64,000 nucleotides of DNA from Nesterenkonia aurantiaca (lineage in GTDB: Bacteria; Actinomycetota; Actinomycetes; Actinomycetales; Micrococcaceae). A program made the translations under genes and the position numbers. The notes beneath the pieces were generated by a model, which was not told where the DNA came from, made no database searches, and worked only from the letters and a program-made list of their open reading frames with translations. The stretch's first letter is position 1. The number at the start of each line of letters is the position of its first letter. Positions 1 through 64,000 of this stretch are shown here, piece after piece. The stretch covers positions 62,001 to 126,000 of the forward strand of contig NZ_SOAN01000006.1 of NCBI RefSeq assembly GCF_004364585.1, read 5' to 3'.

Positions 1-254
1 GACCAGGCCTGATCGGAGAGGATCCCATCGGCCTCGAAGACCACGCTCTCATTGACCGCCATCTCGGCGAGCTTCGAGCCCGGCGCGGTGCGCAGCACGA
101 TCGAGCGGTCCTGGACCGCGCAGTTGACCGGGAAGATATCGGCCCGCCCGCCCACCACGGTCACCAGGCGGCCATGCGCAACGCGTTCCAACAGACTCCA
201 GCACTGGTCCTCGCTCAGTACCAGGACCGGTTCGCCCTCAGGGTGTTCAAACAT
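1..254 (-). CDS. Pyridoxamine 5'-phosphate oxidase-like (split-barrel flavin-binding) protein, C-terminus outside the window
   Basis: Reading the minus strand from an ATG at 254 gives 84 uninterrupted residues to the window edge. They begin MFEHPEGEPVLVLSED and contain RLVTVVGGRADIFPVN and SIVLRTAPGSKL. This is the usual N-terminal half of actinobacterial pyridoxamine 5'-phosphate oxidase-like proteins, with the strand pattern of an FMN- or F420-binding split barrel. These proteins are cytoplasmic and their substrates are mostly unknown. The gene is cut at the window start, so the C-terminal residues cannot be judged. Family assignment is by remembered sequence pattern only. Confidence 0.72.
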   Translation of the reverse strand, partial: MFEHPEGEPVLVLSEDQCWSLLERVAHGRLVTVVGGRADIFPVNCAVQDRSIVLRTAPGSKLAEMAVNESVVFEADGILSDQAW

Positions 255-381
255 CGTCGCCGCCTTCCAGCCGGTGATGCACCTCACTGTGCACCACCGA
301 GTCTAGACCGTGTCCACAGCGCGCAGCAGAGTCGGCCGGGACCGGATCAGGCCATGGATCCAGCGCTGAGGAGCCCATTGA

Positions 382-1518
382 TCAGACCACGGTGACCCCG
401 AGGAGCGAACCCAGGAGATACGTCACTGCGGCTGCCCCGAGGCCGATGCCCAGCTGGCGCAGCCCGCGCTTGACCGGTGAGGCCCCGGAGAGCAGCCCCA
501 CGATGGCGCCGGTGCCCAGCAGCGCGACCCCGACCAGCGCACTGGCGATGATGATCGCGGAGGCCCCTTCGGCTCCCAGGAGATACGGCAGCACCGGAAT
601 GGTCGCCCCGACCGCGAAGAAGACGAAGCTGGACCCTGCGGCGTGCCAGGCCGAACCGACGGCGGCGTGGGCATCGGCGGGCTCCCCCGGATCGTGGGAG
701 AGCTCGGGCTTGCAGTCACAGGCGAAGACGTCGAGCCGCTCGAGCGCACGGTGCTCGGCGTCGGCCTCGCTCATGCCGCGGGCCCGATAGACCAGGATCA
801 GCTCGTTGTGGTCGAAATCGAGGTCCGGAGCGGCGCGCAGGGTGACCTGAGTGGGTCGGGTGGCGTCGAGCAGCTCGCGCTGGCTGCGCACCGAGACGTA
901 CTCACCGGCGGCCATCGAGAGCGCCCCGGCCAGCAGCCCCGCGATACCGGTGAGCAGGATGACGCCGGTCCCGACGCCGGTCCCGCCCATGCCCACGATC
1001 AGGGCCAGGTTCGAGACCAGGCCGTCGTTGGCGCCGAAGACCGCCGCGCGGAACCCCCCGGAGAGCTTCTCCCGGCCGCGGGTGGCCAGGGCCCGGACGA
1101 CCTCCTCATGAATGGCCTCATCGGCGGCCATCCGGGCGGTCGCGTCGTCGTCGTCGTCATAGGGTGAGCCGCCCTCGGCGCGCTGGGCCAGCGCCAGGAT
1201 GAACACCGACCCGAAGATCCGCGCCATCCAGCCCAGCAGCACCCGGTGGGCCGAGGGGGCGGGCAGCCGTTCGGCGTCGGGTCCCAAGAGCTCCCGCCAA
1301 TGCAGCTCATGGCGCTTCTCCGCAGCGGCCAGGCCAAGCAGGATCTGGCGCTCCTCACCGCGCTTGCGCTCCGCGAGAGCGGTATAGAGCCGCCCCTCGG
1401 CCTGCTCATCGGCGAGGTATCTACGCCACCGGCGGATCTGCCGCGGGGTCGGGGCGGGGTTCTGCGTGTGTGACGCACTCGGGTCAGCCGAGTGGTCTGC
1501 GGGATCGGGGGAGCTCAT
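382..1518 (-). CDS. Rubrerythrin-like domain fused to VIT1/CCC1-type membrane metal transporter
   Basis: A 378-residue protein. Residues about 25-145 form a ferritin-like helical region with spaced acidic and His residues (ADEQAEGRLYTALAERK, EKRHELHW, ADEAIHEEVV). Residues about 155-378 are the VIT1/CCC1 domain, starting SGGFRAAVFGANDGLVSNLALIVG, followed by GALSMAAGEYVSVRSQ and several membrane segments. VIT/CCC1 proteins move Fe2+ or Mn2+ out of the cytoplasm, and fusions to an erythrin domain are known as MbfA-type iron exporters. An Asp run (YDDDDDA) lies between the domains. The start is preceded by AAGACT and seven bases, suggesting a leaderless transcript. Metal specificity cannot be read from the sequence. 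Confidence 0.88.
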   Translation of the reverse strand: MSSPDPADHSADPSASHTQNPAPTPRQIRRWRRYLADEQAEGRLYTALAERKRGEERQILLGLAAAEKRHELHWRELLGPDAERLPAPSAHRVLLGWMARIFGSVFILALAQRAEGGSPYDDDDDATARMAADEAIHEEVVRALATRGREKLSGGFRAAVFGANDGLVSNLALIVGMGGTGVGTGVILLTGIAGLLAGALSMAAGEYVSVRSQRELLDATRPTQVTLRAAPDLDFDHNELILVYRARGMSEADAEHRALERLDVFACDCKPELSHDPGEPADAHAAVGSAWHAAGSSFVFFAVGATIPVLPYLLGAEGASAIIIASALVGVALLGTGAIVGLLSGASPVKRGLRQLGIGLGAAAVTYLLGSLLGVTVV

Positions 1519-1577
1519 TGAGCTCAGTCTTCCCGATCTTCGGTCGCCGCGGACCTCGCGACCGCCTGTGACGAAGT

Positions 1578-2474
1578 TCAGGAATGGCTAAACCGACGAC
1601 GCCGCGCGCTGGCCTCACCGATCAGTCGACGGGCGAGGGCGGAGTCCACTCCGGGGCCCAGCCCCAGATAGTCCGGTGCCAGATGGTCGGGGGTGCGCCC
1701 GGCGGGCTCAGCATCACGGCCGAAGGCCAGATAGGTGCCGCCGGCGCGGCGGAGGATGAGCATCCCGGCTGCGATGTCCCAGGGCTTGGTGTCCACGCCG
1801 AGCACCACATCGTTCCATCCGGCGGCCGCATGGCAGAGCTCCAGCGCCCCGGAGACCACCCGGCGCACCGTGGAGAAACCCGTGACCATCTCGCCGAAGG
1901 CCTCCAGCGCAGGGGCTCCCTCTCGGGCCAGGACCTCCGCGGAGGGGTAGCTGGTCATCAGGTTCAGCTGGGCGCCGGAACGTGTGGCGCTGCCGCTGGT
2001 GGACCCCAGCCGGGTCTCGTGGCGCTGGGCCGAGCTGAGATAGGCGCCGTCGTCGTCGGCGGAGAAGCTGAGCTGGTTGACCGGGTCGTGGACCACCCCG
2101 GCGATGACCTCCCCGGCGAACACCGCGGCGATGGAGATCGAGAACATCGCGAAGCCGTGCGCGAAGTTGCTGGTCCCGTCGATGGGGTCGACGATCCATT
2201 CCAGCGCGCCGCGCCCGCGGGCACCGGATTCCTCGCCGGTGATCCAAGAGTCCGGGACCGCTGCGGTCAGCGCGGCGGCCAGGGCATCTTCGGTGGCCCC
2301 GTCATGGACCGTGACCAGATCATGGGTGCTGGTCTTGGTGGTGACCGCCATCCCCGGCTGCCGGGGGTCGGCGCGGAAGGCCTGCACCAGGGGCGCCCCG
2401 GCCGCCTGTGCGGCCTGAAGGGCGATCCCGCGGAGCTGGCGCGGGTCAGGGTGGGAGGCGATGGTGTGCGGCAC
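1578..2474 (-). CDS. Inositol monophosphatase family protein
   Basis: A 298-residue protein with the Mg2+-dependent sugar phosphatase signatures: GEESGARG (metal-binding Glu), WIVDPIDGTSNFAHG (the DPIDGT metal and phosphate site) and, near the C-terminus, KPWDIAAGMLILRRAGG (metal Asp). Length fits the family. It probably dephosphorylates inositol phosphate, or histidinol phosphate as actinobacterial HisN does; the sequence does not separate these. The start is GTG at 2474. TAGGGT lies six bases upstream (2481-2486 on the + strand), so the transcript is probably leaderless. Confidence 0.88.
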   Translation of the reverse strand: MPHTIASHPDPRQLRGIALQAAQAAGAPLVQAFRADPRQPGMAVTTKTSTHDLVTVHDGATEDALAAALTAAVPDSWITGEESGARGRGALEWIVDPIDGTSNFAHGFAMFSISIAAVFAGEVIAGVVHDPVNQLSFSADDDGAYLSSAQRHETRLGSTSGSATRSGAQLNLMTSYPSAEVLAREGAPALEAFGEMVTGFSTVRRVVSGALELCHAAAGWNDVVLGVDTKPWDIAAGMLILRRAGGTYLAFGRDAEPAGRTPDHLAPDYLGLGPGVDSALARRLIGEASARRRRFSHS

Positions 2475-2540
2475 GGGTTCACCCTACCCACCCGTGGGCT
2501 GCGGCAGTGGCCCAGCACACCAGCCGGTATGATCGAGCCG

Positions 2541-3686
2541 ATGACGAACTCAGAGCCCACTGAGGTTATTCAGGACAATGCCGCCGTGCGGTCCCACTAT
2601 CGCGATCGCACCCGGAACCGGGTGATGAAGGCCGAGGACGGCTGGCACCAGTTCCGTCTCGGCCTGGCACGCAGGCGTGGACTCAACGTCACGATGCTCG
2701 CGATGACCGGCTACGGCTGCCGACGCTGGGTCCGCGTGTTCTCCCGGGTGGTGATGGCCCCGGACTCCGATTTCGAGAACGGACTCCGTGTGGCCAAGGT
2801 CATCGCCGATGGGGTCCGTGGCTGGCGCAACTTCGTCTCGGCCCCGGTGCCCTTCGCGGAGATCACGGTGGAGATCGCCGGTCGTGAGTTCGAGGTGGTC
2901 GCTGACCGCGGCGGGATCGTGGACGCGGTGATCGAAGTGGACCTGGAGCCCGGCTGGCAGCAGGTCACGCTGCACGCCCCGGGCAGCGAGTCCACCACCG
3001 CCGAGGTGCACATCATTGATGACTCCACCGTGACCGGGGTGGTCTGCGACATCGATGACACCGTGGTGGTCACCACGCTGCCCCGACCGCTGCTCGCGGC
3101 GTGGAACTCCTTCGTGCTCGATGAGCACGCCCGCACCCCGACCCCCGGCATGGCGGTGATGATGGAGCGGCTGATGGGCAGCTTCCCCGGCTCCCCGGTC
3201 ATCTACATCTCCACCGGCGCCTGGAACGTGGCGCAGACGCTGACCCGGTTCCTGACCCGGAATCTCTACCCGCGGGGGCCGCTGCTGCTCACCGACTGGG
3301 GCCCGACGGCGGACCGCTGGTTCCGCTCCGGGCAGCAGCATAAGGCGGAGCAGCTGGAACGGCTGGCCCAGGACTTCCCCGAGATGTCCTGGGTGCTGAT
3401 CGGTGACGACGGTCAGCACGATCCCAGCATCTACGCCGACTTCGTCCGCCGCCACCCGGAACATGTCACTGCGGTGATCATCCGTGAACTGACCTACTCC
3501 GAGGCGATGCTGGCCGGTGGCCGCGCCGAGGACCCGGTGGGCAACGATCTGCTCAACTACGGCGACCCGACCGAACCGGCCGACGCGGTCCAGCTCGCCG
3601 GTGATCGGCGGATCCCCTGGATCTATGGTCCCGACGGCAAGGACATCGCGGCGAAGCTCTCCCAGCACGGTCTGCTCCGCAGCTGA
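2541..3686 (+). CDS. App1-type phosphatidate phosphatase domain protein (DUF2183)
   Basis: A 381-residue protein. The C-terminal half carries the haloacid-dehalogenase-like motif DIDDT at about residues 170-174, then YISTGAWNV and LIGDDGQHDP, which define the App1/DUF2183 family. The yeast member is a Mg2+-dependent phosphatidate phosphatase; bacterial members act on unknown phospholipid-like substrates. The N-terminal 160 residues hold a beta-rich region also usual in the family. No signal peptide or membrane segment is seen. The start at 2541 is preferred over the in-frame ATG at 2529 because TATGAT at 2528-2533 places a transcription start at or next to 2541. A near-repeat of GGTTCCACAG follows the stop. 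Confidence 0.87.
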   Translation: MTNSEPTEVIQDNAAVRSHYRDRTRNRVMKAEDGWHQFRLGLARRRGLNVTMLAMTGYGCRRWVRVFSRVVMAPDSDFENGLRVAKVIADGVRGWRNFVSAPVPFAEITVEIAGREFEVVADRGGIVDAVIEVDLEPGWQQVTLHAPGSESTTAEVHIIDDSTVTGVVCDIDDTVVVTTLPRPLLAAWNSFVLDEHARTPTPGMAVMMERLMGSFPGSPVIYISTGAWNVAQTLTRFLTRNLYPRGPLLLTDWGPTADRWFRSGQQHKAEQLERLAQDFPEMSWVLIGDDGQHDPSIYADFVRRHPEHVTAVIIRELTYSEAMLAGGRAEDPVGNDLLNYGDPTEPADAVQLAGDRRIPWIYGPDGKDIAAKLSQHGLLRS

Positions 3687-3771
3687 GGCGGTTCCACAGT
3701 TGAGACGGTTCCACAGGTGAGCCTGCTCGGCCGCCTCGCAGATTCAACTGCAGAGCCTCAGCTGCAGGGCC

Positions 3772-5031
3772 TCAGCTGGTCGAGCTGGCTTCGGCAGCGG
3801 CCCCGGCCGAGGACGCGAAGCGTCGCGGCCGGGGGTGCATCGTGCGGACCCGCCGGTTGACCTCCACGGCGCGGGCATAATGCCCGATCAGCTCGTTGGA
3901 CAGCGCCTCCCAGGTGCGGTCCTGCACGCTCTCGTGTGCGCGCCGCCCGAAGTCCCGGCGAGCCGCATCGTCGCCGATCAGGTGTTCCACCGCCGAGCGC
4001 AGACCGGTCAGGTCACCAGGCCGGTAGAGCCAGCCGGTGCGTCCGACGTCGACCAGGTCCAGCGGACCGCCCCGACCTACCGCGACCACCGGCACCCCGG
4101 CGGCCATGGCCTCCTGGATGGTCTGGCAGAAGGTCTCGGCCTCCCCGGGGTGGACGAAGACATCCAGGCTCGCCACATGGGCGCCCAGCTCCTCGCCGGA
4201 CTGGAAGCCGGCGAAATGCGCGCGAGGCAGCGCCCGGCGCAGCGCGTCCTCCTGCGGCCCCGAGCCGATGATCACCAGGCGGGTGCCCGGCAGCGCATCG
4301 AGCACCGCCAGATCCTGCACCTGCTTCTCCGAGGCCAGCCGCCCGACGAATCCGATCAGCTTCTCGTCGGGGGCTGAACCGCTCCCGCCGGGCGCGGCCG
4401 CCCAGCCGCTGATCTGGGCCCGCAGCGCCTGACTGCGCCGTTCCGGGGAGAATCGTCGGGTGTCCACGCCCCGGCGCCAGGTCTTCAGCCGCTTGATGCC
4501 GCGCCGGGTGAGCTGCTCGCGGCAGAAGGAGGACGGCACCAGGGTCAGCGTGGACGCCGAATGCATCCGATCCACGTGCTGCCAGAGCAGCTCCGCCGCC
4601 CAGGGAAGCCCATAGCGCGCCGCGTAGGTCGGGACCTCGGTCTGATAGATCGACACGGTGGGCACCCCCAGCGCGCCCGCCGCCTGGATCGCTCGCCAGC
4701 CCAGCACGAAGGGCGAGGCCACATGGACCACATCGGGACGGATCTGTTCGAGCAGATGGCGGATCCGGGTCACGAAGCCCGCCGCGACCCGAACCTTCGG
4801 GTAGTCCGGCAGCGGCAGCGAGGGCACCCGGATCACCGGGAAGCCTTCACAGAGCTCCCTGACCGGGCTGCCGGGCTCGGTGCGAGCCACTGCGTCGAAC
4901 ATGGTGTCGGAGGGGGCGATGACGGTGACGTCATCGCCGCGGCGACGTAGGTGGGCGAGTACATGAAGCACGGAGTTCGTCACGCCGTTCATGTGGGGCA
5001 GGAATGATTCAGTCACCACGACAACTCTCAC
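3772..5031 (-). CDS. Glycosyltransferase family 4, GDP-mannose-dependent alpha-mannosyltransferase-like (MgtA type)
   Basis: A 419-residue GT-B fold enzyme. The N-terminus VTESFLPHMNGVTNSVLHVL matches the actinobacterial MgtA/PimB-like group. The C-terminal half has GFVGRLASEKQV and the nucleotide-sugar motif FVHPGEAETFCQTIQEAMAAG with the E-x7-E pattern. MgtA in corynebacteria and mycobacteria adds mannose to a glycolipid acceptor on the way to lipomannan-like glycans; by analogy this enzyme should work at the inner membrane face. The acceptor is unknown here. The GTG start at 5031 has TAGCCT six bases upstream (5038-5043), so the transcript looks leaderless. A low-complexity Ala/Ser tail closes the protein. 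Confidence 0.82.
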   Translation of the reverse strand: MRVVVVTESFLPHMNGVTNSVLHVLAHLRRRGDDVTVIAPSDTMFDAVARTEPGSPVRELCEGFPVIRVPSLPLPDYPKVRVAAGFVTRIRHLLEQIRPDVVHVASPFVLGWRAIQAAGALGVPTVSIYQTEVPTYAARYGLPWAAELLWQHVDRMHSASTLTLVPSSFCREQLTRRGIKRLKTWRRGVDTRRFSPERRSQALRAQISGWAAAPGGSGSAPDEKLIGFVGRLASEKQVQDLAVLDALPGTRLVIIGSGPQEDALRRALPRAHFAGFQSGEELGAHVASLDVFVHPGEAETFCQTIQEAMAAGVPVVAVGRGGPLDLVDVGRTGWLYRPGDLTGLRSAVEHLIGDDAARRDFGRRAHESVQDRTWEALSNELIGHYARAVEVNRRVRTMHPRPRRFASSAGAAAEASSTS

Positions 5032-5133
5032 GCCCTCAGGCTAGGCAGGCCGGGCCAGCGTGGGTCGTCGTCCTCGTGACCGCACCGTGAACGCTGCTCA
5101 AACGTTTTCCTGCCCAGCGGATAAGGTGACCAG

Positions 5134-5886
5134 GTGGAAGTCCTGATACCGCTCGCCGTCGTCGGCCTGGTCCTGCTCGCCGCCGTCATCCAGCGTCTGG
5201 TGGGGCTCGGCTTCGGGATGGTCATGGCCCCCTTCCTCGTCGTGCTCATCGGAGCCCACGAGGGCGTGATGCTGGTGAACTTCCTGAGCATCTTCGCGCC
5301 GATGCTGGTGCTGCCGCGGATCTGGAGCGACATCGAATGGCGCAAGGTGCTCTGGCTGGGCCTGCCCGCGCTCGCGGTGATGCCCGCCGCCGCCTGGATC
5401 TCGGTGAACTCCTCGGCCGGTCCGCTCTACGTGGTGGTCGCGGCCCTGGTGATCATCGGTCTGATCACCTCGATGCTGCTGAGCCGGATCACCTTCGAGG
5501 CCGACGGCGCCGCCACCAGGGTGATCGCGGGGATCGGATCCGGAGCCGGCACCGTCATCGCCGGGGTCGGCGGCCCCGCGGTGACGATCTACGCGGTCCT
5601 CTCGCGCTGGCCGATCATGTCGATGATCGCCACGCTGCAGCCGATCTGGATCATGCTCTCGCTGGGCTCCTTCGGGATCAAGTGGTCCTTCGACGACGGC
5701 GCGCTGCCCGGTCTGCCCTGGTGGGCCTGGGCCGGATCGGTGGTGGCGATCGTGCTGGGGATCGTGATCGGGGAGTGGCTGCAGCGCCGCATCGACGAGG
5801 CGCTGGTCCGTCGGCTTGTGCTGATCCTGGCGTTCATCGGCTCGATCATGGCACTGATCACAGGTCTGCGACTGATGATCGGCTGA
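5134..5886 (+). CDS. TauE/SafE family sulfite exporter-like membrane permease
   Basis: A 250-residue, strongly hydrophobic protein with about eight membrane segments. It has the two-repeat layout of the TauE/SafE (DUF81) family: an N-terminal GLGFGMVMAPFLVVL and a second-half GIGSGAGTVIAGVGGPAVTIYA. The family exports sulfite, sulfoacetate or related organosulfur anions, but most members are uncharacterised. The start is GTG at 5134 with AAGG a few bases upstream. It runs divergently from the glycosyltransferase gene and is followed by the DUF6350 gene on the same strand with a 49-base gap. Confidence 0.85.
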   Translation: MEVLIPLAVVGLVLLAAVIQRLVGLGFGMVMAPFLVVLIGAHEGVMLVNFLSIFAPMLVLPRIWSDIEWRKVLWLGLPALAVMPAAAWISVNSSAGPLYVVVAALVIIGLITSMLLSRITFEADGAATRVIAGIGSGAGTVIAGVGGPAVTIYAVLSRWPIMSMIATLQPIWIMLSLGSFGIKWSFDDGALPGLPWWAWAGSVVAIVLGIVIGEWLQRRIDEALVRRLVLILAFIGSIMALITGLRLMIG

Positions 5887-5935
5887 GGCCTGTTGCTCCA
5901 GCCGAAGACCAGGACCTGCTGGCACGATAGGACCG

Positions 5936-7294
5936 ATGGCCACCACCGACACCGAATCCAGCACCGCCGCGAATCCCGCTGCGAAGTCCCCGTTGCGCGC
6001 CCGGCGCCGATTCAGCCTGCCCACCCCTCCGCTGTGGCTCATCGGGCTGGTCGAAGCTGCGCAGATCCTACTGATCACGGTCCTGCTGGTGGGCCTGCCG
6101 GTGCTGGTGATGAGCCTCGCGGGCGGATTCTCCGGTTTCAACCTGGACTTCGTGGTCTCCCTGGCGGCGCAGCTCTGGCTGGTGCTGCACGGGACACCGG
6201 TCGAGCTGGTGGTCACCCTCGACCCCGGCGCCCTGGGCGGGGCCCTCGACGTCCCGGGCGGAGGCTGGTTCCACCTGGTGCCGCTGGGCTTGACCCTGAT
6301 CCCGCTCTGGCTGGGATGGCGGGCCGGCGGACGGATCGCCCGCGGCTCCTACTCCGATCAGCTCTGGCAGGGTCTGCTTCCGCTGGTCCTGGGCTATGCG
6401 GCCGGGGCGGCCGGCATCGCCTGGGTGGCGCAGGCGGAGGCCTTCCAGGTGATGCCCTGGCTGGCAGCGCTCTGCGCGGCAGTGCTGATGAGTCTGGCGG
6501 CGCTCGCCGGATGCTACGCCGAGGCGCGCAGCGCCGCACGGATGATCGGCACAGACCTCGAGGCCCGGATCGACGAGCTCTCGCAGCGGCTGCGCTGGGC
6601 CGGCTCCTACGCCTGGGCTGTGACCCGGGCTGGACTGGTCGGCTTCGTCGCCGCCTGCGGGCTGGCGGCGCTGCTGCTGGCCGGGCAGCTGGGCGTGCAG
6701 TGGATGCAGATCGCCAATGTCTATGAACAGCTGAACCCGGGGATCGTCGGGGTGCTGGGGCTGACCATTCTGCACCTGGGCCTGGCGCCGAACCTGATCC
6801 TGTGGGCCCTGGCCTACTCCACCGGGTCCGGCTTCGCGCTCGGCTCTGGCTCGGTGGTCTCCCCGCTGGGCACCGATCTGGGCGCGGTGCCAGCAGTGCC
6901 GGTGCTGGCCGCGCTGCCGGTGGAGGCCCACGCCTACGGGATCTTCGTGCTGGGTCTGCCGGTGCTCGCGGGTGTGGTCGCCGGCTGGTGGCTGCTGCGC
7001 GAGGGGGAGAACCACCTGGACGACTGGTTCACGCTGCGGATCTCCTGGCGCCCGCTGGCCGGGGTCCTCTCCACCCTCGCGCTCGGGATCCTCACTGGGC
7101 TGGTCACCGCGCTGCTCGCCGTGGGGCCGCTGTGGCTCTCACACATCTCCCTGGGAGTGGGACGAATGACCGATATCGGCCCCAATGCGCTGCTCAGCGC
7201 CGGGATGCTCGGAGTCTGGGTCGCGCTCGGGGTGATCCTGGGCTACAGCGTCTCGCTGCTGGGGCAGCGGCTCCGCCGCCGCTTCACCGGCTGA
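5936..7294 (+). CDS. DUF6350 family polytopic membrane protein
   Basis: A 452-residue membrane protein with roughly ten to twelve hydrophobic segments and a short charged N-terminus. It matches the actinobacterial DUF6350 type, often annotated PerM-like, which commonly lies close to purN, as here. Its function is not established. A conserved-looking stretch ILHLGLAPNLILWALAYSTG lies near the middle. CACGAT lies seven bases before the ATG, resembling the leaderless promoters seen across the window. Family assignment relies on topology plus gene context. Confidence 0.75.
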   Translation: MATTDTESSTAANPAAKSPLRARRRFSLPTPPLWLIGLVEAAQILLITVLLVGLPVLVMSLAGGFSGFNLDFVVSLAAQLWLVLHGTPVELVVTLDPGALGGALDVPGGGWFHLVPLGLTLIPLWLGWRAGGRIARGSYSDQLWQGLLPLVLGYAAGAAGIAWVAQAEAFQVMPWLAALCAAVLMSLAALAGCYAEARSAARMIGTDLEARIDELSQRLRWAGSYAWAVTRAGLVGFVAACGLAALLLAGQLGVQWMQIANVYEQLNPGIVGVLGLTILHLGLAPNLILWALAYSTGSGFALGSGSVVSPLGTDLGAVPAVPVLAALPVEAHAYGIFVLGLPVLAGVVAGWWLLREGENHLDDWFTLRISWRPLAGVLSTLALGILTGLVTALLAVGPLWLSHISLGVGRMTDIGPNALLSAGMLGVWVALGVILGYSVSLLGQRLRRRFTG

Positions 7295-7317
7295 GCGGGA
7301 CTCGCGTCGAGCGGATC

Positions 7318-7743
7318 TCAGCGTCCGAAGCCCGGGATCGAGCTCATCATTCCATCCTCGTACTCGAGCAGGCAGCGCTCCATCGAGCGTTCGGTCAGTG
7401 CGCTGGCCTGGCAGTCGTCGAACTCCGCCGTGGCCTGCCAGAAGATGGCCTGCGAGCCGGCGGTGAAGGTGAAGACTCCACAGCACAGCAGCGCCGCGAT
7501 CGCACTGATGTGCATCATCAGCGGCAGCCGCTTGCGGAAGCATTGGACGAGCAGGATGATCCCGCCGGCGAAGCCGACCAGGCCGGCGACCACGGCGAGC
7601 AGTCTCCACGGCAGCGGCAGCTGCAGACCCAGATAACTCAGCAGCAGCGCCAGCACGAGCCATCCGGTGAACCGGCCGTAGAAGCGGAACGTCGACTCAT
7701 CAAGGTCAGTGGCGCGGCTCCGGCCTGGTGATGGGGTGCTCAT
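7318..7743 (-). CDS. Small membrane protein of unknown function
   Basis: A 141-residue protein with three hydrophobic segments at about residues 26-43, 47-68 and 76-102. A short C-terminal region follows with two cysteines (DDCQASALTERSMERCLL) that could face outside and pair. I do not recognise the family. It lies convergent to the DUF6350 gene (23-base gap) and divergent from purN. Codon use is like its neighbours, which supports it as a real gene. Confidence 0.6.
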   Translation of the reverse strand: MSTPSPGRSRATDLDESTFRFYGRFTGWLVLALLLSYLGLQLPLPWRLLAVVAGLVGFAGGIILLVQCFRKRLPLMMHISAIAALLCCGVFTFTAGSQAIFWQATAEFDDCQASALTERSMERCLLEYEDGMMSSIPGFGR

Positions 7744-7817
7744 GGTCCACCACCCTATCCGGGTCCCCGCCCGGGGCGGGACTGCTGAGCCGCAGAACCC
7801 GCAGTAGGCTGGCGGTC

Positions 7818-8396
7818 ATGCGAATAGTGGTCCTGGTCTCCGGTTCGGGGACGAATCTCCAAGCTGTCATCGATGCGGTGCAGGGCGGTGAGCTGGACCT
7901 CGAGATCGCCGCCGTGGGCTCCGACGTCCCAGACTGCGGCGGGCTGGTCCGCGCCCAGGCCGCGCAGATCCCGACCTTCGCGGTGCCGCTGGTCAAGGGC
8001 GGAGACCGCTCCGCGTGGAACATCGACCTGGCCGAAGCCGTCCGGTCCCACACTCCAGATCTGGTGGTCTCCAGCGGTTTCATGCGGATCCTGGGTGGGG
8101 AGTTCCTCGACGGCGTGGGGGCCGCGATCATCAACACCCATCCGGCGCTGCTGCCCAGCTTCCCCGGCGCACACGCGGTGCGCGATGCCCTGGCCCACGG
8201 GGTCAGGATCACCGGCTGCACCGTGCATCAGGTCGACGCCGGCGTCGACACCGGGCCGATCCTGGCGCAGGAGGCCGTGCGGGTCCGGGAGGACGATGAC
8301 CAGGACTCGCTGCATGAACGGATCAAGGCCGAGGAGCGACGGCTGCTGGTGGACACGCTGCGAGCGATCGCCTCCGGCAGGATCACCGTGGGGTAG
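7818..8396 (+). CDS. purN: Phosphoribosylglycinamide formyltransferase
   Basis: A 192-residue protein with the full GAR transformylase pattern: an N-terminal VVLVSGSGTNLQAVID (phosphate-binding loop), INTHPALLPSFPG (catalytic Asn and His) and GCTVHQVDAGVDTGPILAQ (catalytic Asp). It transfers a formyl group from 10-formyltetrahydrofolate to GAR in purine synthesis. The ATG at 7818 has TAGGCT at 7805-7810, seven bases away, so the mRNA is probably leaderless. The usual partner purH does not follow. Instead the 3' end overlaps the convergent gene by 14 bases. Confidence 0.95.
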   Translation: MRIVVLVSGSGTNLQAVIDAVQGGELDLEIAAVGSDVPDCGGLVRAQAAQIPTFAVPLVKGGDRSAWNIDLAEAVRSHTPDLVVSSGFMRILGGEFLDGVGAAIINTHPALLPSFPGAHAVRDALAHGVRITGCTVHQVDAGVDTGPILAQEAVRVREDDDQDSLHERIKAEERRLLVDTLRAIASGRITVG

Positions 8397-9381
8397 ATCC
8401 GCCATAGGGGTTGTCCTGCGGGCTCTGCGGGGGCGGGCCCTGCTGAGGCGGAGCCTGCTGGTAGGGGTTGGCCTGATAGGGGCCCGACTGCTGCTGCGCC
8501 CAGCCCTGAGTACTCGGTGGCCCAGGCTGACCGGGCCCTCCATAGGGGCTTCCCGGTCGGGAGTGGTCCTTGAAGGCCTTGCGATCGCGCACATAGGTGT
8601 TGCTGGGGGGCAGCCAGAGTGCTACCAGCGCGGCGAGGCTCAGTCCGGTCACGATCAGGAACCCGCCGCCGAAGAGGATCAGGAACACGCTGCCGGCCAG
8701 GAAGATCGTCGCGAGGATCCGTCCGACGTTGCCGGTCATGGTGCCCACGAAGGCGAAGACCGTGTAGAGCGCAGCCAGGATGATCCCGCCCAGGATCGCC
8801 ATGACCCCGAACCCGAGCATCAGGTCCTCGACGCTGAGCTCTTCGGGGCCGGGCCCCTGCTGGGTCTGAGACTCTTCCACCACCTGGGACCAGAAGGGAT
8901 CCACGTCCTGGGGATCCATGGAGGTGAAGTCGAGGAAGCTCAGAACGCTCAGGGTGAGTGCCGCGGCGCCGGCCAAAAGCATCAGCACCATGGCCAGGAT
9001 CAGCGTCAGCGGTCGCTTCGGCTTCCTGGTGGGAGCGGCTGCCGGGCCGAGGTCGCTCTGGCGCCCGGGGCCGGGTTGGCCGTAGCCGGGCTGAGGCTGG
9101 CTCTGCGGCTGTCCATAGCCGTACGGTCCCGCGCCAGGCTGGCCGGAGCCCGATTGGCCGTAGCTCGGGGGCTGGCCATACCCGGCAGACTCGCCATACC
9201 CGGCAGACCGGCCGTAGCCCGAGGACGGAACCTGGCCCTGATGTGGCGCCTGGCCTGGGGGAGATCCCAGGTCGGGAGAAGACCCCGGGTCTGGCTGCGG
9301 GTTCGGGACCGAGCCCTCGGGTCGGCGCTGACCCCAACGGGGCTGCTCCGGCGGGCGACTCTCTTCGGGTGTGCTGCTCAT
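8383..9381 (-). CDS. Membrane protein with long Pro/Gly/Gln-rich cytoplasmic arms
   Basis: A 332-residue protein. Residues 1-125 are low-complexity and rich in Pro, Gly, Gln and Tyr, with imperfect GYGQP-like repeats. Residues about 130-275 contain four hydrophobic segments. The C-terminal 60 residues return to Gly/Pro/Gln-rich sequence. This layout is common among actinobacterial DUF-type membrane proteins tied to the cell envelope, but no specific family is recognised. The ATG at 9381 is preceded by GGAGG at good spacing, so unlike many neighbours it has a Shine-Dalgarno site. The N-terminal repeats make length variation between strains likely. Confidence 0.65.
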   Translation of the reverse strand: MSSTPEESRPPEQPRWGQRRPEGSVPNPQPDPGSSPDLGSPPGQAPHQGQVPSSGYGRSAGYGESAGYGQPPSYGQSGSGQPGAGPYGYGQPQSQPQPGYGQPGPGRQSDLGPAAAPTRKPKRPLTLILAMVLMLLAGAAALTLSVLSFLDFTSMDPQDVDPFWSQVVEESQTQQGPGPEELSVEDLMLGFGVMAILGGIILAALYTVFAFVGTMTGNVGRILATIFLAGSVFLILFGGGFLIVTGLSLAALVALWLPPSNTYVRDRKAFKDHSRPGSPYGGPGQPGPPSTQGWAQQQSGPYQANPYQQAPPQQGPPPQSPQDNPYGGSTPR

Positions 9382-9553
9382 GCTGTGCCTCCTCTGCGTC
9401 CGGTCCTGGGCAGCGCGCTCACGGCGCCCGCAGGACGCGCGACGCTGCCACGGTCCGATCTCAGCACTACTGTATCGGCGGCCGGGTTCGCGCCCCACCC
9501 TGGGAGCTCTCAGAAGTGCGGCCTCCGCGCAGATCTCTGCAAGACTGTGCCCC

Positions 9554-10255
9554 ATGACACCTCGGGATATGACGGATTCGTCCACAGCACCTCGTATCGG
9601 CTCCACGGTGCACCTGGTCCGACACGGTGAGGTTCACAATCCAGACAAGGTGCTCTATGGACGGCTGCCCGGATTCGGACTCTCTGAGCTGGGGCGGCAG
9701 ATGGCGGACGGGATCGCCGACTACTTCCAGGAGCGTGCCGAGGCGGGCCGGGAGGTCCATATGCTGGCCGCCTCACCGCTGCAGCGGGCCCAGGAGACGG
9801 TGGCACCGATCTCCGCACGACTGGGACTGAGCGTCACAGTGGAAGATCGGGTGCTGGAGGCCGAGAATGCCTTCGAGGGCCTGGCCCAGGTCAAGCAGCA
9901 GCTGAAGAACCCGCGCTGGTGGCCGCTGCTGGTCAATCCGCTGCGTCCCTCCTGGGGTGAGCCGTATAAGGCCCAGGTCGCCCGGGTGCTCGCCGCCGTG
10001 AAGGACCTCTCCGAGGAGGCCGTCGCCACCCACGGTGAGGGCGCCGAGGTCGTCGTCGTGTCCCACCAGCTGCCGATCTGGGTGACCCGGCTCTGGGCCG
10101 AAGGCCGCCCGCTCTTCCACGACCCGCGTGACCGGGAATGCTCGCTGACCTCGGTGACCTCCCTGCACATCGGAGCCGACGGTGTGGAATCGGTGAGCTA
10201 TGCCGAGCCCAACCATGAGCTCCTCAAAGACGCCGCCAACCTCCCCGGCGCATGA
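9554..10255 (+). CDS. Histidine phosphatase (phosphoglycerate mutase-like) family protein
   Basis: A 233-residue protein with the RHG motif (HLVRHGEVHNPDKVLYGRLPGFGLS), a second-site ASPLQRAQETVAPI, and the second catalytic His in VVVVSHQLPIWV. These mark a branch-2-like histidine phosphatase. It sits just upstream of the cytochrome c maturation genes, the same order as the mycobacterial Rv0525-Rv0529 block, so a link to that pathway is plausible but unproven. The start at 9554 is chosen because AAGACT lies seven bases upstream; an in-frame ATG at 9569 is the alternative. Confidence 0.86.
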   Translation: MTPRDMTDSSTAPRIGSTVHLVRHGEVHNPDKVLYGRLPGFGLSELGRQMADGIADYFQERAEAGREVHMLAASPLQRAQETVAPISARLGLSVTVEDRVLEAENAFEGLAQVKQQLKNPRWWPLLVNPLRPSWGEPYKAQVARVLAAVKDLSEEAVATHGEGAEVVVVSHQLPIWVTRLWAEGRPLFHDPRDRECSLTSVTSLHIGADGVESVSYAEPNHELLKDAANLPGA

Positions 10256-10370
10256 CGCCCGCCGACCTCAGCGACTGAGCTCAGCGCCGGACCTCGGCGT
10301 AGTCCCGGAGTCCGACGTGGCGTCGGATCGGTCCATCGATCCCGTTGTGTGACTTCTGGCCCGGGGGTAC

Positions 10371-10388
10371 TTCTACGGACTGTAGAAT
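10371..10388 (+). promoter_or_regulatory. Inverted repeat over the -10 box of the cytochrome c maturation operon
   Basis: TTCTAC and GTAGAA form a perfect 6-bp inverted repeat with five bases between. The right arm overlaps TAGAAT (10383-10388), a good -10 box. The resA start lies about 50 bases downstream, so this transcript has a short leader. The overlap suggests a repressor site; the repressor is unknown. Confidence 0.5.
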
Positions 10389-10438
10389 TGGTGCTCGGCT
10401 GACCCTGACTCCCTCTTCAGATCTGGACACCGCAGCGC

Positions 10439-11170
10439 ATGACCCTCCACGACAAGCCAATCTCCCGGACATCCCTCCGACGCGCGCTCGCCGCGGTGGG
10501 ACTGGCCTCTGCCCTGGCGCTGGCCGGATGCAGCTCCGCCAATGACGAGCTGAGTCAGCGAGCGCAGAATGACGGGACCAACTACGTCGCCGGTGACGGA
10601 TCGGTCCAGGAGCTGGCCCCGCAAGACCGCGGCGAGCCGGTGCAGTTCGAATCCACGCTCTTCGACGGCACAGCCGTGGGTCCAGAGCGCTGGGAGGGGG
10701 AGGTCACCGTGATCAACTTCTGGTATGCCGCCTGCGCCCCCTGCCGCGTGGAAGCACCCGATCTGGCCGACCTGCACGAGGAGTTCAGCGAGGAAGGTGT
10801 GCAGTTCTACGGGGTCAACACCCGAGACACGCAGCCCACGGCTGAAGCCTTCGAGCGCACCTTCGGCATCGAGTACCCCTCTATGGAGGACCGCACCGGC
10901 GAGGTCATGCTCGCCATGACCGACTACGTCCCGCCCTCCGCCGTGCCCACCACACTGGTCCTGGATAAGCAGGGTCGTGTCTCCGCACGGATCCTGGGGA
11001 TCGCCGAGCCCGGCACGCTGCGCGCCCTGATCGACACCGCCCTGGACGAGGACTCCGCCTCCGCCTCCAACGCCGAGGACTCCAACGCCTCGGCCTCCGG
11101 CGACGCCGCCCGGGCCTCCGCAGCGGCCGCCAGCCTCGACGCTCCCACCATGGAGCCAGCGCGACGGTGA
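10439..11170 (+). CDS. resA: TlpA/ResA-type thiol-disulfide oxidoreductase lipoprotein
   Basis: A 243-residue protein. The signal sequence ends in the lipobox LAGC (Cys31). A thioredoxin-like redoxin domain follows, with the active-site pair CAPC at residues 99-102 and cis-Pro in PPSAVPTTLVLD. It is expected to sit outside the membrane and reduce the haem-binding cysteines of apocytochrome c. An Ala/Ser/Asp-rich tail of about 40 residues closes it. It opens a tightly coupled operon: its stop overlaps the GTG of ccdA by four bases. Confidence 0.9.
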   Translation: MTLHDKPISRTSLRRALAAVGLASALALAGCSSANDELSQRAQNDGTNYVAGDGSVQELAPQDRGEPVQFESTLFDGTAVGPERWEGEVTVINFWYAACAPCRVEAPDLADLHEEFSEEGVQFYGVNTRDTQPTAEAFERTFGIEYPSMEDRTGEVMLAMTDYVPPSAVPTTLVLDKQGRVSARILGIAEPGTLRALIDTALDEDSASASNAEDSNASASGDAARASAAAASLDAPTMEPARR

Positions 11171-11961
11171 CGGACACACTGGCCCTCGCGGCGCCGCTGG
11201 CCGGCACCGCCGACAACCGCTTCGCCGAGATCGTCTTCGACGGCTCGCTGCTGATCTCTGCCCCGGTGGCGCTGCTCGCCGGGCTGGTCTCCTTCCTCTC
11301 ACCCTGCGTGCTGCCGCTGGTGCCCGGCTACCTGGGCTATGTCACCGGACTCTCCGGAGTGGAGCTGCATGAGCGGCGTCGCTCCCGGATGGTGCTCGGC
11401 GCCTCGCTCTTCGTGCTGGGCTTCTCCGTGGTCTTCGTGCTCATCGGCGTGGTCTTCACCCAGGCCATGGTCTGGCTCCGGGTGGAGGGAGGCTGGCTGA
11501 CCCAGGTGCTGGGCGGCGTCGTCGTCATCATGGGGCTGGTCTTCATGGGGGCCTTCACCTTCTTCCAGCGCGAGCGCAAGATCGAACGTCGCCCGCCCGA
11601 CGGCCTGCTCGGAGCGCCGCTGCTCGGTGCCACCTTCGGCATCGGCTGGGCGCCGTGCATCGGCCCGACCCTGGCCGCCGTGCTCGCCCTGGCCACCCCG
11701 ATGGGCGGAGACCCCGGCCGCGGCGTCTTCTTGATGTTCATCTACTGTCTGGGACTGGGCATCCCGTTCATCCTGATCAGCCTGGGGCTCAAGCGCGGGA
11801 TGACCACTCTGGCGTTCTTCACCAGGCATAAGGTCGCCGTGATGCGCTTCGGCGGCGCCGTGCTGATCCTGGTCGGGCTGCTGATGCTCTCCGGGATCTG
11901 GAACACCTGGGTCTTTGCTCTGCAGGACTGGTTCGCCAATGAAGTGAGGCTGCCCATCTGA
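11167..11961 (+). CDS. ccdA: Cytochrome c biogenesis protein CcdA
   Basis: A 264-residue protein with six or more hydrophobic segments and the two conserved cysteines of the CcdA/DsbD membrane core: SPCVLPLVPGYLGY (about residue 47) and GWAPCIGPTLA (about residue 162). CcdA carries electrons from cytoplasmic thioredoxin across the membrane to ResA. The GTG start lies inside the resA stop, and the TGA stop shares a base with the resB ATG, so translation is coupled on both sides. Confidence 0.95.
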   Translation: MTDTLALAAPLAGTADNRFAEIVFDGSLLISAPVALLAGLVSFLSPCVLPLVPGYLGYVTGLSGVELHERRRSRMVLGASLFVLGFSVVFVLIGVVFTQAMVWLRVEGGWLTQVLGGVVVIMGLVFMGAFTFFQRERKIERRPPDGLLGAPLLGATFGIGWAPCIGPTLAAVLALATPMGGDPGRGVFLMFIYCLGLGIPFILISLGLKRGMTTLAFFTRHKVAVMRFGGAVLILVGLLMLSGIWNTWVFALQDWFANEVRLPI

Positions 11962-13646
11962 TGGCCGAAAAACGTGAGAACACCTACATGCCGGCTGGGC
12001 ACCGTGACGCGCCCGAGGCCGCCGAGAACGACCCGCGCAGCCCTGGCGGCGACAAGGCTCAGGTGAGCCCCCCGGCGCTGGGGGTCAAGGGCATGATCCG
12101 TTGGGCATGGACCCAGCTGACCTCGATGCGCACCGCCCTGATGCTGCTTCTGCTGCTCGCCGTGGCCGCCGTGCCCGGCTCGATCTTCCCGCAGCGGGTA
12201 CAGGACTCCTTCGCGGTGGCCACCTGGATCGAGGACAACCCCGGGGTCGGTGAGGTGCTGGACTTCCTGCAGTTCTTCGACGTCTACTCCTCCATCTGGT
12301 TCTCCGCGATCTACCTGCTGCTGTTCATCTCGCTCATCGGCTGCATCCTGCCGCGCGCGAAGAAGCACTGGCAACAGGCCACCTCCGCCCCGCCGCGGAC
12401 TCCACGCCGGCTCGAGCGGCTCCCCGAATCCGGAGCGCTGGAGCTGCAGTCCTCCGCCGCCGGGGACGCCCAGGACGGTCCTGCCGCGGAGGCGGCCCTG
12501 CAGGACGCCGCGGCGATCCTCAAATCCCGCCGCTACCGGGTCGAGGTCCGCGAGACCTCGGTGGGCGCCGAGAAGGGCTACCTCAAGGAGACCGGCAACC
12601 TGCTCTTCCACGTGGCGCTGGTCGGCGTGCTGATCTGCGTGGCACTGGGCTCGATGTTCAGCTACCGGGGGCAGAAGGTCCTGGTGGAGGACGAGAGCTT
12701 CGTCAACGCCCTGGTCGCCTATGACAACTTCTACCCCGGGGCATACTTCAGCGAAGACCAGATGCAGCCCTTCTCGGTTCGGCTCGACGCCTTCGAGCGG
12801 GTCTTCGATCGGGAGTCGACCACGCACTTCGGTCAGGCGCTGGACTTCACCGCCGACGTCACCACCCGGCTCGGCGCCGACGGTGAGCCGCAGACCGAGG
12901 AGCTCAAGGTCAACCAGCCGCTGACCATGGACGGTGCCCGGGTCTTCCTGGTCGGCAACGGCTACGCCCCGGAGGTCACGGTGCGCGACGGCGACGGCGA
13001 GGTGGCCTTCTCCGGACCCGTGGTCACCCGTCCGGAGGACGAGGTCTACACCTCCATGGCCGTGATCAAGGCCCCCGACGCCGCACCCGAGCAGCTCGGC
13101 TTCGTCGGGCTGTTCCTGCCCACCTCCCAGGACGCCGGGGACGGGCTGGCCGTCTCGGTGGACCCCGAGCTGGGCAACCCCGAGCTGCAGCTGAACTCCT
13201 ACTACGGCGACCTCGGTCTCGATGACGGGCTCGCCCAGAACGTCTACGTGCTGGACACCGAGTCCCTCGAGACGTTGAACTCCCGAGAGCTCGACGCCGG
13301 CGGCATCGTGCTCTCCCCAGGCGAGACCTACGATCTCCCCGAAGACATGGGCTCGATCAGCTTCGACGGGGTCCAGGACTACATCGCCATCGACATCCAC
13401 TACAACCCAGCGCAGCAGGGAGTGCTGATCTTCGCGCTGACCGCCCTGGGCGGTCTGGTGCTCTCGCTGTTCCTGCGCCGTCGTCGCGCCTGGGTGACCG
13501 TGGAGACCACGCCGGCCGGACGCACCCTGGTGCGCTACGGCCTGCTCTCCCGCGGTGAGGACTTCCGGCTGCGAGATGAGAACATTGCCCTACGTGCCCA
13601 GTTCGAGAAGAAGTGGCCGGTGCGCGCCCCAGAGAAGGAATCCTGA
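11961..13646 (+). CDS. resB: Cytochrome c biogenesis protein ResB (system II)
   Basis: A 561-residue protein of the ResB family. An N-terminal extension of about 45 residues precedes the membrane segments (LMLLLLLAVAAVPGSIFPQ, IWFSAIYLLLFISLIGCILPRAKKHW). A third segment lies near residue 220, then a large external domain, and a final segment lies near residue 500 (FALTALGGLVLSLFL). ResB forms the haem delivery and ligation complex with CcsB. Both of its gene junctions overlap by one base (TGATG). Confidence 0.93.
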   Translation: MAEKRENTYMPAGHRDAPEAAENDPRSPGGDKAQVSPPALGVKGMIRWAWTQLTSMRTALMLLLLLAVAAVPGSIFPQRVQDSFAVATWIEDNPGVGEVLDFLQFFDVYSSIWFSAIYLLLFISLIGCILPRAKKHWQQATSAPPRTPRRLERLPESGALELQSSAAGDAQDGPAAEAALQDAAAILKSRRYRVEVRETSVGAEKGYLKETGNLLFHVALVGVLICVALGSMFSYRGQKVLVEDESFVNALVAYDNFYPGAYFSEDQMQPFSVRLDAFERVFDRESTTHFGQALDFTADVTTRLGADGEPQTEELKVNQPLTMDGARVFLVGNGYAPEVTVRDGDGEVAFSGPVVTRPEDEVYTSMAVIKAPDAAPEQLGFVGLFLPTSQDAGDGLAVSVDPELGNPELQLNSYYGDLGLDDGLAQNVYVLDTESLETLNSRELDAGGIVLSPGETYDLPEDMGSISFDGVQDYIAIDIHYNPAQQGVLIFALTALGGLVLSLFLRRRRAWVTVETTPAGRTLVRYGLLSRGEDFRLRDENIALRAQFEKKWPVRAPEKES

Positions 13647-14728
13647 TGCAATCCATCAATATGGAACTGGCTCAGTACAGCGAGCTGTTCATGCTGATCG
13701 CCGCGTTCATCTACACCGGCGCGTTCATGCTCTTCGCCGTCGACATGATCCGCAGCTCCGCGACCATCCGCCGGGTGGAGGCCGAGCTCGCCGCGGAGAA
13801 CGCCGCCGAGCGTGAGCTGGTGGGGGCAGGGTCTGCCTCCGGCGCGGTCGCCGCCGAGGGCGCCGACGCGGCAGCCGGGCCCGGCCCGGACCAGCCGATG
13901 GCAGCCCCCGCCGATGAGCTGGTCGACGAGGAGATGGCCTACCTGGGCACCTCCCGACCGTTCGCCAATGTCGCGGTGGCCCTGACCGTGTTGGGCGTCG
14001 CCGCCCACGCCTTCGCCGTGGCCGCCCGCGGCATCGCGGCGAACCGGGTTCCCTGGGCGAACATGTACGAGTTCCTGGCCACCGGCGGCCTGGTGGTCGC
14101 CGCGGTGTACCTGCTGGTGCTCACCCGCAAGGACGTCCGCTTCCTGGGGACCTTCGCGCTGGGTCTGGTGGTCACCATGATGGCCGCGGCCACGATCGGG
14201 TTCCCCACCCCGGTGGCCCACGTCCAGCCCGCACTGCAGAGCCCCTGGATCGCGATCCATGTCTCGCTCGCGGTGCTGGCGATCTCGCTGTTCACCCTGA
14301 CCTTCGCGATGAACGTGCTGCAGCTGATCCAGCACCGCCGCGAACTGGCCCAGGCCGCCGGGGAGACCACCCGGGGCAGCGGCTGGCAGTTCCTGCGGCT
14401 GGTGCCCTCCGCGACCTCGCTGGAGAACTGGGCCTACCGGATGAACGCCGTGGGCTTCGTGTTCTGGACCCTGGGCCCGCTGATCACCGGCGCGATCTGG
14501 GCCGAAGAGGCCTGGGGCCGGTACTGGGGCTGGGACGTCAAAGAGGTCTGGACCTTCGTGATCTGGGTGGTCTACGCCGGCTACCTCCACGCTCGCGCCA
14601 CCCGCGGCTGGACCGGCAACCGCGCCGCCTGGCTCTCGATCATCGGCTACGGCTGCATCATCTTCAACTACGCCGTGGTCAACATCTACTTCCCCGGGCT
14701 GCACTCCTACGCCGGTCTGCCGGAGTAG
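13646..14728 (+). CDS. ccsB: Cytochrome c haem lyase subunit CcsB/CcsA (system II)
   Basis: A 360-residue polytopic protein with the tryptophan-rich haem-handling signature WGRYWGWDVKEVWTFVIW and conserved His residues (PVAHVQPALQ, IAIHVSL, GYLHARA). It exports haem and, with ResB, attaches it to apocytochrome c. A cytoplasmic Ala/Glu/Gly-rich insert of about 60 residues follows the first membrane segment. The start ATG at 13646 overlaps the resB stop. An in-frame ATG at 13613 lies inside resB and is less likely. Confidence 0.94.
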   Translation: MQSINMELAQYSELFMLIAAFIYTGAFMLFAVDMIRSSATIRRVEAELAAENAAERELVGAGSASGAVAAEGADAAAGPGPDQPMAAPADELVDEEMAYLGTSRPFANVAVALTVLGVAAHAFAVAARGIAANRVPWANMYEFLATGGLVVAAVYLLVLTRKDVRFLGTFALGLVVTMMAAATIGFPTPVAHVQPALQSPWIAIHVSLAVLAISLFTLTFAMNVLQLIQHRRELAQAAGETTRGSGWQFLRLVPSATSLENWAYRMNAVGFVFWTLGPLITGAIWAEEAWGRYWGWDVKEVWTFVIWVVYAGYLHARATRGWTGNRAAWLSIIGYGCIIFNYAVVNIYFPGLHSYAGLPE

Positions 14729-14742
14729 CCCGCCCGGTCTGA

Positions 14743-15087
14743 CTACCGGGGAGACTCGGTGGCCGGGCCGGGGTCCTCGGCGCTGCGCTGCTGCGCGCGG
14801 AGCTGCTCCTGGGTGAGGTGGAAGTCCTCCGCCAGCGCGTCTTCCGCCTGGTTGTCGTCGAGCTCCGTGCTGCCCAGTTTCCGGTCTCCGCCGAAGCGCC
14901 GCGCCAGCTCCTGGCCTGCCTCAAGACGAAGCCGGTTGAAGAACAGGTAGCCCAGCGCCCAGGACACGACCAGCCCGATGACCAGGGCGAAGAAGATCGT
15001 ATATTGGCCCAGATCCAGCAGCAGGCAGGCGGCGAAGACGATGAAGAAGGCACCTAGGCGGAGCAGGGAATATTTCAGCACAGACAT
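14743..15087 (-). CDS. DUF4229 family small membrane protein
   Basis: A 114-residue protein beginning MSVLKYSLLRLGAFF. It has two hydrophobic segments in residues 6-50, then a conserved charged region (FNRLRLEAGQELARR) and an acidic tail. This is the DUF4229 pattern found beside menaquinone genes in many actinobacteria; its function is unknown. TAGACT six bases before the ATG indicates a leaderless transcript. It converges on ccsB with only 14 bases between. Confidence 0.8.
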   Translation of the reverse strand: MSVLKYSLLRLGAFFIVFAACLLLDLGQYTIFFALVIGLVVSWALGYLFFNRLRLEAGQELARRFGGDRKLGSTELDDNQAEDALAEDFHLTQEQLRAQQRSAEDPGPATESPR

Positions 15088-15148
15088 GACCCCAGTCTAG
15101 GTCTGCTCGCTGGTGAATCCGAGCTCACGGATCAACTACGCTGGAGAG

Positions 15149-15721
15149 ATGATCAGGTTAATTATCGGCTTGGGAATCGTGGGGCTGGGGCTGTTGATCT
15201 ACAGCCTGGTCGAATGCCTGCAGACCCCACGGCATCGGATCCGGGTCATGCCGAAGGTGGCATGGATCGCGGTGATCGTGCTGCTGCCGATCATCGGCGC
15301 CAGCCTCTGGCTGGGCTTCGGACGTGTGCGCTCCCCGAAGCGGGGCGGGCAGGCCCCGCGCCGGCCCCGTTCACCCGATGACGACCCCGATTTCCTGCGC
15401 CAGGTGGAGATCCAGCGGCGCCAGCGCCAGCGCGCGGAGGAACAGCGCCAGCGCGAGGCAGAAGCCCGCCGCAAGGAGCGAGAGCTCAACGACCGCAGCA
15501 AGGACGAGCGGGAGAAGGAGCTCGGCGACGCAGCCGATGCGGCCGCGGCCGGCGAGGGCTCCTCCGGGACCACGCCGAAGCCCGGCTCCCAGGACGGCGA
15601 CTCGAGCAACGGTCGCCCCAGCAATGGTCGCCCCACGACTGGGGAGACCGGTGAGAGCCGGAAGAAGTCCTCAGATGACGACGGCGACGACGCCGGCCCT
15701 CGGCCGGCATCGCGGAGCTGA
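15149..15721 (+). CDS. PLDc_N domain membrane protein with long charged tail
   Basis: A 190-residue protein. Residues 1-65 carry two membrane segments with the PLDc_N pattern (YSLVECLQTP, MPKVAWIAVIVLLPIIG, WLGFGR). The rest is a highly charged, probably coiled-coil stretch (RRQRQRAEEQRQREAEARRK) and a Gly/Ser/Asp-rich tail with a short direct repeat (NGRPSNGRPTTG). PLDc_N proteins are membrane anchors, and no phospholipase domain is present. The start at 15149 is set by TACGCT at 15137-15142, six bases upstream, implying a leaderless mRNA. Confidence 0.78.
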   Translation: MIRLIIGLGIVGLGLLIYSLVECLQTPRHRIRVMPKVAWIAVIVLLPIIGASLWLGFGRVRSPKRGGQAPRRPRSPDDDPDFLRQVEIQRRQRQRAEEQRQREAEARRKERELNDRSKDEREKELGDAADAAAAGEGSSGTTPKPGSQDGDSSNGRPSNGRPTTGETGESRKKSSDDDGDDAGPRPASRS

Positions 15722-15756
15722 AGCCCAGAGTCGAGCTGCTGCGTTGAGCTGCTGCA

Positions 15757-15808
15757 CCGAGGTTCAGGGCCGAGGTTCAGAGCCGAGGTTCAGAGCCGCA
15801 GTTCAGGG
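15757..15808. repeat. 13-bp tandem repeat, four units
   Basis: Four consecutive 13-base units based on CCGAGGTTCAGAG fill the gap between two convergent genes. Units two and three are identical and the outer two differ at a few positions. It is not coding and has no obvious terminator form. Confidence 0.8.
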
Positions 15809-15872
15809 CTGAGGTCTTGCGCCGGAGTGCTGCGCCGGAAGGTCATCCGGCCTGAAGCCAGTGGGGGCGACC

Positions 15873-16748
15873 TCAGCTGAGGATGAGCGCCGCCGAGTAG
15901 GTCAGCGCGAAGGCCATGCCGATCAGGCTGGTCAGTTGCAGCACCTTGATCAGCGCGGGCCCCTTCTTCTCGGGTGAGAGTATGATCCGCGTCGGCCCCA
16001 GCGCCAGCGGCCAGGCCAGCAGCACCAGCAGGAACCACCAGCTGTGCACCAGGAGTGCCAGCGGCAGCAGCAGGGCGACGCCCACCATGGCGACATAGCC
16101 GAACCGGGCGCGGCGTTCCCCGAGCCGGACGGCCAGCGTCACCTTCCCGGCCTCCCGATCCGTGGGGATGTCCCGGACGTTGTTGGCCATGAGCAGCGCC
16201 GCGGCGATCAGTCCCGATCCGACGGCGCCGATCCCGGCGCCCACGCTCAGCTCGGTCGCCATCGCCCAGGTGGTGCCCAGGGTGGCGACCAGTCCGAAGA
16301 AGACGAAGACCATGATCTCGCCGAGTCCGCGGTAGCCGTAGGGCCGAGATCCGCCGGTGTACCACCAGGCGGCCAGCACGCAGGCGGCTCCCACGGCGAG
16401 CATCCACCACTGTGCGCTCAGGATCACGATGATCAGCCCGGCGAGCGTGGCCAGCCCGAAGCTGAGGAAGGCGGCGTCCTTGACCTGCCGGGGCTCGGCC
16501 GCCTTGGATCCGGTCAGGCGCATCGGGCCCACGCGCACATCATCGGTGCCGCGGATGCCGTCGGAGTAGTCATTGGCGTAGTTGACGCCGACCTGCAGCG
16601 CCAGCGCCACCACCAGAGCGAGCGCGGCGATCAGCAGATCGAAGCTCTCGATGGCGTGCGCGGCGGCGGAGCCGATGATCACCGGAGCCACCGCCAGCGG
16701 CAGGGTCCGCGGCCGCGCTCCCGCGACCCATTCCTTCACAGTTGCCAC
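15873..16748 (-). CDS. menA: 1,4-dihydroxy-2-naphthoate polyprenyltransferase
   Basis: A 291-residue UbiA-superfamily membrane enzyme. It has the two Asp-rich prenyl-diphosphate motifs, NYANDYSDGIRGTDD (about residue 60) and NNVRDIPTDREAGK (about residue 185), and about eight membrane segments. It attaches the polyprenyl chain to DHNA, giving demethylmenaquinone. The GTG start at 16748 has AGAGGA a few bases upstream and gives the usual MenA N-terminus (VKEWVAGARPRTLPLAVAP). A longer frame upstream is not needed. Confidence 0.94.
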   Translation of the reverse strand: MATVKEWVAGARPRTLPLAVAPVIIGSAAAHAIESFDLLIAALALVVALALQVGVNYANDYSDGIRGTDDVRVGPMRLTGSKAAEPRQVKDAAFLSFGLATLAGLIIVILSAQWWMLAVGAACVLAAWWYTGGSRPYGYRGLGEIMVFVFFGLVATLGTTWAMATELSVGAGIGAVGSGLIAAALLMANNVRDIPTDREAGKVTLAVRLGERRARFGYVAMVGVALLLPLALLVHSWWFLLVLLAWPLALGPTRIILSPEKKGPALIKVLQLTSLIGMAFALTYSAALILS

Positions 16749-16908
16749 ATCGTGTCCTCTCGTTGCTGTCTTCTTACGCGTTGAAGCGCGGTTCTGTCGG
16801 TATTTGATCCTCGGTAGTCCCGTGTCGGGCCGCTGCACGGGCTCCCGACGGCGCCCCCGGGTCTTCGAGCGCCATCCCGGTCTTCGGCGGACGCCGCGGC
16901 AGATCGAC

Positions 16909-18213
16909 TCAGGACGGCGGCGCACCGAGCAGCCGCAGCAGCGTCTGCCGGTCCGGCTTGCCGCTGACCAGCAGCGGCAGCTCAGGGAGGATCAGCACTC
17001 GCTTGGGCGTCGCCGTCCGACCCAGGGAGCCCCGGACCAGCTGCTGCAGCTCTTGATGGATCACCTCGGCACCGGGCCTTCCCGTGAGCACGACGGCAGC
17101 GCTGATCGTCTGTCCCCAGTCGGGGTCCGGGACGGGGCCGACGAAGGCCTCACGGACCTGCGGGTGCTCCAGCAGGACCGAGCGGACGCGTTCCGCGGAG
17201 ACCTTAATCCCACCGGTGTTGATCACGTCATCGGCGCGGCCCGCGATGCGCAGCATCTGACCCGAGGCATCGGTGCGGACCTCGCCGAGATCATCGGTGA
17301 GGAAGCGAGGCTGCCCGGACTCGGGGCTGATGTCGAAGTGCGCCGCGGTCAGGTCCGCGTCCTCGAGGTAGCCTGCGGCGACCATGGGCCCGGAGATCTG
17401 CACCCGTCCTGCGCCTGGGTCCGCCGAGCCCTGCGTCTCAAGCCGGACACCGGGCAGCGGCCGGCCATCATAGACGCAGCCGCCACAGGTCTCGCTCATC
17501 CCGTAGGTGCGCACCACGGTCAACCCGTGTGTGGCGGCGCGTTCGAGCAGCTCCGGGGCGGCGGCGCCGCCGCCCAGCAGGATGGCGTCGAAGCGAACCA
17601 ACGCCGCGGCGAGCGCCGCATCCTGAGGGGCGTGGTCCAGCAGGCGCTGCAGCTGGGTGGGGACCAGGGAGACGTACCGGCGCTCTGCCGTGAGTCGACT
17701 CGCGGCACCGGTGAAGGCCGACGGGTCGGTGGTGTGCTGCAGCAGCGGCTCCGGAGCGGTGCCGGCGGCGAGGCTGCGGGCGAGCACGGCGAGCCCGGCC
17801 ACATAGCTGGGCTGCAGCGTGAGCAGCCACTGCCCATGCCCGCCGAGCGCCTCCGCGGTGGCTGCGACCGAGGCGTGAAGGGCGGCAGCGGGAAGCAGCG
17901 TCTGCTTCGGGGTGCCGGTGGATCCGGAGGTGCGCACAATCACCGCTGCGAGCTCGGGCGGGACATCGTGACGTGAGGTCCAGCTGGGAATGCCGGTCGC
18001 GGCGGCGGGTTGAAACTCCAGCGGGGGAGCGGCGGGCTCAGCGCCGGTGGAAAGGTCGGCGGGCTGTGCGTCTTTGTGCAGGTTGGTTCCGATGTTCGCG
18101 GGCGAACCCAGGGCGGCGTCCAGCGCGCTCAGTGCTGCAGTGACCCAGGAGTCGTTCGGCGGGGCGGTCTCAGGCACCTGCGCTGCCGCCGTCGTCCTGC
18201 TTGTCTCGGTCAT
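16909..18213 (-). CDS. menE: o-Succinylbenzoate--CoA ligase
   Basis: A 434-residue ANL-superfamily adenylating enzyme. It shows the phosphate loop VRTSGSTGTPKQ, YGMSETCGG, TDDLGEV, the hinge region RADDVINTGGIKVSAERV and the C-terminal catalytic Lys in LVSGKPDRQTLL. Being short and lying next to menA supports MenE over a general acyl-CoA ligase. It activates o-succinylbenzoate for MenB. Its 5' end overlaps the upstream small gene by 44 bases, so the two are probably co-transcribed. Confidence 0.9.
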   Translation of the reverse strand: MTETSRTTAAAQVPETAPPNDSWVTAALSALDAALGSPANIGTNLHKDAQPADLSTGAEPAAPPLEFQPAAATGIPSWTSRHDVPPELAAVIVRTSGSTGTPKQTLLPAAALHASVAATAEALGGHGQWLLTLQPSYVAGLAVLARSLAAGTAPEPLLQHTTDPSAFTGAASRLTAERRYVSLVPTQLQRLLDHAPQDAALAAALVRFDAILLGGGAAAPELLERAATHGLTVVRTYGMSETCGGCVYDGRPLPGVRLETQGSADPGAGRVQISGPMVAAGYLEDADLTAAHFDISPESGQPRFLTDDLGEVRTDASGQMLRIAGRADDVINTGGIKVSAERVRSVLLEHPQVREAFVGPVPDPDWGQTISAAVVLTGRPGAEVIHQELQQLVRGSLGRTATPKRVLILPELPLLVSGKPDRQTLLRLLGAPPS

Positions 18214-18496
18214 CTCGTCTGCGCTGCTCCAGCTCTTCCAGGCGAGCCTCGAGCATGTCCAGGCGCCAGCGGTCCTCTGCAGACATATTGTCCTCGGACT
18301 TGGTGGGGATCTTCGGTGCCTCGAGTTCGCCCTTGTTCTCCTTCTCCAGCTTCTTCAGCCTTTTGCGCAGCGCCTCGATCTCTTCCTCCGCGTCCGAACC
18401 CCAGGGCAGGGGTCGTCCGGTGGCCATGCTCACGATCTGGGTGACGCCGAAGACGACGATGGCGATTATGGCGATCCACGCGAACCAAGGCAACAT
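18170..18496 (-). CDS. Small single-pass membrane protein with coiled coil
   Basis: A 108-residue protein: one membrane segment at residues 3-24, then charged helical stretches (EEEIEALRKRLKKLEKENK and RLDMLEARLEELEQRR) typical of a coiled coil. I do not recognise a characterised family; the shape recalls phage-shock or envelope scaffold proteins but without motif support. TAATCT six bases before the ATG indicates a leaderless transcript. It overlaps menE by 44 bases. Confidence 0.68.
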   Translation of the reverse strand: MLPWFAWIAIIAIVVFGVTQIVSMATGRPLPWGSDAEEEIEALRKRLKKLEKENKGELEAPKIPTKSEDNMSAEDRWRLDMLEARLEELEQRRRDDRDKQDDGGSAGA

Positions 18497-18569
18497 GGGC
18501 CAAGATTAGCAACTGTGCTCCTCAGCTTGGCAGAGCTGGGAGCTCTCAGGCGTGCACGGGGCTCGGGAG

Positions 18570-18845
18570 CTAGCCCCGAGCCTGCCGCCACCAGCGGCCG
18601 TACGGGTCCCCGGCGGCGACCTCGCTCCGGTGCCCCTGGTGCTGGGCCGGGTCTTCCTCGCCTCCTGGTTGACCTGCGGGCTTGTCGAACTTACTGCGCA
18701 GGGCGACCACCACGCCGAGGACGGTGGCGACCGTGGCAAAGCCGCGCACCGTCTGGTCCTCCGCGCCCAGCACGCTCAGGGTGAATCCGCTCATTCCGAG
18801 CAGGAGCACGATGGCTGTCCAGAACTTCTTGCTGGTCTCTCCCAT
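18570..18845 (-). CDS. Small two-segment membrane protein, unknown function
   Basis: A 91-residue protein with hydrophobic segments at about residues 8-26 and 34-48, followed by a polar Gly/Pro-rich tail. TAGACT at 18852-18857 (read on the minus strand) lies six bases before the ATG, the same leaderless layout as confirmed neighbours. That is the main reason for accepting it. The family is not recognised. Confidence 0.55.
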   Translation of the reverse strand: MGETSKKFWTAIVLLLGMSGFTLSVLGAEDQTVRGFATVATVLGVVVALRSKFDKPAGQPGGEEDPAQHQGHRSEVAAGDPYGRWWRQARG

Positions 18846-19164
18846 CGGGGGAGTCTATTGATTGCAAAAGACTGCCGCTACCCATAGTGATTCTATTGGG
18901 TCGATTGGGTCCATTGGCGACGCCGGATTGCGTAGTCTGTGTGAGCAGTGAAGTCACCAGAAATACTATTCCAGCGGCAAAGATAGAGAATGCGAGTGCG
19001 AGCAGAGTCGCCTCCCCCGATGTCCCCGGGCAGCCTGCCGAGCTGTCGTCGATCTCTGGGCACGACCGCCACGGTTTGAGGAACACCACGAAGCCACCGA
19101 TCATTCCGGTGAGGGTCAACGGGATTCCCGTCACCGCGTAGGCGCGTCCCTTGGTCGTAGTCAT
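18691..19164 (-). CDS. Putative small membrane protein, 3' part overlapping the next gene
   Basis: The frame from the ATG at 19164 gives 157 residues. Two hydrophobic segments (about residues 9-29 and 51-75) flank an external-looking loop with two cysteines (SCPEIDDSSAGC). After about residue 105 the sequence looks like out-of-frame DNA and overlaps the 91-residue gene by 155 bases. Either the real stop has been lost by a frameshift or the gene is decaying. The local base composition is lower in GC than neighbours. Low confidence. Confidence 0.35.
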   Translation of the reverse strand: MTTTKGRAYAVTGIPLTLTGMIGGFVVFLKPWRSCPEIDDSSAGCPGTSGEATLLALAFSIFAAGIVFLVTSLLTQTTQSGVANGPNRPNRITMGSGSLLQSIDSPDGRDQQEVLDSHRAPARNERIHPERAGRGGPDGARLCHGRHRPRRGGRPAQ

Positions 19165-19239
19165 GCTGTATCGAACCACGAGAGGGGCGGATCGGCCGGG
19201 GGAAACCACCGGAAGTCTGCTCAGGCCCCTCGGTGCGTG

Positions 19240-19302
19240 CCACGCAGCTGTTCGGCGCGCAGCTGTTTGTCGCGCAGCTGTTTGTCGCGCAGCGATTTGT
19301 CG
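19240..19302. repeat. 15-bp tandem repeat, about four units
   Basis: Four units of the form CGCGCAGCTGTTTGT follow each other; the two central units are identical and the outer ones differ at two or three bases. They lie in the 413-base non-coding stretch ahead of the FAD/Fe-S oxidoreductase gene. Confidence 0.8.
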
Positions 19303-19368
19303 CATGCCGATGCCAGGTCCCACGGCTTTGAACAGAAATAGCGATGGGACATGGCATGGGCATGCGAC
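19299..19368. repeat. 24-bp imperfect inverted repeat
   Basis: Arms at 19299-19322 and 19345-19368 are reverse complements with two mismatches and a 22-base loop. It may be a terminator-like or regulatory hairpin, or an operator pair. No T-run follows, so termination is doubtful. Confidence 0.7.
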
Positions 19369-19577
19369 GGATCCGTGCGGAGGGGGTCCGGTACGGAGGG
19401 GGGTCCGGTACGGAGGGGGTCAGCTGCGGATCCTGACGCGCGGGGTGCGGCAGATTTCAGAGGAAGTACTCCTCAGGGGGTGACGGGGGCCTGCTGGTCG
19501 GACACAATGCAGGTACCCGATCGAGACGCCAGACGCTCTAGGACGCGCCGGATGGTGCGAGGCAAGGAAGTGGCCCA

Positions 19578-22529
19578 GTGACGCTGACGAGCAGGCCCGA
19601 CATCGCCCACGAGCTGGTCCATGAGCTGACCCGTGCGGGAGTCTCGCAGGTGGACGCCTCCGTGCTGGCCCGGAGCATGTACTCCTCCGACGCGAGCCTG
19701 TACCGGGTGGTGCCGGAGGTGGTCGTCCGGCCTCAGCACGTCGAGGAGCTCCACGCCATCCACGAGGTCTCACGCTCAGCGGGAGTGCCGGTCACCATGC
19801 GCGGAGCCGGCACCTCGATCGCCGGCAACGCCGTGGGCGAGGGGATCGTCGTCGACACCCGGGACCTGAAACGGATCATCTCCATCGACCCGGACGCCCG
19901 GACCGCCAGGGTCCAGCCGGGGGTGGTGCACGCGGATCTGCAGCGAGCGGCGGCGAGGCATGGTCTGCGCTTCGGCCCCGACCCTTCGACTCATTCCCGG
20001 TGCACCATCGGCGGAATGATCGGCAATAATGCCTGCGGGTCACGCGCGCTGGGGTACGGGCGCACCGCGGACAACGTCGAGGCGGCCACCGTGCTCTTCG
20101 GCAACGGCGAGCTGGGCAGCTTCGATTCGCGCAGCGGATCGGCCCGGGGGGCGACGGCGGAGCACCTGCTCGGGCTCGCTGGGCGCAATCTCGGACATGT
20201 CCGCACGCGATTCGGGCAGTTCAGCCGCCAGGTCTCCGGCTACAGCCTCGAGCATCTGCTGCCGGAGAACCGCGGTCGGATCGAACGGTTCCTGGTCGGC
20301 AGCGAGGGCACCCTGGCCTCGGTGCTCGAGGCTGAGGTGCGGCTGGTCCGTGACGACCCGCACCGGCTCCTGCTGGTGCTCGGATATGGCACGGTCAGCG
20401 AGGCCGCCGACGCGGTCCCGCACATCCTCGACGCGGTCCACGGCGAGTTCGGCCCGAACAGCCTGATCGCCTGCGAAGGGATGGACTCCCGGCTGGTGGC
20501 GCTGGTCCGCTCGGCAGGCAAGCCGGTGCCGCAGCTTCCCCGAGGCCAGAGCTGGCTCTTTGTCGAAGCCGCAGGAGATGCGGCGAATGCGGTCATCGAG
20601 ACGGTCAAGTCCGCCTCCGCCGCGCTCGATACCCGTTTCATCGAAAGTCCCGCCGAGGCGGCCGCGCTGTGGAAGATCCGGGAGGACGGCGCCGGACTGG
20701 CCGGGATCAGTCTGTCCACCCCGGCGCATTCGGGGTGGGAGGACTCTGCCGTGCCGCCGAAGCACCTCGGGGCCTGGATGCGCGACTTCGAGGCGCTGCT
20801 GAAGGAATTCGGACTGCAGGGCTACCCCTATGGCCATTTCGGCGACGGGTGTATCCACTGCCGCATCGACTTCCCGTTTCACCATGGAGATCCTTCCAGC
20901 ACCGGGGTGTTCCGGGAGTTCATGCTGGCCGGCGCCGAACGACTCGCGGTCTACGGCGGATCGCTCTCCGGCGAGCACGGCGACGGCCGAGTGCGCTCAG
21001 AGCTGCTGCCCTTCATGTACGACGAGACTTCCCTGGATCTCTTCGCCCAGGCCAAGCGGATCTGTGACCCCGAGAACCTGCTGAACCCTGGGATCATCAC
21101 CGGCCCGGAGCTCCAGGGAGCCCGAGCCGGTCACCCTGGAGGCACCGGAGCGCAGGTCAACACCGAGGACATCCGCCCCACCCGACCGAAGCAGACGCTG
21201 CCCTGGCCCGGGCTGCTGATGCCGCACGACGACGGCGACTATGGTGCCGCGGTGCACCGCTGCTCCGGCGTCGGGCGTTGTGTGGCGCCCAAGACCACCG
21301 GGGTCATGTGTCCCTCCTATCTGGCGACCACCCAGGAGAAGGACTCCACACGGGGGAGGGCTCGGGTGCTTCAGGAGGCCATGGACGGGACGTTGGTGCA
21401 CGGCCTCAGTGACCCCGCGGTGCACGAGGCCCTGGACCTGTGCCTGTCCTGCAAGGGCTGCGCCTCCGACTGCCCGGCCGGGGTGGACATGGCCGCCTAT
21501 AAGGCGGAGGCGCTGCACCAGAAGTACGACCGGGACTCCGAGGGTCGTCCACGGCGCCGGCTCCGTCCGCGCAGCCACTACGTCCTGGGACGGCTCCCGG
21601 TCTGGGCGAAGCTCGCCGCCCCGGTGGCGCCGCTGGCAAACCTGATGATGACCCTGACCCCGCTCGCTGCGGCGGCGAAATGGGTGGCCGGGATCGATCA
21701 GCGCCGGTCGGTGCCGAAGTTCGCATCCCGGACGCTGCGCCGAGCTGCGAGGAGGCTGAACACCGCCAGCTCCTCCAGCGCGGTCGAAGCTGCCACCGGG
21801 AACAGCGGGCAGCCTGATGTGTGGGTCTGGGCGGATTCCTTCACCAACCACTTCTTCCCCCAGTCCGGTCTGGCCGCGATCGAATACCTGCAGGCCCAGG
21901 GGCTCGAGGTCCGGCTGATCCAGAAGGAGGGCTGCTGCGGGCTGCCGTGGATCTCGACGGGTCAGCTTGACCAGGCTCGGCGGAGGATCACCCAGGCCGT
22001 GGAGGTGCTCGCGCCCTATATCAACTCGGGCGTGCCGGTGATCGGTCTGGAGCCCAGCTGTCTGGCCACGCTGCGCAGCGACGCGCTTGAGCTCTCCGAC
22101 AGCGAAGAGGCCAGGATCGTGGCCGCGGGAGTGCTCACCTTTGCTGAGCTGCTCACCCGTCTGGAGGAGGAGGGCCGGGTGCGGCTGCCCGACCTCACCG
22201 GGGTCGACGTCGTGGCCCAGCCGCACTGCCACCAATCAGCCATCATCGGGTGGGAGGCCGACCAGGCGCTGCTGAAGAAGGCCGGCGCCGAGGTCACCAA
22301 GGTCGCCGGATGCTGCGGGCTCGCCGGGAACTTCGGCGTGGAGAAGGGTCACTATGAGACCTCCGTCGCGGTGGCCGAGACCTATCTCATGCCAGCCGTG
22401 CGGGACCAGCGGAAGCGTGGCGGGGACACCGTGGTGCTGGCGGACGGTATGTCCTGCCGGATCCAGCTCGATGACCTCGCCGATGTCCCCGCGATGCACC
22501 TGGCGGAGCTGTTGAACCTGCGCACCTGA
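19578..22529 (+). CDS. FAD-linked and Fe-S oxidoreductase, D-lactate dehydrogenase-like
   Basis: A 983-residue fusion. Residues about 45-190 are a PCMH-type FAD domain (TMRGAGTSIAGNAVG, STHSRCTIGGMIGNNACG). Residues about 220-515 are the FAD-oxidase C-terminal domain (GHFGDGCIHCRIDF, GEHGDGRVRSELLP). Residues about 560-640 hold two iron-sulfur cysteine groups (CSGVGRCVAPKTTGVMC and CLSCKGCASDCPAG). The last 240 residues carry two CCG motifs (EGCCGLPW, AGCCGLAGNFG). This layout matches respiratory D-lactate or D-2-hydroxyacid dehydrogenases that pass electrons toward the quinone pool. The GTG start has AAGGAAG upstream. Substrate cannot be fixed from sequence. Confidence 0.88.
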   Translation: MTLTSRPDIAHELVHELTRAGVSQVDASVLARSMYSSDASLYRVVPEVVVRPQHVEELHAIHEVSRSAGVPVTMRGAGTSIAGNAVGEGIVVDTRDLKRIISIDPDARTARVQPGVVHADLQRAAARHGLRFGPDPSTHSRCTIGGMIGNNACGSRALGYGRTADNVEAATVLFGNGELGSFDSRSGSARGATAEHLLGLAGRNLGHVRTRFGQFSRQVSGYSLEHLLPENRGRIERFLVGSEGTLASVLEAEVRLVRDDPHRLLLVLGYGTVSEAADAVPHILDAVHGEFGPNSLIACEGMDSRLVALVRSAGKPVPQLPRGQSWLFVEAAGDAANAVIETVKSASAALDTRFIESPAEAAALWKIREDGAGLAGISLSTPAHSGWEDSAVPPKHLGAWMRDFEALLKEFGLQGYPYGHFGDGCIHCRIDFPFHHGDPSSTGVFREFMLAGAERLAVYGGSLSGEHGDGRVRSELLPFMYDETSLDLFAQAKRICDPENLLNPGIITGPELQGARAGHPGGTGAQVNTEDIRPTRPKQTLPWPGLLMPHDDGDYGAAVHRCSGVGRCVAPKTTGVMCPSYLATTQEKDSTRGRARVLQEAMDGTLVHGLSDPAVHEALDLCLSCKGCASDCPAGVDMAAYKAEALHQKYDRDSEGRPRRRLRPRSHYVLGRLPVWAKLAAPVAPLANLMMTLTPLAAAAKWVAGIDQRRSVPKFASRTLRRAARRLNTASSSSAVEAATGNSGQPDVWVWADSFTNHFFPQSGLAAIEYLQAQGLEVRLIQKEGCCGLPWISTGQLDQARRRITQAVEVLAPYINSGVPVIGLEPSCLATLRSDALELSDSEEARIVAAGVLTFAELLTRLEEEGRVRLPDLTGVDVVAQPHCHQSAIIGWEADQALLKKAGAEVTKVAGCCGLAGNFGVEKGHYETSVAVAETYLMPAVRDQRKRGGDTVVLADGMSCRIQLDDLADVPAMHLAELLNLRT

Positions 22530-22865
22530 GGTCTGCGTCATCACCTCACGCAGGGTCCCGATGGCATCGAGTCCGGTGCCGTGGACACCTTCCGAGGCCT
22601 GACGCCGCGTCCCAGATGTTCGCGCTGAGGGCGGAGTCGAACTGGACCGTCGCCTCGGCGTGCCCCCGTCCGGCCTTGGGCAGGGGCATGAATCGTGGTT
22701 CCATCGGTGTGCTGTGACCCTTGGTCTAGATGCTGGCAGGCACCTCGCGTAGCATTCGATCCACGGACCAGTTCCGTTGCAGGCAGCTTGAGACCACCCA
22801 CTGTGGGGGGCATTGCCTGAAGCCCGTCACGAACTCTGTCGCCCCGAGAAGAAGGGACCGTCGCC
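22530..22865. other. Intergenic region with a possible gene remnant on the minus strand
   Basis: No full gene is visible. On the minus strand a 52-codon frame runs from an ATG at 22704 to 22546. Its first 35 or so codons have GC-rich third positions and a protein-like sequence (LPKAGRGHAEATVQFDS), but the rest does not, which suggests a truncated gene. The family is not recognised. Confidence 0.3.
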
Positions 22866-23060
22866 GTGAAGATTGCGACCACCGAAGATACCTGTGTTGC
22901 GGCCGGGCAATGTGTGCGCTCAGCACCGAACGTGTTCGCACAGGGTGCCGACGACGGCAAAGTGGAGCTGCTCCATGAGAGTCCTCCCGAAGCAGAACAC
23001 GACCTTGTCCGAGAAGCTGCGGACTTCTGCCCCTCGGCGTCCATCCACATAGAGGAGTAG
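22866..23060 (+). CDS. 3Fe-4S ferredoxin
   Basis: A 64-residue acidic protein with the three-cysteine pattern of small [3Fe-4S] ferredoxins: C-x5-C (CVAAGQC) near residue 10 and CP near residue 55 (DFCPSASI). Such proteins usually feed electrons to cytochrome P450s, yet no P450 gene lies in the window. A ferredoxin reductase (FprA) is encoded at 51-52.5 kb and could be its partner. The GTG start is preceded by AAGGGA at proper spacing. Confidence 0.85.
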   Translation: MKIATTEDTCVAAGQCVRSAPNVFAQGADDGKVELLHESPPEAEHDLVREAADFCPSASIHIEE

Positions 23061-23181
23061 AACCTAGAGTTCTGTGGGCTCGGCAGATCCATCTCGACGC
23101 TCGCGATGGGTGCAGCCTCGGGTGACATGGTGTGCCAGATCGATCTGGCCGCCAGCACATCGAGCAGACTAGGGTGAGGCC

Positions 23182-23997
23182 ATGTCTGCGCCTCAATCCG
23201 GTCCTTGGCATCGCCTGGGAGCGATGTCGGTCCATGCCTATACCGCACTGGGTGTGGTCCTTGCGCTGCTGATGGTGCACATGTCCTATGCCGGTGAAGT
23301 CGAGATCGTGCTGTGGCTCTTCCTCGCCGCAATGATCATCGACGGCTCTGACGGCTTTCTGGCACGCCGCTTCCGCGTCAAGGAGGTGGTGCCGGGCTTC
23401 GACGGTGCGCTGCTGGACAACATCATCGACTACATCACCTACGCCTTTGCGCCGATGGTGCTCCTGTGGAGCGCAGGCTATCTGCCGGGCGGCTGGCTCG
23501 GCGGCGTGGTGGCTTCCATCCCCCTGCTTGCCTCCTGCTATCAGTTCTGCCGCAGCGACGCGAAGACGGACGACCACTTCTTCGTCGGATTCCCCAGCTA
23601 CTGGAACATCGCGGCGTTCTACCTCATCGTGCTCGGGGCGAGCACTGCCGCGACCACCACCACGCTGCTTGCCCTGACAGTGCTCATCTTCGTTCCGATC
23701 AAGTACGTCTACCCCTCCCGCACCGAGACCGCGTGGTGGTTGACCATGACGCTGACCACGCTGTGGTTGGGCCTGTACGCGCTGATTCTTGTGCAGTACC
23801 CCGCACCGAGCCTGTGGCTGATCGTCTTGTCCGGCGGCTACATGCTCTACTACGCAGCCCTGAGCCTGCGCCTGACGTTGAATCGACGGAATCAGATCAG
23901 GGACGCGGCCGGCTCAGCCAGTGCTGCGGACAGCTCCTCCGCTGTGGTCGGCGATGAGGCTGTTCGGCAGTGCCCGCACTGCGCGGCGGAAGTCTGA
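23182..23997 (+). CDS. pcs: Phosphatidylcholine synthase (CDP-alcohol phosphatidyltransferase)
   Basis: A 271-residue membrane protein with about eight hydrophobic segments. The CDP-alcohol motif is complete: D54-x2-D57-G58-x2-A61-R62, then twelve residues, then G75-x3-D79-x3-D83. The long spacing between AR and G is the hallmark of Pcs, which joins choline to CDP-diacylglycerol, rather than of PgsA or PssA. The C-terminus carries an extra CPHC motif. TAGGGT at 23170-23175 lies six bases before the ATG (leaderless). If active, the cell would make phosphatidylcholine from taken-up choline. The Pcs call rests on this spacing, so it is strong but untested. Confidence 0.8.
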   Translation: MSAPQSGPWHRLGAMSVHAYTALGVVLALLMVHMSYAGEVEIVLWLFLAAMIIDGSDGFLARRFRVKEVVPGFDGALLDNIIDYITYAFAPMVLLWSAGYLPGGWLGGVVASIPLLASCYQFCRSDAKTDDHFFVGFPSYWNIAAFYLIVLGASTAATTTTLLALTVLIFVPIKYVYPSRTETAWWLTMTLTTLWLGLYALILVQYPAPSLWLIVLSGGYMLYYAALSLRLTLNRRNQIRDAAGSASAADSSSAVVGDEAVRQCPHCAAEV

Positions 23998-24316
23998 GCG
24001 AGGCCGCGGTCCTCGCCTGGCATGAGGGGTTCCGAACGGGGACAGAGGTCCCATTCTCGTCCCGGGCGACCACGACGGTGATGCAATTCGTCGTCTGGGT
24101 CGGATGCCCGTTCCGCAGTGGTGACGGTTCGTGGTTCAACGCGCAGTCCGCGGCCCCACCCGTAACGTTGCACCTCCGAACCCCCTGAAACCTCGGCCTG
24201 ACCAGAGACGCAATCACACCGGGGGCAGTGCATGACGTATCCCATATCTGTATCGTGAGTCACAATGGCGGAAGTAGGACCACTGCACGACAAGTCAAGG
24301 CTCAGAAGGGATGCTC
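23998..24316. other. Intergenic region upstream of the formate dehydrogenase-like gene
   Basis: Apart from the thioesterase fragment this stretch shows no coding signal. The last 80 bases are less GC-rich and should hold the promoter of the downstream gene. No clear -35/-10 pair could be fixed by eye. Confidence 0.5.
24034..24100 (-). pseudogene. Fragment of an acyl-CoA thioesterase gene
   Basis: These 67 bases match 28770-28836 inside the intact thioesterase gene at 62 of 67 positions, in the same orientation. Read on the minus strand the fragment encodes TQTTNCITVVVARDENGTS, against TQTTNCITIMVARDENGTS in the intact gene. Neither a start nor the hotdog core is present, so it is a remnant. 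Confidence 0.8.
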
Positions 24317-26674
24317 ATGACTCGCTCCAATCCACCCGTGGAGGAAGCTGACGAGAACGATCTCGAAGTCGACAAGCCCAAAGACTGGGCGGCCGGAATG
24401 CCGGGCGTCTACCACTCGATGCAGCCAGCACTCAAACACATGGGGGCCGAGCGGACCGCTCGCACGCTGCTGACGATGAACCAGAAACAGGGATTCGACT
24501 GCATGAGCTGCGCGTGGCCGGACCCATCCGGGCACCGGAGCAAGTTCGAGTACTGCGAGAACGGGGCGAAGGCAGTCACCTGGGAGGCCACACCGGTGAC
24601 GGTGGCCTCCGAGTTCTGGGCCGAACATTCGATCAGTGAGCTGCGTGAGCGCTCCGAGTACTGGCTGGGGATGCAGGGTCGACTCACCGAACCCGTCTAC
24701 AAGGCAGCCGGTGACGACTACTATCGGCCCGTCGACTGGGACACCGCCATCAAGATCGTTTCTGACAAGCTCAAGGGTCTTTCCTCTCCCGATGAAGCTG
24801 CGTTCTACACCAGCGGCCGCGCGTCGAACGAGGCGGCGTTCGCCTATCAGTTGTTCATCCGTGGCTTCGGAACCAACAACATGCCCGACTGTTCAAACAT
24901 GTGCCACGAGTCCTCCGGTGTGGCGATGAGCGAGACCATCGGGGTCGGCAAAGCCACGGTCGCCTACGACGACTTCCTCACCACGGACCTGATGATCGTG
25001 ATCGGTCAGAATCCTGGAACCAATCATCCGCGCATGCTCAGCGCGATGGAGCAGCAGAAGGAGAACGGCGGCCAGATCGTCGCGGTCAATCCTCTGCCCG
25101 AGGCTGGTCTGCGCCGGTTCAAGAATCCACAGAAGCCCAAGGGCGTCGTGGGCCGAGGCACCGAGCTCGCCGATCAGTTCCTGCAGATCCGCGCCGGAGG
25201 CGACATGGCGCTGCTCCAAGCTGTGTCCAAGCGGGTGCTTGAAGCCGAGGACAACAACCCGGGCAGCGTGCTCGACCATGAATTCATCGCCGAGCACTGC
25301 GAGGGGCTGGACGCGCTGCGCGAACACCTCTCGCACCTGGATGAGCAGACCGTGCTGGAGGCGACCGGGCTGCGTGCGGCGGAGATCGACGAACTCACCG
25401 ATCGGTATATCAATGCTGAATCGGTCATCATCACCTGGGCGATGGGGGTCACGCAGCAGAAGAACGGTGTCGGCACGATCAAGGAGATCATCAATCTGCT
25501 CCTGCTGAGGGGAAACTTCGGCCGGCCGGGAGCTGGCGCCTCGCCGATTCGCGGGCACTCCAACGTCCAAGGTGACCGCACGATGGGCATCTGGGAGCAG
25601 ATGCCCGACTCGTTCCTGGACGCGCTCGGGCGTGAGTTCTCCTTCGAGCCTCCGCGCGAGCACGGTGTCGACTCGGTCGACGCGGTGCGTGGCATGCGCG
25701 ACGGCGCGATCAAGTTCTTCCTCTCACTGGGAGGCAACTTCGTGGCCGCGATGTCTGACACGGCAGCCACCGAGGCGGCGATGCAGAATCTGGAGATGAA
25801 CGTGCAGATCTCCACCAAGCTGAACCGGTCCCACACCGTGGTCGGTCAGGAAGCGCTCATCCTGCCGACTATGGGCCGCACCGAGATCGATGTTCAGGCC
25901 TCCGGGCCGCAGTTCGTCTCGGTCGAAGACACCGTCAGCGCCGTGCACTCCTCCGAAGGCCGGGTCGACCCGGTGGCGCCGAACCTGCTCTCCGAGGTCG
26001 CCATCGTCAGCCGTATCGCCCACGCGACCCTGGGCAGCCGGATTGCAGCCGACTGGGAAGGGTTCGAGGACAACTACGATCTCATCCGCGACCACATCTC
26101 CCATGTCGTGCCGGGGTGTGAGAACTACAACCAGCGCATCCGAGAGAAGGACGGTTTCCTGTTGGCGAACGGGCCGCGGGACTTCCGCAGGTTCGACACC
26201 CCGAGCGGCAAGGCCGTGATGACGGTGAACGAGCTGGACCTCATCGACTGCCCGCCGAATCGTCTGATTCTGCAGACGATGCGTTCACATGACCAGTTCA
26301 ACACCACTATCTACGGCTACAACGACCGGTACCGCGGGATCAAGAAGGGCCGACATGTGCTCTTCGTGAACCCTGAGGATCTGGTGCAGCTGGGCTTCAG
26401 CGATGGTGACCTGGTGGACGTGCATGGAGAATACGCAGACGGCAAAGACCGCGTGCTGCGCAAGTTCCGGGCGGTGGCCTATCCGACCGCCCGGGGCTCC
26501 GCCGCTGTGTACTACCCGGAAGGCAACGTTCTGGTGCCGCTCGACGACACCGTGGCCGGCAGCAATACTCCGGTCTCGAAGGGCGTGATCATTCGACTCG
26601 AGCCGGCCGGGGACGGCCCCGCCGGGGGCAGCAGCGAGGAGAACAAGCAGGAGAACATGCCTGCCACCGTCTGA
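24317..26674 (+). CDS. FdhF/YdeP family molybdopterin oxidoreductase (formate dehydrogenase alpha-like)
   Basis: A 785-residue protein matching the FdhF/YdeP subgroup. It starts with a small Fe-S region (FDCMSCAWPDP, YCENGAKAV), then a molybdopterin core (FYTSGRASNEAAF, NMCHESSGVAMSE, IGQNPGTNHPRM, RGHSNVQGDRTMG) and a C-terminal molydopterin-binding domain (NTTIYGYNDRYRG, VYYPEGNVLVP). The group includes formate dehydrogenases and acid-resistance protein YdeP. A formate-type transporter next door makes formate oxidation the best guess, but no beta subunit, FdhD or cofactor genes lie nearby. The start is 24317 because AGAAGGG sits six bases upstream; the ATG at 24311 is too close to it. Confidence 0.86.
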   Translation: MTRSNPPVEEADENDLEVDKPKDWAAGMPGVYHSMQPALKHMGAERTARTLLTMNQKQGFDCMSCAWPDPSGHRSKFEYCENGAKAVTWEATPVTVASEFWAEHSISELRERSEYWLGMQGRLTEPVYKAAGDDYYRPVDWDTAIKIVSDKLKGLSSPDEAAFYTSGRASNEAAFAYQLFIRGFGTNNMPDCSNMCHESSGVAMSETIGVGKATVAYDDFLTTDLMIVIGQNPGTNHPRMLSAMEQQKENGGQIVAVNPLPEAGLRRFKNPQKPKGVVGRGTELADQFLQIRAGGDMALLQAVSKRVLEAEDNNPGSVLDHEFIAEHCEGLDALREHLSHLDEQTVLEATGLRAAEIDELTDRYINAESVIITWAMGVTQQKNGVGTIKEIINLLLLRGNFGRPGAGASPIRGHSNVQGDRTMGIWEQMPDSFLDALGREFSFEPPREHGVDSVDAVRGMRDGAIKFFLSLGGNFVAAMSDTAATEAAMQNLEMNVQISTKLNRSHTVVGQEALILPTMGRTEIDVQASGPQFVSVEDTVSAVHSSEGRVDPVAPNLLSEVAIVSRIAHATLGSRIAADWEGFEDNYDLIRDHISHVVPGCENYNQRIREKDGFLLANGPRDFRRFDTPSGKAVMTVNELDLIDCPPNRLILQTMRSHDQFNTTIYGYNDRYRGIKKGRHVLFVNPEDLVQLGFSDGDLVDVHGEYADGKDRVLRKFRAVAYPTARGSAAVYYPEGNVLVPLDDTVAGSNTPVSKGVIIRLEPAGDGPAGGSSEENKQENMPATV

Positions 26675-26747
26675 TCCCTGGAGAGTCGACCTCGCAGCCT
26701 GAGGTCGGCTCTCCACTCGGGTGAGAGGTCCCCCACAAGGCGTGGAT

Positions 26748-26791
26748 CACAAAGGCCGGGCTGCTCCAGCAGGAGCAGCCCGGCCTTTGTG
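26748..26791. terminator. Bidirectional hairpin terminator
   Basis: A perfect 20-bp stem with a four-base AGCA loop lies between two convergent genes, with A- and T-rich ends (AAAGG and CCTTT). It can serve both the oxidoreductase gene and the transporter gene. Confidence 0.9.
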
Positions 26792-26823
26792 TGCCCGATC
26801 CAGGCGACGGGAAGCGTGTGGAC

Positions 26824-28380
26824 TCAATTGGTGAACAGCTGAGCTCCGTTGATGATCGTGTAGATGAACCCATAGGCGATCGGGGTTCCGACGATGACCC
26901 AGGCGACAGCAACGGGGACCGGGGGCGGTCCGGCAGGTGTCACAGTCGTGTCGCGACTGGGATCCTCCTGCGGCTTCCGGGTGTCGACGCTGTCGGATGA
27001 GGGTGAGTGTTCCACGGAGAATTTTTCCTTGACGGGGCGAACCAGCAGGTTGGCGATGAAGCCGACCGCGAGCAGCCCGACCATCGTGTACAGCGCGGGG
27101 CGGTAGTCCGAGGCGGTCAACGTGCCGGGCTCGCCGCCGGCGGCGTCGAGGAAGCTGTTGACGATCAGCGGTCCGGCGATACCGGCGCAGGCCCAGGCGG
27201 TAAGCAGGCGGCCGTGGATGGCCCCGACCTGCAGAGTGCCGAACAGGTCACGAAGGTAGGCGGGAATCGTGGCGAAGCCGCCTCCGTAGAAGGACAGGAT
27301 CACACCTGCCAGGACGACGAACAGCGCCATGGAGACGTTCCCCCAGGCGGCCAGGGAGAAGTACAGCAGGGCTCCGAGACCCAGGTAGACCATGTAGATC
27401 TGTTTGCGCCCGATCTTGTCCGAGGTCGACGCCCAGATGAACCGTCCCAAGGTGTTGGTCAGGGACAAGAAGGCGACGAATCCGGCGGCAGCGGCCGCTG
27501 CGATCACGGTGCTGCCATCATCACCGCGGAAGAAGTCTCGGACAAAGGCGTTGGCCTGCTCAAGGATGCCGATTCCCGCGGTGACGTTCACGAACAAGAC
27601 AATCCACAGCAGCCAGAACTGCGGGGTCCTGATCGCCATATTTGCCGTCACGTTGCGTTGAGAGATCATCGAGGACTTCTTGGAATTCGAGGGCTCGAAG
27701 CCACTCGGAGCCCAGCCCGCTTCGGGAACGCGGACGATCCAGGCGGCGAAGAGCATCATCACCAGATACAGGCCAGCCAATGTGAGGAAGAGAAAGCCCA
27801 CGGACTGTCCGGAGTGCACTTCGCCGCTCTCCGGAGCTCCGCCGTTGTAGAGGTTCATGAAGAACGTCGAGAGCGGGGAGGCGACCATCGCGCCGACGCC
27901 GAATCCCATGATTGCCATACCGGTGCCCATGCCGGGGCGGTCCGGGAACCATTTGATCAACGTCGAGACCGGAGCGATGTAGCCGATGCCGAGCCCGATG
28001 CCGCCGATGACGCCATAGCCGAGGTAGACCACCCACAGCTGAGATGTGAAGATGCCCACCGAGCCGATCACGAAGCCGGAGACCCAGAAGACGGTGGAGG
28101 CCAGGATGGCGCGGCGAGGGCCGTTGCGGTCCACCCACGTGCCGAACAAGGCCGCTGAAAGGCCGAGCATCACGATCGCCAACGAGAAGATGATGCCGAT
28201 CGCGGTGTGGCTGGCGTCGAAATGCACCTGGATCGCGTCGCGGTACACGCTGCTGGCGTAGACCTGCCCGATGCACATGTGGATAGCCAGCGCCGCAGGC
28301 GGGACGAGCCAGCGACTGAAGCCGGGTTGAGCCGTGACTCTCTGTACGGGACGAGAGCGGGCGGGCGCTGCTGTGGTCAT
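26824..28380 (-). CDS. Oxalate/formate antiporter family (OFA) MFS transporter with fused C-terminal small segment
   Basis: A 518-residue protein with twelve MFS segments. It has the OFA patterns HMCIGQVYASSVY, GIGLGIGYIAPVSTLIKWFPDR and MAIMGFGVGAM. Members exchange oxalate and formate or take up monocarboxylates. After segment twelve a linker of about 50 polar residues leads to an extra hydrophobic helix (AVAWVIVGTPIAYGFIYTI), which resembles the separate MFS small subunit encoded beside some OFA transporters. The ATG at 28380 has AAGGAG upstream. It converges on the formate dehydrogenase-like gene, with which it probably works. Confidence 0.87.
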   Translation of the reverse strand: MTTAAPARSRPVQRVTAQPGFSRWLVPPAALAIHMCIGQVYASSVYRDAIQVHFDASHTAIGIIFSLAIVMLGLSAALFGTWVDRNGPRRAILASTVFWVSGFVIGSVGIFTSQLWVVYLGYGVIGGIGLGIGYIAPVSTLIKWFPDRPGMGTGMAIMGFGVGAMVASPLSTFFMNLYNGGAPESGEVHSGQSVGFLFLTLAGLYLVMMLFAAWIVRVPEAGWAPSGFEPSNSKKSSMISQRNVTANMAIRTPQFWLLWIVLFVNVTAGIGILEQANAFVRDFFRGDDGSTVIAAAAAAGFVAFLSLTNTLGRFIWASTSDKIGRKQIYMVYLGLGALLYFSLAAWGNVSMALFVVLAGVILSFYGGGFATIPAYLRDLFGTLQVGAIHGRLLTAWACAGIAGPLIVNSFLDAAGGEPGTLTASDYRPALYTMVGLLAVGFIANLLVRPVKEKFSVEHSPSSDSVDTRKPQEDPSRDTTVTPAGPPPVPVAVAWVIVGTPIAYGFIYTIINGAQLFTN

Positions 28381-28602
28381 GGCTGATCGACTCCTTGATC
28401 TCGGGTAATGCAGATCACACGCTAGCACCCGGGTCCACTCCCGCCGGACGCGCAGACCTCAGGCAGCGCGAGATCTCGAGCTCTGACCGGCATGTGAACC
28501 ACTCTGGGCGGCTCCATCCTCGCCTGGGGGTCGAACTTCTGGGGCTCCTTCCGCGTGGTGCATCCCCATCGACCTATCCGGTGTCTCCAGCCCGGTCATC
28601 GT

Positions 28603-29712
28603 CTACGGTCGCGGAGCGTCGTCGGGATGCCCCGCGGGCTTCTCCGATTGAGCATCGTTCAGGAGGTGGTCAGGGAGACGACTGCCAGGGGCGCGGCTCC
28701 GGATCTCCAGCAGGGTGCGGGTATGCGTCCAGAGCTCACGGTCCTCCTCCGTGACTGGCTCCCACGGAGGAACGGGGACAGAGGTCCCGTTCTCGTCGCG
28801 GGCGACCATGATGGTGATGCAATTCGTGGTCTGGGTGAGTTCCCCGCCCTTGGGGTCTCCTGAGCGGACCTCCACGGCGATATGCATGCCCTTGTTGCCG
28901 GTGTAGATCAGTCGGGCCTCCACCTCGACGAGGTCCCCGATGTGCACCGGACGTGTGAAGCGGATCCCGCCGGAGAACACCGCCACAGTGTCTCGGCCGC
29001 AATAGCGGGAGGAGCAGAGGTAGGCGGCGGTGTCGATCCACTCCATGACCACGCCTCCGTGGACCTTGCCGCCCCAGTTCACGTCCGTGGGTTCTGCCAG
29101 GAAACGCAGCGTGACGCGTTCGGCGGTGCCTGCGTCCGTGTAGCGCTGGCTCTTCAACGCCGCCGTGATGGCGTCGCGGATGGGGATCCTGGACATGGCG
29201 TAGTCGTGGTCGCGCTTCTGCTCCGGGGTGTGGGGGACGAGTTCCGGCACCGGCGTGGCGTAGCCGTCCGCGTCCACCGCCACGAAGATGACGAGGCAAC
29301 GGGCGCGCTCCTCGAGGTGGCCCGTCTTGGGGTCGCCCGAGCGGACCGTCGTTTGGATATGCATCGAGGTCCGGCCGGTGTAGCGCACGGTGCCGGTGAC
29401 CTCCACCATCTCGCCGACCTGGACCGGATCGTGGAAGTGGATGTTGCCGACGTAGGCGGTCACGCAGTAGCTGCCGGACCAGCCGGTGGCCGCAGCGAAG
29501 GCCGCCTTGTCCACCCATTCCAGGACCCGACCGGCGTCGACGGTCCCGGCCTTGCCGCGGTCCGTGGGCGCGGCAAGGAATCGCAGGGTGACCTCGTGAC
29601 GCTGGCCGCTGCCGCTCGTCCGGGTCGCCATCTCTGAGGGGTCCGCTCCGACCCGCACCGAGCCCGGGTGCGGATCTGTTCCGTCGGGGTTGAGGCTGGG
29701 ATTCGAGCTCAT
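28603..29712 (-). CDS. Acyl-CoA thioesterase, double-hotdog type
   Basis: A 369-residue protein with two hotdog domains in tandem, at about residues 40-160 and 195-320. Both carry the cytosolic acyl-CoA hydrolase pattern. The second has an intact GGKVHGGVVMEWIDTAAYLC, while the first has AGTVDAGRVLEWVDKAAF with Asp in place of the usual His. Such enzymes release free acids from acyl-CoA. One active domain and one structural domain is the likely reading. A 67-base piece of this gene recurs at 24034-24100. Confidence 0.86.
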   Translation of the reverse strand: MSSNPSLNPDGTDPHPGSVRVGADPSEMATRTSGSGQRHEVTLRFLAAPTDRGKAGTVDAGRVLEWVDKAAFAAATGWSGSYCVTAYVGNIHFHDPVQVGEMVEVTGTVRYTGRTSMHIQTTVRSGDPKTGHLEERARCLVIFVAVDADGYATPVPELVPHTPEQKRDHDYAMSRIPIRDAITAALKSQRYTDAGTAERVTLRFLAEPTDVNWGGKVHGGVVMEWIDTAAYLCSSRYCGRDTVAVFSGGIRFTRPVHIGDLVEVEARLIYTGNKGMHIAVEVRSGDPKGGELTQTTNCITIMVARDENGTSVPVPPWEPVTEEDRELWTHTRTLLEIRSRAPGSRLPDHLLNDAQSEKPAGHPDDAPRP

Positions 29713-29879
29713 CTCAGGCCGGTCTCCTGTCCGCGCAGCAGCGCATTGAAGGCCATGACTCCCTCGTCCATAGGCCTGATCTGGAGTCTATTCGTTGCCG
29801 GTTCGATCGTCTCCGGTCCTCGACGCCCGGCGTGCTCCCAGCAGCGTCAGGAGGCACCGGTATGCAGAAATGACCTGAA

Positions 29880-30860
29880 TCAGTAGTAGTACGGGAACTC
29901 GGACCAGTCGGGCTCGCGCTTGGCCAGGAAGGCGTCGCGGCCCTCCACCGCCTCATCGGTCATGTAGCCCATCCGAGTGGCCTCCCCGGCGAACACCTGC
30001 TGGCCGGCGAGGCCGTCGTCGGGGGCGTTGAAGGCGAACTTCAGCATCCGGATGGCCTGCGGGGACTGCCGGGCGATGTCGGTGGCGTAGCCCAGTGCGA
30101 CCTCTTCGAGACGCTCGTGGTCCACGGCCTCGTTGACCGCGCCCACGGCGACCATCTCTTCGGCGGAATGCTCCCGAGCCAGGAAGAAGATCTCCCGGGC
30201 CTTCTTCTGGCCCACCTGGCGGGCCAGCAGGGCCGAGCCGTAGCCGGCGTCGAAGGAGCCCACGGTGGCGTCGGTCTGCTTGAACTTTCCGTGCTGCAGC
30301 GAGGCGATGCTCAGATCGGCCACCACGTGCAGCGAGTGCCCGCCGCCGGCCGCCCAGCCGTTGACCACGGCGATCACCACCTTGGGCATGGTGCGGATCA
30401 GCCGCTGCACCTCCAGGATGTGCAGCCGGCCGGCGCGCGCCGGGTCGATGGTCTCGGCGGTGTCGCCCTCGGCGTAGCGGTACCCGTCGCGGCCGCGGAT
30501 CCGCTGATCCCCGCCGGAGCAGAAGCTGTGCCCGCCGTCCTTGGCGGAGGGGCCGTTGCCGGTGAGCAGCACGGCGCCCACATCGGGGGTCATCCGGGCG
30601 TGGTCCAGCGCGCGGTAGAGCTCATCCACGGTGCCGGGCCGGAACGCGTTGCGCACCTCGGGGCGGTCGAAGGCGATGCGCACCGCCGGCAGATCAGCGG
30701 TGATCGTGCCGGCCTCGTCGCGCTGCACACGCCGGTGGTAGGTGACGTCGGTGAAGTCGAACCCTTCCACGGTGCGCCACTGCCAGGGGTCGAAGATGTC
30801 GGAGACCTTCGTGGGCAGGCTGGGGACGGTCGGGCTGCTGGGGGTATCTGATCCGGTCAC
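29880..30860 (-). CDS. menB: 1,4-Dihydroxy-2-naphthoyl-CoA synthase
   Basis: A 326-residue crotonase-fold enzyme with MenB-specific sequence: an N-terminal WQWRTVEGFDFTDVTYHR, the oxyanion-hole segment GHSFCSGGDQRIRG, NGWAAGGGHSLHVVADL, TDATVGSFDAGYGS and the C-terminal EPDWSEFPYYY. It closes the naphthalene ring of menaquinone. The GTG start at 30860 is supported by TAGACT seven bases upstream (leaderless) and by the MenB N-terminus. It lies 11 kb from menE, separated by accessory genes. Confidence 0.96.
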   Translation of the reverse strand: MTGSDTPSSPTVPSLPTKVSDIFDPWQWRTVEGFDFTDVTYHRRVQRDEAGTITADLPAVRIAFDRPEVRNAFRPGTVDELYRALDHARMTPDVGAVLLTGNGPSAKDGGHSFCSGGDQRIRGRDGYRYAEGDTAETIDPARAGRLHILEVQRLIRTMPKVVIAVVNGWAAGGGHSLHVVADLSIASLQHGKFKQTDATVGSFDAGYGSALLARQVGQKKAREIFFLAREHSAEEMVAVGAVNEAVDHERLEEVALGYATDIARQSPQAIRMLKFAFNAPDDGLAGQQVFAGEATRMGYMTDEAVEGRDAFLAKREPDWSEFPYYY

Positions 30861-31001
30861 AGGCCCGAGTCTACCGAGGAGCCGGGGTCGTCGTCGGGCT
30901 TCGGTTCGACCAGGTTCACGACCCTCTAGGATGTTTTTGGGACAGAGCAGATCTGGATAACCGTCAAAGCCGCTGATCAGGCGGTGCTGGAGAGGCAGAG
31001 C

Positions 31002-31661
31002 ATGAGCGCGAGACGATTCACCGAGGAAGCCTGGGCGAGCACGGAGGAGATCCGTGCGCGGATCGAGACCCTGCCGTTCCTGGAACAGCTCGAGGCCGGG
31101 TCGCTGCCACGGGAGATCTTCGATAACTACATGGGCCAGGACGCGCTGTACCTCACCGAGTACGCCCGGGCGCTCGCCGCCTGTGCCACGCAGTCCACCG
31201 ACCCGGAACACATCATGTTCTGGTCCCGGGCCGCGGCCGGAGCGATCGAGGAGGAGCGCGCGCTGCACTCGACCCACGTGGTCGACTTCTCCGCGGTGGA
31301 TCCCTCACCGACCACCGTGGCCTACACCTCCTACGAGCTGGCCCTGATCTCGGCAGGTTCGCTGCCGGTGCTCGCGGCCTCGGTGCTGCCCTGCTTCTGG
31401 ATCTACGACGACGTCGGCACCCGGCTCAAGGCCAGGGTTGAATCCCTCGAGGAGCACCCCTACGCGGACTGGATCAGCGCCTACGGAGACCCGGAGTTCC
31501 ACGAGCTCACCGAGACGGCGAAACGGGTCGTCGATGAGCTGGCCGCCACGGCCAGCGAGCAGACCCGAGCCGCGATGCACGCCGCCTACCGCCGGGCGAG
31601 TCAGTACGAATGGATGTTCTGGGACTCGGCATACCGGCAGGAACGCTGGCCGGTCGGCTGA
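31002..31661 (+). CDS. tenA: TenA family aminopyrimidine aminohydrolase (thiaminase II)
   Basis: A 219-residue all-helical protein with the TenA pattern: FLEQLEAGSLPREIFDNYMGQDALYL near residue 25, the catalytic Cys in SVLPCFWIYDDVG, and the C-terminal Glu in YEWMFWDSAY. TenA recovers the hydroxymethylpyrimidine part of damaged thiamine. GGAGAGG upstream supports the ATG at 31002. No TPP riboswitch is evident in the 140-base gap to menB. Confidence 0.88.
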   Translation: MSARRFTEEAWASTEEIRARIETLPFLEQLEAGSLPREIFDNYMGQDALYLTEYARALAACATQSTDPEHIMFWSRAAAGAIEEERALHSTHVVDFSAVDPSPTTVAYTSYELALISAGSLPVLAASVLPCFWIYDDVGTRLKARVESLEEHPYADWISAYGDPEFHELTETAKRVVDELAATASEQTRAAMHAAYRRASQYEWMFWDSAYRQERWPVG

Positions 31662-31732
31662 GCGGCCGAGCCGGGGAATTGACGAGCCGATGAGTCGCCG
31701 AGGTGCCGAGTTCTTGACCGAGGGGCCCGAAG

Positions 31733-32767
31733 ATGCGTGAACTGCCCGGGCTCGACGCCCAGGACGAGGCGGCCATCGAGGAGCTTGCGACCTACTACCG
31801 GCATTTCGCCCAGGTGGAGGCGGCCGGGGTCTCACCCCGTTACGCCGACTGGGCCCTCGGGGTGGCGCAGGATGAGGAGCTGCTCTCGCGGCTGGCCCAG
31901 CTCCCAGCCGCCAAGCGGCAGGCCAACCTGCTCTTCGCCGCGGCCCGGCTGCATGGCGTCGAAGCCGCAGCGTGGCCGGAGGCGAACTCACTTATCGGCG
32001 CGCGCTGGTCACAGATCGAGGCCACCATCCGTGAACGCGCCACACAGACCAATGAACCCGGACGGATCGCCACGCTGAATCTGGCCTTCGCGCAGATCCA
32101 GGCGCAGGAGAAGGCCCCGCTGGCGCTGATCGAGGTCGGCGCTTCCGCGGGGCTCTGCCTATACCCCGACGCCTGGCCCGTGCGCTACCGCAGCGAGGAC
32201 GCCACCGAGGTGCTGCTCAGCCCGGCGGAGGACCAGCTGCGCAGCACCGTGGAGCTGACCTGTGAGCTCAGGGGGCTGAAAGCCCCGGAGGTGCTTTCAC
32301 GGGTGGGTCATCGCGCGGGGATCGATCTGAACCCCCTGGACGTCACCGCGCAGGAAGATCTGCGCTGGCTGGAGGTGCTGATCTGGCCCGGCATGGAACA
32401 CCGGATCCCGAGGCTCGCCGCCGGCGCGGCTCTGGTGGCCGCAGACCCGCCGGCGCTGCACACCGGTGACCTCAACGAGCGACTCGCCGAGGTCCTGGCC
32501 CAGGTGCCGGCCTCGATGACCCCGGTGGTCTTCCACACCGCGGTGCTGGCCTACCTGAGCCGGGCCGACCGGCTGCGGTTCCGCCGCCAGGTGGAGGCCG
32601 CGGGCGCCCGATGGGTCAGCAACGAAGGCCTGCAGGTGGTGGAGGGGATCGCGGAGCAGCTCCCGGACGAGACCGACACCGAATCAGGTTTCGTGCTCAG
32701 CCTCGACGGCGAGCCGCTCGCCCGCACCGCCCCGCATGGGCAGTCCGCCCGGGCGCTGCGACGCTGA
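31733..32767 (+). CDS. DUF2332 family protein
   Basis: A 344-residue cytoplasmic protein matching DUF2332: YYRHFAQVEAAGVSPRYADWALGVA at the start, LIEVGASAGLCLYPD (a methyltransferase-like glycine loop), HRAGIDLNPLDV, and FHTAVLAYLSRADR. The family is widespread in actinobacteria and of unknown function; the glycine loop and fold pattern hint at a SAM-binding relative. It follows tenA on the same strand after 71 bases and may share its transcript. Confidence 0.85.
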   Translation: MRELPGLDAQDEAAIEELATYYRHFAQVEAAGVSPRYADWALGVAQDEELLSRLAQLPAAKRQANLLFAAARLHGVEAAAWPEANSLIGARWSQIEATIRERATQTNEPGRIATLNLAFAQIQAQEKAPLALIEVGASAGLCLYPDAWPVRYRSEDATEVLLSPAEDQLRSTVELTCELRGLKAPEVLSRVGHRAGIDLNPLDVTAQEDLRWLEVLIWPGMEHRIPRLAAGAALVAADPPALHTGDLNERLAEVLAQVPASMTPVVFHTAVLAYLSRADRLRFRRQVEAAGARWVSNEGLQVVEGIAEQLPDETDTESGFVLSLDGEPLARTAPHGQSARALRR

Positions 32768-32837
32768 TCAGCTCCTGCCGCTGAGCTGATCCAGCCGATG
32801 AACAGGTCCTGTCGATCAACGAGTCTCGCCGTGGACC

Positions 32838-33704
32838 TCAGCTGGGCTTCTGGACCAAGAAGATCATCTCGGGGGAGTCCTCGGTGAGCTCCTCGCGGTC
32901 CCAGTCGCCCCAGATCTGCACCTCGCGGAACCCGGCGGCGCTCAGCGTCTCGCGCAGCACCGGAAGCGGCCGGTAGCGCAGCGTCTCCTCGGCGAGGATC
33001 TCGCGGGAATCCGGCAGGAGATTATGCGCTCGGGCGGTGATCAGCGCGCCCTCGGCGGGGTCCTCGGTGACCCGCACGATCTCCATCCAGGAGGTGAACT
33101 CGCCACCGTCGGGGTGCGGCTGGGTCTCCCGAGTGGACTCCGGATCCCAGGCGTCGAGCTCCAGCGCCGCCGGATTGCGCACCTCGAAGGCCAGGTGGCC
33201 GCCGGGCTTCAGCGCCCGGAAGGCATGGCCCAGCACGGCCTCCCAGTCGGCGCGAGCCAGGAAGTACTGCGCCACATGGCCCTCCATCACGGCCAGGTCC
33301 GCCGCCTGCGAGGTCAGCTGATCGGCGAAGCCGTGGATCCAGCGCGGCTGCGGGTTCAGCCTCGCCGCGGTACCGGCGCCGCTCCGGGAGCGGGCGACGT
33401 CGATCATCGCCGCCGAAGGGTCCACCCCGGTGACCTCGATGCCGTGCTCGGCCAGCAGGATCCCGAAGACCCCGGTGCCGCAGCCGATGTCGGCCACATG
33501 CTCGGCGCCGAGCTCCTCGGCCAGCTCGAGGTAGAACTCGTGGTCCCAGCCGCCGGAGTTCTCCACGTCATAGATCGCCACCAGCTCCGGGTCGCTCACC
33601 CAGGCGAAGGCCGGATCGACCTCGGGGACTGAGCGCTGGCCGGGACCGACCGGGCTGTCCGGGCTGTCCGAATCGCTGGAGATCGGCGCATCGGCAGCAC
33701 TCAC
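32838..33704 (-). CDS. Class I SAM-dependent methyltransferase
   Basis: A 288-residue protein. An acidic, low-complexity N-terminus of about 35 residues precedes a standard methyltransferase fold: motif I VADIGCGTGVFG, IEVTGVDPSAAMIDVAR, and the post-I region VMEGHVAQYF and LKPGGHLAFEVRN. The substrate is unknown. The GTG start shares four bases (GTGA) with the stop of the oligopeptidase gene, so the two are translationally coupled. Confidence 0.84.
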   Translation of the reverse strand: MSAADAPISSDSDSPDSPVGPGQRSVPEVDPAFAWVSDPELVAIYDVENSGGWDHEFYLELAEELGAEHVADIGCGTGVFGILLAEHGIEVTGVDPSAAMIDVARSRSGAGTAARLNPQPRWIHGFADQLTSQAADLAVMEGHVAQYFLARADWEAVLGHAFRALKPGGHLAFEVRNPAALELDAWDPESTRETQPHPDGGEFTSWMEIVRVTEDPAEGALITARAHNLLPDSREILAEETLRYRPLPVLRETLSAAGFREVQIWGDWDREELTEDSPEMIFLVQKPS

Positions 33705-35998
33705 CGGCGCGGCTCGCTGGCGCTGAGATCCTGACCGGCGCTGAGACCCCGACCGGCGCTGAGATCCTGACCGGCACCGAGGTGATGCGCGATGAACGCG
33801 TAGTCCCAGGCCCGTTCCTTCCAGGTCTCGTACCGACCCGAGGCGCCGCCGTGGCCGCCGTCCATCTCGATCTTCATCACCACCGGGGCTTCGCCGCGCT
33901 GGGCCTCGCGCAGCACCTGCACCCATTTCGCGGGCTCCACGTAGAGCACCCGGGTGTCGTTGAGGCTGGTCACCGCCGCGATCGCCGGGTAAGCCACCTC
34001 TCGCACATTCTCGTACGGCGCGTAGGACTTCATATAGCGGTAGACCTCGGGGTCGGTGATCGGGTTGCCCCACTCCTCCCACTCCAGCGCCGAGAGCGGC
34101 AGCTCCGGGTCCAGGATGGTGGTCAGGTTGTCCACGAAGGGCACCTGGGCCAGGATCGCGACGTACTTCTCCGGGGCGAGGTTGGCCACCGCGCCCATCA
34201 GCAGCCCGCCCGCGGAGCCGCCGAGCGCCGCGACCCGCGCCGGATCCGCCCATCCGGTGCTGATCAGGTGATCGGTGGCGGCGATGAAGTCGGTGAAGGT
34301 GTTGGCCTTCTTCAGCTTCTTGCCGTCCTCGTACCAGCCGCGGCCCAGCTCGCCGCCGCCGCGGACATGCGCGATCGCGAAGACGATCCCGCGATCCAGC
34401 AGCGAGAGCCGCGGGATCCCGAAGCTGGGATCCATGCTCATCTCATAGGAGCCGTAGCCATAGACCAGTGCGGGGTTCGTGCCGTCGGCGGAGACGTCCC
34501 GGTGGTGCAGCACCGTGACCGGGATCTCGATGGCCGAGCCGTCCGCGCGGGTGTCCCCGCTGGGAGCCCAGATCCGGGTGGCGCGGTAGGCGTCGAGGTC
34601 CACGTCGTTGACCGGGGTCTCCCGGCGCAGCACCGGCTCCGCGGTGCGATGCTCGATGTCATAGATCCGGGTCGGGGTCAGCCAGGACTCATACGCCACC
34701 CGGAACAGCGGCGCCTCATACTCCGCGGCGATCACCGCGCAGGTGTAGAGCTCCTCGTCGAAGGCCGGGCCGGGCAGCGTAGAGGTGGGCACCGGTTCGG
34801 CCCCGGCGAGCGCCGCGCGCAGCGCATCCAGGGAAAGCAGCTGGATGGACTCGATGGTGTCCCGGCGGGCGGCGACGATGATCTGCGCGGCTGTGACGCT
34901 CACGCCTTCAAGCTTGACCGTCTCCTCGTGCGGCAGCACCGGCTTGCCCAGGTCCAGCGGCTGGTCACCGCGCGGGTCCTGAGCGGTCAGCGCCGCGGCG
35001 GTGGTCACCGCCAGGGCGTTGTTCGGCCCGGACTGGTTGTGCGTGATCAGCAGCAGCCGCTCGCCGTCGACCTCGATCGGGTCGATGCTGTGCAGCAGCC
35101 TCCGCTCGGCGCCGATCAGGAGCACCGGCTCGGCCTGCGGGTCGGTGACATCCAGCAGCCGGGACTCGTCGTACTCGGAGTTCCCGGAGATGATCACCAG
35201 TTCGCGCTTGTCCGCGGAGAGCCCGACGCCGGTCCAGAGCTGCTCGTCGCTGATCTCCAGGATCAGCCGGTCCTGCTCGGCCGCGGTGCCCAGGGTGTGC
35301 ATGTAGAGCCGGTAGGGCCGCCAGGCCGCATCGGCCACCATGTAGTAGGCCCGGGTTCCGGTGGGCTCCAGCACGGGCCCGCCGTGGACGTTGCTGATCT
35401 CCTCGGGATGGTTCTCCCCGGTCCTCAGGTCGCGGAAGCGCACGGTGTAGTGCTCGTCCCCGGAGGTGTCCTCGGAGTAGGCAAGCAGGGTCCCCTCGGC
35501 GTTCAGCGACATCCCGCCGAGCTGGTAGAACGGATGCTTCGCGGCCTCGGCGTTGGTGTCGAAGAAGGTCTGCTCGCCCTCCAGGGCGACGCCGGCCTCG
35601 ACCTGCGGCGGGGTCCAGGACCCGGGCTCGCCGTCGGGCTGCTCGGCTTCGGTCGCGATCGCACTTGAATCTGCTGCGGGGGCGGCGGGGACCCGGCAGT
35701 ACACCGGGTGCTGCTCACCCTCGATGGTGCGGGTGAAGTACCACCAGTCGCCCCGGCGGGAGGGCACCGAGAGGTCGGTCTCCACGGTGCGGTGCTTGAT
35801 CTCGTTGAAGATGCTCTCGCGCAGCGGCTTCTGCGCCGCGGTCACCGCCTCGGCGTAGGCGTTCTCGGCGTGCAGATGCGCCAGGACCTCGGGGGAGTCC
35901 TTCTCCCGCAGCCATTCGTAGTGATCCACGAAGGTGTCCCCGTGGTGGGTGCGTTCGGTGGGGACCTTCTTGGCCTGCGGGGCGGTGGATTCAGACAT
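33701..35998 (-). CDS. ptrB: Oligopeptidase B (protease II), S9 family
   Basis: A 765-residue protein with a beta-propeller N-domain and C-terminal hydrolase domain. The nucleophile motif GGSAGGLLMG lies near residue 590; SLNDTRVLYVEPAKW carries the Asp and MDGGHGG the His. The pattern YGSYEMSMDPSF and HVRGGGELGRGWYEDG is typical of oligopeptidase B, which cuts short peptides after Arg or Lys in the cytoplasm. The last 20 or so residues are encoded by three 18-bp repeats (AGQDLS-like) and look recently added. TTGAAT six bases before the ATG suggests a leaderless transcript. Confidence 0.93.
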   Translation of the reverse strand: MSESTAPQAKKVPTERTHHGDTFVDHYEWLREKDSPEVLAHLHAENAYAEAVTAAQKPLRESIFNEIKHRTVETDLSVPSRRGDWWYFTRTIEGEQHPVYCRVPAAPAADSSAIATEAEQPDGEPGSWTPPQVEAGVALEGEQTFFDTNAEAAKHPFYQLGGMSLNAEGTLLAYSEDTSGDEHYTVRFRDLRTGENHPEEISNVHGGPVLEPTGTRAYYMVADAAWRPYRLYMHTLGTAAEQDRLILEISDEQLWTGVGLSADKRELVIISGNSEYDESRLLDVTDPQAEPVLLIGAERRLLHSIDPIEVDGERLLLITHNQSGPNNALAVTTAAALTAQDPRGDQPLDLGKPVLPHEETVKLEGVSVTAAQIIVAARRDTIESIQLLSLDALRAALAGAEPVPTSTLPGPAFDEELYTCAVIAAEYEAPLFRVAYESWLTPTRIYDIEHRTAEPVLRRETPVNDVDLDAYRATRIWAPSGDTRADGSAIEIPVTVLHHRDVSADGTNPALVYGYGSYEMSMDPSFGIPRLSLLDRGIVFAIAHVRGGGELGRGWYEDGKKLKKANTFTDFIAATDHLISTGWADPARVAALGGSAGGLLMGAVANLAPEKYVAILAQVPFVDNLTTILDPELPLSALEWEEWGNPITDPEVYRYMKSYAPYENVREVAYPAIAAVTSLNDTRVLYVEPAKWVQVLREAQRGEAPVVMKIEMDGGHGGASGRYETWKERAWDYAFIAHHLGAGQDLSAGRGLSAGQDLSASEPRR
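33719..33775. repeat. 18-bp tandem repeat in the 3' end of the oligopeptidase gene
   Basis: Three units of GCTGAGATCCTGACCGGC, the middle one with two changes, encode the repeated Ser-Ala-Gly-Gln-Asp-Leu tail of the protein. Unit length divides by three, so copy-number change would keep the frame. Confidence 0.8.
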
Positions 35999-36055
35999 GC
36001 GGCCATTCAACCAGACTGCCGGTGCCCGGCTCACGCCGCGCAGCGGGCCCCGGGC

Positions 36056-36763
36056 TCACTCCCCGGCGCGCACCAGCCCGCATTCATAGGCGTAGACCAC
36101 CATCTGGGTCCGGTCCCGCAGTGCCAGCTTGGTCAGGATCCGTGACACGTGGGTCTTCACGGTCTGCTCGGCCAGGAACAGGTCGGCAGCGATCTCCGCG
36201 TTCGATCGTCCTCGGGCGACGGCGGTCATCACCTCCTGCTCCCGCTCGGTGAGTTCCCCCAGCAGCCGCGACGGCACCGGGGTCGCCGTCGGACGGGCCG
36301 CGTAGTCGGCGATCAGGGTGCGGGTGATCTTCGGCGAGAGCAGCGCGTCACCCTCGGCCACGACCCGGACCGCCTGGACCAGCTCCTCGGGGGTGGCGTC
36401 CTTGAGCAGGAAGCCGCTGGCCCCGGCGCGCAGCGCGTCGAAGACGTACTCGTCGGCGTCGAAGGTGGTCAGCATCAGGATCCGCGGCGGAGTCCCGTCC
36501 ATGCCGAGGATCTGCCGGGTGGCCTCCAGACCGTTGACCTTGGGCATCCGGATGTCCATCAGCACGACGTCGGGGGTGGTGCTGCGCACCACCTCCTCGA
36601 TGCCCTCTCCATCGGCGGCGGTGCCGGTCACCGTGATGTCCACCTGGGCGTCGAGCAGGGCGGCGAAGCCGGCGCGGATCATCGACTGGTCATCGACGAT
36701 GAGCACCCGGATCGAGGCAGGGGCGAGCGGGGCCGAGGGGTCGGCGGAGTCGGCGGCGGGCAT
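36056..36763 (-). CDS. NarL/LuxR-family response regulator
   Basis: A 235-residue regulator. The receiver domain at residues 18-135 has the acidic pair DD (24-25), phospho-acceptor Asp70 in DVVLMDIRMP, and Lys in GFLLKDATPEEL. The DNA-binding helix-turn-helix at about 165-228 reads LTEREQEVMTAVARGRSNAEIA. It is divergent from the histidine kinase, with 83 bases between. TAGCGT six bases before the ATG indicates a leaderless transcript. A CTACCC-CGGTAC sequence overlaps this -10 box and resembles the palindrome before the desaturase gene. Confidence 0.93.
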   Translation of the reverse strand: MPAADSADPSAPLAPASIRVLIVDDQSMIRAGFAALLDAQVDITVTGTAADGEGIEEVVRSTTPDVVLMDIRMPKVNGLEATRQILGMDGTPPRILMLTTFDADEYVFDALRAGASGFLLKDATPEELVQAVRVVAEGDALLSPKITRTLIADYAARPTATPVPSRLLGELTEREQEVMTAVARGRSNAEIAADLFLAEQTVKTHVSRILTKLALRDRTQMVVYAYECGLVRAGE

Positions 36764-36772
36764 GGTTCAACG

Positions 36773-36784
36773 CTACCCCGGTAC
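36773..36784. promoter_or_regulatory. Candidate response-regulator site at the regulator's own promoter
   Basis: CTACCCCGGTAC matches the centre of the 22-bp palindrome at 38782-38803 (CTACCCGGGTAG) at 10 of 12 positions and overlaps the -10 box of the response regulator gene. It may allow autoregulation; this is inference. Confidence 0.4.
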
Positions 36785-36846
36785 CGCGCTCGCCGATGCC
36801 TATGGTGTGATGAGGTCACCATGCCCTTCAGCCCAGGATCCTCCAC

Positions 36847-38772
36847 GTGCACAGCCCTGCCCCTGAATCCCTGACCCGACGGCTCGTGCGCGACAGCGCC
36901 TACGTGCTCCCAGGGCTGCCGATCGCGCTCTTCGGGGCCAGCCTGCTGCTGAGCCTGCTGGCGGTCTCCATCGCGACCGCGCCGCTGTGGGTGGGGGCCC
37001 TGGTGCTGCCGCTGACCCTGGTCACCGCCTCGGAGTTCGCGGAGCTCTCCCGGCGTCGGCTGCGAATCTGGGGCGCGCTGCTCGATCCGGTCGGCTACCG
37101 TCCCCGGGACCCAGGTCTGGCCGGTCGGCTCCGACCGGTGGCGGACCCGCGCCGCTGGCTGGACCTGATCTTTGAGATGATCCTCGCGCTGCCGGTGCGG
37201 CTGGTGACCTTCGTGGTGGCGGCCCTGTGGATCCTGATGGGCCCGGTCGGTCTCACCTACTTCTTCTGGTCTCGATTCATCCCCGGTGAACGTGGCCTGA
37301 TCCGCCTCCTGGAGCTCATCGCGCCGGCGCTGGTGCCGGCCAGCGGATTCTGGCAGTACGTGCTGGACTCCGGGGTGTTCTTCCTCCTCGGCGTGGTCTT
37401 CCTGGTCACCCTGCCTGCCGTGATGCGCGGTCTGGCCGCGCTGGACGCGCTGCTGGCCACGAGCCTGCTCGGCGCCGGCGGCCGGGGTCGGCTGATCCCG
37501 CTGGAGCACCCGCAGGCGCATCCGCTGGAGCGCACGCTCTCTCGGGTCGCCGGCGGACGACCGGGGGGCCAGGTCGAGGACTCCTCGGCCACCTTCAGCT
37601 CCGCCGCCTGGTCCTGGATCGGGATCTGCTTCGCCGCGGTGGTGCTCTTCGCGGTGGCCTGGCCGCTGACCACCACGGTCTATGGGATCCACCCGGCCCT
37701 GGGCCTGGTGCTGACCCTCGCGCACTGCCTGAGCCTTGTGCTCACGCTGAAGTTCCCCTGGGCCGGCATCGGCGCCTCGGTGCTGGTCTCAGCCGGGCTG
37801 ATGGGCGCCACCGCGGAGGCCGGGGTCGGGATCTGGCCCTGGCCGGTCACCGCCATGCTCATCCAGTGCGGGGTCATCCTGGTCGCGGCGCTGCGCGAGC
37901 CCTGGTACTGCGCGGCCAGCGGCTGGGCCGCCAGTGCGCTGCTCACCTTCGCGGCCATCGTCATGGCGGCTCCGCAGCTGCCCGACGGCGCGGTGAGCAC
38001 CGGCATCGTGTTCTCCTCGGTCGGGGTCGGCGTCGCAGTGCTCGGAAGCCTGACCCGGCAGTGGATCCGCGACGCCGACCGGCTCGAGGTCTCCGAACGC
38101 ACCAGCGCGCAGCAGAGCCGACGACGTCGGGAGCTGGAGGAGCGCAACCGGATCGCCCGCGAGCTCCACGACGTGGTCGCCCACTCGATGTCGGTGATCA
38201 GCGTGCAGGCCGCGACCGCCCGCTACCGGCTCAGCTCCATCACGCCCGAGGCGCAGCAGGAGTTCGAAGAGATCGCCCGATCCTCCCGCCAAGCACTGGG
38301 CGAGATGCGGATGCTGCTGGGCACGCTGCGCAGCGAGGAGGAGCCCCCCACCGGACCGACCCCGGGCCTCGCCGAGATCTACTCCCTGGTCGAAGCCACC
38401 CGCGCTTCGGGCACCCCGATCCGGGTCACCGGGCTTGACGTCGTCGAGGCGTCCTCCGCGGTCGGCCTCGCCGCCTACCGGATGGTCCAGGAGGGACTGA
38501 GCAACGCGCTGCGTCATGCGCCCTCCTCCACGATCGAGGTCAGCGCCGAGCTGCTCGGGGAACGGTCCGAGGCTTCGAGCTCAGCAGACACCGAGCACCT
38601 GCTGATCCAGGTGCGCAACACCGCTCCGCCGCACCCGGTCTCAGTGCCCGCCCCGGGCGCCGGGCTGGGACTGGAGGGCATCCGGGAGCGGGTCAGCGCG
38701 GTCGGGGGGACCGTGGAGACCGGAGAGACCCCGGACGGCGGGTACTTCATCCGGGCCTCCTTCCCGCTGTGA
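36847..38772 (+). CDS. Sensor histidine kinase, HisKA_3 type with large membrane sensor
   Basis: A 641-residue protein. Residues 1-215 form a first membrane region with about four segments, like the actinobacterial putative sensor domain. Residues about 255-410 form a second region of about five segments. The dimerisation and phosphotransfer helix carries His441 in IARELHDVVAHSMSVISVQ, and a HATPase_c domain follows (YRMVQEGLSNALRHA, GAGLGLEGIRERV). This is the NarX/DesK-type kinase class that pairs with NarL-family regulators. The GTG start at 36847 has GGAT-like sequence upstream. The desaturase gene follows after 86 bases. Confidence 0.9.
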   Translation: MHSPAPESLTRRLVRDSAYVLPGLPIALFGASLLLSLLAVSIATAPLWVGALVLPLTLVTASEFAELSRRRLRIWGALLDPVGYRPRDPGLAGRLRPVADPRRWLDLIFEMILALPVRLVTFVVAALWILMGPVGLTYFFWSRFIPGERGLIRLLELIAPALVPASGFWQYVLDSGVFFLLGVVFLVTLPAVMRGLAALDALLATSLLGAGGRGRLIPLEHPQAHPLERTLSRVAGGRPGGQVEDSSATFSSAAWSWIGICFAAVVLFAVAWPLTTTVYGIHPALGLVLTLAHCLSLVLTLKFPWAGIGASVLVSAGLMGATAEAGVGIWPWPVTAMLIQCGVILVAALREPWYCAASGWAASALLTFAAIVMAAPQLPDGAVSTGIVFSSVGVGVAVLGSLTRQWIRDADRLEVSERTSAQQSRRRRELEERNRIARELHDVVAHSMSVISVQAATARYRLSSITPEAQQEFEEIARSSRQALGEMRMLLGTLRSEEEPPTGPTPGLAEIYSLVEATRASGTPIRVTGLDVVEASSAVGLAAYRMVQEGLSNALRHAPSSTIEVSAELLGERSEASSSADTEHLLIQVRNTAPPHPVSVPAPGAGLGLEGIRERVSAVGGTVETGETPDGGYFIRASFPL

Positions 38773-38781
38773 ACCCCGCCC

Positions 38782-38803
38782 ACCCCCTACCCGGGTAGGG
38801 GGT
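38782..38803. promoter_or_regulatory. Perfect 22-bp palindrome upstream of the desaturase gene
   Basis: Two 11-base arms (ACCCCCTACCC and its exact reverse complement) meet without a spacer. It lies ten bases after the kinase stop and about 45 bases before the desaturase -10 box (TAACGT, 38847-38852). No T-run follows, so an operator fits better than a terminator. The likely ligand is the neighbouring response regulator. Confidence 0.6.
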
Positions 38804-38858
38804 CAGGTTGGCTCCGCCGGGTGACGCGGCGCAGATCTCAGCTCGATAACGTGGAACC

Positions 38859-39962
38859 ATGACAATCACTGAGACACGGTCGGAGGCCGCCCAGGGCCGC
38901 GCCGAGCGAGTGCGCCCAGCCGGTAACAAACAGGTCAACGAATTCTTCGAGCTCGCCCAGCGGGTCAAGGACGAGGGCCTGATGGACCGCGGCGCCTCCA
39001 GCTACGTGCTCCGGGTGATCGTGCTGACCCTGGCCTTCGCCGGCGCCTTCGTGGCGATGTTCACCCTCGGTGACAGCCTCTGGCAGCTCGGCCTCGCCGC
39101 GCTCTTCGGGATCCTGTTCACCCAGGTCGCCTTCCTCTCCCACGACGGCGCCCACCAGCAGGTGTTCCGCACCGGCAAGCGCAACGAGTGGTTCGGCCGG
39201 GTCACCGGCAACCTCATCGTGGGTCTGTCCTACGGCTGGTGGACCAAGAAGCACGGCAAGCACCACGCCAACCCCAACACCATCGGCAAGGACGGCGACA
39301 TCGCCCCCGGCGCCCTGGTCTTCGTCGCCGAGGACGCTGCGCAGCGCACCGGCTTCATGGGTTGGCTCGCCCGCCGGCAGGGCTGGATGTTCTTCCCGCT
39401 GCTGACCCTCTTCGCGATCGCACTGCACTACAACGCGCTCAAGACCATCTTCACCGCCAAGAAGCTCAAGCGCCGCAAGACCGAGCTGGCCATGCTGGCC
39501 GTGCGCCTGATCGGCTTCCCGGTGCTGATCTTCCTGGCCATGAGCCCCGGCCTGGCGCTGGGCTTCCTGGCCATCCAGCTGCTGGTCTTCGGCGTCTACA
39601 TGGGTGGCAGCTTCGCCCCGAACCACAAGGGCATGCCGATCATCCCCAAGGACTCCGACATGGACTTCCTGCGCCGCCAGGTGCTGACCTCACGCAACAT
39701 CAAGGGCGGCCGGGCCATGGACGTCGCCATGGGCGGACTGAACCTGCAGATCGAGCACCACCTCTTCCCGCGGATGCCCAGCCCCAACCTGCACAAGGTG
39801 AAGCCGATCGTCGAGGAGTTCTGCGCCGAGAAGGGCATCAGCTACACCGCCACCGGGCTGATCACGTCCTACGGCATGGTCGTGACCTACCTGAACCGTG
39901 TGGGTCTGGGCTACGCCGATCCGATGGACTGCCCGATCATGAACCAGTACCGCGCCCGCTGA
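38859..39962 (+). CDS. Membrane fatty acid desaturase
   Basis: A 367-residue protein with the three histidine boxes of acyl-lipid/acyl-CoA desaturases: HDGAH (from residue 95), HGKHH (from 132) and EHHLFP (His300-301). Hydrophobic segment pairs lie before the first box and between the second and third. It places double bonds in membrane acyl chains using O2 and a reduced ferredoxin or similar donor. TAACGT six bases before the ATG indicates a leaderless promoter. Its location behind a DesK-like kinase suggests control by membrane state. Confidence 0.92.
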   Translation: MTITETRSEAAQGRAERVRPAGNKQVNEFFELAQRVKDEGLMDRGASSYVLRVIVLTLAFAGAFVAMFTLGDSLWQLGLAALFGILFTQVAFLSHDGAHQQVFRTGKRNEWFGRVTGNLIVGLSYGWWTKKHGKHHANPNTIGKDGDIAPGALVFVAEDAAQRTGFMGWLARRQGWMFFPLLTLFAIALHYNALKTIFTAKKLKRRKTELAMLAVRLIGFPVLIFLAMSPGLALGFLAIQLLVFGVYMGGSFAPNHKGMPIIPKDSDMDFLRRQVLTSRNIKGGRAMDVAMGGLNLQIEHHLFPRMPSPNLHKVKPIVEEFCAEKGISYTATGLITSYGMVVTYLNRVGLGYADPMDCPIMNQYRAR

Positions 39963-39988
39963 CCCGCTCCGGGTCACGCCGAACCCGT

Positions 39989-40048
39989 GATCACGGGGCG
40001 CTGCGCCCCGCGATCTCCCGCCCGGTCCACTTCTTGTGGACCGGGCGG
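39989..40048 (+). terminator. Tandem hairpins after the desaturase gene
   Basis: A first hairpin (39989-40015) has 13-base arms with one mismatch. A second (40018-40048) has a perfect 13-bp stem and a TTCTT loop, followed by only two T bases. Together they probably stop transcription between two convergent genes. Confidence 0.75.
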
Positions 40049-40082
40049 TTCTGCGCGCGGGACGTGCGGGTCAGCGCGGAGG

Positions 40083-41000
40083 TCAGCGCGCGCGGGAGGT
40101 GCGGGTCAGGTGTCGGGTCTCGCTGGAGAACAGCGGGATCAGGACCGCGCTGAGCAGGAACGCCGGGGCGGAGGACAATGCGGCCCCCGCCATGAACAGC
40201 CACGGGCTGGGTGAGGCTGTGGCCTCTGCCAGGCCATGGCGCGCCACCGGTCCCAGCAGCGCGGCGAGCCCGATCGCCGTGCCGATCACTCCGAGCGTCA
40301 GGCAAAGGCCCGCCTGTCGGCCTCCCGGGATTCCAGGCTCGGCCGGCAGCGGCGCGAGCTGCGGGTCGCTGGCCTCCACGTGGTGCACCACGGCGCCGCC
40401 GAGCAGCGTCCAGGCCGCCACCACCAGATAGGCCGCCAACATGTCGCTGGGCAGGTGCCAGCCCTCGATGTAGATATAGCCGCCCCACCCGGCCGCCCAG
40501 ACTCCGGCCAGGACGCCCCAGAAGGCGCGGTCTCGGGGCCGGCAGATCAGGAACACCGCCGCTGCGGCACCTGCGGCCATGGTCGTATGACCGCTGGGCA
40601 GGGAGTTCATCGGCCATTCCTGGCTCAGACTCACCAGCGCAGGACGCGAGGACCAGACCAGCTTGATCAGCTGCGTAGTGATGTTGGACCCCAGCGCCAC
40701 CGCGGCCCCGCAGAGCAGGACCAGCCACCGCTGGTGGGATCCGCGCTGATGACCCAGCGCCAGGCATGCCAGCGCCGGGGGCAGCAGGATCCACACGGTG
40801 GCCCAGGTCCTGTGCGTATTCAGCTCAGGCAGTGGGTTCCAGGTGCCTGCGGCGGTGCGCTGCATCATCTGGTCCAGCAGCTGGCCCGGCCCGGTGCGGA
40901 CCGCGCCGAGGTAGAGCACCCCGAAGAGCACCACACACAGCAGAAACCCGGCCACCCACCGCTCGAGGTGGAAGGCCGGGTTTCTCTGGTGTTGGGGCAT
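40083..41000 (-). CDS. PAP2-type membrane phosphatase (copy 1)
   Basis: A 305-residue polytopic protein with the PAP2 signatures KLVWSSRPALV (motif 1, divergent), LPSGHTTMAAG (motif 2) and EGWHLPSDMLAAYLV (motif 3 with catalytic His). Such enzymes remove phosphate from lipid phosphates or undecaprenyl diphosphate at the outer membrane face. It is paralogous to the gene at 42640-43608. The ATG at 41000 is preferred because CAGAAT lies six bases upstream; 41018 is the alternative start. Confidence 0.86.
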   Translation of the reverse strand: MPQHQRNPAFHLERWVAGFLLCVVLFGVLYLGAVRTGPGQLLDQMMQRTAAGTWNPLPELNTHRTWATVWILLPPALACLALGHQRGSHQRWLVLLCGAAVALGSNITTQLIKLVWSSRPALVSLSQEWPMNSLPSGHTTMAAGAAAAVFLICRPRDRAFWGVLAGVWAAGWGGYIYIEGWHLPSDMLAAYLVVAAWTLLGGAVVHHVEASDPQLAPLPAEPGIPGGRQAGLCLTLGVIGTAIGLAALLGPVARHGLAEATASPSPWLFMAGAALSSAPAFLLSAVLIPLFSSETRHLTRTSRAR

Positions 41001-41209
41001 GCGGCCATTCTGCCGCACGGCTTCAGCGACGGGGAGCTTGGACTCCGGTTGTGTTTCGACAGCAACGACCTAGCCGGCATCATTTCAACCCGCGCGGAAT
41101 TCAGTCGTGAATGATTACTTTCGTGCCCAATTAGCTATGTGAGCGAGAATCAGCGAAATCTGAGGTGAACACCTTGATCCCTATGAACGAAGCGTGCTAC
41201 GAATTAGAT

Positions 41210-41515
41210 ATGAATAAAAAGTCTATATTAAAGAGAACAGTTGCTTCTATCGGCGTCATGGGTGTTGCAGCAGCGGGAGGTCTCCTCGGCGCCGCGCCCG
41301 CATCGGCGAGCGTGGCCCTGCCGGCATCTTCCGTAGGTTGCCAGTCAATCTCGAATCCGCCGATGAACTGTGAAGTGCGCGAAATCGACGAGCAGCAGGC
41401 ACGGAAGCAGCTGCAGTGCTACTCCGCCACAGGGATAGGCACGGTGTTCGGCGGCCCCAAGGCTGGCATCGCGGCTGGTCTGACCTGCGCCTCGGGTCAC
41501 CTCTTCAGCTACTGA
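41210..41515 (+). CDS. Small secreted Cys/Gly-rich peptide, unknown function
   Basis: A 101-residue precursor. Residues 1-33 are a clear Sec signal peptide (MNKKSILKRT, a hydrophobic Ala/Gly core, APASA cleavage site). The mature part is about 68 residues with four cysteines and ends in a Gly/Ala-rich amphipathic stretch (TGIGTVFGGPKAGIAAGL) before CASGHLFSY. The first 15 codons are AT-rich with rare ATA, TTA and AGA, unlike the neighbours. No known family is recognised; the C-terminus recalls pore-forming bacteriocins with GxxxG patterns, but no immunity or export gene is adjacent. The frame stays open upstream to a TTG or GTG near 41165-41174, so the start is uncertain. Confidence 0.6.
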   Translation: MNKKSILKRTVASIGVMGVAAAGGLLGAAPASASVALPASSVGCQSISNPPMNCEVREIDEQQARKQLQCYSATGIGTVFGGPKAGIAAGLTCASGHLFSY

Positions 41516-41807
41516 AAGAGTGACAACTTTGGCCCGGCCGAATTAGGAATCAGCCTCCGTGACTACGTCTCCAGGTAGTTGTCAATCTGAATACGGCCCG
41601 CATCGATTCTCTACCGCGTGGGGTACCTGAATTTGTCTGCGATGTCGACGGCAGATGGCGTCAGATCGTGACAGTCTAGAGTCGCCATTGCGATTCCGGA
41701 ATCCGCGGCGATTGACGCTGCCGGTCACGACGCCCCAAAGATCCTCCCAGGCTGTGTGCGGATGGTGAGGCAGAATGGGGGAAACTCCGGTTTCACAGAA
41801 GGTGATC

Positions 41808-42563
41808 ATGATGGACCACGCTCCCGAATCCGCGCACTTCCGCCGCCTGGAGGACCACGTCTTCCTCGCCGAACGGGGCGGCCCCCCGCCGCTCAACGTC
41901 GGGCTGATCCTGGGGGAGGACGCCGCCGTCCTCATCGACCCGGGACCGGCCGGGGGCGACCATACGGCTCTGCTGGCCGCGGTGCGTGAGCTCAGCTCCG
42001 CGGAACTGATCGTGGTCAACACCCACGGCCACCCCGACCACGTCGGGGCCAATGACTTTCTGCGCCGTCAGGGCGTGCATCGGATCCTCGCCCATGCAGA
42101 CGCCGGCGTGGAGACCGCGACCGATCTGGTCGCCGCCGAACCGGTGACGCTGCCCCTGGGCGGCGGCGTCGAGGTGGTCCTGGAGCACCTCGGTCGCGGC
42201 CACACCCAGGGCGACCTGGTGGTCGGGGTCCGTGCCGAGGGCTCCACCGGGGTCATGTTCTGCGGTGACCTGGTCCGGGAGGGTGATGACCCGGAGTTCC
42301 ACGACTCCTACCCCAAGGAATGGGTCCGCGCGCTCGGTCGGCTGTGGTCCATGGCCGGAAGCTACAGCCGCTTCGTCCCCGGCCACGGCCACGAGGTCGA
42401 CGCCGACTTCATCGCCTCGATGCGCCGGCGGATGCAGCAGGGCTACAACGTCTCCTCCCAGGCCATCCGGGAGTCGGTCAATGACGCCACCAAGGCGATC
42501 CCGATCGTGCCCTATGGCCCCGGGGAGTCCCGCGAGCTGATCACCCGGCTGCGCGGCCGCTGA
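41808..42563 (+). CDS. MBL-fold metallo-hydrolase
   Basis: A 251-residue protein with the metallo-beta-lactamase fold motif THGHPDHVGAN (HxHxDH), a later GRGHTQGD His, GVMFCGDLV with the bridging Asp, and FVPGHGHEVD. It probably hydrolyses a thioester or similar small molecule; the class is too broad to say more. AAGGTGATC directly upstream is a strong ribosome site, fixing the start at 41808 or 41811, and CAGAAT at 41771-41776 is a likely -10 box. Confidence 0.85.
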   Translation: MMDHAPESAHFRRLEDHVFLAERGGPPPLNVGLILGEDAAVLIDPGPAGGDHTALLAAVRELSSAELIVVNTHGHPDHVGANDFLRRQGVHRILAHADAGVETATDLVAAEPVTLPLGGGVEVVLEHLGRGHTQGDLVVGVRAEGSTGVMFCGDLVREGDDPEFHDSYPKEWVRALGRLWSMAGSYSRFVPGHGHEVDADFIASMRRRMQQGYNVSSQAIRESVNDATKAIPIVPYGPGESRELITRLRGR

Positions 42564-42639
42564 GCTGCGCGGGTGAGCCGCCGCAGCTGGGGGCGGCTCA
42601 GATGCAGCTGTGGGCGTCCCGGATGCGGGTCGGGACGAC

Positions 42640-43608
42640 TCAGACCCGGTAGAGCTCGCTGAACTCCGGCGGGATCGGGTAGCGCACCGTCTCACCCTTG
42701 GGGGAGGGGACCGGTGCGCCGCGCTGGCGCCGGCCGGTCTCGGCGCCGAAGAGGTTGATCCCTGCGGCGGCCATCAGGAAGCCCGGGCCGATGGAGAAGA
42801 ACAGCCCGGCGAACCAGTGCCAGAGGCTGGGCTCCTCTCCGGCCAGCGCGATCCCGCTCCAGCCGCCGGAGAAGAGGAAGCACAGGACCGCCACCACGGT
42901 CAGGGTCACCCCGAGGAACCAGGCGAGGCCGGCCAGCGGCGCGGTCTCAGGCTCGTAGTCCACCACCGCGGTGTTCCACTCGGGGCCGGTGCGCATGACC
43001 AGCCAGCCGCCGATCAGGGCCCAGACCGCCACCACCAGGTAGGCCGCGATCACGTCGGCCGGGCGGTGCCAGGTCTCGGTGAAGGTATAGGCCCCGACCA
43101 GTCCGGCGTAGAAGGCGGCCAGCACGGCGACGAAGGGACGCTGCCGCGGGGAGCTGACCAGGAAGACCGCCACGGCCATCGAGGCCGCCAGGGTGGTGTG
43201 TCCGGAGGGCAGCGAGTTCCCGGTCCAGTAGGGGACGCCGTTGTCGAGGTCGGGGCGCTCGAGCCAGAGCGTCTTGAGCACCTGGGTGGAGAGGTTCGCT
43301 CCCACCACGGTGCCTGCCGCGATCAGCGCGGCCAGGAAGCGCTGCCGGGCCAGCACGATCACCAGGAAGATCACCGCGGGCAGCGCGATGATCACCGGAC
43401 TCAGCCACCAGAGGTCGAAGCCCCGTTCGGAGAGCGAGGTCACCCGCTCCGCCGCGGCGTCGAGCATCGCGTACTCCACCCACTGCCCGGAGTTGGAGCG
43501 GACGAAGTATTCATAGACCGCGATGAAGACCGCGCAGCAGAGCAGGATTCCGATGATCCACAGGCCTGTGCGCCGGGCCGGGGGACGAAGTGCGCGGGCA
43601 GCTGACAT
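42640..43608 (-). CDS. PAP2-type membrane phosphatase (copy 2)
   Basis: A 322-residue polytopic protein with KTLWLERPDLD (motif 1), NSLPSGHTTLAAS (motif 2) and ETWHRPADVIAAYLV (motif 3). It is clearly paralogous to the copy at 40083-41000: the middle region aligns residue by residue (SLPSGHTT, WHxPxDxxAAYLVVA). Both run on the minus strand and flank the peptide and MBL genes. GATACT seven bases before the ATG at 43608 sets the start; upstream in-frame ATGs exist. Confidence 0.88.
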   Translation of the reverse strand: MSAARALRPPARRTGLWIIGILLCCAVFIAVYEYFVRSNSGQWVEYAMLDAAAERVTSLSERGFDLWWLSPVIIALPAVIFLVIVLARQRFLAALIAAGTVVGANLSTQVLKTLWLERPDLDNGVPYWTGNSLPSGHTTLAASMAVAVFLVSSPRQRPFVAVLAAFYAGLVGAYTFTETWHRPADVIAAYLVVAVWALIGGWLVMRTGPEWNTAVVDYEPETAPLAGLAWFLGVTLTVVAVLCFLFSGGWSGIALAGEEPSLWHWFAGLFFSIGPGFLMAAAGINLFGAETGRRQRGAPVPSPKGETVRYPIPPEFSELYRV

Positions 43609-43651
43609 GTGCATCAGTATCGCAGGTTCACCCCTGCCTAGACTGAACGTC

Positions 43652-44737
43652 ATGGACGATCACCCCGCGGGCCGCGCAGGCCGCAACCTCAGCTGGCAGC
43701 TCCCCGAGGTGGAGGAGATCCTGGTTCAGGCGCACGTGGTCTCGCTGCCGCTGCGGACCCGCTTCCGCGGACAGACCCGGCGGGAGGCGATGCTGTTCCG
43801 CGGGCCTCTCGGCTGGGGAGAGTTCTCGCCGTTCCCGGAGTACCAGGCGGGCGAGTCCGCACAGTGGCTGCGCGCCGGGATCGAGGCCGGCTGGCAGGGT
43901 TGGGGCGAGCCGCTGCGCCGGCACATCCCGATCAACGCCACCATGCCGGCGGTGCCCCCCGAGCAGGTGGAATCCGTGCTGACCCGTTTCGGCGCCGTGG
44001 ACTCCATCCCCGCGGTCAAGATCAAGGTGGCCGAGCCCGGGCAGACCCTTGAGGACGACGTCGCCCGGTTCCGCGAAGTCCGCAGGCTGGTTCCTCATGC
44101 CGGGCTGCGCGCCGACGCCAACGGCGGCTGGAGCCTCGCCGAAGCGGTGCCTGCGCTGGAGCGCCTGGCCGAGGTCGCCGGCGGGAACTTCGAGTACGCC
44201 GAACAGCCGGTCGCCGGGGTCGAGCCGCTGGCGCAGCTCCGGGAGGCGCTCGCCGACGCCGGCGTCAGCTCCTCGGGGTCGCCGCTGCGGATCGCCGCAG
44301 ATGAGGCGGTGCGTAAGGCCGAGGATCCGCTCCGGGTGGCCAGGCTCGGCGCAGCAGACCTGATCGTGGTCAAGGTCCCCCCGCTCGGCGGGGTGGAGCG
44401 TGCGCTGCAGATCGTGGAGCAGGCAGGCCTCGATGCGGTGGTCTCCTCGGCGCTGGACACCTCGGTGGGCCTGGCCGCCGGGCTCGCGCTGGCCGCACGG
44501 CTGCCGCACCTGCCCTACGCCTGCGGACTCGGCACCGCCGCATTATTCGAACACGACGTGCTGGAGGATCCGTTGATCCCGTCCGCCGGGCTGTTGGCGG
44601 TCCCCGGTGCGGTGGAGCCCTCGCCGGAGATGCTGCGGCGGCACCGGGTCAGTCCCGAGCGTGAGCAGTGGTGGATCGCCCGACTGCGCGCCGCCCACCA
44701 GGTGCTCGCCGCAGAGCTTCTAGGATTGAGGGCATGA
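43652..44737 (+). CDS. menC: o-Succinylbenzoate synthase
   Basis: A 361-residue enolase-superfamily enzyme. It shows the catalytic Lys segment VKIKVAEPG, metal-binding Asp in RADANGGWS, Glu in EYAEQPV, Asp in IAADEAVR, and the second Lys in IVVKVPPLGG. It dehydrates SHCHC to o-succinylbenzoate. TAGACT at 43639-43644 lies seven bases before the ATG, so the transcript should be leaderless. Its stop overlaps the menD start by four bases. Confidence 0.94.
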   Translation: MDDHPAGRAGRNLSWQLPEVEEILVQAHVVSLPLRTRFRGQTRREAMLFRGPLGWGEFSPFPEYQAGESAQWLRAGIEAGWQGWGEPLRRHIPINATMPAVPPEQVESVLTRFGAVDSIPAVKIKVAEPGQTLEDDVARFREVRRLVPHAGLRADANGGWSLAEAVPALERLAEVAGGNFEYAEQPVAGVEPLAQLREALADAGVSSSGSPLRIAADEAVRKAEDPLRVARLGAADLIVVKVPPLGGVERALQIVEQAGLDAVVSSALDTSVGLAAGLALAARLPHLPYACGLGTAALFEHDVLEDPLIPSAGLLAVPGAVEPSPEMLRRHRVSPEREQWWIARLRAAHQVLAAELLGLRA

Positions 44738-46782
44738 CCACACCCAGGCGCCCGTTCCGCGAGTTCGACGACGCCTATGACGTGGAGTCCCTGCGGCTGG
44801 CCCGGCGAGTGATCCGCGGGCTGACCATGACCATGCGGCATATCGTGCTGGCCCCGGGCTCGCGCTCGGCACCGATGGCCTATGCCCTGCGTGAGGCCGA
44901 GGAGCTCGGCGCGATCACCGTGCACGTGCGCATCGATGAGCGCTCCGCGGCGTTCACCGCGCTCGGGATCGCGATGGCCACGAAGTCCCCGGCCGGGGTC
45001 GTGACCACCTCCGGCACCGCGGCGGGGAACCTGCTTCCGGCGATGATGGAGGCGGACCTCTCCGGGATCCCGTTGGTGGCGATCACCGCGGACCGGCCCG
45101 AGGAGATGCACGGCACCGGGGCGAACCAGACCACCTGGCAGCAGGGAATGTTCGCCGGTCGGGTGCGCGATGAGATCCATCTGGAACAGGGCGAGGCACG
45201 GCTGGAGCCGGAGTCGCGCGATGACATGCTTGCCGCCGAGACTCAGGTGGGGCTGCTGCTGCGCGTCGCGACCGGGCCCGCCCCCGGTCCGGTGCACCTG
45301 AACATCGGCTTCCGCGACCCCCTGGTCCCCGCCGCCCCGGGGGAGGGGCAGCGAGCCGGCGCCCAGCGCTGGGCCCGCACCCCCTTCGTCCCGCGCCGCC
45401 GAGTCACCGACTCCGCCGAGCAGCTGCGCGCCGAGATCATCGGCAGCGAGATCCTGGGCGGCCCCGCCGCGCAGGGCCCCTCTGTCGCGCAGGGGTCCTC
45501 CGCCGGGACGCCCGCTGAGTCCCCAGCCGGTTCTCCCACCGGTTCTCCCGCCGATTCCGAGGCGAGCTCCGAATCGGGCGCTGCGACCGAGTCCTCGGCG
45601 AAGATGGCGGGGGAGTCCTCGGCGGAATCCCCTGCGGAGTCTGCGGCGGAGTCTCCGGCAGAGGCGGCGGCACGGTTCGAGGCCGAGCTGGGCACCGCAC
45701 GCACCGTCTTCGTCATGGGCGCCGATGCCCCCGCCGAGGCCCGCGAGCTGGCTCGACGGCTCGGGCACCCGCTGCTCGCCGAGCCCAGCAGCGATGCGCG
45801 CTGGAGCGATCTGGGCACCATCCAGGGATACCGGCTGATCCTGCAGGCACCGGAGGGTTCCCCCGCCAGCGTCCTGGCGGGCAGCGTCGAGCGCGTCGTC
45901 GTCGCCGGCCGGCCCACGCTGACCCGGCCGGTCCAGCAGCTGATCCACCGGCAGGACGTGGAGGCTGTGCAGTACGCCCCCGGGGGAGAGGCCTGGTTCG
46001 ACCACCGACTCGACCGCCGGCAGATCCACGATGTCCTCGCCCTGGCGCAGTTCGCCGCGATGGCGCCTCCGGGCTGGCAGGACTCCTGGACCGAGCGCGG
46101 GCTCGCGGCTCAGCGACTCATCGATGCCGCGCTCACCGAGCAGGAGGCCCTGGCCCAGGGCGAGCTCTCCTCGGTGCGGGTCGCGCAGTACGTGGCGGAG
46201 ACGGTCAAGACCCCGCTGCTGCTGGGCTCCTCCTCGGTGATCCGCGACGTGGACCTCGCCGCAGTGCTCAACCGCACCGTCCTGGGCACCCGCGACGACG
46301 CGCGTCGGGTCTACGCGATGCGCGGCCTGGCCGGCATCGACGGCAACCTCTCGGCCGCCTCGGGGGTCGCGCTGGCTCGCAGCACCCGGGTCACCGCGCT
46401 GGTGGGGGACCTGACCTTCCTGCATGACATCAACGCGCTGCTGATCCCGTCCACCGAGCGCGAGCCCGACCTGGACATTGTGGTGGTCAACGACTCCGGC
46501 GGGGCGATCTTCGACCAGCTCGAGCACGGCGCGGTCGGTCGCCGGGAGGGCCAGGCCGAGGCGGTGGAGCGGTTCTTCGGCACACCACAGACCGTGGACA
46601 TCGAGGCGCTCGCCGATGCCTATGGCCACGACTACCACTTCGCCGAGGACCTCGACTCGCTCGGGGAGGGGCTCTCCGGACTCGAGGACCGGGTCGGCAT
46701 CCGGATCATCGAGGTGCGCACCGATCGGAGCGTGCTGCGTGACTTCCACGCCAGACTCCGCGCCGCCGCCGCTGAGCTCTAG
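44734..46782 (+). CDS. menD: SEPHCHC synthase MenD with low-complexity insert
   Basis: A 682-residue ThDP-dependent enzyme. Domain I has LAPGSRSAP, RIDERSAAFTALG and TADRPEEMHGTGANQ; the C-terminal domain has VGDLTFLHDINALL and VVNDSGGAIFDQLEHG for Mg2+-ThDP. It joins isochorismate with 2-oxoglutarate. MenD is usually about 550-580 residues; here an insert of about 75 residues rich in Ser, Ala, Pro, Glu and Gly (about 245-320) separates domains I and II. TAGGAT at 44721-44726 lies seven bases before the ATG inside menC, so menD may also have its own leaderless promoter. Confidence 0.95.
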   Translation: MTTPRRPFREFDDAYDVESLRLARRVIRGLTMTMRHIVLAPGSRSAPMAYALREAEELGAITVHVRIDERSAAFTALGIAMATKSPAGVVTTSGTAAGNLLPAMMEADLSGIPLVAITADRPEEMHGTGANQTTWQQGMFAGRVRDEIHLEQGEARLEPESRDDMLAAETQVGLLLRVATGPAPGPVHLNIGFRDPLVPAAPGEGQRAGAQRWARTPFVPRRRVTDSAEQLRAEIIGSEILGGPAAQGPSVAQGSSAGTPAESPAGSPTGSPADSEASSESGAATESSAKMAGESSAESPAESAAESPAEAAARFEAELGTARTVFVMGADAPAEARELARRLGHPLLAEPSSDARWSDLGTIQGYRLILQAPEGSPASVLAGSVERVVVAGRPTLTRPVQQLIHRQDVEAVQYAPGGEAWFDHRLDRRQIHDVLALAQFAAMAPPGWQDSWTERGLAAQRLIDAALTEQEALAQGELSSVRVAQYVAETVKTPLLLGSSSVIRDVDLAAVLNRTVLGTRDDARRVYAMRGLAGIDGNLSAASGVALARSTRVTALVGDLTFLHDINALLIPSTEREPDLDIVVVNDSGGAIFDQLEHGAVGRREGQAEAVERFFGTPQTVDIEALADAYGHDYHFAEDLDSLGEGLSGLEDRVGIRIIEVRTDRSVLRDFHARLRAAAAEL

Positions 46783-46802
46783 CCCTCAGCCTCGACGCCG
46801 GC

Positions 46803-48176
46803 TCAGGGCTGGCGAACGCCGAGGGCGCCGAGCATCGGGCGCATCTTTGCCCAGGTCTCGGCGAGCTCCTCCTCGGGAACGGACCCGGCCACGATCCCGC
46901 AGCCCGCGAAGAGCCGGATCGCGGTGCCCTGCTCCTCCAAGATCCCGCCGCGCAATGCGATGCCGAAGTCGGCGTCGCCGTTCGCGTCGATCCAGCCCAC
47001 CGGCCCCGAGAACGCCCCGCGGTCCAGCTCCTCCAGGGTGGAGATCAGCTCGGCGGCAGTGGCCGTGGGGGTGCCGCAGATCGCGGCGGTGGGGTGGGCT
47101 CGCTCAGCCACCAGCAGCGCCGGGGTCTGCGCGGTGAGCTGGCCGGTCACATCGGTGGAGAGGTGGAAGACGTTGGGCAGCTGCAGCACCGACGGGGGGT
47201 CCTGAGCCTGCAGATGCTGCGCCACCGGGGCGAGCTGATCCAACAGCGACTGCGCCGCCAGCCGGTGCTCGTCGCGCTGCTTGGGGTCCTCCAGCAGCAT
47301 CTCCCGCGCCTGCTCCAATCCGGCTCGACCGTCCACGGTGCCGGCCAGCACCCGTGCGGAGAGCTGGCGGCCGCGGATCTTCACCAGCATCTCCGGGGTC
47401 GCCCCCAGCACGTCCCCGGCGAGGTAGGTCCAACAGTCGGCATAGTCCGCGGCCAGCGCGGCCAGCACCGGACCAGGGGCCAGCGGGGCGTCGGCGGCGA
47501 CGACGACGTCGCGGGCCAGCACCAGCTTCTCCAGCCGGCGGTGCCCGATCGCGTGGACCCCGGCACGGACCGCGCGCAGATAGTGCTGCTCCGAATGGGT
47601 GCCCTGGATCAGCGAGGTGGCCGCGCTGCCGCTGGACCGACCCGCTGCCGCCCCGCGCTGCGAGGGGACCAGGCTCAGTCGGCGGCCCTGAAGCTGCAGC
47701 GAATGTTTCGCTAAGAGACCCTGGACCCGACGCAGCGTCGCGTCGTCGTCGTCAGCCTCGAAGGTCTCATCCAGCGCCGAGGCCCGGAACACCGCGGTGA
47801 TCCACGCGGTGCCCTCGAAGGCACCCAGGGTCAGCTCGGGCAGGATCAGGTGCGAGTCCGCGGCCGAGGCCGAGGAGTAGGTGATCGAGGTCAGCGCCAC
47901 CGGGCCGGCGCCGGGGATCCTGCGCAGCTCCTGGGGAAGCCGGGAGGCCCGGGCCAGCGGCGCCAGATGCTGCTCATGCCACTCGGCCAGCTCGGCGAAG
48001 CGCTCAGCGCCCCGGGTGCGGACGTGCGCGGCGGTGCCCAGACCGATCAGTCCCTCGCCGCGCAGCAGCCAGACGCCGCTGGGATCCAGGTCCGGCAGCA
48101 GGTCAGCCAGCGTGGTTGACTCCGGAAGATCCACCACCAGCGTGGTGGCGTCGAGGGAACCGGGGAGCGCTGTCAT
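46803..48176 (-). CDS. menF: Isochorismate synthase
   Basis: A 457-residue chorismate-binding enzyme with [58 protein letters not shown] and [16 protein letters not shown]. These are the isochorismate synthase patterns, as opposed to anthranilate synthase. It feeds isochorismate to menD, with which it converges across 20 bases. Two short low-complexity inserts occur (an Asp run near 140 and a Gly/Ser stretch near 180). TAGACT lies nine bases before the ATG, slightly further than in neighbours. Confidence 0.92.
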
Positions 48177-48236
48177 GGCTGGACAAGTCTAGGACATGGC
48201 GGCGGGGGTGATCCGCGCATGTGGGAGAATGCCAAG

Positions 48237-48965
48237 GTGAATCGCCCCAGCACCGGAAGCCGCGCCAGCCTCGCGAAGAAGCCCGAGGACGTCGCCTCGA
48301 TGTTCGACGAGGTCGCCGACCGTTATGACCTCACCAACGACGTGCTCTCGCTGGGCCAGACCAGGCGCTGGCGCAAGCAGCTCGTCACCGCGCTCGACGT
48401 CGCCCCAGGTGAGCGGGTCCTGGACCTCGCCGCGGGCACCGGAAGCTCCACCGAGCCCTTCCACGACGCCGGTGCTGAGGCAGTGGCCTGCGACTTCTCC
48501 TCAGGCATGCTTCAGGTGGGCAAGCGGCGCCGCCCGGACATGACGTTCATCGCCGGGGACGCGATGAACCTGCCCTTCGCCGACGACACCTTCGAGGCCG
48601 TCACGATCTCCTTCGGACTGCGTAACATCGTGGACCCGCTGGCCGGGCTGCGCGAGATGCTCCGGGTCACCGCGCCCGGTGGACGGCTCGCCGTGATGGA
48701 GTTCTCCGACCCGGTGAACAAGGTCTTCAACACCGTCTACAACGAGTACCTGATGCGCGCGCTGCCGCCGGCCGCCCGGGCGGTGTCTTCTAACCCCGAG
48801 GCCTACGTGTATCTGGCCGAGTCCATCCGCGCCTGGCCCGACCAGGACCACCTGGCCGCGGAGATCTCCGCGGCCGGATACGACTCGGTGCGGTACCGGA
48901 ACCTCAGCGGTGGAATCGTCGCGATTCATCACGCCACCAAGCCCAGCGCCCTCCCCGCCTCCTGA
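48237..48965 (+). CDS. menG: Demethylmenaquinone methyltransferase
   Basis: A 242-residue UbiE-family protein with [23 protein letters not shown], motif [13 protein letters not shown], the YP-type region [10 protein letters not shown], and GGIVAIHHA near the end. It performs the last step to menaquinone using SAM. The GTG start at 48237 is chosen because GAGAAT lies six bases upstream; an ATG at 48219 in the same frame would put the start upstream of that box. Confidence 0.93.
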
Positions 48966-48986
48966 CCCTGGATAGGCTAGACACCG

Positions 48987-50039
48987 ATGACTGAATCCGC
49001 AGCTGATCCCCTGACCACGAAGCTTCCGGCCGGGTTCGACGTGCTGGCCGACGACGTGGCGCTCGCCACCGAGGTCGCCGAGGCCCTGACCCAGGTGGAG
49101 GAGGAGCTCCTCGGCTCCCTGGCCAGCGCCGACGAGCTGGTCAACGCCTCCGCACGCTACCTCGCCCAGGCCGGCGGCAAGCGGGTCCGCCCGCTGCTCA
49201 CGGTGCTGACCTCGATGCTCGGCAACGGAATCGATGACCGGGTGCGCCGGGCTGCCGCGGTCATGGAGATGACCCACCTGGCCACGCTGTATCACGACGA
49301 TGTGATGGACTCCGCGCCGGTGCGCCGCGGGGCGCCCGCCGCCCACCAGGTGTGGGGCAACTCCGTCGCGATCCTCACCGGAGACCTGATCCTCGCTCGG
49401 GCCTCACGGCTGATGTCGGAGCTCGGCGTGGAGGCCTCGGAGATCCAGGCCCAGACCTTCGAGCGCCTGGTCATGGGGCAGCTGCACGAGACCGTGGGCC
49501 CGCGGGAGGATGAGGACGCCTACGCCCACTACCTGCGCGTGATCGGGGACAAGACCGGCTCGCTCGTCGCGGCGGCCTCCCGGCTCGGCGCGCACTTCGG
49601 GGGCTGCTCGGCGCAGACCATCGGGATGCTCCAGGAGTACGGCGAAGCGGTCGGGGTGGCCTTCCAGCTCGCCGATGACGTCATCGACCTCACCGCAGAC
49701 GCCGAGTCCTCCGGGAAGACCCCGGGGACCGATCTGCGCGAGGGCGTGCCCACGCTGCCGCTGCTGCTTCTGCGCCAGCAGGCCCAGGACGCCTCCGCAC
49801 CGCAGGACCAGCAGGCCGCGGCCGCGCTGCTGAGCATGATCGACGCCGACCTCAGTTCCGACGAGGCGCTGGCGCAGGCGGTGGCCGCCGTCGTCGCCCA
49901 TCCGGTGACCGAGCAGTCCTGGCAGGTGGCGCACAGCTGGGCCGAGCGGGCCAAGCAGGCGATCGCCGAGCTCCCGGAGTCCACCGTGAAGTCGGCGCTG
50001 ATCGCCTTCGCCGATGCGGTGGTCGAGCGCGAGGGCTGA
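48987..50039 (+). CDS. Polyprenyl diphosphate synthase (menaquinone side chain)
   Basis: A 350-residue trans-prenyltransferase with both Asp-rich motifs: LYHDDVMDSAPVRRG (first, near residue 108) and FQLADDVIDLT (second, near 230), and GGKRVRPLL for substrate diphosphate. Position directly after menG implies it makes the C40-C45 side chain used by menA; exact chain length depends on residues before the first motif that I cannot calibrate. TAGGCT eight bases before the ATG supports a leaderless start. Confidence 0.92.
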   Translation: MTESAADPLTTKLPAGFDVLADDVALATEVAEALTQVEEELLGSLASADELVNASARYLAQAGGKRVRPLLTVLTSMLGNGIDDRVRRAAAVMEMTHLATLYHDDVMDSAPVRRGAPAAHQVWGNSVAILTGDLILARASRLMSELGVEASEIQAQTFERLVMGQLHETVGPREDEDAYAHYLRVIGDKTGSLVAAASRLGAHFGGCSAQTIGMLQEYGEAVGVAFQLADDVIDLTADAESSGKTPGTDLREGVPTLPLLLLRQQAQDASAPQDQQAAAALLSMIDADLSSDEALAQAVAAVVAHPVTEQSWQVAHSWAERAKQAIAELPESTVKSALIAFADAVVEREG

Positions 50040-50067
50040 GTTCAGCCGCTCGATCTCCCCGCGAGCC

Positions 50068-50577
50068 TCAGCTGCCGCCGGCCAGCACCTGTTGCAGTGC
50101 CGCGCGCAGCTCCAGCGCCTTCTCTGCGCGCACCGCGACCTCGACCGGGTGCCGGACCTGCCGGTAGAGCATGTCATCGGCGTAGCGCGGGAACACATGC
50201 AGGTGGTAGTGCCACACGTGCTGGTTCCCGGCCGGCTCGTTGTGCTGCCGCACCGAGGTGCCCTCCGGGTCCCAGGCCAGCTTCATCGCCTTGGAGACCT
50301 CGCGGGACATGATCGCGATCTTTCCCAGCAGCGCGTCGTCGAGGTCGTAGAGCGCCTCGCGGTGCTGCACCGGGGAGATCATCGCGTGACCCTCGTGCGG
50401 ACCGAACCCGTCACAGGCCATGAAGACCATCAGGTCATCATCCTGATAGACCAGGTCGCTGAGCTCGCACCGGTTCGCGGGGTCCTCCACCTCGCCGCGG
50501 GCCAGCCCGCAGAAAGGGCAGCTATACCCCGGCGGGGCGTGAGAGCTCCACAGATCCGCCAGATCCGAGACGCTCAC
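50068..50577 (-). CDS. HIT family hydrolase
   Basis: A 169-residue protein with an N-terminal zinc-like CPFCGLARGE, later GHAMISPVQHREALYDL, and the histidine triad HVWHYHLHVFPRY. HIT proteins hydrolyse nucleotide phosphoramidates or dinucleoside polyphosphates. The GTG start at 50577 overlaps the preceding stop by four bases (GTGA), so translation is coupled to the upstream small gene. A longer upstream frame lies inside that gene and is rejected. Confidence 0.9.
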   Translation of the reverse strand: MSVSDLADLWSSHAPPGYSCPFCGLARGEVEDPANRCELSDLVYQDDDLMVFMACDGFGPHEGHAMISPVQHREALYDLDDALLGKIAIMSREVSKAMKLAWDPEGTSVRQHNEPAGNQHVWHYHLHVFPRYADDMLYRQVRHPVEVAVRAEKALELRAALQQVLAGGS

Positions 50578-51020
50578 GGCGACTCCTCCTCGAAGGAGAA
50601 CTCCAGCAGGTCGAAGATGAACTCGCTGACCGTCGCGCCCTCGTCGTTCCACATGCCGGAGTTGCTGCTGCGCCGCACGATCAGCGGGTCCGGGACATCC
50701 AGGGTGTCCACGTCGACGCCCCAGGCCCAGCGCTCCTCCTCATCTTCGAGGAAGAGCAGGTGTCCGTCCTCGACGACGAGCTCATCGGGGTCGAAGAAGA
50801 AGTGGTAGGCCTCCATGATCTCCTCGCAGCGGCCCAGCGCCAGGTAGAACTCCTCGAGCACCTGGGGCAGCCGTGGTCGCGCCTTGAGGTCGTCCGGCAG
50901 CTCGGAATCGGCGATCATCTGGCGCAGCTCTTCGACGGTGAGCCCCTCGGCGGGGGTCCACTTGGCGTCGAGATAGGCGGGCACCAGGGAGCGGAACTTG
51001 TCGAGGAACATATCAGGCAT
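50574..51020 (-). CDS. Hypothetical protein resembling SUKH (SMI1/KNR4) fold
   Basis: A 148-residue acidic cytoplasmic protein. The order LPQVLEEFYLALGRCEEIMEAYHFFFDPDEL, then EDGHLLFLEDEEERWAWGVD, then WNDEGATVSEFIFDLLEF follows the usual SUKH layout (helix, then a strand pair with a W-x-G motif, then a closing helix). SUKH proteins are often immunity proteins, but no toxin lies nearby and many are housekeeping. Family assignment is tentative. It is coupled to the HIT gene by a GTGA overlap. Confidence 0.6.
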   Translation of the reverse strand: MPDMFLDKFRSLVPAYLDAKWTPAEGLTVEELRQMIADSELPDDLKARPRLPQVLEEFYLALGRCEEIMEAYHFFFDPDELVVEDGHLLFLEDEEERWAWGVDVDTLDVPDPLIVRRSSNSGMWNDEGATVSEFIFDLLEFSFEEESP

Positions 51021-51119
51021 AGCCTCAGTCTAGAAGACCGGGAACAGAGTCATTCGCCGCCGACGTTCACCCCAATACGGCATACTGTGCTGAGTTAATC
51101 AATCAGAAGGAACCCACCC

Positions 51120-52559
51120 GTGTCCCAGAATTCCTCGCAGCGGCCAGCAGACCGGGCGATCCGAATCGCCGTCATCGGCGCCGGCCCCGCAGGCGTCTAT
51201 GCCTCCGACATCCTGGCCAAGGCGCAGAAGAAGAGCGACTTTGAGTTCAGCATCGACCTCTACGACCGGTATCCCGCGCCGTTCGGGCTGATCCGTTACG
51301 GCGTCGCCCCTGATCATCCGCGGATCAAGGGCATCGTGAAGGCGCTGCACAAGGTGTTGGACCGCGGCGACATCCGGCTGATCGGCAACGTCGAGATCGG
51401 CAAGGACCTCACTCTGGAGGACCTGCGTCGGCACTACGACGCCGTGATCTTCGCCACCGGCGCGATCAAGGACGCCGAGCTGGACATCCCCGGCATCGAG
51501 CTGCAGGGCAGCTTCGGCGCCGCCGACTTCGTCTCCTGGTACGACGGCCACCCTGACTATCCCCGCGAGTGGCCGCTTACCGCGGAACGCGTGGCAGTGA
51601 TCGGCAACGGCAACGTCGCTCTGGACGTGGCCCGGGTGCTCTCCAAGCACGCCGAGGACATGCTCACCACCGAGATCCCGGAGAACGTCTACAACGGGCT
51701 CAAGACCTCACCGGTCACCGATGTCCACGTCTTCGGACGGCGCGGCCCGGCCCAGGTGAAGTTCACCCCGCTAGAGCTGCGCGAACTCTCGCACAGCCGC
51801 GACGTCGACATCGTGCTCTACGAGGAGGACTTCGACTTCGACGCCGGCTCCGATGAGGCGATCAAGACCAACAACCAGGTCAAGACGATGGTCAACACCC
51901 TGGGCAACTGGCTGGTGGAGCAGGAGGAGCGCGAGGCCGAGGCCTCCCGCAAGCTTCACCTGCACTTCCTGCTGCAGCCGGTGAAGATCCTGGAAGGCAC
52001 CGATGCCTCCGGTCAGGGCACCGGCGCCGTCGCGGGCATCCGCTTCGAGCGCATGGAGCTCGATGGCACCGGCAAGGTGCGCGGCACCGGCGAGTTCCAG
52101 GACTTCGACGTCCAGGCCGTCTACCGCGCGGTGGGCTACCTCGGCTCCGCGATCCCCGGGCTGCCCTTCGACGAGCGGCGCGGCGTGCTGGTCAACGAGG
52201 CCGGACGGGTCACCGAGCAGGACGGCGCCCACGTGAACGGCATCTACGCCACCGGATGGATCAAGCGCGGACCGGTCGGGCTGATCGGGCACACCAAGGG
52301 TGACGCCCTGGAGACCATCGGCTGCCTGCTCGAGGACCTGCACCACCTGCCGGTGGCCCCGGAGCCCGCCGAGGACGCGGTGATCGAGCTGCTGGAATCC
52401 CGCGAGGTGGAGTACACCACCTGGGACGGCTGGCAGAAGCTCGACGCCCACGAGGTCTCGTTGGGTGAGGCCTACGGTCCGCTGCCCGACGGCGGCGCCA
52501 GGGAACGGGTCAAGGTCGTTGAGCGCGAGGACATGATCCGGATCTCCCGGGAGGGCTGA
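51120..52559 (+). CDS. fprA: Ferredoxin-NADP+ reductase, adrenodoxin reductase type
   Basis: A 479-residue flavoprotein. FAD loop IAVIGAGPAGVYASDIL near residue 17; RYPAPFGLIRYGVAPDHPRIK, the FprA/adrenodoxin-reductase hallmark; NADP loop VAVIGNGNVALDVARVL near 160; and ATGWIKRGPVGLIGHTKGDA at the end. It passes electrons from NADPH to ferredoxins, possibly including the 3Fe-4S ferredoxin at 22.9 kb and, indirectly, the desaturase. The GTG start is preceded by AGAAGGA, so this mRNA has a leader. Confidence 0.94.
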   Translation: MSQNSSQRPADRAIRIAVIGAGPAGVYASDILAKAQKKSDFEFSIDLYDRYPAPFGLIRYGVAPDHPRIKGIVKALHKVLDRGDIRLIGNVEIGKDLTLEDLRRHYDAVIFATGAIKDAELDIPGIELQGSFGAADFVSWYDGHPDYPREWPLTAERVAVIGNGNVALDVARVLSKHAEDMLTTEIPENVYNGLKTSPVTDVHVFGRRGPAQVKFTPLELRELSHSRDVDIVLYEEDFDFDAGSDEAIKTNNQVKTMVNTLGNWLVEQEEREAEASRKLHLHFLLQPVKILEGTDASGQGTGAVAGIRFERMELDGTGKVRGTGEFQDFDVQAVYRAVGYLGSAIPGLPFDERRGVLVNEAGRVTEQDGAHVNGIYATGWIKRGPVGLIGHTKGDALETIGCLLEDLHHLPVAPEPAEDAVIELLESREVEYTTWDGWQKLDAHEVSLGEAYGPLPDGGARERVKVVEREDMIRISREG

Positions 52560-52580
52560 GTCCCGCAGGGAACCCTCCTG

Positions 52581-52626
52581 ACACAGCAATGCCCCCGAGC
52601 CGTCTGGCGCGGGGGCATTGCTGTGT
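52581..52626. terminator. Bidirectional hairpin terminator between fprA and htpX
   Basis: A perfect 17-bp stem (ACACAGCAATGCCCCCG and its complement) with a 12-base loop lies between two convergent genes. Confidence 0.88.
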
Positions 52627-52635
52627 CCGAGCGCC

Positions 52636-53517
52636 TCAGCTGGGGCTGTGCCCGGCCATCGCCTCGAGCCGGGCGATTCGCTCCGGCATCGGCGGATGGG
52701 TGCTGAAGAGCTTCTTCGCCCGAGCCCCGAAGGGATTGGCGATCATCATATGGGCGTGCGCGTCGTGCTTGGGGTCCTCCTTGAGCGGGTAGCGCGAGAT
52801 GCCGCGCTCCAGCTTGTCCAGCGCCGAGGCCAGCGCCAGCGGGTCTCCGGTGAGTGCGGCGCCGTCGGCGTCGGCGTCGTACTCCCGGGTCCGGCTGACC
52901 GCCATCTGGATCAGGCTGGCCGCGATGGGCATCAGGAAGACCGCGACGATCGCGCCGACCAGCGCCAGCGGGTTGCCGCCCTGGTTGTTGCCCCGGCCGC
53001 CGCCGAAGAGCAGGAAGAACTGGCTGATCGTGGTGAGGAACCCGGCCACCGCCGCGGCCACCGAGGAGATCAGGATGTCGCGGTTGTACACGTGCATCAG
53101 CTCGTGGCCGGTGACCCCGCGCAGCTCACGCTCGTTGAGCAGGTTCAGGATGCCCTCGGTGAAGCAGACCACGCCGTTCTCCGGGTTGCGCCCGGTGGCG
53201 AAGGCATTCGGCGTGGGCGCCGGGGCGATGAAGATCCGCGGCGCGGGCTGCTGGGCGCGCTGCGCGAGCTCCTCGACCATCTGGTAAAGCTGGGGCGCCT
53301 GCTCCCGGGTCACCGGGTAGGCCTTCATCGCCTTCAGCGCGATCTTGTCCGAGTTCCAGTAGGAGTAGGCCACGGAGACCAGGCCGATCAGCCCGAAGAC
53401 GAAGATCAGTCCGGGGGTCTGGGTGGCGTAGGCGATCACGGCGCCGACGAGCAGGAGCATCGCGAAGAGGAACGCGAGCAGACCTGCGGTGCGCAGCCGT
53501 CCGTGGTGCTGGTGCAT
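52636..53517 (-). CDS. htpX: HtpX-type membrane zinc metalloprotease
   Basis: A 293-residue M48 protease. Two membrane segments at the N-terminus, the zinc site TGHELMHVYNRD (HExxH), a further membrane hairpin, and the third zinc ligand in REYDADADGAAL. It degrades damaged membrane proteins. The C-terminal FSTHPPMPERIARLEAM is also a family signature. GAGGAG lies before the ATG. Confidence 0.95.
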   Translation of the reverse strand: MHQHHGRLRTAGLLAFLFAMLLLVGAVIAYATQTPGLIFVFGLIGLVSVAYSYWNSDKIALKAMKAYPVTREQAPQLYQMVEELAQRAQQPAPRIFIAPAPTPNAFATGRNPENGVVCFTEGILNLLNERELRGVTGHELMHVYNRDILISSVAAAVAGFLTTISQFFLLFGGGRGNNQGGNPLALVGAIVAVFLMPIAASLIQMAVSRTREYDADADGAALTGDPLALASALDKLERGISRYPLKEDPKHDAHAHMMIANPFGARAKKLFSTHPPMPERIARLEAMAGHSPS

Positions 53518-53792
53518 TGACTCTCCTCAGAGGGGTTCAGGGGTGAAGCCGGCCCGCTTGTGACCAAGGACATTCTACTCTGGCCGGGTTTCGACGGATC
53601 GTTCACCTGCAGTTCACCTTCCCGTGTGACGCTCGTCAGGCACGCGGTGCACAGTGTTCTACGGCCCTTCATCCGGCAGTGGTAATCACCCCTGTGATGC
53701 ACCTCGCGCCAGCTGCGCGGACCGGATCCAGGCAGTGCCAGCGCCACCACTTCAGCAGGCTCACCAACGCTCGTGTTCCAAGAGGAGATTGC

Positions 53793-55028
53793 ATGTCCGC
53801 ACCGTCGATCCAGGCCCCGCAGCGGGTCGCCGGCACCGTAGACGAAGCACCCGCCAAGCGACCCGTCAGCCCCTTCGAACGGTTCGGACTCTCCGGTCGC
53901 ACCCTGGACGCCGTGAACTGGCTCTCCGTGGCTCTGGCCATCTACGTGCTGATCACGGCGGTCAACGTCATCGGCACCGGTTTCGGCATCGCCACCGGGG
54001 ACCAGGCCGAGAGCCTCTTCGCCTTCGCGACCAACCCGATCATCGGGCTGATGATCGGCATCGCGGCCACCGCGCTGACCCAGTCCTCCTCCACCACCAC
54101 CTCGGTGACCGTGGGCCTGGTCGCCGGCGGGCTGCCGCTGGGGGTCGCGATCCCGATCATGCTCGGCGCCAACATCGGCACCACCCTGACCAATACGCTG
54201 GTCAGCCTGGGCATGGTGCGCGAGCAGGAGTCCTTCCGCCGCGGGTTCGCCGCCGCGACCGTGCATGACTTCTTCAACCTCATCGCCGTGGTGATCTTCC
54301 TGCCGCTGGAGATGATGTTCAGCCTGCTCGAGCGGCTCTCCACGTTCTTCGCCGGACTTGCCGTAGGGACCGACGGCGGCCCGGTCGCCTATGTGCTGGC
54401 GGGAGTGGGTTCCACCATCAAGGCCGGCACCAAGCCGCTGGCGAACCTGATCGAGGACACGCTGAGCTTCATCCCGGGCAGCTGGCACGGGGTGGCGATG
54501 ATCGTCGTCGCCATCGTGCTGATCCTGCTGGTGATCAACTTCATCGGCAAGCTGCTCAAGGTGCTGCTGGTCGGCAAGGCCAAGCAGGTGCTGCATGCGG
54601 CCATCGGGCGCGGTCCGATCGCCGGCATCGGCTCCGGCGCGGCGGTCACCGTGATGGTGCAGTCCTCCTCGACCTCCACCGCACTGATCGTGCCGCTGGC
54701 CGGTTCAGGTGCCTTCACGCTCAAGCAGCTCTACCCCTTCACCCTGGGCGCCAACATCGGCACCACGGTCACCGCCCTGATCGCGGCCTTCGCCTTCGAC
54801 GGTCCCGCCGGTGAGATCGCGCTGACCGCGGCGCTGGCCCACCTGTTCTTCAACGTGTTGGCCACCCTGCTCATCTTCTGCACCCCCTGGCTGCGGGACC
54901 TCCCGCCGCGCGGAGCCACCTGGCTCGCCGACCTGGCCGCCGAGAAGAAGGCCTTCGCCTTCGCCTGGGTCCTGGGCGTGTTCGTCGTGATCCCGCTGGC
55001 GCTGATCGGCCTGAGCATCATCTTCTGA
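53793..55028 (+). CDS. Na+/phosphate symporter family protein (NptA type)
   Basis: A 411-residue membrane protein with the inverted-repeat signatures of the Na/Pi-II family: TALTQSSSTTTSVTVG and TVMVQSSSTSTALIV, each followed by a conserved GANIGTT (LGANIGTTLTN, LGANIGTTVTA). It probably imports phosphate with sodium, fitting a salt-tolerant lifestyle though not proving it. The start at 53793 has AGAGGAG upstream. Confidence 0.91.
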   Translation: MSAPSIQAPQRVAGTVDEAPAKRPVSPFERFGLSGRTLDAVNWLSVALAIYVLITAVNVIGTGFGIATGDQAESLFAFATNPIIGLMIGIAATALTQSSSTTTSVTVGLVAGGLPLGVAIPIMLGANIGTTLTNTLVSLGMVREQESFRRGFAAATVHDFFNLIAVVIFLPLEMMFSLLERLSTFFAGLAVGTDGGPVAYVLAGVGSTIKAGTKPLANLIEDTLSFIPGSWHGVAMIVVAIVLILLVINFIGKLLKVLLVGKAKQVLHAAIGRGPIAGIGSGAAVTVMVQSSSTSTALIVPLAGSGAFTLKQLYPFTLGANIGTTVTALIAAFAFDGPAGEIALTAALAHLFFNVLATLLIFCTPWLRDLPPRGATWLADLAAEKKAFAFAWVLGVFVVIPLALIGLSIIF

Positions 55029-55044
55029 CCCGCGCTCCACGAAC

Positions 55045-55112
55045 AAAGACCCCGCCAGTCGAGTTCTCTGGTCGATACGTATCGACCGGAGAACTCAACT
55101 GGCGGGGTCTTT
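55045..55112. terminator. Very long bidirectional hairpin terminator
   Basis: Two 34-base arms meet at the palindromic centre GATACGTATC with no separate loop and only two non-Watson-Crick positions. It starts with AAAGACCCCGCC and ends GGCGGGGTCTTT, so it can stop transcription from both convergent genes. Confidence 0.9.
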
Positions 55113-55128
55113 GGTGTCTGGGGGAGGG

Positions 55129-55617
55129 TCAGCGCATGTTGACGAACTGCAGGTCGGCGTCCTCGAAGTTCTTCAACATCGCGATGACCTCCTGCAGGTC
55201 GTCGCGGGACTTCGAGGTCACGCGCAGCTCGTCACCCTGAATCGTGGCCTTCACGGTCTTCGGGCCCTCGTCGCGGATCAGCTTGGTGATCTTCTTCGCC
55301 GTGGGCTGGTCGATGCCCTCCTTGATCTCGCCCTCGATCCGGAACTCCTTGCCCGAGGCGTAGGGCTCTCCGGAGTCGAAGGACTTCAGTGAGATGCCAC
55401 GCTTGACCAGCTTGGAGCCGAAGACATCTTCCACTGCTTTGGCGCGCTCCTCGGAGTTGGCCTTGATCAGGAGCTTCTCCCCGGAGTAGTCGATCTCCGC
55501 GCCGGTGCCCTTGAAGTCATAGCGCTGGGCGATCTCCTTCTGCGCCTGGTTCAACGCATTGGCGACCTCCTGCTTGTCCACCTTCGAGACGACGTCGAAC
55601 GTCGAGTCCTTAGCCAT
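55129..55617 (-). CDS. YajQ family cyclic-di-GMP-binding protein
   Basis: A 162-residue protein with the full YajQ pattern: [44 protein letters not shown] and [21 protein letters not shown] to the C-terminus LQFVNMR. Family members bind nucleotides, cyclic di-GMP in Xanthomonas; the role in actinobacteria is unknown. AGGAGG precedes the ATG at good spacing. Confidence 0.93.
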
Positions 55618-55823
55618 GAGTACCTCCTGATCGGCATGGATATGTGCCGCCGAGTCTAATCGTCATGGCCTGTCGAGTGGCGCGCTGAGCCCGCCCGCGG
55701 GAGCGTTCTGGCCCTGCGGCGTCTCCGGTGAGGTCCCATGCCGCCCAATCTGAATCCATGGGAGACGACTCCAGGGTCGACCCGGATGGGCCGACCCTGG
55801 AGTCGTGGATCACGCGAAGTTCC

Positions 55824-57191
55824 TCAGACGAAGGTGGAGTTCAGCCCATCCTCGGTGGCGCGGAGGATCAGCTGAGCCAGACCGTCGAGAAGCTCCTTGT
55901 CCTCGGGCAGCTGGGCGCAGGAGATCCGCAGCAGACCGGTGGGCTGTTCGGTCATGTGCGAGCTGCTGCCGACGTCGGTGATGACGCCCTGGGCGCTGAG
56001 CGTGAGCGCCGCGGTGCGCTCGTCGGGCACCTGGACCCAGATCGCCCAGCTCGCCGGGCCCGCGTGGGCGGTGAGGCCGACCTCGGCGAGGGCCTCCAGC
56101 GCCATCCGACGCCGGTTCGCGTAGCGGGTCCTGGCACTGTTGAGCCGGCGCCCGGCGCTTGGATCGCGCAGCAGGAAGGCCAGCGTGTTCTGCAGGATGC
56201 GGCTGTTTGAGCTGACCCCACCGGAACGCTCGGCGATCGCCCTGTTGATGAGCTGTTTGGGTCCGGACATCACAGCGGTGCGAAGGTCCATGCCGTAGGC
56301 GCGTTCGAAGCCGATGACGCGCAGGGTGCGTTCAGGCAGCAGGACGTCCAGTGAGTGCGCGAAGGGATCCACCTCGGCGAGCGGGCCCAGTGGGTCCTCC
56401 TCGATGATGACGGTCTCGGGGGAGGACTCCAGCACCCGCGCGAGCTCCTGGGTGCGCTCGGCGCTCAGCAGGTGGCGCGGCGAGAAGGCTCCGCCGGGGC
56501 TGTGCACGAACGCCACGGCGCCGGCGTCGAGGGCTCGCTGCAGCGCCTCGGGGACCGGGCCGTGCTCATCGACCGGGACCCCGATGGTGCGCAGCCCGAG
56601 GCTCTTGGGCACCGAGAGGTAACCGGGGGAGGCTGGTTCCTCCACTGCGATCAGGTCCCCGCCGCTGGTCACGGACTTGGTCGCGAGCCAGAGCCCCTCG
56701 GTGGCGGAGGAGATGGCGGCGAAGCTGCGTGTCTGGGTGCTCTCGGCCTGCTGGCCGAGCTTCTTCTCCACGGCGCGCTGCAGCTCGGGCAGGATATGTT
56801 CCCGGCTCCAGCTGTGCAGCTGTGGCTGCTTGAGGCTGCGCACCATGGCCTCCTCGAGGGAGGGCAGCAGCCGCGGGTCTGGGCTGCAGTGCAGCAGGTC
56901 GACGCCAGACCAGCTGCGGAAGTTGGGCCCGCCGACGTCGCCGGGCTCCACGATGCGGGTGCCGCCGCGGCGGCGAGTCTCCACCAGGTTGGACTCGCGC
57001 AGCAGGCTCCAGGCCTGGGCGATGGTGCCGACGCTGACTCCTATCTCCGTGGCGAGGTCGCGGACGGTGGGCAGACGCATACCGCCGCTGAGCGTGCCCG
57101 CGCTGATCAGCTCGCGCACCTGCTCGGCGAGGCCGCTGGGGCTGCGTTCGCTCAGGTGTCGTGCCAGTGTCTCGGCCTCGATATCGGCCAC
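55824..57191 (-). CDS. MocR/GntR-type regulator with a degenerate aminotransferase-like domain
   Basis: A 455-residue protein. Residues 16-78 form a winged helix of the GntR type (GLAEQVRELISAGTL, RLPTVRDLATEIGVSVGTIAQAW). The rest has fold-type I aminotransferase layout. The PLP lysine is missing: MocR proteins read SFSK-x-x-GPDLR here, but this one has GFERAYGMDLR, with Arg297 at the Lys position. The Asp/Tyr cofactor region (IIEEDPLGPL) and the Asn loop (HSPGGAFSPRH) also diverge. The C-terminal LLRIS Arg is kept. It cannot form the normal internal aldimine and may sense another ligand. The GTG start at 57191 follows AAGGAG closely; an upstream ATG at 57231 is possible. Confidence 0.82.
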   Translation of the reverse strand: MADIEAETLARHLSERSPSGLAEQVRELISAGTLSGGMRLPTVRDLATEIGVSVGTIAQAWSLLRESNLVETRRRGGTRIVEPGDVGGPNFRSWSGVDLLHCSPDPRLLPSLEEAMVRSLKQPQLHSWSREHILPELQRAVEKKLGQQAESTQTRSFAAISSATEGLWLATKSVTSGGDLIAVEEPASPGYLSVPKSLGLRTIGVPVDEHGPVPEALQRALDAGAVAFVHSPGGAFSPRHLLSAERTQELARVLESSPETVIIEEDPLGPLAEVDPFAHSLDVLLPERTLRVIGFERAYGMDLRTAVMSGPKQLINRAIAERSGGVSSNSRILQNTLAFLLRDPSAGRRLNSARTRYANRRRMALEALAEVGLTAHAGPASWAIWVQVPDERTAALTLSAQGVITDVGSSSHMTEQPTGLLRISCAQLPEDKELLDGLAQLILRATEDGLNSTFV

Positions 57192-57398
57192 AGTGCTCCT
57201 TGAGGGTGGGTGCTGGGTAGGGGCATGCATCAGTGCGGAGGAACTGAACGGGACCGTCCCACACGCAAGCGTGGTTGAGGCCAACCTTACTCCTTGTTCA
57301 ACAAACGGATTCGAAAATTTCCGGTGTTGTCGCTAAGGTAATGGGGTGCCTCATACGGGGCGCCGAAAACTCCTCCGGGAGCATTCGTGTGGTTGCAC

Positions 57399-57483
57399 GG
57401 CAGATTACCCGAGCGGCCAAAGGGGGCTGACTGTAAATCAGCTGGCATCGCCTACGGGGGTTCGAATCCCTCATCTGCCACCA
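57399..57483 (+). tRNA. tRNA-Tyr (GTA anticodon)
   Basis: The acceptor stem GGCAGAT pairs with ATCTGCC, followed by A and an encoded CCA. The anticodon stem-loop CTGACTGTAAATCAG carries GTA. A long variable arm and the T loop GGTTCGAATCC are in place, all typical of bacterial tRNA-Tyr. Confidence 0.96.
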
Positions 57484-57493
57484 CGTCGTTCTA

Positions 57494-57531
57494 GGGCGGT
57501 TCGGATCTCAAAGATCCGGACCGCCCTTTTT
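57494..57531 (+). terminator. Intrinsic terminator after tRNA-Tyr
   Basis: A GC-rich stem (GGGCGGTTCGGATCT with AGATCCGGACCGCCC, one T-G pair) with a CAA loop is followed directly by TTTTT. Confidence 0.92.
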
Positions 57532-57628
57532 CGTGTGTCCGTGGCTGGTTCCGCTGGGCGCTTAAGTGGGCCCGGGCCATCGGGGGAGAGGCCGACAACG
57601 CGGCGCTCCTCGCGTAGGGTGGCGAGGC

Positions 57629-58015
57629 ATGGCTACCACTGATCTGACCACAACAGACTTCCAGCAGACCCTCGAGGACAGCGACATCCTGCTCGTTGAC
57701 TTCTGGGCCGACTGGTGCGGCCCCTGCAAGCAGTTCGCTCCGGTGTACTCCCAGGTCTCCGAGCAGCACCCCGATGTCACCTTCGGCAAGGTCGACACAG
57801 AGGCCGAGCGTGAGCTCGCCGCCGCTGCGAACATCACCTCGATCCCGACCCTGATGGCCTTCCGCGAGAAGGTCCTGGTCTTCTCCCAGCCCGGCGCGCT
57901 GAACGCCGAGCAGCTCACCGAGGTCATCACCGCGGTGAAGGACCTCGACATGGCCGAGGTGCATAAGCAGATCGCCGAGGACGCGGCCGAGCAGGACACC
58001 AAGCCCCAGGGCTGA
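57629..58015 (+). CDS. Thioredoxin
   Basis: A 128-residue protein with the classic active site FWADWCGPCKQF (Cys30, Cys33), then VDTEAERELAAAANITSIPTLMAFRE containing the cis-Pro. A C-terminal extension of about 20 acidic residues is slightly longer than standard thioredoxin. It is a cytoplasmic disulfide reductase and a possible electron source for CcdA at 11 kb. TAGGGT at 57615-57620, eight bases before the ATG, suggests a leaderless mRNA. Confidence 0.93.
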   Translation: MATTDLTTTDFQQTLEDSDILLVDFWADWCGPCKQFAPVYSQVSEQHPDVTFGKVDTEAERELAAAANITSIPTLMAFREKVLVFSQPGALNAEQLTEVITAVKDLDMAEVHKQIAEDAAEQDTKPQG

Positions 58016-58076
58016 GTCCGCCCGGGCCTGATCCCTGGGCCTGCTCATAAGCCCCGGCCCGCCCGGTCCCAGCCGC

Positions 58077-59159
58077 TCAGCGGCCCCGGTGATCGGCCGG
58101 GGTCAGCTTCGGCCCGTACTTCTGATCTCGGAAGCCCGAGAGCTTCAGCAGTCGGATGATGCGCTGTCGGTGCGGGGCATAGGGGCTCAGCAGACGCAGC
58201 ATGCCCGCGTCGTCGGTGCGCGCACCGGTCATCGCGGCTCCGACGAAGTTGCTCAGGTGATAATCCCCGACGGAGGGCAGATCTGCCGCTCCGTGCGAGC
58301 GTTGCAGCGCCTCGGCCACCGTCCACTCTCCGGTCCCTGGAATCGAGCGCAGTCGCAGACCCAGTTCGGCCACCGACTCCGTGTCCACGCCGGTGTCCGC
58401 GCTGAGCCTATGGATCGTGAGGGCGCGTTCAGCCAGCCGCTGGATGGTCTTGGACAAGGCCGGCTGGACCCAGAGCTGATGCCATTCCCAGGAGGGAATC
58501 CGGCGCAGCTGGGCCCCGGTCAGCGGCAGCCGCATCCACTCAGGAGTCGGTACCAGGGCCGAAGCCGGGGGCGCCTGCCCATGGCGGCGCAGCAGCTGGC
58601 GCCAGCCCGTGCGCGCCTGATCGTGGGTGACCTTCTGCTCGAAGGTGGCCGTCACCAGCTGGTCGAAGAGTCCTCCGGTGGCCGGCAGGCGCACTCCCGG
58701 ATGCCGCCGTCGTACCCTGACCAGAGCGTTGGAGAGCTGATCGCCGAGGGCATCGAGCAGAAGCTCGGTCTCCAGCCAGCTGTCCTGGACCCCCAGGATC
58801 TGCGCTGCTCGCCGCGCGGCGAGATCGGCCACCACCTCGGCGGTGATGCCCGGACCAGCCGTGGCCACGCGCACCCGCACGGTGGCGGCGCGGATCTGGT
58901 CGAAGCGCAGAGTCGCAGCGCCGAGCTCCGTCCCGGTCGGATCATGGATCCGTTGGCACATCCATGCCCCGGCTCCGGGAGTTCCGCGAGGGCCCCCGGT
59001 CATCGACCTTGCGCCGGGGTCCACCCGGATGCTCGGGTCAGCGGCCCCGCGCTGCAGCACCGACAGCGTTCGGGGCAGGTCCACCGGGCCGCCGAAGTCC
59101 AGCAGCACCTCCTGCTGGTGCGCCCCCGTGCTCGCCCCGATGCTCGGTCCCGTGGTCAT
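58077..59159 (-). CDS. HhH-GPD DNA glycosylase, AlkA-like
   Basis: A 360-residue protein. An N-terminal region of about 150 residues rich in beta-strands (the AlkA N-like part) precedes the helix-hairpin-helix core: LRSIPGTGEWTVAEAL (HhH) and DLPSVGDYHLSN, where Asp is the catalytic residue. It should remove alkylated purines from DNA. The length and actinobacterial N-domain match annotated DNA-3-methyladenine glycosylase 2 proteins. CACAGT lies six bases before the ATG. Confidence 0.87.
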   Translation of the reverse strand: MTTGPSIGASTGAHQQEVLLDFGGPVDLPRTLSVLQRGAADPSIRVDPGARSMTGGPRGTPGAGAWMCQRIHDPTGTELGAATLRFDQIRAATVRVRVATAGPGITAEVVADLAARRAAQILGVQDSWLETELLLDALGDQLSNALVRVRRRHPGVRLPATGGLFDQLVTATFEQKVTHDQARTGWRQLLRRHGQAPPASALVPTPEWMRLPLTGAQLRRIPSWEWHQLWVQPALSKTIQRLAERALTIHRLSADTGVDTESVAELGLRLRSIPGTGEWTVAEALQRSHGAADLPSVGDYHLSNFVGAAMTGARTDDAGMLRLLSPYAPHRQRIIRLLKLSGFRDQKYGPKLTPADHRGR

Positions 59160-59275
59160 GCATCCACTGTGGCACAGGCCCAGGGACGGTGCAGCCGGGC
59201 GCAGATCAGCCGGGCGAAGTTTCGTCAGAAGACGGAATCTGACTGATCTGCTCGGGCATCGGTAGAGTTGGCGGC

Positions 59276-60820
59276 ATGAAATATGCCCAGTCCGTCGTCG
59301 AGCTGATCGGCCGCACCCCCCTGGTGAAGCTGAATCGGATCACCGAGGGCGTCTCTGCCACTGTCCTTGTGAAGCTCGAATACCTCAACCCCGGTGGATC
59401 CATCAAGGATCGCATCGCGCTGAAGATGATCGAGGAGGCCGAGTCCGCCGGTCTGCTCAAGCCCGGGGGAGTGGTGGTCGAGCCGACCTCAGGCAACACC
59501 GGCGTCGGTCTGGCCCTGGTGGCGCAGCAGAAGGGCTACCGGGCGGTCTTCGTGACCGTTCCCAAGGTGGCCCAGGAGAAGCGCGATGTGCTGCGCGCCT
59601 ATGGCGCGGACGTCGTCGTGGGACCCGCCGGGGTGCCGGCCGAGTCCCCGCTGTCCTACTACGGGATCTCCGACCAGCTGGCAGCCGAGATCGAGGGCGG
59701 CTATAAGCCGGACCAGTTCTCCAACCCGGCCGCGCCGAACTCGCACTACGAGACCACCGGCCCCGAGATCTGGGAGGACACCGAGGGCAAGGTCACCCAC
59801 CTGGTGGTCGGTGCCGGCACAGGTGGCACCGTCACCGGCTCCGGACGCTACCTCAAGGAGGTCTCCGCCGATCGCGAGGGCGGGCCGGTGCGCGTGGTGG
59901 TCGCTGACCCCGACGGCTCCATCTACTCCGGCGGTGAAGGTCGCCCGTACTTCGTGGAAGGCGTCGGGGAGGACATCTGGGTCAAGAACTACGACGCGTC
60001 CATCCCTGACGAGCACCATGCGATCTCCGACGCCGAGTCCTTCGCCATGGCGCGACGCCTCGCCACCGAGGAGGGTCTGCTGGTCGGCGGCTCCTCCGGC
60101 ACCGCCGTGGTCGCGGCGCTGCGGATCGCGAAGGACCTGGGCCCCGAGGACGTGGTGGTCGCGGTGCTGCCCGACTCGGGTCGCGGCTACCTGGGCAAGA
60201 TCTTCAACGACCAGTGGATGATCGACCACGGCTTCGGTGCAGTGGTCTCGAACTCCACCGGTGTCGAGATCAGTGTGAAGAGCTCCGAGGAGCTCAGCGA
60301 GGCGGTGGACACTGGACTGATCGGGGCCGACCCGACCGCTGATCATGCCGGCGGGTCCACGACCCAGGGCGCCGCCGCCGCGCCCGTCACCGCCTCCGAC
60401 GTGCTGCTGGCCAAGAGCTCGCTGTTCTCCTCGGCGATGCCCGAGGTGGTCTCGATCTCGCGGCACACCACGCTGCGCGAGGCGGTCTCGGTGATGAACC
60501 GCTACGGCATCGACATCGTCCCGGTGATCGACCAGCCCGGCCGGGTGGCCCGGATCGGGGAGGTCTACGGAGTCGTCGATGTCGCACACCTCTCCGAGGA
60601 CCTGATCGTCGGGCACGCCACCCCCGACGAGCTGGTCGCCGACCACCTCTCCATCGATCTGCCGCTGGTGGGGATCACCGAGACCCTCCCGCAGATACTG
60701 AAGAAGCTCAGGAGCAACCCGACGCTGCTGGTCGCCGAGAACGGCGACATCGTCGGGGTGCTCACCCGCAATGACCTGCTTGCTCACCTCTCAGGTGCCC
60801 AGGAGAAGGAGACCCGATGA
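59276..60820 (+). CDS. cbs: Cystathionine beta-synthase
   Basis: A 514-residue PLP enzyme. Lys44 in NPGGSIKDR holds PLP, with TSGNTG and GTGGTVTG phosphate loops and GGSSGTAV. A CBS-domain pair covers about residues 375-505 (SRHTTLREAVSVMNRYGIDIVPV, LLVAENGDIVGVLTRNDLL). The CBS pair separates it from CysK and points to cystathionine beta-synthase in the transsulfuration route from homocysteine. TAGAGT at 59263-59268 is seven bases before the ATG (leaderless). It overlaps metB by four bases. Confidence 0.92.
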   Translation: MKYAQSVVELIGRTPLVKLNRITEGVSATVLVKLEYLNPGGSIKDRIALKMIEEAESAGLLKPGGVVVEPTSGNTGVGLALVAQQKGYRAVFVTVPKVAQEKRDVLRAYGADVVVGPAGVPAESPLSYYGISDQLAAEIEGGYKPDQFSNPAAPNSHYETTGPEIWEDTEGKVTHLVVGAGTGGTVTGSGRYLKEVSADREGGPVRVVVADPDGSIYSGGEGRPYFVEGVGEDIWVKNYDASIPDEHHAISDAESFAMARRLATEEGLLVGGSSGTAVVAALRIAKDLGPEDVVVAVLPDSGRGYLGKIFNDQWMIDHGFGAVVSNSTGVEISVKSSEELSEAVDTGLIGADPTADHAGGSTTQGAAAAPVTASDVLLAKSSLFSSAMPEVVSISRHTTLREAVSVMNRYGIDIVPVIDQPGRVARIGEVYGVVDVAHLSEDLIVGHATPDELVADHLSIDLPLVGITETLPQILKKLRSNPTLLVAENGDIVGVLTRNDLLAHLSGAQEKETR

Positions 60821-61974
60821 CCGAGAACCGCCACGGATTCGCCACCGACGCCATCCACGCCGGACAAGAGATCGATGAGGTCTTCGGAGCAGTGGTGCCG
60901 CCGCTGCACTTCTCCACCACCTACGCCCCCGACGGAATCGGCAACCTGCGCCGCGGCTACGACTATGGCCGCGCCGGCAACCCCACCCGCACATCGCTGC
61001 AGACCCAGCTGGCCGCGCTGGAGGGCGGACGCCATGCGTTCAGCTTCGGCTCCGGGCTGGCCGCCGAGGATGCGATCATCCGCGCGGTGACCCGGCCCGG
61101 GCAGCGGATCGTGATGGGCAACGACGCCTACGGCGGCTCCTACCGGCTGATCAGCCGGATCCACGGCGACTGGGGCATTGCGAACACCCCGCTGGATCTC
61201 ACCGACCTCGACCGGGTCGAGGCCGAGCTCTCCAAGCCGGACGCCACGCTGCTCTGGGTCGAGACGCCCTCGAACCCGCTGATGGCGATCACCGACATCG
61301 CGGCCCTGGCCAAGATCGCCCACGCCAACCAGGCGCTGCTGCTGGTGGACAACACCTTCGCCAGCCCCTACCTCCAGCAGCCGCTGGCGCTGGGGGCGGA
61401 CATCGTGGTGCACTCCACCACCAAGTACATCGGCGGGCACTCCGACGTCGTCGGCGGCGCCGTGATCACCTCCGACGACGAGCTGGCCGCCTCCATCGGC
61501 TTCCAGCAGTTCGCCGTGGGCGCGGTCTCCGGCCCGCTGGATGCCTACCTGACCACCCGCGGGCTCAAGACGCTGGCGGTGCGGATGGACCGGCACTGCA
61601 GCAACGCCCAGGCGATCGCCGAGCACCTGCTGGACCACCCCGCCGTGGAACGGGTGCTCTACCCGGGCCTCCCGGACCACCCGGGCCATGAGCTGGCGAA
61701 GGCGCAGATGAGCGGCTTCGGCGGCATGGTCTCGATCCAGCTCGCCGGCGGCGAGGCTGCGGCCCGGAAGGTCGCCGAGGGCACCCGACTGTTCATCCTC
61801 GCGGAGTCCCTGGGCGGGATCGAGTCGCTGATGAACTACCCGCATGAGATGACCCACGCCTCGGTGCGCGGCACCGAGCTCGCCGTCCCGGAGAACCTGC
61901 TGCGCCTCTCGGTGGGAATCGAGGATGTGGCGGATCTGATCAACGATCTCGACACCGCCCTCGCCGGGCTCTAG
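60817..61974 (+). CDS. metB: Cystathionine gamma-synthase/gamma-lyase
   Basis: A 385-residue Cys/Met metabolism PLP enzyme. Lys203 in HSTTKYIGGHSD forms the Schiff base; YDYGRAGNPTR and WVETPSNPL are family marks. Being coupled to cbs (ATGA overlap) favours a gamma-lyase role in reverse transsulfuration, but the sequence also fits gamma-synthase, and actinobacterial enzymes often do both. The symbol follows common annotation. Confidence 0.88.
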   Translation: MTENRHGFATDAIHAGQEIDEVFGAVVPPLHFSTTYAPDGIGNLRRGYDYGRAGNPTRTSLQTQLAALEGGRHAFSFGSGLAAEDAIIRAVTRPGQRIVMGNDAYGGSYRLISRIHGDWGIANTPLDLTDLDRVEAELSKPDATLLWVETPSNPLMAITDIAALAKIAHANQALLLVDNTFASPYLQQPLALGADIVVHSTTKYIGGHSDVVGGAVITSDDELAASIGFQQFAVGAVSGPLDAYLTTRGLKTLAVRMDRHCSNAQAIAEHLLDHPAVERVLYPGLPDHPGHELAKAQMSGFGGMVSIQLAGGEAAARKVAEGTRLFILAESLGGIESLMNYPHEMTHASVRGTELAVPENLLRLSVGIEDVADLINDLDTALAGL

Positions 61975-61978
61975 ACCG

Positions 61979-62605
61979 GTGACAGAAGCCTCGCCGACCT
62001 GCCTGGCCGGCGCCGCGGACCGGCTGGGACTCACCGGCACGGTGGATGCGGTCTGCGTGGTGCACCAGCTGATCGACGACCACGCCGGCTCGGTCGGGGT
62101 CAGCGGGATCGACAAGCGCCCGGTCTCCGGCCCGGTCCGGGTGCGGCCCCTGGGGCTCCATGGTGACGTGCAGGCCGACCGGAAGCATCACGGCGGGACC
62201 GAGAAGGCGGTCTACGCCTACGCCGCCGAGGACGCCCAGTGGTGGGCGGCCGAGCTGGGCCGGGAGCTCCCGGCAGGCAGCTTCGGGGAGAACCTGAGAC
62301 TCTCCGGGATCGATCTCGACGGCGCCCACCCCGGAGAGCGCTGGCAGATCGGAGATCAGCTGGTGCTCGAGGCCACGGTTCCGCGGATTCCGTGTGCCAC
62401 CTTCGGGCGCTGGCTGGATCAGCCCGGCTGGGTGAAGCGATTCCTCGCGGCGGGCCGGCCCGGCACCTACTTCAAGGTCATCACCCCCGGCAAGGTGCAG
62501 GCGGGGGACCGCGCCGCCGTGATCGCCGTCGCGGAGGCCCCCGGTACGAGCATTCGAGAGACCGCGTGGCGATACGGCCCGGAACGGGCTCGGCCGAACG
62601 ACTGA
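61979..62605 (+). CDS. MOSC domain protein
   Basis: A 208-residue protein with the MOSC/YiiM pattern: GDVQADRKHHGGTEKAVYAYA, GSFGENLRLSGID, and the conserved cysteine in RIPCATFGRW near residue 139. MOSC proteins use a molybdenum cofactor, often reducing N-hydroxylated compounds. The GTG start is five bases after the metB stop, so it is in the same operon. Confidence 0.88.
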   Translation: MTEASPTCLAGAADRLGLTGTVDAVCVVHQLIDDHAGSVGVSGIDKRPVSGPVRVRPLGLHGDVQADRKHHGGTEKAVYAYAAEDAQWWAAELGRELPAGSFGENLRLSGIDLDGAHPGERWQIGDQLVLEATVPRIPCATFGRWLDQPGWVKRFLAAGRPGTYFKVITPGKVQAGDRAAVIAVAEAPGTSIRETAWRYGPERARPND

Positions 62606-62671
62606 AGGTCCAGCTCAGCGTCCCGGGAGTGAGCTTCGTCTCCAAAGGCGACAGTCAGGGCCCACCTGGGC

Positions 62672-62993
62672 TAGACTGAACAGGCATTCTCCGGATATTC
62701 CCGTTTTCTCTTGCTGACTCCGAGCGTGCCTCATCCACATGGGGCCGGAAGCTCGTTGAGGGTTGTGTGTATCCACGGGTCGACTCCGGAGCCGACAAGC
62801 CGGCCGAGTCCCTGTGACTGATCCAGTCCCGTCCTAGAACCTTAAGCAACCTGCCCTGCCCATGCAGATGCTGCGTGCAGTGCCCTTCGGCATGCCCAGC
62901 CTCTTCGAGCAGCGGTGGTTGATTGCGCAGGTCTTCTGGGACTGGATCTTCAGCGGGTCCTCTCGGTCGCATGACATGTGACGAGGAGTCAAC
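62672..62993 (+). promoter_or_regulatory. Promoter and about 310-base leader of the DEAD-box helicase gene
   Basis: TAGACT at 62672-62677, flanked by the same GGCTAGACTGAAC context as near the menC promoter, is a good -10 box. It puts the transcription start near 62684, about 310 bases before the helicase start. This is far longer than the leaders of neighbouring genes. The leader holds a six-codon frame at 62739-62759 and the 39-codon small ORF described next. No terminator hairpin with a T-run is seen in it. Confidence 0.55.
62862..62981 (+). CDS. Candidate 39-residue leader ORF upstream of the helicase gene
   Basis: The frame starts MQMLRAVPFGMPSLFEQR and ends DWIFSGSSRSHDM, stopping 12 bases before the helicase ATG. 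About 85% of its third codon positions are G or C, well above what the surrounding leader would give by chance. No strong Shine-Dalgarno site precedes it. It could be a regulatory leader peptide coupled to helicase translation, or a small protein in its own right. No family is recognised. Confidence 0.45.
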   Translation: MQMLRAVPFGMPSLFEQRWLIAQVFWDWIFSGSSRSHDM

Positions 62994-64000
62994 ATGACGA
63001 TCCAGGACCACAACTCCGCAGAGCCGAACCCGGCCGAGGCCGAGACCGCCGCTGCAGCCCAGGCCGCAGCCACCACCGAGTCTGGCGCGACGCAGACTCC
63101 GGAGACTGCCACCCCCTCTGAGTCGGCCCCGGCCGAGGCCGAGGCTGCGCCGATCGTGACCGAGGCTCCGGTCACGGTCGCTCCCGCAGCTCCCGCAGAG
63201 CAGGCCCCTGCCGAGGAGGCTCCCGCAGCTCCCGCGGAGCAGGCCCCTGCCGAGGAGGCTCCCGCAGCTCCCGCGGAGCAGGCCCCTGCCGAGGAGGCTC
63301 CCGCAGCTCCCGCAGAGCAGGCCCCGAAGGCCGCTGAGCAGGCGCCCAAGGCCGAGGAGGAGCCGACCGGCCCGAAGTTCTCCGAACTGGGCCTGGACGC
63401 CCGAGTGCTGCAGTCGGTGACCAAGCTCGGCTACGAGACCCCTTCCCCGATCCAGGCACAGACCATCCCGCTGCTGAGCCAGGGTCGCGACGTCGTCGGC
63501 CTCGCCCAGACCGGCACCGGCAAGACCGCGGCCTTCGCGCTGCCGGCGCTGTCCCACATGGCTCGCGCCAACGACGCCGGAGAGCTGGGGAACTCCCCCT
63601 CGACCCTGGTGCTCGCCCCCACCCGTGAGCTGGCCATCCAGGTCGCCGAGGCGTTCGCCACCTACGCCCAGGGCGTTCCAGGCATCACCGTGCTGCCGAT
63701 CTACGGCGGCTCCCCCTACGGCCCGCAGCTCGAGGGCCTGCGTCGCGGCGCCCACGTCGTCGTCGGCACCCCCGGCCGCGTCATCGACCACATGACCCGC
63801 GGATCGCTGAACCTCTCCACGATCAAGCACCTGGTGCTCGATGAGGCCGACGAGATGCTGCGCATGGGCTTCGCCGAGGAGGTGGACCAGATCCTGGCCC
63901 GCACCCCGAAGACCAAGCAGGTCGCCCTGTTCTCCGCCACGATGCCCAAGGCGATCCGCCGGATCTCCGCGGACTACCTCAACGATCCGGTCGAGGTCTC
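62994..64000 (+). CDS. DEAD-box RNA helicase, N-terminal part (continues past the window)
   Basis: The 335 visible residues start with about 120 low-complexity Ala/Glu/Pro/Thr residues. The helicase core follows: Q motif (FSELGLDARVLQSV, TPSPIQAQTIP), Walker A AQTGTGKT, PTRELAIQV, GTPGRVIDH, the DEAD box VLDEADEML and motif III SATMP. It is of the DeaD/CsdA type and should remodel RNA, for example in ribosome assembly or cold stress. GAGGAG precedes the ATG. The C-terminus lies outside the window. Confidence 0.95.
   Translation, partial: MTIQDHNSAEPNPAEAETAAAAQAAATTESGATQTPETATPSESAPAEAEAAPIVTEAPVTVAPAAPAEQAPAEEAPAAPAEQAPAEEAPAAPAEQAPAEEAPAAPAEQAPKAAEQAPKAEEEPTGPKFSELGLDARVLQSVTKLGYETPSPIQAQTIPLLSQGRDVVGLAQTGTGKTAAFALPALSHMARANDAGELGNSPSTLVLAPTRELAIQVAEAFATYAQGVPGITVLPIYGGSPYGPQLEGLRRGAHVVVGTPGRVIDHMTRGSLNLSTIKHLVLDEADEMLRMGFAEEVDQILARTPKTKQVALFSATMPKAIRRISADYLNDPVEV
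63180..63323. repeat. 39-bp tandem repeat in the helicase gene
   Basis: Just over three and a half units of 39 bases encode a repeated 13-residue block (APAAPAEQAPAEE) in the disordered N-terminus. Units differ by single bases, so recent expansion or contraction is likely. Confidence 0.9.

Follow-up and report, generated by a model that had tools for sequence, protein, structure and literature searches.

A DesK/DesR-like two-component system and a predicted bipartite operator at a desaturase gene of Nesterenkonia aurantiaca

The locus and its kinase

Three genes make up the locus, which lies within a 64,000-nucleotide stretch of Nesterenkonia aurantiaca DNA, hereafter the window. A NarL/LuxR-type, DesR-like response regulator with PF00072 (Response_reg) and PF00196 (GerE) domains is encoded on the reverse strand (36056..36763). 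On the forward strand are a sensor histidine kinase of 641 aa with a GTG start, which combines PF13796, PF07730 (HisKA_3) and PF02518 (HATPase_c) (36847..38772), and a fatty acid desaturase of 367 aa (38859..39962; PF00487, E 5.6e-42). The open reading frames and Pfam domains bear out the arrangement described in an earlier note on this DNA, namely a NarL-type regulator divergent from a HisKA_3 kinase with the desaturase next, and direct reading confirms the 86 bases said to separate kinase and desaturase. In a homologue search the desaturase is the only match at E <= 1e-40 in the organism's own 2.9-Mb genome (G000), and it scores only 39.3 bits against the NCBIfam model for the Delta(5) desaturase DesA, far below the cut-off of 500. 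The closest relative among the named loci of the pattern scan described below is Nesterenkonia sp. E16_10, whose kinase and desaturase are each 97% identical, and still nearer records may lie outside that scan. Across the Nesterenkonia loci, the kinase-adjacent regulator is 69–98% identical.

The kinase had been described as unusual in having two membrane regions with about nine segments. Hydropathy and a low-confidence structural model (mean pLDDT 68.8, pTM 0.39; used for helix limits only) reveal two such regions with roughly nine or ten segments. Region 1 is an N-terminal PF13796 Sensor domain (aa 19–208; 36901..37470, forward strand; Pfam and model), with helices at ~9–74, 101–142 and 167–208. 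Region 2 (aa 252–405; 37600..38061, forward strand) is DesK-like, as judged from hydropathy, comparison and the model, with ~6 helices (~252–279, 283–302, 304–322, 334–350, 353–373 and 382 onward) and conserved WPWPVT and PWY motifs; the HisKA_3 domain follows at aa 432–498 (Pfam). The extra region is a known Pfam domain and is absent from several homologues. The examined homologous kinases without it are those of Promicromonospora (L068, L071, L096, L104), Myceligenerans (L072, L090) and the Nesterenkonia genome G208. In genus g4 (L162), PF13796 is a separate gene beside the kinase (46% identical), and in Actinocatenispora (L073) a lone PF13796 gene, split between two frames, follows a putative operator. 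No site occurs at the g4 loci L162 and L167, nor was a desaturase found at E <= 1e-40 in the four g4 genomes searched (G003, G034, G060, G082). As judged from these sequences, the N. aurantiaca protein joins PF13796 to a kinase of the DesK-like kind, and PF13796 may be an accessory or feedback subunit that became fused.

Comparison with solved structures places the two partners differently. For the kinase, DesK structures are the sole PDB matches at E <= 0.001 in a single-sequence search, and its profile matches DesK (41.1 bits) ahead of VraS (34.4 bits); Foldseek with the kinase model finds kinase cores, with other kinases first and DesK third. For the regulator, phmmer ranks VraR first (163.6 bits), followed by NarL (130.6), DevR (122.1) and DesR (109.8). 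Since the regulator is nearer to VraR, NarL and DevR than to DesR, we do not file the system as an orthologue of DesK/DesR.

A conserved bipartite element upstream of the desaturase

Direct reading confirms a perfect 22-bp palindrome, ACCCCCTACCCGGGTAGGGGGT, at 38782..38803, which in comparison with other loci forms the first part of a putative operator. It is GC-rich, starts 9 bases past the kinase stop codon, and fits a 7-2-7 inverted pair, CCCTACC-NN-GGTAGGG; two heptamers two bases apart are an arrangement known for NarL-type dimers. Relative to the presumed start, the A of the desaturase ATG, it occupies -77 to -56. The second part, TTGGCTCCGCCGGGTGACG (38808..38826, forward strand), is conserved in the compared upstream regions and occupies -51 to -33; its 3' end, GTGACG (38821–38826), resembles a -35 box (TTGACA), but the spacer is 20 nt. 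The -10 box TAACGT (38847..38852, forward strand) was assigned from a TANNNT conserved at fixed distance and lies 6 nt 5' of the desaturase ATG. The palindrome had been placed just upstream of this -10 box, which is incorrect: 43 bases separate the two, and the second conserved box lies between them. The predicted operator is thus bipartite, ~45 bp long, and more than the palindrome alone.

The upstream regions of homologous loci give a larger consensus, in which ACCCCCTAC-Y-N3-GTAGGGGGT is followed after four bases by WTGGCTCC, after a further three by G(G/T)G(T/G)GA(C/T)G, and then by a -10 of TANNNT. The search pattern itself accounts for some of the invariant letters, but not for the flanking ACCCCC, the GGGTGACG part or the -10. 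In short form the element is a TAC-N4-GTA palindrome, the box WTGGCTCC-N3-G(G/T)G(T/G)GAYG, and a -10 at a constant distance of 59–60 nt. Measured from the T of TAC, TANNNT starts at 59 or 60 nt in 40 of the 41 sites of the pattern scan, and 33 of the 41 have an ATG at 71–73 nt. This spacing, together with the fixed -10, makes a leaderless mRNA the usual reading, and the desaturase mRNA of N. aurantiaca is probably leaderless; several Nesterenkonia loci have a longer leader (e.g., L088, L091). A promoter scan found no promoter of standard form at the desaturase, a null that weighs little because none is expected in shuffled sequences either.

We read this layout as the picture of an activated promoter. 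Some NarL-type regulators repress, and the second box does end at -33, adjoining the promoter core, so that a regulator bound there might instead shut off the desaturase, for example by blocking the polymerase. We consider this improbable, as the element stops before it reaches the -10, the -35-like sequence is a poor one with a 20-nt spacer, and the fixed distance to the -10 fits activation.

The palindrome by itself is weak evidence, and it is the comparison between loci that makes the evidence strong. Perfect palindromes of at least 22 bp are expected 0.05 times per 64 kb (200 first-order Markov simulations), yet the window holds a second one, at 48854–48875 within an ORF, and for this reason we rejected the palindrome as proof in its own right. 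Its GC-richness and its position so soon after the kinase stop codon would also suit an intrinsic terminator of the kinase gene or a chance hairpin. This reading is already contradicted by the comparative data and retains very little probability: no T-run follows the palindrome, a terminator scan finds nothing there, the second box is non-palindromic and equally conserved, and the element tracks the desaturase where the latter is away from the kinase.

A weaker candidate lies between the regulator and kinase genes, where the earlier note had seen a 10-of-12 match to the core (36773–36784) overlapping the regulator's promoter. The match exists and touches the regulator's candidate -10, but it is weak alone, since the window holds three matches with up to two mismatches where 1.98 are expected. 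Its palindromic core, TACCCCGGTA (36774..36783), lies 60 nt from a candidate kinase -10, CAGGAT (36834..36839, forward strand, 7 nt before the kinase GTG), the same distance as at the desaturase. On the reverse strand, the directly read candidate regulator -10, TAGCGT (36770..36775), which would yield a leaderless mRNA, falls in a block that is invariant in six aligned sequences. These are hand-picked close Nesterenkonia relatives in which the neighbourhood is conserved; TACCCCGGTA is invariant in five of them, with one inner base changed in L048. The profile score here is only -28.5 and the full element is not significant, so the site was set aside as a full element and kept only as probable. 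Autoregulation through it is likewise graded no higher than probable because the full element scores poorly at 36774.

Distribution of the element across genomes

A search for the core in related genomes had been proposed as a check. The 12-bp core alone proved a poor key: it matched 16 of 197 family genomes, and with one locus fetched per genome only three of the 16 (L001, L010, L011) held kinase and desaturase. The search key was therefore extended, and the extended element with its second box does link the site to both desaturase and system. A DNA pattern built from Micrococcaceae loci and run on about 85,000 species genomes matched 41 stretches, all of them actinobacterial. Forty adjoin a homologue of this desaturase and/or the two-component pair, and the remaining one precedes the PF13796 gene of L073. 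A kinase or regulator is present in 38 of the 41, a desaturase in 36 and both in 34; two stretches end short of the expected desaturase (L096, L105), two have site and system without one (L106, L108), and two, from Agromyces (L075, L087), have the site at a desaturase and lack the system within 8 kb. The 20 stretches outside Micrococcaceae come from Promicromonospora (11), Myceligenerans (three), Agromyces (two) and Nocardioides, Kitasatospora, Nucisporomicrobium and Actinocatenispora (one each); 17 have a kinase or regulator, two only a desaturase and one only a PF13796 gene.

A right-half pattern allowing up to one mismatch matched 21 of 396 genomes of the order; eight of these loci hold a kinase, regulator or desaturase (L111, L117, L122–L125, L127, L128) and 13 do not. 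Two of them, from two further families of the order (G401, G476; L111, L117), have site, kinase and desaturase together. The box without the palindrome, searched in 396 phylum genomes, was found in ten. Palindrome and system accompany it at our own site, in L213 and in L214; L216/L219 pairs the system and the geometry with a poor palindrome; and for the other six genomes the fetched DNA contains neither a palindrome nor a match to kinase or regulator. With a site profile on 394 class genomes, E <= 0.1 was reached in 103, mostly by short, weak matches, and E <= 1e-3 in nine; 15 of the 30 site-profile loci fetched hold a kinase, regulator or desaturase homologue.

A family-wide kinase search gave 30 loci (L018–L047, window included), of which 11 hold a desaturase, each with the site; the other 19 show no desaturase inside the fetched DNA. 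Within the genus, the kinase is found at E <= 1e-90 in 26 of 30 genomes and the site stands at the desaturase in 25 of these 26, the exception being G215, where the contig stops inside the kinase (L224). In four Nesterenkonia genomes (G153, G197, G202, G212) the desaturase is inverted and about a gene away, and the site has moved with it.

For co-occurrence, 100 Micrococcaceae genomes were searched; a desaturase at E <= 1e-40 was found in 62, and the best 30 loci were taken. Genomes whose best kinase match reached at least 174 bits were counted as having the system, and those whose best listed match was at most 112 bits, or unlisted and weaker, as lacking it; the cut-off was placed at a gap in the list after the list had been viewed. 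The site occurs at 18 of 19 desaturase loci from genomes with the system (17 score >20; L189, shifted by one base, was recognised by eye) and at 0 of 11 from genomes without it, where the best score is -15.8. By profile score, G004 has system and desaturase and no detectable site. For 17/19 versus 0/11, Fisher p = 1.4e-6, a value calculated on related genomes with no correction for kinship; without the seven loci of the genera from which the matrix was built, the counts become 10 of 12 by score, or 11 by eye, versus 0 of 11. In 11 of the 18 site-bearing loci, the system lies 40–86 kb off (five) or on another contig (six). The earlier note had staked its reading on conservation of palindrome and gene order in relatives, and conservation is indeed found, across genera.

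A different regulator that merely co-occurs with the system might bind the site, as the two Agromyces loci with no system nearby could suggest. This explanation is quite unlikely, as the regulator gene that recurs beside the site is the NarL-type one described here, and several clades also have a site before the kinase or the gene next to it. The recognition helix was also considered as a marker of operator specificity and rejected; helices of the AEQTVKTHV type occur as well in relatives with no site at their own locus, so the helix alone does not explain specificity. By comparison, then, the predicted operator, its fixed geometry and its linkage to the two-component system and desaturase are shown to hold across genera. 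A conserved site that tracks the desaturase and co-occurs with the pair, even when the two are far apart, leads us to a DesK/DesR-like switch for membrane lipid desaturation, acting via its own predicted operator, as the probable reading of this locus.

Other outputs, known systems and a proposed mechanism

In the N. aurantiaca genome, the profile finds just one location, the promoter of the desaturase (the second listed match is this palindrome read on the opposite strand; weak sites can be lost). Relatives have the site at further or different genes. G235 has three sites, before the kinase, a neighbouring PF01757 acyltransferase and an unlinked desaturase; in G358 the kinase and an acyltransferase each have one, in G345 an acyltransferase, in G395 a desaturase, and in G582 the site stands directly before the inferred kinase start. 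The Arthrobacter-like G026 has a desaturase site and one before an acyltransferase near the system; a search of the N. aurantiaca genome, run without a positive control, did not find that acyltransferase. In G648 and G769, sites precede small membrane proteins that are 48% alike and have no Pfam match, one of them weakly like the PF13796 protein of L073. Six loci of genus g144, whose genomes are large and which is probably Streptomyces, were chosen because the regulator adjoins a weak match; they have the palindrome, 11 nt and the box, with TANNNT at the expected 40 nt in only two. The next gene is a PF06259 hydrolase in four of the six (L172, L174, L175, L221), followed by an acyltransferase in L174 and L175; in L220 it is an ABC transporter (an ATPase-like ORF and a MacB/FtsX permease), and L173 has an acyltransferase ~1 kb on. 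Finally, in L219, from another class, the box lies 39 nt before the -10 of a leaderless ABC ATPase gene, in a cluster that includes a kinase and a 59% identical regulator.

The variety of target genes makes the operator-regulator pair look old, with outputs that vary. A broader proposition, to which we give even odds, is that one ancient actinobacterial operator-regulator pair runs class-wide membrane remodelling, with outputs swapped between clades and PF13796 as the sensor's feedback subunit. The geometry concerned would be TAC-N4-GTA, one helical turn, WTGGCTCC-N3-G(G/T)GTGAYG and a -10 at fixed distance. Micrococcales would use it for the desaturase, Streptomyces-like genera for hydrolase-acyltransferase operons or ABC exporters, and other groups for stand-alone PF13796 membrane proteins. 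Some lineages would make PF13796 as a regulated protein in its own right; Nesterenkonia and Yaniella would carry it as a fusion with the kinase.

Some relatives of the system appear to act on ABC transporters, hydrolases or acyltransferases in place of desaturases, so the signal may be something other than fluidity. If the system were an envelope-stress switch like LiaSR/VraSR, the DNA mechanism would be the same and the signal alone would differ: the kinase would answer membrane-active compounds or cell-wall damage, and the desaturase would be one of several membrane-protecting outputs. LiaSR and VraSR likewise pair a HisKA_3 kinase with a NarL-type regulator, VraR is the best PDB match of our regulator, and the same box stands in relatives before ABC transporters (L219, L220) and acyltransferases. 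A clade of PF13796 kinases lies within natural-product gene clusters (PMC10663231, available text, in which the words DesK and desaturase do not occur); these kinases share the domain pair of ours, but they are tied to such clusters. Against this alternative, the output in the examined Micrococcaceae and Promicromonosporaceae is the desaturase, as is the profile's one place in the N. aurantiaca genome under stricter filters, where targets of the cell-wall stress kind do not appear. Neither a LiaF-like partner nor a cell-wall gene could be recognised in the listed ORFs that adjoin the system (three proteins Pfam-scanned), and the kinase profile is closer to DesK than to VraS. We regard envelope stress as a possible but unlikely signal; the PF13796 domain may play a part similar to the LiaF/VraT third component.

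In Bacillus, the HisKA_3 kinase DesK and the NarL-type DesR switch on a desaturase in the cold, and phosphorylated DesR leaves a footprint on Pdes at about -77 to -28. The B. subtilis DesK/DesR-des system shares with ours a polytopic HisKA_3 kinase, here a multi-helix membrane sensor with no large outside domain, a regulator with receiver and GerE domains, an adjoining desaturase, here the predicted target, and a promoter preceded by repeat elements. It differs in that the Nesterenkonia kinase has the extra N-terminal PF13796 region, the regulator is divergent from kinase and desaturase, and that regulator is closer to VraR than to DesR. The part of the literature on B. subtilis seen here describes repeat elements in the upstream region of Pdes, as well as the DesKR homologues YvfT/YvfU with a Pdes-like promoter before the ABC transporter YvfRS (PMC7726353). 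The ABC-transporter output of YvfT/YvfU and their Gram-positive relatives parallels L219 and L220, but those systems belong to another phylum, and the output in the window is a desaturase. The earlier note's central proposal, an actinobacterial DesK/DesR counterpart with its own operator, stands as regards an operator that is conserved, tracks the desaturase and co-occurs with the system across genera; it needs amendment in that the operator is bipartite and the regulator is not nearest to DesR.

For this DesK/DesR-like switch, we envisage the following mechanism. The kinase would sense membrane state, whether membrane order or cold, through its DesK-like bundle, modulated by the fused PF13796 domain, and would phosphorylate the divergent NarL-type regulator. 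Judging from conservation and geometry, a phosphorylated dimer would occupy the palindrome around -66, and a second dimer would sit on the box (-51 to -33). The bound regulator would recruit RNA polymerase to a promoter with a -10 but a poor, badly spaced -35, switching on a leaderless desaturase mRNA, and the weaker site between regulator and kinase would give autoregulation. In Rhodococcus RCBS9 at 10 C, a DesK-annotated kinase is up and fatty acid desaturase genes are down, according to the portion of that report available to us (PMC11617531), which speaks against a simple carry-over of the Bacillus model.

Control of membrane desaturation in actinobacteria is little known in the literature surveyed. 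Among titles and abstract openings, a coverage in which subscription papers are largely absent, no operator of an actinobacterial DesKR-like system was found. In the accessible text of a review of S. coelicolor two-component systems (PMC9739842), a term search found no mention of desaturase, acyltransferase, fatty acid, DesK, membrane fluidity or PF13796. A DesK/R-like response in mycobacteria is only speculated on in the part consulted of PMC9490103, and the Bacillus model is carried to Arthrobacter by analogy in that of PMC4326396. With a defined operator and its fixed geometry, the question can be tested directly and regulon members can be predicted in other genomes. Through the site, an acyltransferase and a hydrolase family also become candidates for enzymes of membrane remodelling, and PF13796, a "putative sensor" domain, gains a testable partner.

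Genes and a second palindrome downstream of the desaturase

Downstream of the desaturase lie two ORFs (40083-41018 and 42640-43653) that, from their SGHTT motifs, presumably encode PAP2-like membrane phosphatases; they are near each other, and between them sit ORF 41165-41515, which resembles a small secreted protein, and ORF 41775-42563, which resembles a metallo-hydrolase. Another perfect 22-bp palindrome, GGCCGCGGAGATCTCCGCGGCC (48854-48875), is found within ORF 48219-48965, which we take to be methyltransferase-like, similar to MenG/UbiE, and a polyprenyl-synthase-like ORF comes right after it.

The system in genome G004

Genome G004 carries both the regulator-kinase system and a desaturase, yet without the operator site. 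A weak match is seen where the kinase gene ends (locus L163:5926-5973), with a VTT-domain gene next.

PF13796 genes and small membrane proteins in relatives

In Actinocatenispora comari, the predicted operator is followed by a stand-alone gene for the PF13796 Sensor domain (locus L073:2808-3440) whose reading continues in two frames, so that it must be either broken or mis-sequenced. In the genus g4 (loci L162 and L167), where no operator site was detected, a 68% identical regulator has as neighbours a DesK-like kinase and PF13796 encoded as a gene of its own. In the family f38, the operator precedes small membrane proteins (L165:4781-5128 and L166:5702-6349), which have no match in Pfam, share a WGGPSR-GAW motif and show a weak likeness to PF13796.
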